From assembly GCA_902571925.1 (NCBI GenBank), contig CACGDW010000006.1:1-42644 (forward strand): 42,644 nucleotides of DNA, written 5' to 3'. Below the pieces are notes generated by a model. That model saw nothing but the letters and a program-made list of their open reading frames with translations. It was not told where the DNA came from and did not search any database. This DNA comes from an uncultured Pelagibacteraceae bacterium (GTDB lineage: Bacteria; Pseudomonadota; Alphaproteobacteria; Pelagibacterales; Pelagibacteraceae). A program made the translations under genes and the position numbers. Position 1 is the stretch's first letter, and every line of letters starts with the position of its first letter. Shown piece after piece: positions 1 through 42,644 of this stretch.

Positions 1-2
1 TT

Positions 3-335
3 TTAATAATATTTATGGTTACAGCACCCTTATTAACAGTTGGTGTACAAGTTGATTTACCAGAAAGTTCTGCAGACTCTCTTCCAGAGGAAGCGGAGCC
101 TTTAACTCTCTCTATAAATTCAAAAGGAGAGATTTTTATTCAAGAGTCCAAAGTAGAGTATGAAAAGATAATTGCAAAAGTCTTAGCAGTTTCAAAAAAT
201 AGAACTGATACAAGAATTTATGTAAGAGGGGATAAGACAATCAACTATGGGAGAGTTTTGGAAATTATGGGACTATTATCTGGCTCTGGTTTTACAAAAG
301 TAGCTCTTATATCAGAACCGTATAAAGAAAGGTAA
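3..335 (+). CDS. tolR: Tol-Pal system inner-membrane protein TolR, 5' truncated by window edge
   Basis: The reading frame is open to the window edge: codons before the ATG at 15 encode hydrophobic residues (Leu-Ile-Ile-Phe), so the true start lies upstream and the ATG at 15 is internal. The visible part begins in the single TolR transmembrane helix, runs into VTAPLLTVGVQVDLPES, the hallmark TolR/ExbD junction between membrane and periplasm, and continues as the periplasmic domain (YVRGDKTINYGRVLEIMG). TolR works with TolQ as a proton-driven stator that energises TolA during envelope constriction at division. The gene ends 6 bases before tolA, as in a tolQRAB-pal operon; tolQ is presumably just outside the window. 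Family assignment is secure from motif and neighbours. Confidence 0.95.
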   Translation, partial: LIIFMVTAPLLTVGVQVDLPESSADSLPEEAEPLTLSINSKGEIFIQESKVEYEKIIAKVLAVSKNRTDTRIYVRGDKTINYGRVLEIMGLLSGSGFTKVALISEPYKER

Positions 336-341
336 GCTCAA

Positions 342-1151
342 GTGAATAGAAGTATACTTATCTCTTCTGTTTTACATTCAATTTTGATTATTATAACAGC
401 CATGAGTTTGCCATTTTTAGCTAAAAAACCAATAGATCTTCCACCAATAGTTTCCGTAGAGTTAATACAGATTAAAGATAAAACAAATATTCCATTTGCT
501 CCAAAAGCAAAAAAGACTATTGAAAAGATAAAAGAAAAAGAAAAAAAACTTGTTTCAGAACAAGCCCCACCAAAAAAAGTTAAAAAAATTAAACCAGACG
601 CTGTACCAATGCCCAATGATAAAATGAAAAAAGTTGAAAAAATAAAAGAGGATAAACAAAATCCTGAAAAAATAGATAATAAGGTAAAACAAGTATCAGA
701 ATTTGAGAAAAAAGAATTATTTGACCCAAATAGTATAGCCGCTTTAATTGACAAGTCCAAAGTTGAAACTGCACAAACAGTTAATAAGACTGACAAAGTG
801 ACACAAGACCAGCAAAAAAATTTAGAAAATACAGGCTTAACTTTAAGTGAGGAAGATGCCTTAAAAGCACAAATTTTTGGATGTTGGAGTATACCATTAG
901 GTTTACCTTATAACGAAAATTTATTAGTAAGGATCAAACTTTTATTAAATCAGGATGGAACAGTATTACAATCAGAAATATTAGATCATGCAAGAATGAA
1001 TAAACCAGGTCAGGGATTTTATAAGGTTTTAGCTGAAAGTGCATTAAGAGCTATTAAATTATGTCAACCTCTCAGAGTTCCCACAACTGGCTATGAAAGA
1101 TGGAAAGAGCTACAATTAAATTTTGATGCAAGAGAAATGTTAGAGGGATAA
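342..1151 (+). CDS. tolA: TolA-type energy-transducing protein of the Tol-Pal system
   Basis: 269 residues from a GTG start 6 bases after tolR. Residues about 4-27 form one N-terminal transmembrane helix. Residues about 45-125 are a very Lys/Glu-rich, Pro-containing stretch that matches the extended periplasmic-spanning domain of TolA. The C-terminal part (from about 175, containing [16 protein letters not shown] and [12 protein letters not shown]) matches the TolA domain III fold, which contacts TolB and Pal. TolA couples the TolQR motor to the outer membrane. Sequence conservation in this family is low, so the call rests on architecture, the C-terminal motif and its place between tolR and tolB. 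It is shorter than the approximately 420-residue E. coli TolA because the middle domain is reduced. Confidence 0.9.
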
Positions 1152-1159
1152 TATATAAT

Positions 1160-2500
1160 ATGTTTAGAATTTTTTTTATATTTTTTATATTAGTTTTTCC
1201 ACTAAATTCATGGGCTTTAATTGAGGTAGATATTACTAGAGGAAATTTAAATCCACTTCCGGTAGCAGTATCTCCTTTGTCAATAGATGAGAATTCAAGA
1301 AAAAATTTTGAAAAAATTTTAAATAATAGTGACATTGGCTCAGAAATTTCAGCAATTGTAGAAAATAATCTTAAAACTTCAGGACTCTTTAATCCATTAA
1401 ACAAAGATGCATTTCTTCAAGCACCTGATATTGCAAATTTAAAACCTCGTTTTGAAGACTGGAGTTTGATTAAGGCACAAGCACTTATAACTGGTAAAGT
1501 AAATTTTATAGATAAAAAACTTAGAGTAGAATTTAGATTATGGGATGTTCTAGCTGGAAAAGAAATTTTGGCATTAGCATTTACAACTGTTCCAACTAAT
1601 TGGAGAAGAGTTGGACATATTATTACAGATAAAGTTTACGAACGTCTTACTGGAGAAAAGGGCTACTTTGATACAAGAATAATTTATGTAGCAGAGGAAG
1701 GGCCTAAAACCAAAAGAATTAAAAAATTAGCAATAATGGATCAAGATGGAGCTAACAATAAGTTTTTAACATTAGGCAATGAACTTGTTTTAACACCTAG
1801 GTTTAATCCAACAAGTCAGATGGTAACTTATTTATCTTATTTTAGAAATTTACCCAGAGTATATTTGCTAGACATTGAAACAGGAATGCAAGAAGTTGTT
1901 GGTGACTTTCCAGGCATGACTTTTGCTCCAAGATTCTCACCTAATGGAAAAAAAATAATTATGAGTTTTGCAAAAGATGGAAACTCCGATATTTATACTA
2001 TGGATTTAGAAAATAGAATTGTAGAAAAAATTACAAATCATCCTTCAATTGATACTTCACCATCTTATTCACCAGATGGAAAATATATTTGTTTCAATTC
2101 AGATAGAAGTGGATATCAGCAAATTTATGTTATGAAGAGTGATGGCACTAGTGTAAAAAGAATTTCTTTTGGCACAGGTCTTTATGGAACTCCAGTCTGG
2201 TCTCCAAGAGGAGATTTAATAGCTTTTACAAAATTACATAAAGGAAAGTTTTATATTGGAGTAATGAGAACTGATGGATCAGGAGAGAGATTGTTGACTG
2301 AAAATTTTTATCAAGAGGCACCTTCTTGGTCTCCTAATGGAAGAGTTTTAATTTTTTATAGAGAAACTAAAACCAATGATAAAGGGGAGGGATTTTCAGC
2401 AAAATTATGGTCCATCGATCTAACTGGTTACAATGAGAGATTGGTTAATACCCCATCAGATGCCTCAGACCCATCATGGTCATCATTATTGAGTAATTAA
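1160..2500 (+). CDS. tolB: Periplasmic Tol-Pal translocation protein TolB
   Basis: 446 residues, the usual TolB length. Residues 1-19 are a Sec signal peptide (hydrophobic core [12 protein letters not shown], then Ala-Leu). An N-terminal alpha/beta domain follows ([27 protein letters not shown]). The second half is a beta-propeller of PD40/WD40-like repeats, seen as recurring SPNGKKI, SPDGKYI, SPRGDLI and SPNGRVL blades. TolB binds Pal and shuttles between Pal and TolA in the periplasm. It starts 8 bases after tolA and is almost certainly cotranscribed with it. The distinctive blade repeats make this a very safe call. Confidence 0.97.
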
Positions 2501-2525
2501 TAAGGAATTATCTTGATTTTTTAAC

Positions 2526-2555
2526 TTGAAACATCTAATTACTTATGAATAAATA
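2526..2555 (+). promoter_or_regulatory. Candidate sigma-70 promoter for pal
   Basis: The 86-base gap between tolB and pal contains TTGAAA (2526-2531) and TAAATA (2550-2555) separated by 18 bases, a reasonable -35/-10 pair. It lies upstream of a strong Shine-Dalgarno AAGGAG at 2576-2581, five bases before the pal ATG. AT-rich DNA gives many chance matches, so this is tentative. The wide gap in an otherwise tightly packed operon supports a separate start for pal. Confidence 0.4.
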
Positions 2556-2586
2556 TTAATTAAGTAATATTGATCAAGGAGTTATA

Positions 2587-3063
2587 ATGAAATTAAACAA
2601 AATTCTAAAAAATACTTTTTTAGTGGTTTTAGCATGTCTAGCACTTTCTGCTTGTGCAACTCAAAAGAAAACTGGACAAATGCAAGGTGACGTTTACACT
2701 GGTTCAGATACTGTTGAGTACTTAGCATCAGGAGTTCCTGATAGAGTATTTTTTGCAACAAATGAGTCTGTTTTAACTACAGCATCAAGAGAGACTTTAA
2801 GAAAACAAGCTGCGTGGTTAAGAAAAAATTCAAAAGTAACAATCGTCTTAGAAGGACACGCTGACGAAAGAGGCACAAGAGAATACAATTTAGCATTAGG
2901 CGAAAGAAGAGCTAATTCTGCAAAAGATTATCTTATGACCTACGGAATTTCTTCTAATAGAATTTCTGTGTTAAGTTATGGTAAAGAAAGACCAGTTGAC
3001 TCTGGATCAAACCCACTTGCTTGGTCAAAAAATAGAAGATCTGTTACAGTTAAAGCTAACTAG
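2587..3063 (+). CDS. pal: Peptidoglycan-associated lipoprotein Pal
   Basis: 158 residues. A lipoprotein signal peptide ends in the lipobox LSAC, with the acylated Cys at residue 23. An OmpA-like peptidoglycan-binding domain follows, with the diagnostic HADERGTREYNLALGERRA segment that contacts diaminopimelate and the family's C-terminal SKNRRSV. Pal anchors the outer membrane to the cell wall and is the outer partner of TolB/TolA. It has its own near-consensus ribosome site (AAGGAG, 5 bases from ATG), a candidate promoter upstream and a strong terminator downstream, which fits production of Pal in excess of the other Tol proteins. Assignment is secure. Confidence 0.98.
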   Translation: MKLNKILKNTFLVVLACLALSACATQKKTGQMQGDVYTGSDTVEYLASGVPDRVFFATNESVLTTASRETLRKQAAWLRKNSKVTIVLEGHADERGTREYNLALGERRANSAKDYLMTYGISSNRISVLSYGKERPVDSGSNPLAWSKNRRSVTVKAN

Positions 3064-3076
3064 TTTTTATTATTCA

Positions 3077-3116
3077 AAAGACCCTTAGAATTAATTTTTT
3101 TAAGGGTCTTTTTTTT
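3077..3116 (+). terminator. Rho-independent terminator after pal
   Basis: A 12-base perfect stem (AAAAGACCCTTA at 3077-3088 against TAAGGGTCTTTT at 3101-3112) with a 12-base loop runs into an unbroken T tract through 3116. It lies 13 bases after the pal stop codon. It is one of only two clear intrinsic terminators in the window and separates pal from cpoB. Confidence 0.9.
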
Positions 3117-3124
3117 GCCATTAT

Positions 3125-3130
3125 TATAAT
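3125..3130 (+). promoter_or_regulatory. Candidate -10 element for the cpoB-tilS unit
   Basis: A perfect TATAAT lies between the pal terminator and the cpoB start. Transcription about 7 bases downstream would begin near 3137, leaving only about 7 bases before the ATG at 3144, so the message would be nearly leaderless. No good -35 is visible; the expected position falls in the terminator's 3' arm. A perfect hexamer is easily met by chance in such AT-rich DNA. Confidence 0.35.
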
Positions 3131-3143
3131 CATAAATTATTAA

Positions 3144-4127
3144 ATGACTTATCACACAAGAATTTTAAAATTTAAAATTTTATTTATATTAAGCTTCTTT
3201 TTAAACACCTTAGCTTTTGCAGAGAATAATGATATTTTTGAAACTTTAGAGATCATCAAACAAGATATTAAAACTCTAGAAAAAGCTGTTTATTCAGAGT
3301 CTACTCAATTAAGTAGTTCAACTAACTATGACACAAATGTTGATAACTCAGAAGATGTATTGACAAGACATCTATTAAAATTGTCAGAAATAGAAAATCA
3401 ATTTCAGCAGTTGACAAATAAATTTGAAGAAATTAATTTTAAATTAGACAAACTTTCAAATCGTTTATCAAAAGTCCAAGCTGACAATCAAATTAGATTT
3501 ACAGATTTAGAAAATGGATTAGTAAGTAACATAGATGAAAAACAAATTTCTAAAAAGATTGATAATAAAAATATAAATGAATTACCTGGAAGTTCAAAAC
3601 CTCAAGATCTTGGAGCAGTTTCATATAAAGATACTGATACAAATGAAACAGTGCAGAAGACTCAATCTATTGAGACAACTGCTTCCATTGTCACAGAAAA
3701 TTTTCAAGCTGAAGAAAAAATACTTCCTAATGAAAAACCAGAAAAACAATATGAATTTGCTGTAAGTTTTTTAAAGGTTGGAGATTATAAAACTGCGGAA
3801 AGAGCTTTTAGAGAATTTGTTTTATCAAACCCTGAGCATACTTTAGCTGGAAATGCACAATATTGGTATGCAGAAACATTTAGAATAAGACAATTATATA
3901 CTGATGCTGCCTCAGCTTATCTTGAAGGTTATCAGAAGTATCCTAAAGGAGAGAAGGCTCCAGTTAATTTACTTAAACTGGGAGTCTCGATGGTTCAAAT
4001 TGGAGAAAAAGATCAAGGCTGTAAAATGATAAATGGTGTTGAGAAGCAATATCCAAAAGCAAATCAATCTATTATCCAAAAAGCTAAATATGAGTCGAAA
4101 AAATTTGAATGCAAAAAAAATTCCTAA
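3144..4127 (+). CDS. cpoB: Cell division coordinator CpoB (YbgF), tol-pal operon periplasmic protein
   Basis: 327 residues. A Sec signal peptide (residues 1-27, ending near AFAEN) is followed by a coiled-coil region (about 65-125) rich in Leu, Glu and Asn that matches the trimerising N-terminal domain of YbgF. A Ser/Thr/Glu-rich linker leads to a C-terminal TPR domain (from about 195: QYEFAVSFLKVGDYKTAERA, then AQYWYAETFRIRQLYTDAA). CpoB links Tol-Pal constriction to septal peptidoglycan synthesis in the periplasm. It sits downstream of pal as in most proteobacteria, but after a strong terminator. The 3' end overlaps tilS. Confidence 0.93.
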   Translation: MTYHTRILKFKILFILSFFLNTLAFAENNDIFETLEIIKQDIKTLEKAVYSESTQLSSSTNYDTNVDNSEDVLTRHLLKLSEIENQFQQLTNKFEEINFKLDKLSNRLSKVQADNQIRFTDLENGLVSNIDEKQISKKIDNKNINELPGSSKPQDLGAVSYKDTDTNETVQKTQSIETTASIVTENFQAEEKILPNEKPEKQYEFAVSFLKVGDYKTAERAFREFVLSNPEHTLAGNAQYWYAETFRIRQLYTDAASAYLEGYQKYPKGEKAPVNLLKLGVSMVQIGEKDQGCKMINGVEKQYPKANQSIIQKAKYESKKFECKKNS

Positions 4128-5115
4128 GGTTTTAGATTTAAAATTAAAAAATAGAAGAATTAATCAAATCTACAAAAAATTTGAAAAATCTCTAAATATT
4201 GATGAGAACTTTATCGTTGCTGTCTCAGGAGGACCAGATAGCTTAGCTTTATCATTTTTATCAAAGATTTATTCAATCAAAAGAAATTTAAAGGTAAAAT
4301 ATTATATTGTAGACCACAGGCTGAGAGCAGAGTCTACCTATGAAGCAAAAATAGTAAAAAAAATTTTGAAAAAAAATTCAATAGACTCAAATATTTTGAC
4401 TTTAAAAGGAAGGAAACCAAATAAGAATATTCAATCATTGGCAAGACAGAAAAGATACAAACTATTATTTGCTAAATGTAAACAATTTAAGATCAATCAT
4501 ATTCTTCTTGGACATCATTTGGACGATTTATTTGAAAATTTTTTTATAAGATTGGTTAGGGGTAGTGGTCTAAGGGGCTTAATCTCTTTAGATAAAAAAA
4601 ATAAAAAAGGGCTAATAAACTTGAATAGACCTTTATTGGACCAAAAAAAAAGTGATTTAATTTTTCTTTCGAATAAAATATTTGAATTTTACATTAAGGA
4701 TCCATCAAATGAAAAAGATAAATTTTTAAGAATAAAGATTAGAAAATTAATTACTAATCTTCAAAAAGATGGTTTGGATAAAAATAAACTTAGTATGACT
4801 ATAGATAATTTAAAGAGATCGAACAATGTAATAGATTTTTATGTAAGTGAAAATTTAGAAAAAAATACCTTTTTTTCATTAAAAAAAGATCACTTAATTT
4901 TAAATAAAAAATTTTTTCAACAACCCTACGAAGTTGTTTTTAGAGCTTTTTCAGATTCTATCCAATTTGTTGGTAAAAAATATTACCCAGCAAGGGGTAA
5001 GAAATTAGACAGAATCATCAAAGATATTGAAAATGATAAGGTTTATAAGTCAACACTAGGTGGTTGTGTCATTGAAAAGGTTAATCAGACAGTAATAATC
5101 TCAAGAGAATATTAA
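4090..5115 (+). CDS. tilS: tRNA(Ile)-lysidine synthase TilS
   Basis: 341 residues from the chosen ATG. The PP-loop ATP-pyrophosphatase signature SGGPDS lies at residues 46-51, followed by VDHRLR and LGHHLDD, all typical of TilS. TilS attaches lysine to C34 of the CAU-anticodon tRNA-Ile so that it reads AUA, a heavily used codon in a genome this AT-rich. The frame is open further up to an ATG at 4033, but that start would overlap cpoB by 95 bases and adds residues unlike the family. The ATG at 4090 overlaps cpoB by 38 bases, and a TTG at 4105 is another option. It lacks the longer C-terminal domains of E. coli TilS, so it is a short form. Confidence 0.92.
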   Translation: MSRKNLNAKKIPKVLDLKLKNRRINQIYKKFEKSLNIDENFIVAVSGGPDSLALSFLSKIYSIKRNLKVKYYIVDHRLRAESTYEAKIVKKILKKNSIDSNILTLKGRKPNKNIQSLARQKRYKLLFAKCKQFKINHILLGHHLDDLFENFFIRLVRGSGLRGLISLDKKNKKGLINLNRPLLDQKKSDLIFLSNKIFEFYIKDPSNEKDKFLRIKIRKLITNLQKDGLDKNKLSMTIDNLKRSNNVIDFYVSENLEKNTFFSLKKDHLILNKKFFQQPYEVVFRAFSDSIQFVGKKYYPARGKKLDRIIKDIENDKVYKSTLGGCVIEKVNQTVIISREY

Positions 5116-5178
5116 ATTTATCTCTTTTGAACCAAATTTGCCACTTGTTAAATTAATAATAATTCTTATTTTATAAGC

Positions 5179-7080
5179 ATGAATATGAAAAATATAGCAA
5201 TGTGGGCAATAATAGTATTTTTAACTATTGGACTTTATAATATGTTTAAGAGCCCTCAGTCAAATGTAAGAGGAGGATCTCAAGTTATATTTTCAGAATT
5301 TTTAACTTCAGTAGATAACGGAGAAGTTTTAAAAGTAGAAATTCAAGGAAATAATATAAATGGAGTTTATTCAAATGGAAATACTTTTAAAACTTACGCA
5401 CCTAATGACCCAAACCTTATTGAAAAACTTTCTGATAAAGGAGTAAGTATTTCAGCAGCACCAATTGATGAAAAAATGCCATCCTTATTTGGTGTTTTAC
5501 TTTCTTGGTTCCCAATGTTGTTACTCATTGCAGTTTGGATTTTCTTTATGAGACAAATGCAAGGTGGCAAAGGTGGAGCAATGGGCTTTGGAAGATCTAA
5601 GGCTAAAATGATGAATGAACTGAAGGGCAAAGTTACTTTCAATGATGTTGCTGGGGTTGAAGAGGCCAAAGAGGAAGTTGAAGAAATAGTAGAATTTTTA
5701 AAAGATCCAAAAAAATTTAGTAGACTAGGAGGAAAAATTCCTCGCGGAGCTTTATTAGTTGGACCCCCAGGTACAGGAAAAACATTATTGGCTAGAGCTA
5801 TTGCTGGTGAAGCTCGTGTTCCTTTTTTTACAATTTCAGGATCAGACTTTGTTGAAATGTTTGTAGGAGTTGGGGCCTCAAGAGTAAGAGATATGTTTGA
5901 ACAAGGAAAAAAAAATTCTCCTTGTATAATTTTTATTGATGAAATCGATGCTGTTGGGAGAAGTAGAGGTGCAGGATTAGGAGGAGGAAACGATGAAAGA
6001 GAACAAACTCTAAATCAACTTTTAGTAGAGATGGATGGTTTTGATACTAATGAAGGTGTTATAATTATTGCAGCAACTAATAGACCAGATGTATTAGACC
6101 CCGCTTTATTAAGACCAGGAAGATTTGATAGACAAGTTGTGGTTTCTAACCCAGATATAATTGGTAGAGAAAAAATTTTAAAAGTTCATGTCAAAAAAAT
6201 CAAGATGGCTCCTGATGTTAATTTGAGAACGGTAGCAAGAGGAACTCCGGGATTTTCAGGAGCAGATCTTGCTAATTTAGTAAATGAGTCAGCGCTACTT
6301 GCTGCAAGAAAAAATAAAAGGATTGTTACCTTGAATGAATTTGAAGAAGCAAAAGATAAAGTAATGATGGGTGCGGAAAGACGTTCGATGGTTATGACTG
6401 AGGACGAAAAAAAATTAACTGCATATCATGAAGGAGGTCATGCTTTAGTATCATTTAATATGCCGAGTTATGATCCAATACACAAAGCTACAATTATTCC
6501 TAGAGGAAGAGCATTAGGAATGGTTATGAATTTACCTGAAAGAGACAAACACGGTTATTCAATAAAATATCTTAAAGCTAGATTAGCTGTATGTTTTGGT
6601 GGCAGGGTTGCAGAGGAAGTAATATTTGGTAAAGATAATATATCAACAGGAGCTGGTGGTGGAAGTGGATCAGATATTAATCAAGCTACTCAACTAGCAA
6701 GAGCTATGGTTACAAAGTATGGAATGAGTGAAGAAATGGGACCAGTTGAATATGGAGAAAATCAAGAAGAAGTTTTTCTTGGTAGATCAGTTACTCAGAC
6801 TCAATCAGTCTCAGAGGAAATAGCAAAAAAAATAGATAAAGAGATCAGAAAATTAGTAGATGAAGGCTACAATAAAGCTAAGCAAATTTTGACAGATAAG
6901 ACTGACGATCTACACAAAATTGCAAAAGCTCTTATAACTTATGAGACTTTAACTGGTGAAGAAATTGAAAATATAATTAACAAGAATGTATATCCAGCGG
7001 ATAAACAAGATTTAAAAGTTGAAGAAGATAAGGGATCTGCCATGAGTGCAATGGGCCTTAAACCTAAAATTGTTCATTAA
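5179..7080 (+). CDS. ftsH: ATP-dependent zinc metalloprotease FtsH
   Basis: 633 residues, standard length. Two transmembrane helices (about 5-22 and 103-124) bracket a periplasmic domain. The AAA+ domain carries Walker A GPPGTGKT at residue 195 onward, Walker B IIFIDEID with Asp254-Glu255, and the SRH ([19 protein letters not shown]). The M41 protease domain has the zinc motif HEGGH at residues 417-421. FtsH degrades damaged and regulatory membrane and cytosolic proteins, in many bacteria including RpoH, whose gene lies later in this window. It follows tilS after a 63-base gap. The call is unambiguous. Confidence 0.99.
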
Positions 7081-7085
7081 AATTA

Positions 7086-8132
7086 ATGATAAAATATTAC
7101 ACTAGAGTGTGTAATTTTTATTATGGAAAAGAATCAAAAGATTTATTAAAAAGAAATAAAACATTACCTCTAAATGGGAATAAAGAAATATCTTTCGATA
7201 AAATTGAAATTATTTCAAGAAAATCAAAAAAAAAAATATTTATTAAAGATATTGGTTTATTACCAAACACTTTAAAAAAAAAGATAAAGAAAGATATCAA
7301 TTTAATTACAAAAAATAAGAAATTTAGATATTTAAACTTCAAATCTATTCCAAATATAATGGGTATATTAAATGTTACTCCAGATAGTTTTTCAGATGGT
7401 GGAAAATATAATAAAAAAGGACTTGCTAAAAAACATTTAGATTATCTTTTTGAAAAAGGAGCAGATTTAGTAGATATTGGTGGGGAGTCTACAAGACCAG
7501 GATCCAAACCTATAAATTCTAAAATTGAATGGAACAGATTAAAAAGTATTCTGAAAATTTTTAATAAGAAAAAGATTATTTCTTTAGATACTAGAAAATC
7601 AGAAATTATGGAGAAAGGAATAAAACTTGGAATAAAAATAATAAATGATGTTTCGGGTTTAAACTATGATAAAAATTCAATTAATGTTTTAAAAAAATAT
7701 AAAGTACCTTTTATTTTACAACATTCTCTTGGTAACCCAGATGTAATGCAAAATAATCCAAGATATGAAAATGTTTTGTTAGATATTTATGATTTTTTTG
7801 AGAAAAAAATAAAATACTTAAGAAAAATTGGTATACACCATGATGATATCATTCTAGATCCAGGAATAGGTTTTGGAAAAAATTTGAAACATAATATGAC
7901 ACTAATTAAGAATATATCGATTTACCATTCCTTAGGATTTCCTATATTACTCGGTATATCGCGAAAAAAATTTATAAAGGAATTATCTCACAAGAATGAT
8001 AGTTTATTAAGATTAGGAGGAACAATTAGCTCAACTATTTTTTTAATGACTCAAGGTATTCAAATTTTAAGAGTGCACGAGGTTAATGAGATTAATCAAA
8101 GTATAAAAATTTTTAAAGAATTAATAAGATAA
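7086..8132 (+). CDS. folP: Dihydropteroate synthase with N-terminal extension
   Basis: 348 residues. The DHPS core starts near residue 92 with MGILNVTPDSFSDGGKY (pterin-binding and flexible loop), then DIGGESTRPGSKP, SLDTRK, NDVSG and DPGIGFGKN. The enzyme joins hydroxymethyl-dihydropterin pyrophosphate to p-aminobenzoate in folate synthesis. About 90 Lys/Ile-rich residues precede the core, beginning MIKYYTRVCNFYYG. They are in frame without an alternative Met just before the core and share its composition, so the extension looks real. It begins 5 bases after ftsH and ends 2 bases before glmM. Confidence 0.95.
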   Translation: MIKYYTRVCNFYYGKESKDLLKRNKTLPLNGNKEISFDKIEIISRKSKKKIFIKDIGLLPNTLKKKIKKDINLITKNKKFRYLNFKSIPNIMGILNVTPDSFSDGGKYNKKGLAKKHLDYLFEKGADLVDIGGESTRPGSKPINSKIEWNRLKSILKIFNKKKIISLDTRKSEIMEKGIKLGIKIINDVSGLNYDKNSINVLKKYKVPFILQHSLGNPDVMQNNPRYENVLLDIYDFFEKKIKYLRKIGIHHDDIILDPGIGFGKNLKHNMTLIKNISIYHSLGFPILLGISRKKFIKELSHKNDSLLRLGGTISSTIFLMTQGIQILRVHEVNEINQSIKIFKELIR

Positions 8133-8134
8133 TA

Positions 8135-9460
8135 ATGAAATATTTTGGAACTGATGGAATCAGAGGCCACGTAAATAGTAAAAACATTAATGGAGATATG
8201 TTTTTTAAATTTGGATTAGCTGCAGGAAGATATTTCACAAATTTAAAAAAAAAAAAACAAACAGCTATCATTGCAAAAGACACAAGACTCTCTGGTTATG
8301 CACTTGAGCCAGCTTTGGTTTCTGGATTAGCATCAGCTGGAATGCATGTTTATACGCTTGGCCCTCTTCCAACTAATGGACTTGCAATGTTAACTAAATC
8401 TATGAATGCAAATCTTGGAATAATGATTACAGCATCTCATAATCTATTCTATGATAATGGTTTAAAGTTATTTGGTCCAGATGGACTAAAGTTATCCGAT
8501 AAAATTCAAAAAAAAATAGAAGGTTTGATTGATAGTAAGGTCAAGAGTCACTTATCTAAACCAAGATTTTTGGGACGAGTTAAAAGATTAGAAACTGGAA
8601 CTGACGATTATATCAAGATATTAAAAAAAAAAATTCCAAACAATTTTAAATTTAGAAATATGAGAATAGTATTAGATTGTGCTAATGGAGCTGGTTATAA
8701 ATCAGCACCTAAAATGATTAAATCACTTGGCGTTAAACTAAAAGTTATTGGTGATAGACCAAATGGATTTAATATTAACAAGAATTGTGGTTCTACATTT
8801 CCAAAAAAACTTCAAAAATTTGTAAAAAAGCATAAAGCGCACTTAGGGATTTCTTTAGATGGGGATGCAGATAGAATCATAATGTGTGATGAAAAAGGTT
8901 CAATTGTTGATGGTGACCAAATTATTGCTGCTTTAGCTCTTAGATGGAAAAAGAAAAAAATTTTAAAAGGGGGTGTTGTTGGGACTTTGATGTCTAATTA
9001 CGGTTTAGAAAAATTTTTTAAAGAGAAGAATATCAAATTTTTACGAGCTAAAGTTGGAGATAGATACGTAAAAGAGATTATGCAAATTAAAAAATTTAAT
9101 TTAGGAGGAGAACAATCGGGCCATGTAATTTTGGGAAAATTTGCAACAACCGGTGATGGTCTATTGGTAGCTCTTGAAGTGATTAAAGCTTTAAGTAAAA
9201 ATATTAAAGCTAGTGAGTTTTTTGATGTATTCAAAAAAACTCCTCAAATTTTAAGAAATATTAGAATTAAAAAAAGCAATCCACTTAAAAAATTGTTAGT
9301 AAGAAACTCTATTAAAACTGCTAATAAATTAATGAAAGGCAAAGGAAGGATTCTAGTTAGAAAATCTGGAACTGAACCAAAAATAAGAATAATGGGTGAA
9401 AGTGATAATGTAGTATTGCTTAAAAAATGCATCAAAATAATAACTAGAAAAATTAATTAA
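8135..9460 (+). CDS. glmM: Phosphoglucosamine mutase GlmM
   Basis: 441 residues, typical of GlmM. The N-terminal FGTDGIRG is diagnostic. The phosphoserine loop TASHN places the catalytic serine at residue 101. The metal site DGDADR, the sugar-specificity loop GGEQSGH and the C-terminal phosphate-binding RKSGTEPKIRIM are all intact. It interconverts glucosamine-6-phosphate and glucosamine-1-phosphate for UDP-GlcNAc, peptidoglycan and lipid A. The ftsH-folP-glmM order is widespread in proteobacteria and confirms the identity. Confidence 0.98.
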   Translation: MKYFGTDGIRGHVNSKNINGDMFFKFGLAAGRYFTNLKKKKQTAIIAKDTRLSGYALEPALVSGLASAGMHVYTLGPLPTNGLAMLTKSMNANLGIMITASHNLFYDNGLKLFGPDGLKLSDKIQKKIEGLIDSKVKSHLSKPRFLGRVKRLETGTDDYIKILKKKIPNNFKFRNMRIVLDCANGAGYKSAPKMIKSLGVKLKVIGDRPNGFNINKNCGSTFPKKLQKFVKKHKAHLGISLDGDADRIIMCDEKGSIVDGDQIIAALALRWKKKKILKGGVVGTLMSNYGLEKFFKEKNIKFLRAKVGDRYVKEIMQIKKFNLGGEQSGHVILGKFATTGDGLLVALEVIKALSKNIKASEFFDVFKKTPQILRNIRIKKSNPLKKLLVRNSIKTANKLMKGKGRILVRKSGTEPKIRIMGESDNVVLLKKCIKIITRKIN

Positions 9461-9461
9461 T

Positions 9462-12456
<2,995 letters not shown>

Positions 12457-12497
12457 AATATCATTTATCTAATTAATTTTTGATAATTTTCAATATC

Positions 12498-13478
12498 TTA
12501 TTTATCAGTATTTCTTAGCATTTTTAATATTATTTCAAGTTCTTGTGGCAAAATTGAGTTAAAGATCAATTCTTTATTTTTTTTTGGATGAATAAACCCA
12601 ATTGTTTTCGCATGAAGAAATTGTCTATTCAGATTCAATATTTTTTTTTCTACTAAAGGATCAATATTTCGTATTTTCTTAAATCTTTTTTTATATTTAT
12701 CATCTCCTACTATATTATTACCTAAGTAATTCATATGAACTCTAATTTGATGAGTTCTCCCAGTTTCTAATTTACATTCTAATAGACTCAATGTTGGAAT
12801 ATTTTTATTTTCAAATAGTTCAACTGTTTTATAATTTGTGATAGCTTTTTTACCTTTCATGTTGCTAACTTCCATCATTTGTCTATTCTTTGAACTTCTA
12901 GTGATTAAAGTTTCAATTTTGCCTTTTGAGGGTCGGATCTTTCCCCAAATTAGTAATTGATAAATTCTCTTAATAGAATGTTGACTAAATTGATTAGATA
13001 AATGTTCATGAGATTGGTTGTTTTTTGCAACTACAACTAATCCAGATGTATTTTTGTCAATTCTGTGGACTATCCCTGGCCGCAATTCATCTCCAATATT
13101 AGATAAAGAATCTTTATCATAGTTTATTAATGCATTTACAATCGTATTATCAAAATTTCCTGCACCAGGATGCATAACAATTCCTGCTGGTTTATTTAGA
13201 ACTATTAAATCTTCGTCCTCATAAATTATATCCAATTTATATTTATATGGTTTTAGAGAAGCCTTCTTAGGCTCAGGTATTGTTAAGCTTAAAATATCAC
13301 CATATCTAACTTTTTTTGCTGGGTCTATCATGATTTTATTATTAAGCTTTAATGATTTATTTAAGATTAAATTTTTAATTCTGGTTCTACTGATGTCTTT
13401 TTTTTTACTATTGATAAATACGTCGATACGAAGGTTTTTTTCAACTTCTTTTACAATCAAATTTATTTTTTTTTCCAT
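12498..13478 (-). CDS. rluD: 23S rRNA pseudouridine synthase, RluD/RluA family
   Basis: 326 residues. An N-terminal S4-like RNA-binding domain (about 15-70, SRTRIKNLILN) precedes the catalytic domain with HRIDKNTSGLVVVAKN, the catalytic Asp at residue 141, and the family motifs LNKPAGIVMHPG and TGRTHQIRVHM. Length and S4 domain fit RluD, which modifies helix 69 of 23S rRNA and helps 50S assembly. RluC has a similar layout, so RluD is the likely but not certain paralogue. Placement upstream of rpoH on the same strand is common in alphaproteobacteria and supports RluD. The start is 23 bases from the divergent tRNA-Arg. Confidence 0.9.
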   Translation of the reverse strand: MEKKINLIVKEVEKNLRIDVFINSKKKDISRTRIKNLILNKSLKLNNKIMIDPAKKVRYGDILSLTIPEPKKASLKPYKYKLDIIYEDEDLIVLNKPAGIVMHPGAGNFDNTIVNALINYDKDSLSNIGDELRPGIVHRIDKNTSGLVVVAKNNQSHEHLSNQFSQHSIKRIYQLLIWGKIRPSKGKIETLITRSSKNRQMMEVSNMKGKKAITNYKTVELFENKNIPTLSLLECKLETGRTHQIRVHMNYLGNNIVGDDKYKKRFKKIRNIDPLVEKKILNLNRQFLHAKTIGFIHPKKNKELIFNSILPQELEIILKMLRNTDK

Positions 13479-13501
13479 AAAATGTTATATTAATATCATA
13501 T

Positions 13502-13578
13502 GCGCTTGTAGCTCAACTGGATAGAGCGCCTGACTTCGGATCAGGAGGTTGAGGGTTCAAGTCCTTCCAGGCGCACCA
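13502..13578 (+). tRNA. tRNA-Arg (anticodon TCG)
   Basis: 77 bases including an encoded CCA. The acceptor stem GCGCTTG pairs with CAGGCGC (one G-U). A D arm with AGCTC...GAGC is followed by the anticodon stem CCTGA/TCAGG enclosing loop CTTCGGA, giving anticodon TCG, and the T arm contains GGTTCAAGTCC. TCG reads arginine CGA and other CGN codons by wobble. It sits between rluD and the accessory glycosyltransferase cluster, a typical edge for variable DNA, although no integrase or attachment repeat was seen. Confidence 0.97.
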
Positions 13579-13630
13579 TTAAATTTGATTTAAAAATACA
13601 TAAAAATGATTTATTAATTATATAAATTAA

Positions 13631-14893
13631 ATGAAAAAAAAAGTTTTTTCCAATAATTTTATTTTAATATATTCATTAATTTTATTTTTTTTTGTTATTT
13701 CTTTTATATACAATGACCTAACTCATTTTTATATTAACCCAATTACAGATAAGTTTGAAAACTTTATAATTTTTGGTGATTGGACTTATGTAATTGACTC
13801 TGCAATTTGTCATAAAAAGGGAGCGGACTTATTTATAAATAATAATTGTGATGTAACTAATAGACCATATCATTATGGGTCTATTTTATTATTTTTACCA
13901 TTTATTGAAAAATTTTATAATTTTTATTATTTATTCTTTCCATTAGTATCGTGCTTTCTAGTAATTTCATTTTTAACTTACTATTTTAAACCTCAAAAAA
14001 TTAAAGATTTTTTTATAGTTTTTTTATTAGTTGCCTCCACACCATTAATGTTGAGTTTTGAAAGAGCTAATATTGAATTACTAATATTTTTGATTTTAAT
14101 TTTAATCTCTTATGTAAGAAAAACATATGTCATTCATTCACTAATACTTTTAGCGACTAGTATGAAATTTTACCCTTTTGTTTCTTCTATAATTCTCATA
14201 TCAAAAAAAAAAAATATTACTCTTTTTTTAAATATATTAATTTTTGGAATATTATTATTTTCAATTTTTTATATTGAACGTGATAATCTAATTAAGATTT
14301 ATTCAATTAATGAGACAATTCAACCTCAATCAGTTGATAGAGTTGGAATGTATTTGTTTTCTTTTCAACTTTTACCAAGGCTAGCAGAATCTATAAGTCT
14401 GCACCTTAAACAGTTTAATGCAGACTATTGTTACATAGTAATTAGTTTACTTTTAATGATAACATTTTTTTATAGTATTGTAAAAAATGTTTCATGGAAT
14501 AGTAAAAAAGTTTATTTGATAAACCTAGATTTAGATAAATTTGAAGACAGACTTTTTCTAATTTCTTCAGTAATGCTTATAACTATTTATTTTACAACAA
14601 TGAGTTACTTGTATAAAGAAATCTATTTTCTTGGCCTGTTGCCTTTTTTGAAAAAAAATTTCTTTAAAGGAAGAAATATATATATCAAATTGATCTATAA
14701 ATTAGTTTTATTAAAATTTATTTTGTTGACATTTTTATGGATTATTCAAACTACATTATTTAGTACATCAGTATTTATAAAAGGATTTAATATTTTAACA
14801 AAAGGAATTATTGATAATATATTAATTATTTTTTTGGTTTTAGTACTGATTGATTTTTTAAAAGAAAATATAAAGTTAAGATTTAAATTTTAA
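13631..14893 (+). CDS. Polytopic membrane glycosyltransferase, GT87/DUF2029-like
   Basis: 420 residues, mostly hydrophobic, with about ten predicted transmembrane helices. The first extracytoplasmic loop holds FGDWTYVIDSA, an acidic loop of the kind used catalytically in GT-C enzymes, then PYHYGSIL. Further on are SFERANIELLIFL and MKFYPFV, resembling the conserved segments of the GT87/DUF2029 mannosyltransferase family. GT-C enzymes use polyprenyl-phosphate sugars outside the membrane, so it may add a sugar to a lipid-linked or surface acceptor. It is extremely AT-rich and Phe/Ile/Lys-rich even for this genome. It converges on a GT2 gene 5 bases away. Family assignment is moderate; donor and acceptor are unknown. 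Confidence 0.65.
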   Translation: MKKKVFSNNFILIYSLILFFFVISFIYNDLTHFYINPITDKFENFIIFGDWTYVIDSAICHKKGADLFINNNCDVTNRPYHYGSILLFLPFIEKFYNFYYLFFPLVSCFLVISFLTYYFKPQKIKDFFIVFLLVASTPLMLSFERANIELLIFLILILISYVRKTYVIHSLILLATSMKFYPFVSSIILISKKKNITLFLNILIFGILLFSIFYIERDNLIKIYSINETIQPQSVDRVGMYLFSFQLLPRLAESISLHLKQFNADYCYIVISLLLMITFFYSIVKNVSWNSKKVYLINLDLDKFEDRLFLISSVMLITIYFTTMSYLYKEIYFLGLLPFLKKNFFKGRNIYIKLIYKLVLLKFILLTFLWIIQTTLFSTSVFIKGFNILTKGIIDNILIIFLVLVLIDFLKENIKLRFKF

Positions 14894-14898
14894 CTAAG

Positions 14899-15900
14899 TT
14901 AGTACTTATTTTTTAAAATATAAAAATCAAAAATACCCCAAAAAAAAGAATATATAAATAAAAGCATATGAAGATAAATATATGGAATACATTTTAAAGA
15001 CACAATTATTCCTTTTGATGAATTTAAAAATTTTAAAAATTCAAAATTATTAATTAATAATAGAATATTTAATATTAATGAAATTTGTAAAAAAGGTAAT
15101 TCTTGATATAAAAATTTAATAAAAATTAGAAAAATTTGTAAAAAAATGATTACTATACTGTTAATTACTGGTTTGTAATTTTTTTGGCTTATTTTTTTTT
15201 CAATATTTTTATTTCTTAAAAACATTTTCATCTCGCCAGTATGTATTCTACTAAGTTTTTTAATAAATTGAAAAATATTAAAATCTACAAGGTGTTTTAC
15301 TTTTAAATTTCTAAAAATTGGAATTTTGTATCCCTTTTTTATTAACCTATACCCAAGGTCCGCATCTTCTGCATTACTTCCTACAAAATTTCCATCAAAT
15401 CCTCCAACTTTAAAAAAAATTTTTTTTTCAATTGAAAAGAAATTGGACACAAGATTTTCAATAAACTTTTTTTTTGCAGAAAAAATATAGTAGCATTGAT
15501 AACTCTGAAGATACTGTGTTGATATCTTTTCATAATTTGGATTATGGCTGTAAATACCTTGTATCATTTGATAGTTATCTTTTTTTTTAAATGATTTTTG
15601 AATTATGTTTAGGGAGTCTTTTTTAATTATTACATCTGAATCAATAAAAACTAATATATTGCCTTTTGCTAATTTTGCACCAATATTCCGAGCAAAACCA
15701 GAGCCATGATTTTTTTTTAATCTCTTAAATTTGCAAGAAAATTTTTTTATGATTTGATCAGATTTATCAAGACTGTTATCGGATACAGCAATTACTTCAA
15801 AATTTTTATAAGTTGATTTGTAAACTGCTTCTAAACATTGTTTTAAACTTTTTTCAGAATTATAAAATGGAATTATTACTGAGATGTTTGGCTTATGCAT
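14899..15900 (-). CDS. Family 2 glycosyltransferase with C-terminal membrane segments
   Basis: 333 residues. The GT-A fold begins with ISVIIPFYNSEKSLKQCLEA. The nucleotide-sugar Asp is in VSDNS (Asp41) and the metal-binding DSD motif is at residues 87-89 (FIDSDV). The acceptor-side motif NAEDADLGYRLIKKGYK follows. The last 90 or so residues are hydrophobic with two or three likely transmembrane helices, so the enzyme is membrane-bound with a cytoplasmic active site. It is the last gene of a minus-strand operon, 9 bases after the radical SAM gene. The family is certain; the sugar transferred is not determinable. Confidence 0.88.
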   Translation of the reverse strand: MHKPNISVIIPFYNSEKSLKQCLEAVYKSTYKNFEVIAVSDNSLDKSDQIIKKFSCKFKRLKKNHGSGFARNIGAKLAKGNILVFIDSDVIIKKDSLNIIQKSFKKKDNYQMIQGIYSHNPNYEKISTQYLQSYQCYYIFSAKKKFIENLVSNFFSIEKKIFFKVGGFDGNFVGSNAEDADLGYRLIKKGYKIPIFRNLKVKHLVDFNIFQFIKKLSRIHTGEMKMFLRNKNIEKKISQKNYKPVINSIVIIFLQIFLIFIKFLYQELPFLQISLILNILLLINNFEFLKFLNSSKGIIVSLKCIPYIYLHMLLFIYSFFWGIFDFYILKNKY

Positions 15901-15909
15901 TTCCCAAGG

Positions 15910-17040
15910 TTATATTGATAGAGTTTTTTTTAATAATCTTGGATAAAGCTTCGCGTTAAAAAGGATATTAGCGTGATTGAAGCATTCATGAGTACAAAAA
16001 CATTTTGTATTTTTAATAAAGTCTTTTTCTTTTTTTGCTTTATGAGAGAGCCAAAGTTTTTTAAAATCTAAATTATAATCTCTTATATTTCCAATTTTAT
16101 GACTATCTCCAAGGATTTCACATGGAAACACATCTCCCTCTGGATACATAACACCACTTATATTTCCAGCATAACAAGGTACTGAATATTTTTTTTCCTC
16201 AAATGTTTTTAAAACTAATTCATTTAACATCATCCTAGCAGCAGTAGCTAATTTGTGACCACTAAACCTAGAGTGACCAGACATTTTTTTTTTACGAAAT
16301 AAATCATCTCTAAATTTTACTGCCTCTTTATAAAGATTAATGTCTAAATTTTCATTTACTTTTTCTTTTGGATCGCCTCTAACTAAATTAATTGAAATAT
16401 TATCCGGTGATACTAATTGGTAGATTTCTTGGATGATATCTTTAAATTTATTTTGATTTTGCTCAGTGAAAGTAGCTATTATGCCTATATTTATTCTTTC
16501 ATATTTTTTTTGTAATCTTTTTAACATATGAATTGTTTTAATTGCTTTTTCAAATGAATTTTCTCCATCTTTAACTTGTTTGTCCATTCTTATAAAATCA
16601 TGGTCTTTTCCTATTCCGTCAATTGAAATTTGTTGGTTTAATGTAATTTTTTTACAACTCTCCATCATATAATTTATCTGAGTTTCCATTTTTTCTGTAT
16701 ACCAACCATTCGACGGTATTGTTAAAATAGGAACTTTAGTATTTTCGTAAAAAATTTTCACTATCTCATGAAGATCGTGCCTTAAAAAAGGCTCCCCTCC
16801 AGTTAAAATTAAATGAAGAATTGGGTCCATACTTTTTGTAATTTTTTCAAGTTCTTCTAATGTTAATTCATTAAATTTTTTATTTAAGCTGTCGTGATAA
16901 AAGCAGTGAGAGCATTTAAGATTACATCTGCTAGTAGGGTAAAAAATGAAATATGAGGGTAATTGATTATATTTTATTAATGATTTAAATAAATGATTAT
17001 AATATTGTTTAGGTTTATTATTGTCTATATCTGTTATCAT
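15910..17040 (-). CDS. Radical SAM enzyme with SPASM-like C-terminal domain
   Basis: 376 residues. The SAM-cluster motif is CNLKCSHC (Cys39, Cys43, Cys46), followed by the SAM-binding LILTGGEPFLRHDL and ISIDGIGKDHDFIR. The C-terminal part has Cys-rich elements (VPCYAGNISGVMYPEGDVFP then CEILGDS, and later TKCFCTHECFNH), indicating auxiliary iron-sulfur cluster binding of SPASM or twitch type. Such enzymes modify peptides, sugars or cofactors; this one lies among glycosyltransferase, methyltransferase and ABC exporter genes. It starts 3 bases after the methyltransferase. No precursor peptide gene fits in the adjacent gaps, so a peptide substrate is not supported. Substrate unknown. Confidence 0.85.
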   Translation of the reverse strand: MITDIDNNKPKQYYNHLFKSLIKYNQLPSYFIFYPTSRCNLKCSHCFYHDSLNKKFNELTLEELEKITKSMDPILHLILTGGEPFLRHDLHEIVKIFYENTKVPILTIPSNGWYTEKMETQINYMMESCKKITLNQQISIDGIGKDHDFIRMDKQVKDGENSFEKAIKTIHMLKRLQKKYERINIGIIATFTEQNQNKFKDIIQEIYQLVSPDNISINLVRGDPKEKVNENLDINLYKEAVKFRDDLFRKKKMSGHSRFSGHKLATAARMMLNELVLKTFEEKKYSVPCYAGNISGVMYPEGDVFPCEILGDSHKIGNIRDYNLDFKKLWLSHKAKKEKDFIKNTKCFCTHECFNHANILFNAKLYPRLLKKTLSI

Positions 17041-17043
17041 GTG

Positions 17044-17850
17044 TTATTTCTTAATTAAAACTATTTTTCTTCCCATACAAAAAAAATCTTTTGAGATTTT
17101 AATTAAAATTTTGTCTATCAAATTTAAAATTTGTAAAAAAAAATTATTCATAGGAATATAGAAAGTTTTTGATGTTACCCCTCCTGAATTTAAAAAAACT
17201 AAACATTCCATATAACCTTGATATTCTATTTTAAAGAATTTATCTAAATTTTCATTAAATTTTTTTTTATCATCAAATATAAGGTTTGAAATAGCTAAAT
17301 TTCCATCAAACAAATCCTCTTTGTCTAATAAAGCTTTTTCTTCATTCCAAACATCCACTTCAAAATCAAAACCTTCATGTTTCATTATCATCGTTATTAA
17401 TTGAAAAATAACTGAACAGTATGGTTCAAATATGATTAGTTTACCATTTTTCTTCAAAATTCTATTCATTTCTTTAAAGAATTTCATCGGATAAGCTAAA
17501 TGGTGGATCATATTCGTCGAAATAATATAATTATAGGACTCATCTTTAAAATTAGTTGAGTGAGCATCTATATCTTTAATATCAATATGATCATCCGAGC
17601 TGAAGTCAGTAGTCTTAAAATTTTTATTAAATATATACTTTTTAGAAAATCCAGCACCTGAACCAACTTCAATTCCAATATCTTCCGCGTTTATAAATTG
17701 ATTCATCCATTCAAATCTTTTTTTTAGCAAAAAATCTAAATTTTTTGATTTTGATTCAAAAAAAATTTTTCTTGCTTTTAGTGTATCTGAAACAATATTC
17801 ATCTTATTTTCATCTTTTTTATAAATTGCTCTTTTTTTTAATTTTATCAT
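17044..17850 (-). CDS. SAM-dependent methyltransferase, class I (type 11-like)
   Basis: 268 residues. The SAM-binding motif I is IGIEVGSGAGFSKKY (Gly-rich loop at about 61-67). Motif II/III positions show ISTNMIHHLAYPMKFFKEM and LKKNGKLIIFEP, typical of Methyltransf_11 proteins. The last 70 residues include a hydrophobic stretch (NNFFLQILNLIDKILI) that could touch the membrane. The start at 17850 gives a Lys-rich N terminus; Met17 (17802) is a plausible alternative. It is the middle of the minus-strand operon, 27 bases after the ABC permease and 3 before the radical SAM gene. It probably methylates the product or carrier of the cluster; the acceptor is unknown. Confidence 0.8.
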   Translation of the reverse strand: MIKLKKRAIYKKDENKMNIVSDTLKARKIFFESKSKNLDFLLKKRFEWMNQFINAEDIGIEVGSGAGFSKKYIFNKNFKTTDFSSDDHIDIKDIDAHSTNFKDESYNYIISTNMIHHLAYPMKFFKEMNRILKKNGKLIIFEPYCSVIFQLITMIMKHEGFDFEVDVWNEEKALLDKEDLFDGNLAISNLIFDDKKKFNENLDKFFKIEYQGYMECLVFLNSGGVTSKTFYIPMNNFFLQILNLIDKILIKISKDFFCMGRKIVLIKK

Positions 17851-17877
17851 TTATCTATTTTTAAGATTTATTTAAAT

Positions 17878-18669
17878 TTATTCTCCAATGTTAATCAAAG
17901 TACCTTTTTTTCTTGCCTTTTCAAAAGAATAATAAAACGAAAAAATTCCAATAATTAGATAAATCAAATTTAGATAAAGTGCCTGTATTATATTTTGAAA
18001 ATCAACACTTTGATTGATTAATATGTTTCGAGCCTCTTCAAAAATATAAACAAGTGGAAGAGAGTAAGCAATTTTTTGGAAAAATTCTGGTAAAATTTCT
18101 ATAGGATAATAAATACATCCAAAAGGAGCTAATAAAAACATTGTAGACCAAGCAATATTTTCAAATGATGGACCAAACCTTAATAAGCCAGAGGATACAA
18201 ATATACCAAGAGTGACTCCAAAGATATATAAGCTAAAAAAAAGAAAAAATAAATGTATTCCAAGATCCAATAAAGATATCCCAAAAAGTGGAGAGGTTAA
18301 AAGTATAGCGGGTATTAAACCAATTAAAGCTCTAATTAGAGCTGTAAATACTAAAGAAATTATTATTTCACTTATTTTTATTGGAGCAATAAATAAATTA
18401 GTAAAATTCCTACTCCATATTTCTTCTAGAAATAACATGTTAAATCCAATACTGGTTCTAAATAAGAAATCATATAAAATCGCACAAGTTAGTATAACTC
18501 CTACCGCATTATTATAATAAGTGCTATGGATAGCGAAAAAATTAGATATGAACCCCCATAAAGTAATTTGAATAGATGGCCAGTATATTAAATCTAAAAT
18601 TCTTGGAAAAGATCTAGTAATCAAAAAAAAATGTCTTAAAAAAAGTCCGTATATTCTATTAAATTTCAT
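17878..18669 (-). CDS. ABC-2 type exporter, permease subunit
   Basis: 263 residues with six predicted transmembrane helices and the ABC-2 membrane-domain layout (DrrB/NodJ/Wzm-like): an amphipathic N terminus (YGLFLRHFFLITRSFPRI), a conserved cytoplasmic segment EEIWSRNFTNLFIAPIK, and a late loop APFGCIYYPIEILPEFFQK before the last helices. It overlaps the upstream ATPase gene by 11 bases, so the two form one transporter. ABC-2 systems of this type export polysaccharides, glycolipids or small hydrophobic molecules. With glycosyltransferases next door, export of a lipid-linked glycan is the simplest reading, but this is inference. Confidence 0.85.
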   Translation of the reverse strand: MKFNRIYGLFLRHFFLITRSFPRILDLIYWPSIQITLWGFISNFFAIHSTYYNNAVGVILTCAILYDFLFRTSIGFNMLFLEEIWSRNFTNLFIAPIKISEIIISLVFTALIRALIGLIPAILLTSPLFGISLLDLGIHLFFLFFSLYIFGVTLGIFVSSGLLRFGPSFENIAWSTMFLLAPFGCIYYPIEILPEFFQKIAYSLPLVYIFEEARNILINQSVDFQNIIQALYLNLIYLIIGIFSFYYSFEKARKKGTLINIGE

Positions 18670-19393
18670 TATGAGACCTTGAAAGTTTTAAAAATACTTC
18701 TTCTAAATTTTGTCTACCATGTTTTGAAATTAAGTCTTCTGGTTTTCCTTTGTCTATAACCACACCATCTTTCATCATTAGTACAAAAGAACACAGTCTA
18801 GTTACCTCACTCATATTATGAGAAGCTAATAGTATTGATATCTTATTTTCCTTTTTATAATTTTCTAGAAAGGTTCTTACAAAATCTCCAACCTCTGGAT
18901 CTAAAGATGCTGTAGGTTCATCTAAAAAAAGGACCTCTGGTTTATTGATTAATGCCTTTGCTAAACTTACCCTATTTTTTTGACCTGAGGAAAGCTCACC
19001 AGTTATTTTTTTTAATAAGCTTTCTAATCTTAATGTATTAACAAGATATTCAATTCTACTTTTTATATTTTTGACGCTATATAACCTTCCATAAACAACT
19101 AGATTTTGTTCTACAGTAAGTTTTTTTGGCAATTCTATATATGGAGAAATAAAATTAATTTTTTGAAGAATGTTAATTCTACTTTTTTCAATCTGCATTC
19201 CATTAATATTTATTTGTCCATCAGAAGGCTTGAGCAAACCAAGCAACATCCCTATAGTTGTTGTTTTCCCACAACCATTTGGGCCCAAAAGTCCAATTAC
19301 TTCATTTTCATTTATTCTGAAATTTAATTTTTTTACAGCATCTTTTTTACCAAAAGATTTAGAAAGATTTATTACTTCTACAGAATTTACCAT
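18659..19393 (-). CDS. ABC-2 type exporter, ATP-binding subunit
   Basis: 244 residues. Walker A GPNGCGKT is at 37-44, the signature is ELSSGQKNRVSLAKAL, Walker B is VLFLDEPTASLDP, and the switch histidine is in LLASHNMSE. The layout fits DrrA/NodI-type exporters with no C-terminal substrate-recognition domain. It pairs with the overlapping downstream permease. Its ATG shares a base with the tsaC stop (TAATG), so the exporter is translationally coupled to a housekeeping gene. Substrate not determinable. Confidence 0.9.
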   Translation of the reverse strand: MVNSVEVINLSKSFGKKDAVKKLNFRINENEVIGLLGPNGCGKTTTIGMLLGLLKPSDGQININGMQIEKSRINILQKINFISPYIELPKKLTVEQNLVVYGRLYSVKNIKSRIEYLVNTLRLESLLKKITGELSSGQKNRVSLAKALINKPEVLFLDEPTASLDPEVGDFVRTFLENYKKENKISILLASHNMSEVTRLCSFVLMMKDGVVIDKGKPEDLISKHGRQNLEEVFLKLSRSHNEI

Positions 19394-20325
19394 TAAAATT
19401 TTGACGCTCTTATTAATCTATCGTTAATAGTTTTACCTAATCCTTTATTGGGAATTTTTTTTACAACTATAGACTTATGTTTATTTTTCTTTATTTTTCT
19501 AAGTATACTATATAAATTTCTTGCTGCTTCTTTTAAATTACCATTTTTAGATAAAAAATAATAGTTTGATCTGATTTCCTTTGTTTTATTTATAAACAAG
19601 CAAGCTTCACCCTTTTTAATTTTTCTTGCATTTAGACTTATTGGAATACCAGGAGAATAGTGTAGCTTAAATTGGCCTGGGGAAGATATCTTTAAGGGGT
19701 TGTTATTTATTAAAACTTTTTTATTTAATACTTTTTTAATTAATGAAGTTTCTAAACCGCCTAATCTTAATATCTTAGGTTTATTTCTTAAATCAACTAT
19801 AGTTGACTCAAGACCAATAGATGATTTTCCACCTTCTAATATAAATTTTATCTTTTTTCCAAAGTCATCTCTAACATCACTTGAATTTACAGCACTCACC
19901 TTTGATGATAAATTGGCACTAGGAGCTGCCAATGGGTAATCTAATTTTTTTAATAGCTTTCTTGTTATAGGATGTTTAGGAAATCTAACTGCTAAAGTTT
20001 TTTTATAATTAGTGGCAAATTTAGATATTTCTGAATTTTTTTTTAAATACAGAACAAATGTAATTGGACCAGGACAAAATTTTTTATACAACTTAATAAA
20101 ATCGTTATTAAAAATACAATCTTTTTTGAGATTTTGAATATTGTGATAATGAACTATAAGAGGATTACTTTTTGGTCTTTTTTTAAGCTTAAATATTTTT
20201 TTACATGCTTTGTTTGAATAAGCATTGCCAGCCAATCCATAAACGGTTTCAGTAGGTATAGCTACACATTCGTTATTGTCTAAGATTTTTTTAGCTTTTT
20301 TAATATTTGCAAGATTCATTTTCAT
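19393..20325 (-). CDS. tsaC: L-threonylcarbamoyladenylate synthase, Sua5 type
   Basis: 310 residues. The YrdC-like domain shows IPTETVYGLAGNAYS, LKKRPKSNPLIVH, PGPITFVLY and AAPSANLSSKVS, the ATP/threonine-binding elements. The extra C-terminal part, joined through SSPGQFKLHYSPGIP, is the Sua5 extension, so this is the long TsaC2/Sua5 form rather than short TsaC. It makes threonylcarbamoyl-AMP for the t6A37 modification of ANN-decoding tRNAs and is essential in most bacteria. Only 20 bases separate its start from the divergent xseB. It leads the minus-strand operon that continues into the ABC exporter and radical SAM genes. Met3 (20319) is an alternative start. Confidence 0.93.
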   Translation of the reverse strand: MKMNLANIKKAKKILDNNECVAIPTETVYGLAGNAYSNKACKKIFKLKKRPKSNPLIVHYHNIQNLKKDCIFNNDFIKLYKKFCPGPITFVLYLKKNSEISKFATNYKKTLAVRFPKHPITRKLLKKLDYPLAAPSANLSSKVSAVNSSDVRDDFGKKIKFILEGGKSSIGLESTIVDLRNKPKILRLGGLETSLIKKVLNKKVLINNNPLKISSPGQFKLHYSPGIPISLNARKIKKGEACLFINKTKEIRSNYYFLSKNGNLKEAARNLYSILRKIKKNKHKSIVVKKIPNKGLGKTINDRLIRASKF

Positions 20326-20345
20326 GTATTATCTGAGAGTATTAT

Positions 20346-20600
20346 ATGAAAGATATAAATTTACAAAATGATTATAACTCCTTAACTCTTGAAGAATTAA
20401 CCCAAGAGGCTAACAAGATGATTGAAGATCTTGAAAATCAAAAGGATTTAGAAAATTCAATAGAAAATTATCAAACTTTGTTGAAACTTAATAATATAAT
20501 AGAAAAGAAATTTCAAAAAGACATTAAAAGTGTTAGTGAAAAAACAAAAGAAAGTATTTTGAAAATAACTTCAAAAAAGAATGAAAAAAAAATTAAATAA
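20346..20600 (+). CDS. xseB: Exodeoxyribonuclease VII small subunit
   Basis: 84 residues. The compact helical XseB domain is recognisable as LTLEELTQEANKMIEDLENQ followed by an amphipathic helix of about the usual spacing, then a Lys-rich tail. XseB binds XseA to form exonuclease VII, which degrades single-stranded DNA to oligonucleotides. The 3' end overlaps ispA by 20 bases, and xseB-ispA-dxs is the classic proteobacterial operon, which supports the call for this short, weakly conserved protein. xseA is not in the window. Confidence 0.88.
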   Translation: MKDINLQNDYNSLTLEELTQEANKMIEDLENQKDLENSIENYQTLLKLNNIIEKKFQKDIKSVSEKTKESILKITSKKNEKKIK

Positions 20601-21453
20601 AATTGCCAAAGATACAAATTTTTTTTTAAAAAAATTCATAAAAAAACAAAATAAATCTGAATTAATTATACCAATGAAATATGGTTTATTTTCAGGAGGA
20701 AAAAAAATAAGATCAAAAATTTTAATTGACGTTGGTTCACTTTTTAAAATAAATTATAGATCATTAGTTATCATAGGTTCAGCTGTTGAATGTATTCATG
20801 CATATTCATTAATTCACGATGATTTGCCGTGTATGGACAATGATGTGATCAGAAGGGGTAAACCTTCAACACATGTCAAATTTGGCGAGTCTACAGCTGT
20901 GCTAGCTGGCAATTCTCTTTTAACAATGGCTTATGAGATTTTAAGCCACAAAGATTTGAATGTTTCAAAAAAAACTAAAATTGATTTAATTAATAAAATT
21001 TCTGAAAGCTCAGGACATCTTGGTATAGCTGGAGGTCAATACTTAGACTTAAGTTTTGAACATAAAAAAATTTCAAAAAAAAGAATTGTTGAAATGGAAA
21101 TAAAAAAGACAGGAAAACTTTTTAGTTTCTGTTGTGCAGCACCTTTAATCATTAAAAAAAGAAATAAAAATGAAATTAAGAAGTTTGAAAATATAGGCGC
21201 TGATATTGGATTGTTATTCCAAGTAGCAGATGATTTGATTGATAATAAAGGAAGTTCATTAGTTGCAGGAAAAAAAACAAGAAAAGACAAAAAAAAAGGC
21301 AAAGCAACTCTAATTAGTTTACTAGGACATAAAAATACTATTAAATACGCTAATCAATTAATTTTTAATATAAATAGTAAATTAAAAAAATATGGTTCAA
21401 TATCAAAAAACTTGTCCGAAACATTACAATATATTTTAAATAGAAATAAATGA
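20581..21453 (+). CDS. ispA: Short-chain polyprenyl diphosphate synthase (farnesyl/geranyl type)
   Basis: 290 residues. The first aspartate-rich motif is DDLPCMD at residues 80-86, the spaced form typical of bacterial FPP synthases, followed by RRGKP. The second is DDLID, here followed by [19 protein letters not shown] near the N terminus is the substrate-binding Gly-Lys-Arg region. It condenses IPP with allylic diphosphates to give FPP or GPP/GGPP for quinones, undecaprenol and, in cells with proteorhodopsin, carotenoid and retinal precursors. It lies between xseB and dxs with overlaps on both sides. Exact chain length cannot be read from sequence. Confidence 0.94.
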
Positions 21454-23363
21454 AAAAAGAATACAAATTTTTAGATCAAATAAATTTTCCATCAGATTTA
21501 AAAAAAATTCCTGAGGTTAATTTGCAAAAAGTAGCTGATGAATTAAGAGAAGAAATGATTGATGCTGTCTCTGTTACTGGCGGCCACCTTGGAGCAAGCT
21601 TAGGAGTTGTTGAGTTATCTGTTGCTCTGCACTATATTTTTAATACTCCTAAAGATAAAATTATATGGGATGTAGGTCATCAATGCTATCCTCATAAAAT
21701 TTTGACAGGGAGAAAAGATAGAATAAGAACTTTAAGACAAGGTGGTGGTCTATCTGGTTTTACAAAAAGAAGTGAGAGTGAATATGATACTTTTGGTGCA
21801 GCGCATAGCTCAACATCAATATCTTCTGCTTTAGGAATTGCTGAGGCAAATAAACTATCAAACAAATCTGACAATGTACTAGCAGTAATAGGTGACGGAG
21901 CCATTAGTGCAGGTATGGCTTATGAAGCTATGAACAATGCTGGTGCCTCAAAAACTAAAATGATTGTCATCCTTAATGATAATGATATGTCAATTGCGAG
22001 ACCTGTTGGTGCAATGGGCACATATCTGGCTAAAATTTTTTCTGGAAAGATTTATTTTAGTTTAAGAGAAACTATTAAATTAATCACGTCTGCATTTTCA
22101 AAAAGATTTAGTGCAAAAGCTGGTAAAGCTGAGGATTTGTTAAGATCAGCTGTAACAGGTGGAACCTTATTTAGCTCTCTTGGATTTTATTATATCGGCC
22201 CTATTGATGGACATGATTTAAGTTCTTTAATTCCAATCTTAAAGAATGCGAGAGACTCAAAACATCAAGGACCAATTCTAATTCATATTAAAACTAAAAA
22301 AGGCAAAGGTTATTTATATGCAGAAAAAGCAAAAGATAATTACCATGGAGTGTCAAAATTTAATGTAAAAACTGGTGAGCAATCTAAAGGATCTAGTAAA
22401 TTACCATCTTATACAAAAGTATTTGCCAATACTTTGATTCAACATGCTAAAAAAGATAGTAAAATAGTTGCTATTACCGCAGCAATGCCAGATGGAACAG
22501 GTCTTGATCTTTTCAAAAAAGAATTTCCAGAAAGAACTTTTGATGTTGGTATTGCTGAACAGCATGCTGTTACATTTGCTGCAGGCCTAGCAACTGAAAA
22601 CTATAAACCTTATGCAACTATCTATTCTACATTTCTTCAGAGAGCTTATGATCAAGTAGTTCATGATGTAGCAATTCAGTGTTTACCAGTCAGATTCGCA
22701 ATAGATAGAGCAGGACTAGTTGGTGCTGATGGACCTACTCATGCTGGAAGTTTTGACATAACCTATTTATCAACATTACCAAATTTTGTAGTAATGGCTG
22801 CTAGCGATGAAGCTGACTTAGTGAGAATGATTAATACCTCAACAGAAATTAATGATAGACCTTGTGCATTTAGATACCCTAGAGGAACTGGAATAGGTGC
22901 TATCTTACCCTCGATTGAAGAAAAGATAGAGATAGGAAAATCTAGAATCATTAAAGAAGGAAAAAAATTAGCTGTTCTAAATTTTGGAGCAAGATTAAAC
23001 GAAACAATAAAAGCAGCAGAAAACTTGAAAAAAAAAGGAGTTGATATAACAATAGTAGATGCAAGATTTGCAAAACCTTTAGATAAAAATCTAATTTGGC
23101 AATTAGCTACTACTCATGAAGCAATTATCACTATTGAAGAAGGATCTATAGGTGGTTTTGGATCACATGTGGTTGATTTTTTATCAAAAAAAGGGTTGTT
23201 GGATAATAGTTTAAAATTTAGATCTTTGAAGCTTCCAGACATTTTCATTGATCAGGACACACCTGAGAACATGTATAAAGTTGCAAATCTAGACTCTATA
23301 TCAATTGAGGAAAAAGTTTTGGATGTTTTAAATTCAAATATTGTTTTGCAAAAACAAAAATAA
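21450..23363 (+). CDS. dxs: 1-deoxy-D-xylulose-5-phosphate synthase
   Basis: 637 residues, full length. The transketolase-like TPP domain shows [16 protein letters not shown], the GDG...N metal site in [20 protein letters not shown], and the pyrimidine domain with [15 protein letters not shown] (catalytic Glu) and [15 protein letters not shown]. It condenses pyruvate and glyceraldehyde-3-phosphate, the first step of the MEP isoprenoid pathway. The ATG overlaps the ispA stop by 4 bases (ATGA), so precursor and prenyl-chain synthesis are coupled. It is convergent with aroC, 5 bases apart, with no terminator visible. Confidence 0.98.
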
Positions 23364-23368
23364 TTATA

Positions 23369-24451
23369 TTAACCACACTGCGCTTTGTTCATCAGATAGT
23401 GATCTAGTAAAACACACGAAAGCATAGCTTCTCCAACTGGTACAGCTCTTATTCCTACACACGGATCATGTCTTCCTTTTACAGAGATAGATGTGTTCTT
23501 TCCAAATTTGTTAATTGTTTTTCTACTTTTTAAAATTGAAGAAGTGGGTTTAACAGCAAATGATACAATTATTTCCTGTCCTGATGAAATACCACCAAGT
23601 ATTCCACCAGCATTGTTTGAAGCAAATTTCATTTTCATTTTTTTTTGTGAAATTTCATCTGAATTCTCCTCTCCAGATAACTGAGCTGAATTCATTCCAG
23701 AACCGATATTTACACCTTTAACTGCATTGATACTCATCATTGCAGACGCAATATCAGAATCTAATTTTGAGTAAATTGGTGCCCCTAATCCTGCTGGAAC
23801 TCCACTCGCTCTTACTTCAATTATTGCGCCACAAGAAGATCCAGCTTTTCTTATACTTAATAAATATTTTTCCCAAATTTTTAACATTGATTTATCTGGA
23901 CAAAAAAATGGATTTTTGTAAATTATTTTATCATTCCATTTTGAAGTATCACATCCAAGAATACCAAGTTGAGTAACAGCAGCAGAAATTTTAAATTTTT
24001 TACCTAATTTTTTTTCTAGAACTTTTTTAGCTATTGCACCTGCCGCAACCCTTGTAGCTGTTTCTCTGGCAGAGGATCTTCCTCCTCCTCTATGGTCTCT
24101 AATTCCATATTTTTTAAAATAGGTGAAGTCAGCATGACCAGGTCTAAATTTATTTTTGATATCTTTATAATCTTTTGACCTCATATCTTCATTATAAATT
24201 ATTAGGGATATTGGCGTACCAGTTGTCTTGCCCTCAAAAACCCCAGACAAGATTTGAACTTTATCACTTTCTTTTCTTTGAGTTGTAAATTTTGACTGGC
24301 CAGGTTTCCTTTTATCTAATTCCTTTTGAATATCTTGTTCTTTCAGTTGAATTAATGGAGGACAACCATCAATTATACAGCCAATAGCAGGACCATGGGA
24401 CTCTCCCCATGTAGTGAAACGAAAAAACTTTCCAAAAGTATTAAATGACAT
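23369..24451 (-). CDS. aroC: Chorismate synthase
   Basis: 360 residues, standard length. Family motifs include [20 protein letters not shown] at the N terminus, [38 protein letters not shown], and [17 protein letters not shown] near the C terminus. The FMN-dependent enzyme converts EPSP to chorismate for aromatic amino acids, folate and quinones. Its start lies only 33 bases from the divergent pdxH start, so the two promoters must overlap or extend into each other's coding region. Confidence 0.98.
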
Positions 24452-24484
24452 TATCTATATTATATAGTTTATTTTGTTAAAATT

Positions 24485-25111
24485 ATGAATCAAAAAAACC
24501 CATTAGGGCTCAATAAGTGCTTTTTAGATCTTGATGATCCATTTCAATTATTTGAAAGATGGTTTGCTGATGCAAAAAGTAAAGAAATAAATGATCCTAA
24601 TGCTCTAGCCCTAGGAACAGCCAATAAAGAGGGAATTCCATCTGTTAGAATGGTACTTCTTAAAGGTTTTGATCAAAATGGATTTATTTTTTATACAAAT
24701 TTAAATAGCCAAAAAGGAAAAGAATTAAAAGAAAATCCTAACGCCTCAATGTGTTTCCATTGGAAAAGTCTACTAAGACAAATAAGAATTGTTGGAACTC
24801 TACAACTTGTAGAAAAAAAAACTGCTGATGACTATTATAATACGAGAGCCTATGAGAGTAGAATAGGAGCGTGGGCCTCTAAACAAAGTAGTATCTTAAA
24901 AAATAGAGATGAACTTTTAAAAGCTTTAGAGGACTTTAAAAAAAAATATAATGATAAGGATAACGTACCAAGGCCAGATTATTGGTCTGGATGGAATCTT
25001 AAACCAACAAGTATTGAATTTTGGTTAGATGGAGAAAATAGAATACACGAAAGATTAAAATATATTTTAACAAAAGATAATACTTGGGTGAAAAATATCT
25101 TGAGCCCTTAA
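24485..25111 (+). CDS. pdxH: Pyridoxamine/pyridoxine 5'-phosphate oxidase
   Basis: 208 residues. FMN-binding residues occur in GIPSVRMVLLKGFDQNG and FYTNLNSQKGKELKENP. The C-terminal PNPOx segment PRPDYWSGWNLKPTSIEFW, the R-x-H element ENRIHERLKY and the intact substrate-site ESRIGAWASKQSS identify the family. It makes pyridoxal phosphate, the B6 cofactor, from PNP or PMP. It stands alone between divergent aroC and convergent ispB, overlapping the ispB end by 4 bases. Confidence 0.97.
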   Translation: MNQKNPLGLNKCFLDLDDPFQLFERWFADAKSKEINDPNALALGTANKEGIPSVRMVLLKGFDQNGFIFYTNLNSQKGKELKENPNASMCFHWKSLLRQIRIVGTLQLVEKKTADDYYNTRAYESRIGAWASKQSSILKNRDELLKALEDFKKKYNDKDNVPRPDYWSGWNLKPTSIEFWLDGENRIHERLKYILTKDNTWVKNILSP

Positions 25112-26121
25112 AAGTTTCTACTTAAACTAAATGAGGTTAAATTCTCAAGAATACTCTTTTCTTCACTATTACTAAACACCGACAAAGAGTTAGAGGCCAA
25201 GTTTATATAATGCTCAGCTTTTTGATAACACGCTTTAATTATTTCATATTTTTTGATCAAAGATAAAGAATATTCTAAATCATTACCATTCCTTATACTT
25301 TTTGAAAAAATCTCTTTAAGTCTCTTTTTTTCTTTATCATCTGCTTTTTGAAATAATAAAATTATAGGTAAAGTAATTTTACCTTCATAAAAATCTTGTC
25401 CAATTTTTTTTCCAAACAATTTAAGTTCTGAGTTGTAATCTAAAGTGTCGTCAGCAATTTGAAAAGTTAATCCAAGATTTCTTCCATAAAATTCTAAAGC
25501 TTCTTTTTCTTTAGAATTCATGTCAGATAAAATTGCTCCAACTTTTGTTGCTGCAGCAAATAACTCTGCTGTTTTTGCAGATATAATTTTAAGATATGTT
25601 TCTTCTAGCATGTCAACTTCACCCTGGTGTTGAAGCTGTAAAATTTCTCCTTGAGCAATTTTTGATGATGTAGATGATAGTAATTTTAAAACCTCTATGT
25701 TCCCATCCTCTACCATCATTTCAAAACATCTACTTAGTAAATAATCTCCAATTAATATAGATGAATGATTATTCCAAATACTGTTAAGAGTTTTTTTTCC
25801 TCTTCTTACTGAACCGTTATCTATAACATCGTCATGCATTAAAGTAGCAGCATGAATCAATTCTACACAAGCTGCTAGATTTATATCCCTTGTACCTTTG
25901 GAGTAACCACATATTTTGGCCGATCCTAATGTTAATAAAGCTCTAAGCCTTTTACCACCAGTATCAAGATGGTAGTCTGTCATTTTTTTGACCAACTCAA
26001 CGTCACTTATAAGTTTTGATTTAATCTTTTCTTCTACTAGTAATAATTTATCTTCAACAGAATCTTTTAGTTGAAAATATGAGTTATTAATTTTGTTTTT
26101 TAGTTGAATTACTGTTCCCAT
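25108..26121 (-). CDS. ispB: Long-chain all-trans polyprenyl diphosphate synthase (quinone side chain)
   Basis: 337 residues. The first aspartate-rich motif is HDDVID (Asp97, Asp98, Asp101) followed by GSVRRGKKTLN; the second is ADDTLDYNSELKLFGK. GGKRLRALLTL is the IPP-binding stretch. Motif spacing and length fit octaprenyl or longer synthases that build the ubiquinone side chain, distinct from the short-chain ispA product encoded 5 kb away. Product length (C40 or C50) cannot be told by eye. It is divergent from the S49 peptidase gene with a 115-base gap. Confidence 0.93.
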   Translation of the reverse strand: MGTVIQLKNKINNSYFQLKDSVEDKLLLVEEKIKSKLISDVELVKKMTDYHLDTGGKRLRALLTLGSAKICGYSKGTRDINLAACVELIHAATLMHDDVIDNGSVRRGKKTLNSIWNNHSSILIGDYLLSRCFEMMVEDGNIEVLKLLSSTSSKIAQGEILQLQHQGEVDMLEETYLKIISAKTAELFAAATKVGAILSDMNSKEKEALEFYGRNLGLTFQIADDTLDYNSELKLFGKKIGQDFYEGKITLPIILLFQKADDKEKKRLKEIFSKSIRNGNDLEYSLSLIKKYEIIKACYQKAEHYINLASNSLSVFSNSEEKSILENLTSFSLSRNF

Positions 26122-26168
26122 TTAAGGGAACAAACTAGTATAATAACTTTATTTTTATTACTTATCAA

Positions 26169-26196
26169 TTGACGCACCCAAATGTTCAATTATAAG
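26169..26196 (+). promoter_or_regulatory. Candidate sigma-70 promoter for the S49 peptidase-glyQS-ppdK unit
   Basis: TTGACG (26169-26174) and TATAAG (26191-26196) are separated by 16 bases, one of the better -35/-10 pairs in the window. It lies in the 115-base divergent gap between ispB and the peptidase gene. Transcription would begin near 26203, about 34 bases before the ATG at 26237. The four downstream genes overlap or nearly abut, so this may drive all of them. Confidence 0.5.
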
Positions 26197-26236
26197 GTGT
26201 CTTTATATTCATTAAAAAATTCTATAAAGATTAAAA

Positions 26237-27043
26237 ATGTTCTCTTTATTTAAAAAGAAAAAAATTGTTCCCCATATTAAATTAAGCGGGGTAATAGGAA
26301 ATGTGGGAAAATTTAAGCAAGGTATAGATTTTTCTGGTCAGGAAGATATTATTTTAAAGGCATTTTCGCTTAAAAAGGCAACTTGTGTTGCAATTACAAT
26401 AAATTCTCCCGGTGGTTCTCCAGTTCAATCTCATCTTATTTATAATTTTATTAGACAACAGGCAAAAAAAAATAAAAAAAAAGTAATAATTTTTGCTGAA
26501 GATGTTGCAGCTTCAGGTGGTTATCTAATTGCATGTGCTGGTGATGAGATATATGCAAACTCAAGTTCAATAATAGGTTCGATTGGAGTGATATACTCTT
26601 CTTTTGGTTTTACTGAATTAATAAAAAAAATTGGAGTAGAGAGAAGAGTTCATACTGCTGGCAAAAATAAAAGTACTCTAGATCCTTTTCTTGAAGAAAA
26701 AAAAGAAGACATAGAAAGGCTTAAAAATATACAGTTAGACTTACATAAAAATTTTATAAATGTAGTAGAGACGAGTCGTGGAATAAAACTTAAAAAAAAT
26801 GAAGTGGAATTGTTTTCTGGAGAATTTTGGTCTGGAACTAAAGCCAAAGATTTAGGTCTTATAGATGAAATTGGAGATGCCAATCAAGTATTAAAAGAAA
26901 AATTTGGTGAAGACGTAGTGATTAAAAAGTTTGAGAAATCTAAAGGATGGTTAAGCAAAAAATTATCATCTTCTAACGATCATTTAGACCAGTTTGCAAA
27001 TATATTGGATGAAAAATCTGTTTGGCAGAGATATGGCCTCTAA
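26237..27043 (+). CDS. S49 family serine peptidase (SppA/SohB-like), apparently without membrane anchor
   Basis: 268 residues. The S49 core has [11 protein letters not shown], then [20 protein letters not shown] with the nucleophile Ser93, and [15 protein letters not shown]. Lys145 in [10 protein letters not shown] lies 52 residues after the serine, the Ser-Lys dyad spacing known from SohB. E. coli SppA and SohB have an N-terminal transmembrane helix; here the N terminus is [21 protein letters not shown], basic and not hydrophobic, so the protein may be cytoplasmic or peripheral. S49 enzymes degrade signal peptides or membrane fragments. It overlaps the proposed glyQ start by 11 bases. Confidence 0.88.
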
Positions 27044-27914
27044 AACTAATAAAAAAAAACAAAAGTTCCAAACTTTTCAAGATACAATTTTAAACTTGCA
27101 AAAATTCTGGAGTAAACACGGTTGTATCATTTTACAGCCTTACGATATGGAAGTTGGAGCTGGAACATTTCATCCTGCTACCACACTTAGATCTTTAGGT
27201 CCTAAGCCTTGGAAAGCAGCTTATGTGCAACCCTCCAGAAGGCCAACTGATGGAAGATATGGAGACAATCCAAATAGACTTCAGCATTATTATCAGTTTC
27301 AAGTAATTGTAAAACCGTCTCCTTCAAATATTAAAAAACTTTATTTAAATAGTTTATCTACAATAGGTATTGATCATAAAGATCATGATATTAGATTTGT
27401 CGAAGATGATTGGGAAAGTCCAACTTTAGGGGCCGCAGGACTAGGATGGGAAGTTTGGTGCGATGGTATGGAAATAACTCAATTTACGTATTTTCAACAA
27501 ATGGCTGGTTTTGAATGCAAACCTATTTCAGTAGAAATAACCTATGGCTTAGAAAGAATTTGTATGTTCACACAACAGAAAAAAGATGTATATGATTTAA
27601 TTTGGAACAATGAAGATATTAAATATCGTGAAGTCTTTCATCAATCTGAAAAGGAATTTTCTGCATATAATTTTGAACATGCAAATATAGAAAACCTATT
27701 TACGATGTTTAAAATGTTTGAGGTTGAGGCAAAATCATTAGTTGAAAAAAAAATATCTTTACCAGCATATGATCAATGCTTAAAAGCTAGTCATGTTTTC
27801 AACGTTCTAGATGCTCGAGGGGCTATCAGTGTTGCTCAAAGAGCAGAATATATTGGAAGAATAAGAGAAATTACTAAGTCGGCTGCTTCAATCTGGATTG
27901 ATTCCCAATTATAA
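27033..27914 (+). CDS. glyQ: Glycyl-tRNA synthetase alpha subunit
   Basis: 293 residues from the chosen ATG. Hallmarks are [58 protein letters not shown] (class II aminoacyl-adenylation site), [20 protein letters not shown] and YGLERICM. The alpha subunit activates glycine in the alpha2-beta2 bacterial enzyme. The frame is open to an ATG at 26994, but starting at 27033 (MASKTNKKK) gives the usual length and reduces overlap with the peptidase gene to 11 bases. glyS follows after one base. Confidence 0.96.
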
Positions 27915-27915
27915 A

Positions 27916-29988
27916 ATGGCAGAATTTTTTATAGAGTTATTTAGTGAGGAAATTCCTGCAAGACTTCAAAAAAATTTACGTGAAGGACTTTTAGACGAAT
28001 TTCAGAAATTTTTTTTAAAAAATCAAATTAAATCTAAAAAAAATTTTTCATTTTCTACACCTAATAGATTGATTATAGTTTTTGAAGGTTTAGACAAAGA
28101 ACTAAAAACTTCATCTAAAGAGATAAAAGGACCTAAAATTGGAGCTCCTGATCAAGCACTAGAGGGATTTGTAAGATCAAATAAAATAGAAAAAAAAGAT
28201 TTGTTTGAAAAAAAAACTGAAAAAGGTAATTTTTATTTTTTCAAATCAAAATCAAAAATATTTAAGACACAAGATTTATTATCAGAAAATATTCCAAAAT
28301 TATTGGACGGCCATAAGTGGAAAAAATCTATGAAATGGGGAGAATTTGATCTTAGTTGGGGAAGACCATTAAAGTCTATTTTATCAGTATTTGATAAGAA
28401 GACTATTAATTTTAGTTTTCATCAAATTACTTCCTGTAATTCAACTTATATAGACAGCAATTTAGAGGATAGAAAAAAAACTTTTACCGACTTTAAATCA
28501 TATCAGAAATATTTCAAAAATCAGGGGGTAATTGTTGATCAAAATAAAAGAAAGGAATTTATCAATAAAGAGTTTTCAAAAATATTGAATAAAAAAAACC
28601 AAACAACTAACAATAATCCTAAATTACTAGATGAAGTGGTAGACCTAGTAGATAATCCAAATATTTTATTATGTAATTTTAATAAAAAATTTTTATCCAT
28701 TCCGAAAGAAATTTTAACTTTAACTATGCAATTTCATCAAAAATATTTTCCTATTTTTAATGATAAAAAAGAAATTACTAATGAATTTCTTATTGTTGCA
28801 AATAAAAAAGATCGAAAAGGATTAATTAAAATTGGCAATGAAAGAGTTATCGAAGCAAGGCTCAATGATGCAGAGTTTTTTTGGAAGAAAGATAGGACTC
28901 AAAACTTAGTAAAAAAAGTATCAGAACTAAAATCTATAAATTTTTTTAAAGGATTGGGAACCTATTTTGATAAAGCACAAAGATTGAGAAAATTAGGTGG
29001 AATAATTTCTGATGAATTATTAATAAGTAAAGAAAAAGTTGAATTGCTAGCATCAATTTGTAAAACAGATCTGACTTCAGACTTAGTTGGAGAATTTCCA
29101 GAGCTTCAAGGAATTATGGGTGGGTATTTCTCATCTTACCAAGGTTTTGATAGTGATATCTCATCTGCAATAGCTGAACAGTATTTACCTATTGGTCTAG
29201 AAACCAAAGTACCTAAAAAACCTTTTAGTATTGTTTTATCTATTTCAGATAAAATTGACACTTTAGTAGGTTTTTTTGGTATTAACGAAAAACCCTCAAG
29301 TTCAAAAGATCCATTTGCACTTAGAAGAATAGGCCTTGGTATTATAAGAATAATAATTGAAAATAAAAAAGACCTAAGAGTAAAAGATTTATTAAGTTAC
29401 TCATCAAATTTATTTAAGAATCAGGGACACGAAATGATTAATCAGGATTTAGAAAAAGAGCTAACAATTTTTTTGAAAGACAGATTTAAATATTATTTAA
29501 AAGAAAAACAAATTCGTTTTGATATAATCGATGCGTCTATCTCATCTTTTTCTACTAATAAATTATTTTCATCATTTGAAAAGGCTAAAAAACTGAACAA
29601 TATTATAAACAATCAAAAGGGTCTAGATATAATATCCAGCTACAAAAGGGCATCTAATATATTAAATAATGAAATAACAAATAATGATATCGAGATAACA
29701 AATACAACTGACCCTGGTATTTTTAAAAGTGATTTTGAGAAAAATTTATATAAAAAAATTAATGAAATTAAAAAATATTATTCAAATATAAACGATGATG
29801 AGAATTTTGAGGAATCACTATCTATTTTAGCAGGAGCCAAGAAGGAAATTTTCGAATTTTTTGACAATGTAAAAGTAAATGAAGAAAATGAAAGTATGAG
29901 AAAAAACAGATTGGAACTTATCAATATGTTATGTAAAACCTTTCAAAATTTTATAAATTTTCAATTACTAAAAACAAATAATGACTAA
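27916..29988 (+). CDS. glyS: Glycyl-tRNA synthetase beta subunit
   Basis: 690 residues from the ATG that encodes MAEFFIELFSEEIPAR, the canonical GlyS N terminus; a start at 27898 would overlap glyQ and add six non-conserved residues. Further motifs are KKSMKWGEFDLSWGRPL, LTMQFHQKYFPIF, RLNDAEFFWKKDR, GLGTYFDKAQRLRKL and SSKDPFALRRIGLGIIRII. The beta subunit binds tRNA-Gly and is required for charging. The C-terminal anticodon-binding region is present. Its stop overlaps the ppdK start by 8 bases. The glyQ-glyS-ppdK order is common in alphaproteobacteria. Confidence 0.97.
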   Translation: MAEFFIELFSEEIPARLQKNLREGLLDEFQKFFLKNQIKSKKNFSFSTPNRLIIVFEGLDKELKTSSKEIKGPKIGAPDQALEGFVRSNKIEKKDLFEKKTEKGNFYFFKSKSKIFKTQDLLSENIPKLLDGHKWKKSMKWGEFDLSWGRPLKSILSVFDKKTINFSFHQITSCNSTYIDSNLEDRKKTFTDFKSYQKYFKNQGVIVDQNKRKEFINKEFSKILNKKNQTTNNNPKLLDEVVDLVDNPNILLCNFNKKFLSIPKEILTLTMQFHQKYFPIFNDKKEITNEFLIVANKKDRKGLIKIGNERVIEARLNDAEFFWKKDRTQNLVKKVSELKSINFFKGLGTYFDKAQRLRKLGGIISDELLISKEKVELLASICKTDLTSDLVGEFPELQGIMGGYFSSYQGFDSDISSAIAEQYLPIGLETKVPKKPFSIVLSISDKIDTLVGFFGINEKPSSSKDPFALRRIGLGIIRIIIENKKDLRVKDLLSYSSNLFKNQGHEMINQDLEKELTIFLKDRFKYYLKEKQIRFDIIDASISSFSTNKLFSSFEKAKKLNNIINNQKGLDIISSYKRASNILNNEITNNDIEITNTTDPGIFKSDFEKNLYKKINEIKKYYSNINDDENFEESLSILAGAKKEIFEFFDNVKVNEENESMRKNRLELINMLCKTFQNFINFQLLKTNND

Positions 29989-32641
29989 ACTAATCTTAAA
30001 TTTTAAATCTAAAGAGTCAAAAAAATTAAAGAATCCAAAAAACTTTTTGGGTGGAAAAGGCTCTAATTTATCAGAAATGGGAAGAATGGGTCTTCCAGTA
30101 CCACCAGGATTTACTATTTCAACAAAAGTTTGTGAAATATTTTACAAGAACAAAAGAAAGCTAAACTCAAAATTAGTTAATCAAATAAATCAAGAATTAA
30201 AAATTATCGAAAAAGATGTAAATAAAAAATTTGGAGATTTAAAAAATCCACTATTGTTATCCGTCAGGTCTGGTGCAAGGGTTTCAATGCCCGGTATGAT
30301 GGATACTATACTTAATCTTGGATTAAATGACAAAACCGTTAAAGCATTGGCCAACAAAACCTCAAATGGTAGATTTGCAAAAGATAGCTATAGAAGATTT
30401 ATTCAAATGTACAGTAATGTAGTTATGGGTGTGGAAAGTTATCATTTTGAGGAACTTATCGAGAATTATAAGCTCACAAAAGGTGTTTTGTTAGATACTG
30501 AGTTAGATGAGAATGATTGGGATGATCTTATTAAAGATTTTAAGAATACTGTTAAAAATAAAACTAATACTGAATTTCCTCAAGATGTTTACAAACAATT
30601 ACTAGGTGCAATAAATGCAGTTTTTCTATCCTGGGAAAGTAATCGAGCTAAAGTTTATAGAAAATTAAATCAAATTCCTAGTGAGTGGGGGACTGCTGTT
30701 AATGTACAATCAATGGTATTTGGAAATATGGGAAATGATTGTGCAACAGGTGTAGTTTTTACAAGAAATCCGTCAGATGGCTCTAATAATATATATGGTG
30801 AGTATTTAATAAATGCACAAGGAGAAGACGTAGTAGCTGGAACTAGAACACCACAGTACATAACTAAAAAAGCAAAAAAAGAGGCCAAAGTTAAAGAAAC
30901 TTCTATGGAAGAGTCTATGCCAAAAGTTTACTCAGAATTAATAAGAATTTTAAAAAAATTAGAAAAACATTATAAGGATATGCAAGATGTTGAATTTACA
31001 GTTGAAAATAAAAAACTTTGGATTCTACAAACTCGTTCAGGTAAAAGAACTTCAAGATCAGCAGTAAAGATTGCTGTAGATATGGTAAAAGAAAAGTTGA
31101 TTTCAAAAAAAGATGCAATCTTAAGAATTGATCCAAATTCTTTAGACACTTTATTACATCCTACTTTAGATGAAAAAAGTTCTATAAATGTGATTGCTAA
31201 TGGGTTACCCGCTTCCCCCGGAGCAGCAAGTGGTAAGGTAGTTTTTACTTCTGAAGAAGCAGAAAGATTAAATGATATGATGCAAGATTCAATTTTAGTC
31301 AGAGTGGAAACATCCCCTGAAGATATTCAAGGTATGCATGCAGCAAAGGGAATTTTGACAGCAAGAGGAGGTATGACAAGTCATGCTGCAGTAGTTGCAA
31401 GAGGCATGGGTCGGCCGTGTGTTTCTGGTTCAAGTGAAATTGATATAAATTATGATCAAAAAATGTTTAAGACATCCTCTGTTGAAGTTAAAGAAGGTGA
31501 TGTGATTACAATTGATGGTTCAACTGGAAGAATTATTTTAGGAAGTGTTCCTACAGTAAAGCCTGAAATTTCAGGTGATTTTTCAAAATTAATGGCTTGG
31601 GCTGATAATGTAAGAAAATTAAAAGTGAGAACAAATTCTGAAACTCCCTTGGACACAAAAACAGCTAGAGATTTTGGAGCGGAGGGAATTGGTCTTTGTA
31701 GAACAGAGCATATGTTTTTTGATGAAGAGAGAATTTTATCGGTGAGAGAGATGATTCTATCGAAGACCCAAGAAGATAGAGCCAAAGCTTTAAAAAAACT
31801 TTTGCCACATCAAAAAAAAGATTTTATAGAAATATTTAAAATTATGTATGGTCTTCCTGTTACAGTAAGATTACTGGATCCACCATTACACGAATTTTTG
31901 CCAAAATCAGAAAAAGAAATTTCTGAAGTTGCAAATGTAGTGGGTGCTGACCTTAAAGAGATAAATTCAAGAATAGATGAACTTCATGAGCAAAATCCTA
32001 TGTTAGGACATAGGGGATGCCGACTTGGTATTTCTTTTCCAGAAATCTATGAAATGCAATGCAGAGCTATTTTTGAAGCGCTTTCAGAACTTAAAAAGAA
32101 TAGACAGAAATCAGCCTTCCCAGAAATAATGATACCTCTCGTTTCAACAGAGGCAGAGATAAAGATTATGAAAGACCTAGTAATTAATACAGCAAAAAAA
32201 GTTCAAAAAGAAAATAATATTAAAATTGAATTTTTAGTTGGCACTATGATTGAATTACCTAGAGCAGCAATTAAAGCTAAAGATATTGCAAAACACGCTG
32301 AGTTTTTTAGTTTTGGAACTAATGATTTAACTCAAACTACCTTTGGGATAAGTAGAGATGATAGTGGTAAATTTTTAAATGATTATATTGACAATAAGAT
32401 TTTTAAAGTTGATCCATTTGTATCTATAGATGATGGAGTTAAGGATTTAGTAGAAATAGGAGTTGAAAAAGGAAAAAAACAAAACAAAAAAATTAAGTTG
32501 GGAATTTGTGGTGAACATGGTGGTGATCCAAAAAGTATTGATTTTTGCTCAAAAGTTGGTTTAGATTATGTATCTTGTTCTCCTTATAGAGTTCCAATTG
32601 CAAAATTAGCTGCTGCTCAGGCTGAGTTAAAAAAAAAATAG
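29981..32641 (+). CDS. ppdK: Pyruvate, phosphate dikinase
   Basis: 886 residues, standard for the family. The N-terminal ATP-grasp domain shows GGKGSNLSEMGRMGLPVPPG and SVRSGARVSMPGMMDT. The phosphohistidine swivel domain has GGMTSHAAVVARGMGRPCVS with the catalytic His at residue 468. The C-terminal PEP/pyruvate barrel carries GAEGIGLCRTEHMFF, MLGHRGCRLGISFPE, SFGTNDLTQTTFG and LGICGEHGGDP. It reversibly interconverts PEP plus AMP and PPi with pyruvate, ATP and Pi, supporting gluconeogenesis or PPi-saving glycolysis. It is convergent with nadC, one base apart, without a visible terminator. Confidence 0.99.
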   Translation: MTKLILNFKSKESKKLKNPKNFLGGKGSNLSEMGRMGLPVPPGFTISTKVCEIFYKNKRKLNSKLVNQINQELKIIEKDVNKKFGDLKNPLLLSVRSGARVSMPGMMDTILNLGLNDKTVKALANKTSNGRFAKDSYRRFIQMYSNVVMGVESYHFEELIENYKLTKGVLLDTELDENDWDDLIKDFKNTVKNKTNTEFPQDVYKQLLGAINAVFLSWESNRAKVYRKLNQIPSEWGTAVNVQSMVFGNMGNDCATGVVFTRNPSDGSNNIYGEYLINAQGEDVVAGTRTPQYITKKAKKEAKVKETSMEESMPKVYSELIRILKKLEKHYKDMQDVEFTVENKKLWILQTRSGKRTSRSAVKIAVDMVKEKLISKKDAILRIDPNSLDTLLHPTLDEKSSINVIANGLPASPGAASGKVVFTSEEAERLNDMMQDSILVRVETSPEDIQGMHAAKGILTARGGMTSHAAVVARGMGRPCVSGSSEIDINYDQKMFKTSSVEVKEGDVITIDGSTGRIILGSVPTVKPEISGDFSKLMAWADNVRKLKVRTNSETPLDTKTARDFGAEGIGLCRTEHMFFDEERILSVREMILSKTQEDRAKALKKLLPHQKKDFIEIFKIMYGLPVTVRLLDPPLHEFLPKSEKEISEVANVVGADLKEINSRIDELHEQNPMLGHRGCRLGISFPEIYEMQCRAIFEALSELKKNRQKSAFPEIMIPLVSTEAEIKIMKDLVINTAKKVQKENNIKIEFLVGTMIELPRAAIKAKDIAKHAEFFSFGTNDLTQTTFGISRDDSGKFLNDYIDNKIFKVDPFVSIDDGVKDLVEIGVEKGKKQNKKIKLGICGEHGGDPKSIDFCSKVGLDYVSCSPYRVPIAKLAAAQAELKKK

Positions 32642-32642
32642 T

Positions 32643-33476
32643 TTAAGTCTCTAATTTAAAATCTATTGCCGAAGCACTATGAGTAATACTTCCTACTGAG
32701 ATTCTATTAACCCCTGTTGCTGCAATAGATTTGACTGTTTTGAGACTAACATTTCCAGAAGCTTCAGTTTCATAATATTTTTTTACAAGCTTAACCCCTA
32801 ATCTTAAGTTTTTAAGGTTCATATTGTCAAATAAAACTCGATTAAATCTTAAACCCATAATATTTTTTAATTGTTTTAAATTATCTACCTCCACAGTTAT
32901 TTTTTTACCATTCTTATCTTTTATAGCTGAAGATACTAATTTTGTAATATTTGAGCTAGCAATGTGATTATCTTTAATTAAAAATTCATCACTTAGATTA
33001 AATCTATGATTAGTACCCCCACCTAATTGTACAGCATATTTCTGAATTACTCTTAAGTTTGGAATTGTTTTACGTGTACAACAAATTCTACATTTTTTAC
33101 CAGCTAATTTAACAAATTGATTTGTTTTGGTTGCTATACCCGAGATATGAGACAAATAATTTAAAGCAACCCTCTCTGCAATCAATATATTTTGAGCTTT
33201 ACCTTGAACTGTAGCAATTAAAGATTTTTTTTTTACAAAAGAACCATCTTTTTTTTTAATTATGAATTTAATCTTTTTATCAACTAATGAAAAAGCATGT
33301 TTAGCGAATAGAAGACCACCAATCACTGCATCTTGATTTGATATTAATTTAAATTTTACTATTTTATTATTTTCTAAAAGATTTGAAGTTATGTCCCCAG
33401 AAGGAAATAAATCTTCATTAAGTGCAAGCTTAACAGTACTTCTTATAAAATTTTCGCTAAGTTTTATTTTTGACAC
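32643..33476 (-). CDS. nadC: Nicotinate-nucleotide pyrophosphorylase (carboxylating), quinolinate phosphoribosyltransferase
   Basis: 277 residues. Family features are ALNEDLFPSGDITSNLL, ERVALNYLSHISGIATKTNQ, CCTRKTIPNLRVIQKYAV, GGGTNHRFNLSDEFLIKDNH, and EVDNLKQLKNIM followed by SGNVSLKTVKSIAATGVNRI. NadC converts quinolinate and PRPP to nicotinate mononucleotide in de novo NAD synthesis. It lies 6 bases after nadA on the same strand, making the quinolinate-forming and quinolinate-using steps one unit. nadB or an aspartate dehydrogenase for the first step is not in the window. Confidence 0.97.
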   Translation of the reverse strand: MSKIKLSENFIRSTVKLALNEDLFPSGDITSNLLENNKIVKFKLISNQDAVIGGLLFAKHAFSLVDKKIKFIIKKKDGSFVKKKSLIATVQGKAQNILIAERVALNYLSHISGIATKTNQFVKLAGKKCRICCTRKTIPNLRVIQKYAVQLGGGTNHRFNLSDEFLIKDNHIASSNITKLVSSAIKDKNGKKITVEVDNLKQLKNIMGLRFNRVLFDNMNLKNLRLGVKLVKKYYETEASGNVSLKTVKSIAATGVNRISVGSITHSASAIDFKLET

Positions 33477-33482
33477 AAAGTG

Positions 33483-34472
33483 TTATCTACCAATAGCAAC
33501 CATTTTTTCTACTGACAATCTTGCTTTATTAATTGTTTCTTGATCCATAATTATTTCACCTGTTTCATTTTCTAAACAGTCCAAAATTTTTGGAAGTGTG
33601 ATTCTTTTCATATGTGGGCAAAGATTACATGGTCTTATAAATTCTACATTTGGGTTTTCTACTTGTATATTATCACTCATTGAACACTCAGTAACCATCA
33701 TAACTTTTTTGGGCTGATTATCTTTCACATAATTAATCATTCCTGAAGTTGAACCAGCAAAATCACTTGCTTTAATAACTTCAGGGGGACACTCTGGATG
33801 AGCAATAATTTTAATTCCAGGATTTCTTTCTCTGATATCTTTTATTTCTTTTTCATTAAACTGATCATGAACCATACAAATGCCTTTCCATGCAATAATT
33901 TCAACATCTGTTTGTGAAGCAACATATTTTGCAAGATAATCATCAGGTAAAAAAATTACTTTTTTTACTCCTAAAGATTTTACTATTTTAACAGCGTTAG
34001 CAGAAGTACAACATACATCAGTTTCAGCTTTAACATCAGCAGATGTATTAACATATGAGACTACAGGAACCCCTGGGTACTTCTCTTTAAGAAGTCTTAC
34101 GTCATTACCTGTAATCGAAGATGACAATGAGCAACCTGCTTTCATATCTGGTAACAGAACTTTTTTATTTGGACTCATTAGTTTTGCAGTTTCAGCCATA
34201 AAATGAACTCCAGCCATTACAATTATATCTGCAGAAGTTTTTGATGCTTCAACAGCAAGCGCTAAAGAGTCAGCAGAAAAATCTGCTATACCATGATAAA
34301 TTTCAGGAGTTTGATAGTTGTGAGCAAGAATTACTGCGTTTTTTTCTTTTTTGAGTTTGTTTATTTTATGAATAAATGGAGCATGGATTGACCACTCAAT
34401 TTCAGGCATAACCTTTGAAATTTTCTGATAAATTTGGTCTGTGGCTTTTTTAACCTCTTGATTAAATTCCAT
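33483..34472 (-). CDS. nadA: Quinolinate synthase NadA
   Basis: 329 residues. The enzyme is recognised by VILAHNYQTPEIYHGIADF, GVHFMAETAKLMSPNKKVLL and the three [4Fe-4S]-cluster cysteine regions: DMKAGCS (Cys114), TDVCCTSANA, and the C-terminal RPCNLCPHMKRITL. ITGNDVRLLKEKYPGVPVVS and MVTECSMSDNI also fit. It condenses iminoaspartate with dihydroxyacetone phosphate to quinolinate. It is upstream of nadC in a two-gene operon and starts 56 bases from the divergent tRNA-Leu. Confidence 0.98.
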   Translation of the reverse strand: MEFNQEVKKATDQIYQKISKVMPEIEWSIHAPFIHKINKLKKEKNAVILAHNYQTPEIYHGIADFSADSLALAVEASKTSADIIVMAGVHFMAETAKLMSPNKKVLLPDMKAGCSLSSSITGNDVRLLKEKYPGVPVVSYVNTSADVKAETDVCCTSANAVKIVKSLGVKKVIFLPDDYLAKYVASQTDVEIIAWKGICMVHDQFNEKEIKDIRERNPGIKIIAHPECPPEVIKASDFAGSTSGMINYVKDNQPKKVMMVTECSMSDNIQVENPNVEFIRPCNLCPHMKRITLPKILDCLENETGEIIMDQETINKARLSVEKMVAIGR

Positions 34473-34528
34473 AAGAAAAATTTATCAATTTGAAACCCAC
34501 TTGTCATTGATTTAATGTGGGGCATATT

Positions 34529-34614
34529 GCGGCCATGCTGAAATTGGTAGACAGGCACGGTTGAGGGCCGTGTGAACCTAGTTCATGAGAGTTCGAGTCT
34601 CTCTGGCCGCACCA
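34529..34614 (+). tRNA. tRNA-Leu (anticodon GAG)
   Basis: 86 bases with an encoded CCA and the long variable arm of a class II tRNA. The acceptor GCGGCCA pairs with TGGCCGC. The anticodon stem CACGG/CCGTG encloses loop TTGAGGG, giving GAG, which reads leucine CUC/CUU. The T arm contains GAGTTCGAGTCTC. It ends only 5 bases before the end of the convergent ygfZ gene and has no separate terminator visible. Confidence 0.97.
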
Positions 34615-34619
34615 AAAAC

Positions 34620-35507
34620 TTAAATTTTAAGCCACTCAGGAATATGAACTTTAAAAGAACCATTTTTACTTTTAAAAGTGTTATCTTTATTAAAATTTTG
34701 GTCTAAATACTTAATTAAAGCAAAAGGGTAATCTTCATCAATTAAAACTTTACCAATTTCAACATCATTATTATAAATTTTTTCATCTTCTAATAATTTT
34801 CCACTAATTACCTTTAAGGGAAATAATCTTTTAGACAATTTATTCTTTAATTTAATTCTGGCTGTATTTTCTTGACCAACGTAACATCCTTTTTTAAAGT
34901 CAATTCCGCTAAGTTCTTCAAAATTACACTCAATACCAAATAATTTATTTTTTAATTTATTTAAATTTTTTGGAACAATTCCAAGTTCATGACTTTTAAT
35001 ATAATAGTTTTCAAGTTTATCATCCTTCAAATTTAATTTTTTTAATGACAAATAAAGTTTTTCTAAATTTATAATTAGTCTAGCACCTAAATTTTTATTC
35101 CTAGGATCTAAAATAACTGGATCTTCTCTATATTTTAATGTGTATCCCAAAATATCTTTCGCACCAGAAATTGATAAATATTTTTCATAGCCAAAGCTTG
35201 CAACCACAAACTCATTACTTAAATTCAAAATTTCAACCTTTGATCTAATTTTGTAAAGATTTAATTGATTAAATATCTCCTCAGATTGAGCTTTTTCGCA
35301 ATCAATAAAATAACCTGTTTTATGTTTGACTATGATAAACTCATATAAAAATTTACCTTGAGGAGTTAGTAAAGATGCAAAACAGCTTGAATTTTCAGAT
35401 ACTTTTTTCATATCATTAGTAACTAGATTTTGTAAAAAATCGATAGTGTCTGGGCCATTTAGATAAAGTATCGCTCTATCTTTTAATATATAAACATTAT
35501 TTTCCAT
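34620..35507 (-). CDS. ygfZ: Folate-binding protein YgfZ/GcvT-like (iron-sulfur protein maturation)
   Basis: 295 residues. The diagnostic motif KGCYVGQE is at residues 206-213 with the key Cys at 208. The N terminus LNGPDTIDFLQNLVTNDM and LTPQGKFLYEFI match the GcvT-like folate-binding fold. YgfZ/IBA57 proteins help assemble or repair [4Fe-4S] clusters in a tetrahydrofolate-dependent way, which could matter for nadA and the radical SAM enzyme in this window. It is monocistronic, divergent from the dihydroorotase gene (46-base gap) and convergent with tRNA-Leu. Confidence 0.9.
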   Translation of the reverse strand: MENNVYILKDRAILYLNGPDTIDFLQNLVTNDMKKVSENSSCFASLLTPQGKFLYEFIIVKHKTGYFIDCEKAQSEEIFNQLNLYKIRSKVEILNLSNEFVVASFGYEKYLSISGAKDILGYTLKYREDPVILDPRNKNLGARLIINLEKLYLSLKKLNLKDDKLENYYIKSHELGIVPKNLNKLKNKLFGIECNFEELSGIDFKKGCYVGQENTARIKLKNKLSKRLFPLKVISGKLLEDEKIYNNDVEIGKVLIDEDYPFALIKYLDQNFNKDNTFKSKNGSFKVHIPEWLKI

Positions 35508-35553
35508 AATTACTTGATATCTTTTTTTTTTAATATAATTATTTTTTTTATAA

Positions 35554-36861
35554 ATGTTAGATCTAATAATTAAAAATGGACAATGTTATATTGACGGTGA
35601 GTTGAAAGATGTTGACATATCTATTAAAGATGGAAAAATTCACCAGATTGGACAAATTTCAGAGAAATCAACAGAGATTATTGAAGCCAAAGGATTAACA
35701 GTTTTACCTGGTTGTATAGATACACAAACTCATTTTAGAGAACCTGGCTCGACTGATACAGAGGATTTAAATTCAGGAAGTAGAGCTGCTGTAGCAGGTG
35801 GAATAACAGCAGTATTTGAAATGCCTAATACGAATCCCCCAACTTCAACTAAAAAAGAATTTCAAAGAAAATTAGACTTAGCTAAAAATCGAATGTATTG
35901 CAATTATGCTTTTTATTTTGGTGCAACAGCAGATAATGCAGATGAATTAGCTGATCTTAAAAATTTAGAGGGTTGTTGTGGAATTAAACTTTTTGCAGGA
36001 TCTTCAACTGGTAATCTTTTAGTAGCAGATGAAAAAGATATTGAAACAGTATTTAAAAATAGTTCTAAAGTAGTAGCAGTTCACTCAGAAGATGAGGCTA
36101 TATTGAATATCAATAAAAAATTAATTATAAACGGGGATGTTCATTCTCATCCGATTTGGAGAAGTGATGAGTGTGCAATTTCCTCTACAAGAAGGATAGT
36201 TAGGATTGCAGAGAGATATAACAAAAAAGCTCATGTCCTGCATATTACAACAAAACAAGAGATTGATTTTTTATCTCAACACAAAGGAAATATTACTTTT
36301 GAAATTACTCCTCAGCACCTCACAATTTATGCACCAGATTGTTATGATAAATTAGGAACTTATGCGCAGATGAATCCTCCTATAAGAGACAAATCTCACT
36401 ATGACAGATTGTGGTATGCGGTTAAAAATAATCTGAATGATACAATTGGTTCTGACCATGCGCCACATTTAAAGGTAAATAAGGAGAAAGAATATCCCAA
36501 TTCACCATCTGGTATGCCTGGTGTACAAACTCTTATGCCTGTTATGTTAAATCACATAAATGACGGTAAAATTTCACTTAATCAATTGATGAATTTAGTT
36601 TGTGAAAACCCTGTTAAGATTTTTGGAATTAAAAATAAAGGATTTATAAAAAAAGGTTTTGATGCAGACTTCACAATAGTTGATATGAATAAAAAAATTG
36701 TAATTAAAAACGAAAATATTGAGAGCAAATGTGGATGGTCACCTTTTCATGGTTATGAATTTAAGGGAACTCCAGTTTCAACAGTTATTGCTGGAAAAAT
36801 AAAAATGAAAGACGGTAAAATTTTGGGTGATCCAGATGGAACCCCTCTACAATTTAATTAA
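35554..36861 (+). CDS. pyrC: Dihydroorotase (class I, amidohydrolase superfamily) with altered metal motif
   Basis: 435 residues. The overall match to class I dihydroorotase is strong: REPGSTDTEDLNSGSRAA, TAVFEMPNTNPPTST, GIKLFAGSSTGNL (candidate carbamylated Lys), VAVHSEDEA, HVLHITTKQE, EITPQHLTIYAP and GSDHAPH (catalytic Asp). The usual DxHxH metal motif reads DTQTH: the first His is Gln58, while His60 is kept. I believe relatives with Gln here are common in alphaproteobacteria, so the protein may still be a working dihydroorotase with one metal, but hydantoinase-like activity is not excluded. Its 3' end overlaps the convergent SMR gene by 8 bases. Confidence 0.88.
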   Translation: MLDLIIKNGQCYIDGELKDVDISIKDGKIHQIGQISEKSTEIIEAKGLTVLPGCIDTQTHFREPGSTDTEDLNSGSRAAVAGGITAVFEMPNTNPPTSTKKEFQRKLDLAKNRMYCNYAFYFGATADNADELADLKNLEGCCGIKLFAGSSTGNLLVADEKDIETVFKNSSKVVAVHSEDEAILNINKKLIINGDVHSHPIWRSDECAISSTRRIVRIAERYNKKAHVLHITTKQEIDFLSQHKGNITFEITPQHLTIYAPDCYDKLGTYAQMNPPIRDKSHYDRLWYAVKNNLNDTIGSDHAPHLKVNKEKEYPNSPSGMPGVQTLMPVMLNHINDGKISLNQLMNLVCENPVKIFGIKNKGFIKKGFDADFTIVDMNKKIVIKNENIESKCGWSPFHGYEFKGTPVSTVIAGKIKMKDGKILGDPDGTPLQFN

Positions 36862-37186
36862 GCTTGACGGTAAAATTATTTACTAAAACTACTCCAATAA
36901 CAATTAAAAACATTCCTAAAATAGCTTGCCAAGCTAGAGTTTGTTTGAAAAATACATATCCTAATATTGCAATAGTAAATATACCAAGGCCACTCCATGT
37001 TGCATAAACAATTGCAATGGGGAGCTTATTTACAACAAAAGTTAAAAGATACAGTGCACTTAAGTAGAAGATTGCTAAAAATATCGTTGGGAGTAATTTT
37101 GTAAAATTTTGAGACACTGGTAGTAGCATTGTACCTGCAACTTCACAAAATATTGCACCTATAAGAAATAAATAAGTTTTAAGCAC
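36854..37186 (-). CDS. Small multidrug resistance (SMR/EmrE-type) transporter
   Basis: 110 residues with four transmembrane helices. The essential membrane glutamate is Glu15 in FCEVAGTMLLP, followed by the SMR signature IAIVYATWSGLGIF, with a terminal helix GMFLIVIGVVLVNN. Members are proton antiporters for quaternary cations, guanidinium or polyamines, or small metabolite exporters. It starts inside the end of the prpE-type gene (8-base overlap), so it is translationally coupled to it. Which SMR subtype it is cannot be decided by eye; a single gene suggests a homodimer. Confidence 0.92.
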   Translation of the reverse strand: MLKTYLFLIGAIFCEVAGTMLLPVSQNFTKLLPTIFLAIFYLSALYLLTFVVNKLPIAIVYATWSGLGIFTIAILGYVFFKQTLAWQAILGMFLIVIGVVLVNNFTVKLN

Positions 37187-39080
37187 TTTTTAGAATATTA
37201 TTTTTAATAAGGTCCTCTTTTATTTCATCTAAGATAGTGGGATCATCAATTGTGGGTGGCATTTTATACTCAACACTATCAGCAATTTTTCTTATTGTTC
37301 CTCTTAAAATTTTTCCTGATCTTGTTTTCGGAAGACGTTTTATTACTATTGCAACTTTGAAAGCTGCAACAGGACCAATCTTATCTCTTACCATTTGAAT
37401 GCATTCTTTTGAGATTGTTTCATTATCTTTATCTACACCAGCTTTTAAAACGATTAATCCAATAGGTAATTGACCTTTTAATTTATCTGCTATTCCAAGC
37501 ACTGCACATTCAGCAACAGATTGATGTTCAGATAAAACCTCTTCGATAGCCCCGGTAGATAATCTATGACCTGCAACATTAATTATATCATCTGTTCTAG
37601 ACATGATCCAAATATAACCGTCTTCATCAATATGTCCTGCATCATAGGTCTGATAATAACCATCATAATTAGACATATAATTTTCTTTATACCTTTGATC
37701 AGCATTCCAAAGCGTCGGGAAAGTTCCTGGAGGCAAAGGTAGCTTCACTACTATATCACCCATCTCATTTGGTTTTGCTAAACTTTGGTCTGCCTTAATA
37801 ATTTTTACATCATAACCAGGTACAGCTTTACATGCTGATCCATATTTAGTTTTCATCATTTCTATTCCTGTACAATTAGAGCTAATTGCCCAACTTGTTT
37901 CAGTTTGCCACCAATGGTCTATTACTGGAACTTTCAATAAATTTTCAGCCCATTTAATTGTATCAGGATCTGCTCTTTCACCTGCAAGAAAAAGACTTTC
38001 AAATTTTGAAAGGTCATATTTAGAAAAAAATTTACCATCTGGATCTTCTTTCTTAATTGCCCTAAATGCTGTTGGAGCTGTAAAAAGAGATTTTACTTTG
38101 TAATCTGATATAATTTTCCAGAATGCTCCTGCATCTGGAGTACCAACTGGTTTTCCTTCAAATAACACTGTTGTACACCCTTTAAATAACGGAGCATAAA
38201 CAATATAGGAGTGACCTACAATCCAGCCAATGTCACTTGCAGACCACCAAATATCTCCTTCGTCAATATTATAAATATTTTTCATCGTCCATTTCAAAGC
38301 AACAATGTGACCACCTATGTCTCTTACAATTCCCTTGGGTGTTCCTGTTGTTCCAGAGGTATAAAGAATATAAGCAAATTCATTTGAGTTCATTTCAACA
38401 CAGTCAATTTCATTTGCATTTGAGACAACTTCTTCCCAACTTAACTCTTTAGGAGCATTTAATTTTACCTCATGACCTGGTCTCTGGAATAAAATCATTT
38501 TATCAATTTTATGTTTAGCTTGTTTTACAGCATCATCTACTAATGGTTTGTATTCGACAGTTCTTCCAGGTTCAAAACCACAGGAGGCAGTTACTAATAT
38601 TTTTGCTTTACTATCATCAATCCTGCTCGCAAGTTCGTTGGACGCAAAACCACCAAAGACTACAGAGTGAATTGCCCCAATTCTTGCACAAGCTAACATA
38701 GCTATAACAGCCTCTGGTATCATGGGCATATAAATTATTACTCTATCACCTTTTTTTGTGCCTTGTTCCTGTAGAGCTCCTGCAAATTTAGAAACTTTTG
38801 ATCTTAATTCTTCATAAGAATATTTGCTTTTATTTCCAGTAATTGGACTGTCATAAATTAATGCTGTTCTTTTGCCGTTTCCTTTATCGATATGAATATC
38901 TAAAGCATTGTAACAAGTGTTTGTTACACCATCTTCATACCATTTATAAAAAGGTGGATTAGATTTATTGAGAATTTTATTAGGTTTTTTAAACCAAAAT
39001 ATATCCTCTGACGCTTCACTCCAAAATTTTTCTGGATTATTTATGGATTTGTCATAAATCTTATTGAATTTATCTGACAT
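37179..39080 (-). CDS. prpE: Propionyl-CoA synthetase type acyl-CoA ligase (AMP-forming)
   Basis: 633 residues. Acetyl-CoA synthetase-like family features include the N-terminal FNKIYDKSINNPEKFW, the P-loop YTSGTTGTPKGIVRD, WWQTETSW, MSRTDDIINVAGHRLS and the catalytic Lys in KTRSGKILRG. Details such as SPITGNKSKYSYEEL and GGFASNELASRIDDSKAKI fit PrpE more than Acs. It activates propionate, possibly acrylate or acetate, through an acyl-adenylate. In SAR11 this could feed on small acids from DMSP or other solutes, but no other methylcitrate or methylmalonyl pathway gene is in the window. An SMR transporter gene follows with overlap. It is divergent from proteorhodopsin. Confidence 0.88.
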   Translation of the reverse strand: MSDKFNKIYDKSINNPEKFWSEASEDIFWFKKPNKILNKSNPPFYKWYEDGVTNTCYNALDIHIDKGNGKRTALIYDSPITGNKSKYSYEELRSKVSKFAGALQEQGTKKGDRVIIYMPMIPEAVIAMLACARIGAIHSVVFGGFASNELASRIDDSKAKILVTASCGFEPGRTVEYKPLVDDAVKQAKHKIDKMILFQRPGHEVKLNAPKELSWEEVVSNANEIDCVEMNSNEFAYILYTSGTTGTPKGIVRDIGGHIVALKWTMKNIYNIDEGDIWWSASDIGWIVGHSYIVYAPLFKGCTTVLFEGKPVGTPDAGAFWKIISDYKVKSLFTAPTAFRAIKKEDPDGKFFSKYDLSKFESLFLAGERADPDTIKWAENLLKVPVIDHWWQTETSWAISSNCTGIEMMKTKYGSACKAVPGYDVKIIKADQSLAKPNEMGDIVVKLPLPPGTFPTLWNADQRYKENYMSNYDGYYQTYDAGHIDEDGYIWIMSRTDDIINVAGHRLSTGAIEEVLSEHQSVAECAVLGIADKLKGQLPIGLIVLKAGVDKDNETISKECIQMVRDKIGPVAAFKVAIVIKRLPKTRSGKILRGTIRKIADSVEYKMPPTIDDPTILDEIKEDLIKNNILKSA

Positions 39081-39110
39081 TTAAAACCATGATTCGTTAC
39101 TGCTCTTTTT

Positions 39111-39138
39111 TTGATTTTTAACTTTTAAATTGTATTTA
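39111..39138 (+). promoter_or_regulatory. Candidate upstream promoter for the proteorhodopsin leader
   Basis: TTGATT (39111-39116) and TATTTA (39133-39138) are spaced by 16 bases. A start near 39145 would put the GAGGA at 39151 just inside the message. The surroundings are nearly pure A/T, so chance matches are likely. An alternative promoter further down (TTTGGC at 39223-39228 with TAGTTT at 39246-39251, 17-base spacing) overlaps the hairpin and palindrome described separately. Confidence 0.25.
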
Positions 39139-39161
39139 ATTTTAAAAAGTGAGGAAAATCA

Positions 39162-39215
39162 ATGCTTATTAATAGTAAATTTGTCTTCAATTATCTCGCT
39201 AGATTTGTTATTTAA
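39162..39215 (+). CDS. Possible short leader peptide upstream of proteorhodopsin
   Basis: A 17-codon ORF (begins MLINSKF, ends ARFVI) with a good Shine-Dalgarno, GAGGA at 39151-39155, six bases before its ATG. It ends 10 bases before a GC-rich hairpin and 81 bases before the proteorhodopsin start. No homologue is recognised. The ORF is short enough to be chance; the clean ribosome site in A/T-rich non-coding DNA is the main reason to list it. It could be a regulatory leader or not translated at all. Confidence 0.25.
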   Translation: MLINSKFVFNYLARFVI

Positions 39216-39225
39216 CCTCAACTTT

Positions 39226-39245
39226 GGCTTAGGGAAGCCTGAGCC
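39226..39245 (+). promoter_or_regulatory. GC-rich hairpin in the proteorhodopsin upstream region
   Basis: GGCTTAGG (39226-39233) pairs with CCTGAGCC (39238-39245), eight pairs with one G-U, around the loop GAAG. Outer bases AACT and AGTT can extend the stem across a small internal bulge. No T tract follows, so it is not a standard terminator. In this AT-rich background such a GC-rich stem is conspicuous and probably functional in RNA or as a protein site. Confidence 0.55.
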
Positions 39246-39261
39246 TAGTTTATATAAACTA
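39246..39261. repeat. 16-base perfect palindrome upstream of proteorhodopsin
   Basis: TAGTTTATATAAACTA is a perfect inverted repeat with no spacer, directly abutting the 3' side of the GC-rich hairpin and 35 bases before the proteorhodopsin ATG. It resembles a dimeric repressor operator or a -10 region with dyad symmetry. AT-rich DNA makes short palindromes frequent, but 16 perfect bases at this place deserve note. Confidence 0.5.
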
Positions 39262-39296
39262 AACAAAGTAAAAACTAACTAAAGAGGGAGTTTTTT

Positions 39297-40067
39297 ATGA
39301 AAAAACTTAAACTGTTTGCTCTTACAGCTGTTGCCCTAATGGGTGTTACAGGTGTAGCAAACGCCGAGACTGCTATGTTAGCTCAAGATGACTTTGTTGG
39401 AATATCTTTTTGGGTAATTTCAATGGGTATGTTGGCTGCTACAGCGTTCTTCTTCATGGAAAGAAGTTCTGTTGCTCCTGGCTGGAAAACGTCAGTAACT
39501 GTTGCAGGTCTTGTAACTGGTATTGCTTTCATCCATTACATGTACATGAGAGATGTATGGGTGACTACAGGCGATTCACCAACAGTGTATAGATACATTG
39601 ACTGGTTAATTACAGTTCCATTACAGATGATAGAATTCTACTTAATTCTAGTCGCTGTAAGAAAAGCAAGCTCTGGAATTTTCTGGAGATTGTTAATTGG
39701 ATCACTAGTAATGTTAATCGGTGGATACTTAGGAGAAGCTGGATACATTAATGCTACACTTGGTTTTGTAATCGGTATGGCTGGATGGATCTACATTCTT
39801 TATGAAGTATTTTCAGGTGAAGCTGGTAAAGCTGCTTCTAAGAGTGGAAACAAAGCTCTAGTAACTGCATTTGGTGCAATGAGAATGATTGTAACTGTAG
39901 GTTGGGCTATTTACCCATTAGGTTATGTATTTGGTTACCTAACTGGTGGAGTAGATGCAAACTCACTAAACGTAGTTTACAACTTAGCTGACTTTATTAA
40001 CAAAATTGCTTTCGGTCTAGTAATTTGGGCTGCCGCAATAAGTTCAGCTGGCTCAAGAGCAAGATAA
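39297..40067 (+). CDS. Proteorhodopsin, light-driven proton pump, blue-absorbing type
   Basis: 256 residues. A signal peptide (1-23, ending VANA) precedes seven transmembrane helices. Key residues are in place: His80 (partner of the counterion), Asp102 proton acceptor in YRYIDWLITVPLQ, Glu113 proton donor, and Lys236 in NLADFINKIAFG for the retinal Schiff base. These correspond to His75, Asp97, Glu108 and Lys231 of the first-described proteorhodopsin, an offset of five. Gln110 is at the spectral tuning position (105), where Gln gives blue absorption and Leu/Met green. The ribosome site GAGGGAG lies 6 bases before ATG. A strong terminator follows. GC content and codon use are visibly higher than neighbours, as expected for a highly expressed gene. 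Retinal synthesis genes are not in the window. Confidence 0.99.
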   Translation: MKKLKLFALTAVALMGVTGVANAETAMLAQDDFVGISFWVISMGMLAATAFFFMERSSVAPGWKTSVTVAGLVTGIAFIHYMYMRDVWVTTGDSPTVYRYIDWLITVPLQMIEFYLILVAVRKASSGIFWRLLIGSLVMLIGGYLGEAGYINATLGFVIGMAGWIYILYEVFSGEAGKAASKSGNKALVTAFGAMRMIVTVGWAIYPLGYVFGYLTGGVDANSLNVVYNLADFINKIAFGLVIWAAAISSAGSRAR

Positions 40068-40085
40068 TTAAGTTAAACTAAATTT

Positions 40086-40126
40086 ATAGGGCGAGTATGT
40101 TTTGCATACTTGCCCTATTTTTTTTT
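40086..40126 (+). terminator. Rho-independent terminator after proteorhodopsin
   Basis: A 14-base stem (40086-40099 against 40105-40118, one G-U) with loop TTTTG is followed by an eight-base T tract. It starts 18 bases after the proteorhodopsin stop and isolates that transcript from the ferredoxin gene. It is the strongest hairpin terminator in the window. Confidence 0.93.
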
Positions 40127-40143
40127 AGATCTATAAAGAATTC

Positions 40144-40464
40144 ATGACAAAAATATCTTATATAACTCACGATAATAAAACCTTCACTGTTGACGTTGAT
40201 AATGGTTTAACAGTAATGGAAGGAGCCGTTCAAAACAATATACCTGGTATAGATGCAGACTGTGGAGGTGGAATGGCTTGTGCGACTTGCCATGTTTATG
40301 TCAAAGAAGATTGGTTAAATAAGCTTCCAAAAAAAGAAGAAGGTGAAGAAGATATGTTAGATATGGCATTTGAACCCAAAACAAATAGTAGACTAAGTTG
40401 TCAGCTTATAGTCTCAGATGAAATTGATGGTATAATAGTAAATATTCCATCCAAGCAAGCTTAA
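40144..40464 (+). CDS. [2Fe-2S] ferredoxin, adrenodoxin/putidaredoxin type
   Basis: 106 residues. The four cluster cysteines are Cys40, Cys46, Cys49 and Cys86, with the Cx5Cx2C spacing in [15 protein letters not shown] and RLSCQLIV, typical of adrenodoxin or putidaredoxin-type ferredoxins that serve oxygenases or iron-sulfur biogenesis. It starts 18 bases after the T tract of the proteorhodopsin terminator. Its stop codon shares a base with the next ATG (TAATG), so it is coupled to the reductase gene that follows. The two almost certainly form an electron-transfer pair; the final acceptor is not in the window. Confidence 0.95.
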
Positions 40465-41480
40465 TGAATAAAACAGATGCGCTTATAATTGGAGCAGGTC
40501 CAACAGGATTATTCACAGCACACCAACTAAAGTTAATTGGTCTTAATTGTGAAATAGTAGATAATTTAGATAAGATAGGAGGCCAGTGTATTGAGCTTTA
40601 TCCAGACAAACCAATTTATGACATACCTGCTGTTCCTGAATGTACTGGTGAAGAACTTACAAAAAATTTAATTAATCAATTGAAACCTTTTGACATAAAA
40701 TTTCATTTAAGTGAAAGAGTTGAAGAGGTAAAAAAAGAGAATGAAAATTGGATAGTTAAGACTAGTAATGGTAAAATTTTTTCGACACCTAATATTGTTA
40801 TCGCTGGTGGAGTAGGGTCTTTTGAACCAAGAAAATTCTCTCCGAAGGGATGTGAAAAATTTGAAAATAAATCTTTATTTTACATGGTTAAAGATAAAGC
40901 AATATTTGATGAAAAAATAGTTACAATCTTTGGAGGTGGAGACAGTGCATTGGATTGGGCAGTAGAATTATCTAAAAATTCAAAAGTAAATTTAGTTCAT
41001 AGAAGAGAAGAATTCAGAGGAGCTCAATCAACAGTAGATAAAGTTCATGAACTTGTAAAAGTTGGTAAAATAAATCTTTACACAAAATTTCAAATGGTAT
41101 CAGTAAATGGTTCTAAAAGTATAGAAAATATAGAAATTAAGCATGATAATAATGAAATTAAGAATATTAAAACAGACTATGTATTAGGTTTTTTTGGTTT
41201 AATAATGCAATTAGGTCCAATTGCAAATTGGGGACTTAATATCAATAAAAAAACTATTGAAGTAGATACTGAAAAATTTGAGACAAATCAAAAAGGCATT
41301 TATGCTGTGGGAGATATTTGTTCTTATCCTGGAAAATTAAAACTTATTTTATCAGGTTTTCATGAAGGAGCTTTGGCAGCTAGAGCATGTTTTAAATTAG
41401 CAAGACCAAATGAAAAATATCGTTTTGAATTTACAACAACTTCTTCAAATTTGTTAAAAAGACTTGGTAAAAAAGAGTGA
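40464..41480 (+). CDS. Ferredoxin-NAD(P)H reductase, thioredoxin-reductase-like fold
   Basis: 338 residues. The FAD-binding GAGPTGLFTAHQLKLIG, then GGQCIELYPDKPIYDIP, the NADP-binding GGGDSALDWAVEL with VHRREEFRG, and the C-terminal IYAVGDICSYPGKLKLI are the marks of the two-domain flavoprotein family. No redox-active CxxC is present, so it is a YumC-type ferredoxin/flavodoxin-NADP reductase and not a thioredoxin reductase, a frequent misannotation. It directly follows the ferredoxin with a one-base overlap and overlaps the next gene by 4 bases. It probably passes electrons from NADPH to that ferredoxin. Confidence 0.93.
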   Translation: MNKTDALIIGAGPTGLFTAHQLKLIGLNCEIVDNLDKIGGQCIELYPDKPIYDIPAVPECTGEELTKNLINQLKPFDIKFHLSERVEEVKKENENWIVKTSNGKIFSTPNIVIAGGVGSFEPRKFSPKGCEKFENKSLFYMVKDKAIFDEKIVTIFGGGDSALDWAVELSKNSKVNLVHRREEFRGAQSTVDKVHELVKVGKINLYTKFQMVSVNGSKSIENIEIKHDNNEIKNIKTDYVLGFFGLIMQLGPIANWGLNINKKTIEVDTEKFETNQKGIYAVGDICSYPGKLKLILSGFHEGALAARACFKLARPNEKYRFEFTTTSSNLLKRLGKKE

Positions 41481-42103
41481 TTGAGCTTTTCTCGGCAAAT
41501 ACTCCTAATGGAAAAAAAATTAGTGTTATGCTTGAAGAAATTGGCTATGAATACAAAGTTACTAAGATTGACATTGATAAAGGTGAACAATTTAAAACAA
41601 ATTTCAAAAAGATCAGCCCATTAAGCAAAATACCAGTCATCATCGATCATAACAACAACAAAACTATTTTTGAGTCTGGTGCAATTTTAATTTATTTAGC
41701 TGAACAAAGTGGAAAGTTTTATGATAAAAAAAATAGATTAGAAATCAATCAATGGTTAATGGCTCAAATGGGTTATATAGGTCCAATGCTAGGTCAACAC
41801 CATCAATTTCATCATTATAATCCTGGTAAAAGTAAATTTGGAGAAGAAAGATATTTTAAGATAGCTAAAAGAATATATGAGGAATTGGATGAAAGATTAT
41901 CAAACTCAAATTTTTTGTCAGGTAATAATTATACAATAGCCGATATTGGAACTTTCCCGTGGATTGCACGTCATAATTGGCATGACATTGGTCTAAAAAA
42001 TTATCAAAATCTCAAAAGGTGGTATTGTGAAATATCAAATCGTAAAGCGGTTATAAAGGGGTTTTCTTTTATGAATAAAAACGAGCTTCCACCAAAGCCT
42101 TAA
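41477..42103 (+). CDS. Glutathione S-transferase family protein, nu-class (YfcG/YghU-like)
   Basis: 208 residues from a GTG that overlaps the reductase stop (GTGA). The N-terminal thioredoxin fold holds ELFSANTPNGKKISVMLEE, with the TPNGKK signature of nu-class GSTs, and ISPLSKIPVIIDH with the cis-Pro; ESGAILIYLAEQ is the glutathione-binding SNAIL-type element. The C-terminal helical domain contains NYTIADIGTFPWIARH. Nu-class proteins act as disulfide-bond reductases or peroxidases with glutathione. Operon linkage with ferredoxin and its reductase suggests a redox role. Substrate unknown. Confidence 0.92.
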   Translation: MIELFSANTPNGKKISVMLEEIGYEYKVTKIDIDKGEQFKTNFKKISPLSKIPVIIDHNNNKTIFESGAILIYLAEQSGKFYDKKNRLEINQWLMAQMGYIGPMLGQHHQFHHYNPGKSKFGEERYFKIAKRIYEELDERLSNSNFLSGNNYTIADIGTFPWIARHNWHDIGLKNYQNLKRWYCEISNRKAVIKGFSFMNKNELPPKP

Positions 42104-42105
42104 TA

Positions 42106-42210
42106 TTAATTCATTGAATTTAGTAATCTAAATAATGAGGTAATTATACCATGACCAGAAAGTTCTATTAATAAAATAATGAAAATGATAAATATTAATT
42201 TTTTATTCAT
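42106..42210 (-). CDS. Tiny predicted membrane protein, downstream sORF
   Basis: 34 codons, ATG at 42210 overlapping the stop of the preceding sORF as ATGA, and stop 2 bases from the end of the convergent GST gene. The product begins MNKKLIFIIFIILLIE, a basic start and a hydrophobic helix of about 11-12 residues, then SGHGIITSLFRLLNSMN, which looks amphipathic. No homologue is recognised. Exact tiling with neighbours and the ATGA overlap, a common coupling signal, support it as a real gene. It carries no good ribosome site of its own, so it would depend on coupling. It is too short to assign a role. Confidence 0.5.
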   Translation of the reverse strand: MNKKLIFIIFIILLIELSGHGIITSLFRLLNSMN

Positions 42211-42341
42211 CTCGTAAAAACAAATATTAATAAAAGTATCCAAAAAAAAGCGTAATAGAAATATATATATTTCTTTGTAAAATTATATGTAATTGGATTA
42301 TGAACTGGCTTATCTTTCTTCTTCTTCTTCTTTTTATTCAT
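42207..42341 (-). CDS. Small basic single-pass membrane protein, sORF overlapping dksA end
   Basis: 44 codons, ATG at 42341 inside the last codons of dksA (8-base overlap, different frame). The product starts with Met-Asn and seven consecutive lysines, then a short polar part (DKPVHNPITYNFTKK), then one aromatic-rich transmembrane helix at residues 25-42 (YIYFYYAFFWILLLIFVF) and ends TR. Topology should be N-in by the positive-inside rule. An AAAAGG lies nine bases before the ATG within dksA. The family is not recognised. Overlap on both sides and a protein-like polar/hydrophobic design argue against chance. It may be cotranscribed with dksA. Confidence 0.6.
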   Translation of the reverse strand: MNKKKKKKKDKPVHNPITYNFTKKYIYFYYAFFWILLLIFVFTR

Positions 42342-42644
42342 CTGCGTGAACCTTTTCATTTTTTTCATGTTTTTCTTGTGCAGCAATAGTGTATTTTGCT
42401 ACAGGTCTAGCCATTAGTCTCTTTAAACCTATAGGCTCAGCGGTGTCTAGACAATAACCATAGGTATCATCTTTAATTCTTAATAAAGCCTTTTCGATTT
42501 CAGAAATTAATTTTATTTGTCTATTTATTGCTTTCATTTCAACATTTTTGTCAGTGTAAGAACTTGCCTGATCCACAATATCAGCAGAAATACTATTATC
42601 ATCCATAGAACCATGATAAAGGGCTTCATTATTTGCTTTAACTA
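42334..42644 (-). CDS. dksA: DksA/TraR-family transcription factor, 5' truncated by window edge
   Basis: The reading frame continues past the internal ATG at 42606 to the window edge; upstream codons read VKANNEALYHGS, so the gene starts outside. The visible part has DNSISADIVDQASSYTDKN, then EKALLRIKDDTYGYCLDT, AEPIGLKRLMARPVAKY and IAAQEKHEKNEK, the C-terminal globular domain and terminal helix of DksA. Of the four zinc-finger cysteines of E. coli DksA only the first remains (GYCLDT; the others are Thr, Thr and Ala), a pattern I associate with alphaproteobacterial DksA. DksA binds the RNA polymerase secondary channel and, with ppGpp, resets rRNA and biosynthetic transcription. Two small ORFs follow with overlaps. 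Confidence 0.93.
   Translation of the reverse strand, partial: VKANNEALYHGSMDDNSISADIVDQASSYTDKNVEMKAINRQIKLISEIEKALLRIKDDTYGYCLDTAEPIGLKRLMARPVAKYTIAAQEKHEKNEKVHADE

Follow-up and report, generated by a model that had tools for sequence, protein, structure and literature searches.

What do two very small open reading frames do in the gap between dksA and a convergent GST-like gene, and does their place behind a stringent-response gene say anything about their function? Both lie on the minus strand of the window, the whole stretch of 42,644 nucleotides that was analysed, close to its dksA end (Table 1). The sequence-only reading described them as a translationally coupled pair of small membrane proteins tied to dksA. 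The architecture it reported is correct to the base: the 44- and 34-codon frames exactly fill a gap of 230 bases, the start of ORF1 overlaps the end of dksA by 8 bases, the two frames meet in an ATGA, and ORF2 ends 2 bases from the end of the GST gene. The stretch of seven lysines in ORF1 is likewise present (Lys3-9), and the Met-Asn-Lys-Lys with which both products begin corresponds to a direct repeat, AGATGAATAAAAA, shared by the two start regions. If TTG starts are allowed, the ORF list also holds longer versions of 59 (ORF1) and 45 (ORF2) codons. Spacing from dksA differs among relatives. Part of the clade keeps the 8-base overlap; elsewhere ORF1 starts at 0, +2, +3, +5 or +8 relative to the dksA stop, and at one locus (L022) its ATG is immediately preceded by a stop. 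The region has 5 promoter-like matches, where shuffles average 4.8, and a search for terminator-like sites in it found none.

Table 1. Features of the dksA-GST locus in window coordinates.
Feature	Position	Strand	Description
ORF1	42207..42341	-	44 codons, 44-aa protein MNKKKKKKKDKPVHNPITYNFTKKYIYFYYAFFWILLLIFVFTR; Lys-rich N-tail, polar linker, predicted aromatic C-terminal membrane helix
ORF2	42106..42210	-	34 codons, 34-aa protein MNKKLIFIIFIILLIELSGHGIITSLFRLLNSMN; predicted hydrophobic helix, IExSGxG(I/F) hinge, second C-terminal helix
ATGA stop/start overlap, ORF1/ORF2 junction	42207..42210	-	4 bases common to both ORFs
ORF1 start / dksA end overlap, 8 bases	42334..42341	-	read from sequence
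Direct repeat AGATGAATAAAAA, first copy, at ORF1 start	42331..42343	-	
Direct repeat AGATGAATAAAAA, second copy, at ORF2 start	42200..42212	-	
dksA, 3' part; contig ends inside gene	42334..42644	-	Pfam DksA_N + zf-dskA_traR
GST-like gene, convergent neighbour	41477..42103	+	L193 homologue with Pfam GST_N + GST_C

Both ORFs are genuine genes under purifying selection. A codon-level, dN/dS-type comparison of 73 linked pairs in relatives (loci L003-L030 and L193-L272, sets that may share genomes, comprising 67 different ORF1 and 66 different ORF2 sequences) gave pN/pS values of about 0.16 (0.159 for ORF1, 0.169 for ORF2) against at least 0.9 in the shifted frames of the same pairs (2.338 and 0.905 for ORF1, 0.999 and 2.676 for ORF2), which bears out the coding status first proposed. 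Differences at codon positions 1, 2 and 3 number 4867, 5268 and 15813 in ORF1 and 2870, 683 and 7154 in ORF2, a marked third-position excess. The reported stop/start overlap is also kept in relatives: counting ATG starts only, the two genes share 4 bases in 67 of the 73 linked pairs, 1 base in 5 and none in 1. A second set, the named loci, is tilted to close relatives because the best 80 of 214 loci encoding relatives were kept; 57 of these 80 hold a linked pair, with a 4-base junction in 56 and a 1-base junction in the other. That the frames merely opened by chance in AT-rich intergenic DNA is almost certainly wrong: the gap is indeed AT-rich and other frames of the region hold short ORFs too, but the pN/pS values and their shifted-frame controls led us to reject this explanation, and the third-position bias, the conserved junction and the relatives at unrelated loci speak against it as well. 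A second match in the window's own genome (G000:C4:15839, 77% over 69 bases) has no ORF1 or ORF2 motif around it and was taken as chance.

Each protein is predicted to span the membrane once. In the family alignments, ORF1 has a Lys-rich tail followed, with variation, by F(A/T)KKYI(Y/F).YY..FW; ORF2 opens with basic residues, continues through a hydrophobic stretch and then shows, again with variation, IExSG.G(I/F)..(S/T)(L/F).R(L/F). The most hydrophobic 18-residue windows comprise residues 26-43 of ORF1 and 6-23 of ORF2. Single-chain AlphaFold predictions give ORF1 one helix (residues 16-43; mean pLDDT 76.8, low in the Lys tail) and ORF2 two helices (3-20 and 22-33; mean pLDDT 87.7) with a break at the SGxG motif. 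Hydropathy and AlphaFold therefore agree with the earlier assignment of one membrane helix to each small protein, as does the ORF2 model with that of a hydrophobic helix followed by a second one; both products would be single-TM proteins of about 30-50 residues. The conserved in-helix Glu, Ser, Gly and Gly of ORF2 and the YY and W of ORF1 look like helix contacts.

The two families match no described family in the libraries searched (Pfam, NCBIfam, PDB, PADLOC and PHROGs), as the sequence-only reading had supposed; the kind, the bacterial single-TM small protein, is already known. No Pfam-A or NCBIfam match reached a curated cut-off where cut-offs were printed, which in the member scans was for the first member only, and the NCBIfam search covered five single proteins. 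The best E values in the Pfam member scans were 0.0022 among 19 ORF2 members and 0.01 among 14 ORF1 members, from one member each. The former is a touch of Lysis_col on the N-terminal half of an ORF2 member (18.2 bits, cut-off 27); RAMP4, among six families that drew only one or a few members, gave E 0.041 in 1 of the 14 ORF1 members. No related PDB chain was found for either protein, searches of phage and viral contigs returned no relative, and PADLOC and PHROGs gave zero matches. Rfam, which holds described RNA families so that a new RNA would escape it, has no family at 41400-42644 up to E 1. Among the open-access papers listed, none dealt with SAR11 or these proteins.

ORF2 was confined to a single family, Pelagibacteraceae by our reading, in the samples of the order and of the class. 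All 106 ORF2 matches among the 197 genomes of the order sample, an unspecified share of which comes from other families, lie in two genera of the window's family (f1, which we take as Pelagibacteraceae), and the class sample of 190 genomes gave a match in the window's own genome only. Among 297 family genomes, 172 were matched by the ORF2 model and 109 by a first ORF1 model at E 0.1, and 187 by a widened ORF1 model at E 0.02, some of the matches in each case being weak; one match per genome is the rule. Four near-complete one-contig genomes have neither gene (G166, G082, G012 and G175), and the adjacent pair is present in G184. Weak ORF2-model matches in G012 and in genus g12 were short, lay mostly within longer frames and were rejected. 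Also in g12, ORF1-model matches with E values of 1e-3 to 1e-5 stand between thiolase-like and dihydrolipoamide-acyltransferase-like genes (L316-L322) and are possibly very diverged ORF1. A 73-aa protein (MANRPTKKQADNATKILISWKKKMPFYYAAAII...) encoded behind a 3-hydroxyacyl-CoA dehydrogenase/enoyl-CoA hydratase-like gene at L308, L309 and L311-L313 has an ORF1-like YY helix with no W after it and may be an enlarged ORF1 relative.

The proposed tie to dksA did not survive comparison with these relatives. In the window's genus, 72 dksA matches were obtained from 150 genomes and 64 of the loci were read; the pair stands behind dksA in 23 of them and is missing there in 41. Of the 57 linked named loci, 43 lie beside dksA and/or GST (42 directly behind dksA, 1 with a gene inserted between) and 14 in an unrelated carB neighbourhood, where the pair directly follows carB in 8 (ORF2 starting with GTG in 7 of these) and the MOSC-domain gene behind carB in 6. 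The carB and MOSC homes form one neighbourhood, and the linked homes total two. ORF2 has no adjoining ORF1 at the other 23 of the 80 named loci, 18 of which are at PMT_2 and GT2 glycosyltransferase genes, 2 at MOSC, 2 at dksA and 1 at an M24 peptidase gene. By Pfam names, ORF2 also has homes at a DctM-type TRAP permease in three genera and, elsewhere, at a sigma-70-family factor and a glutathione peroxidase gene, to which we add a site near what we take to be nadA. ORF1 alone accompanies, again by Pfam names, an arginase-family (speB-like) gene, a short-chain dehydrogenase, a thiolase, an aldehyde dehydrogenase, a 3-hydroxyacyl-CoA dehydrogenase/enoyl-CoA hydratase-like gene and proteorhodopsin. 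At most of these separate sites only a few bases lie between the gene and the one next to it. The motif-based listing of homes missed nine loci (L147, an ORF1 locus; L138; and seven named loci).

Relatives with the same dksA-GST synteny and no ORFs also exist. At nine loci read from genomes that have GT2 and no ORF2, the dksA and GST stops adjoin or overlap in six (L273-L275, L278-L280), another gene lies between dksA and GST in two (L276, L281), and no GST was seen in one (L277). Because the ORFs in this synteny are absent rather than decayed, the comparison refutes the tie to dksA and leaves the genes themselves standing. At L249 (3950-4060) the end of dksA is directly overlapped by ORF2, and ORF1 is gone between two AGATGAATAAAAA copies, which looks like a natural deletion of ORF1 between direct repeats. 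dksA is the present neighbour of the pair, and a partnership between them finds no support; its position is best read, if tentatively, as one of several lineage-specific parking places.

Two further observations concern dksA itself. In part of the genus (L193, L199, L206, L235, L262, L273-L277, L281 and others), DksA has a variable Lys/Ala/Pro-rich, histone H1-like N-terminal tail and measures ~166-204 aa as read, with uncertain start codons; at L133, L135 and L278-L280 the tail is absent and the protein has 138-139 aa. A Lys/Glu-rich, coiled-coil-like protein of 243-246 aa as read is encoded behind dksA at L256 (3135-3866) and L013 (1960-2700); that of L256 has no Pfam match, and its gene separates dksA from ORF1.

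Our favoured reading, held at rather less than even confidence, is that ORF1 and ORF2 are two single-helix inner-membrane accessory microproteins, coupled where linked and probably acting together on a membrane partner encoded elsewhere. Linked genes would share one mRNA, and ORF2 would be translated by termination-reinitiation at the ATGA, GTGA or TAATG junction, which would fix the ORF1:ORF2 ratio. ORF1 would lie N-in, its polybasic tail in the cytosol and its aromatic C-terminal helix serving as the anchor, and ORF2 is predicted to form a short anchor, to break at the E-x-S-G-x-G hinge and to continue into a second, amphipathic helix. We think it most likely that the two proteins assemble with each other and join, in an accessory or regulatory capacity, a larger membrane protein whose gene lies elsewhere; dksA would be a source of transcription and ribosomes, not of function. 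The identical gene order and overlap in the dksA/GST and carB(-MOSC) neighbourhoods support this proposal, as do the selection on both proteins, the contact-like conserved positions within the helices, the presence of both genes in most GT2-carrying genomes of the mostly unlinked clade, the confinement of ORF2 matches to one family in the order and class samples, and the lack of relatives in the phage and viral contigs searched. Points against it are that each gene is found without the other, that four near-complete genomes have neither, and that no fixed neighbour presents itself as the partner.

It is also quite possible, and only a little harder for us to credit, that ORF1 and ORF2 are independent microproteins with separate functions, their shared operon reflecting the habit of tiny genes to hitch behind translated genes and not a partnership. 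Each has homes of its own next to a variety of genes, usually packed tightly against them; ORF1 is absent beside ORF2 at L249, L210, L204 and L213 (for L210, taken as G366, there is no ORF1 match anywhere in the 92%-complete assembly), and ORF1 occurs without ORF2 in G356 and G364. The retention of the same order and 4-nt overlap in two unrelated neighbourhoods argues for joint action.

Co-inheritance bears on both readings. Among 101 genomes of the genus, all at least 90% complete except the window's own, 77 have both genes, 7 ORF1 only, 3 ORF2 only and 14 neither (Fisher p 1.2e-9), the weak ORF2 matches in G012 (E 0.06) and G004 (E 0.09) being counted as absent. Five of the seven ORF1-only genomes also have no GT2 match, and the region may therefore be missing from their assemblies. 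For a marker tree, 80 genomes were taken from the 101 with near relatives dropped, and the 74 that had the marker were used; ORF1 and ORF2 were concordant in 7.2 of 11 independent pairs (median p 0.016) and in 8.4 of 12 (median p 0.008) on this tree, which was built by a quick method, leaves 29 of 71 inner branches unsupported, and includes G358 as a 30% fragment and only the longer piece of the split G230 marker. Both the Fisher and the whole-tree significance arise because linkage and assembly gaps drive the signal, linked genomes losing both genes at once. Only 2 and 1 independent pairs are left in the mostly unlinked clade (p 1). Once linkage is removed there is no independent co-loss signal, a result that suits independence and for which we rejected co-inheritance as proof of joint action; given joint loss in linked genomes and too few unlinked pairs, we do not claim it. 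Both genes are nevertheless present in 25 of the 30 mostly unlinked-clade genomes with GT2 in the assembly (23 unlinked, 2 linked), or 23 of 28 with the two linked genomes set aside, which counts against independence. We put joint action only a little ahead of independent function. Separately, two frames make up the pyruvate-phosphate-dikinase gene of G230 (L413), and that of G362 (L384) carries one TAG, through either sequencing error or decay.

An unlikely but more specific form of joint action would be a two-part microprotein machine specific to Pelagibacteraceae, in which an overlapping cassette, combining a polybasic tail-anchored helix with a Glu/SGxG-hinged helix, moves between operons, has its two genes gained and lost together, and regulates one conserved membrane enzyme or transporter. 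If this were true, the most abundant ocean bacteria would possess a two-part regulatory membrane machine.

The neighbours of ORF2 suggest another candidate role, which we consider improbable: a small membrane subunit working with the PMT_2 (ArnT-like) and GT2 glycosyltransferases in a lipid-linked sugar pathway. ORF2 lies between the two genes, both labelled, in 14 of the 80 named loci, or in 18 of 80 when truncated or unlabelled neighbours are included, all in one clade, and it often overlaps them by 1-4 bases. In the dksA type, the glycosyltransferase pair (Pfam PMT_2, Glycos_transf_2) is divergent just across dksA. The same elements recur in genus g14, where ORF2, proteorhodopsin, ORF1, GST, dksA and the PMT_2/GT2 pair lie within ~10 kb at L287 and in the same row, with no recognised ORF1, over ~11.5 kb at L286. 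On the tree, 6.7 of 12 pairs are concordant for ORF2 and GT2 (median p 0.016), a result confounded because the genes adjoin and assembly gaps remove both; for ORF1 and GT2 the figure is only 3.0 of 11 (p 0.25). Against such a role, GT2 occurs without ORF2 in nine genomes of the genus (G012, G082, G166, G175, G352, G356, G364, G390, G394), ORF2 without a GT2 match in two, both incomplete assemblies (G156, G180), and ORF2 follows a TRAP permease in three other genera. At L267 (2401-3306) the PMT_2 gene is missing, and GT2 comes immediately after the start region divergent from dksA.

We regard it as very improbable that one of the proteins is the small, hydrophobic toxin of a type I toxin-antitoxin system, whether or not the second ORF is its partner. 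Size, hydrophobicity and basic ends are shared with such toxins (Ldr, TisB, Hok and Fst), and the Lysis_col touch on a single ORF2 member points the same way. Unlike these toxins, ORF1 and ORF2 are under strong purifying selection and usually give one match per genome, and our searches found for them neither a known RNA partner family nor phage relatives nor a PADLOC match.

SAR11 genomes are streamlined, and few dispensable genes survive in them. Given the strong selection on ORF1 and ORF2, their wide retention and their repeated re-housing, both tiny genes therefore probably do something useful in SAR11. Their case also illustrates how family models can trace the small membrane genes of streamlined genomes where gene order fails.

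Among known systems, YqjD and ElaB of E. coli and eukaryotic RAMP4 resemble ORF1 in joining a basic N-terminal tail to a C-terminal anchor; ORF1 is much shorter, has no common motif with them and scores at chance level against RAMP4. ORF2 bears a resemblance, no more than a lead, to the first helix of SMR proteins (EmrE, ArnE/F), with a mid-helix Glu and a Gly three residues on. SMR flippases can also stand between PMT_2 and GT2 genes, as ORF2 does in one clade; unlike them, ORF2 has a single predicted helix, not four, and no Pfam match. A parallel in kind is with AcrZ, KdpF and CydX, likewise 30-50 aa long, with one membrane helix and often encoded within an operon or as its last gene; two of them, AcrZ and CydX, each modulate a large membrane complex. 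No sequence relation to these three was found, whether as a Pfam or NCBIfam match at cut-off or as a related PDB chain. In contrast to them, ORF1 and ORF2 occupy many different homes, with no fixed neighbour to name a host complex, and they are two overlapped proteins that change address as one unit.
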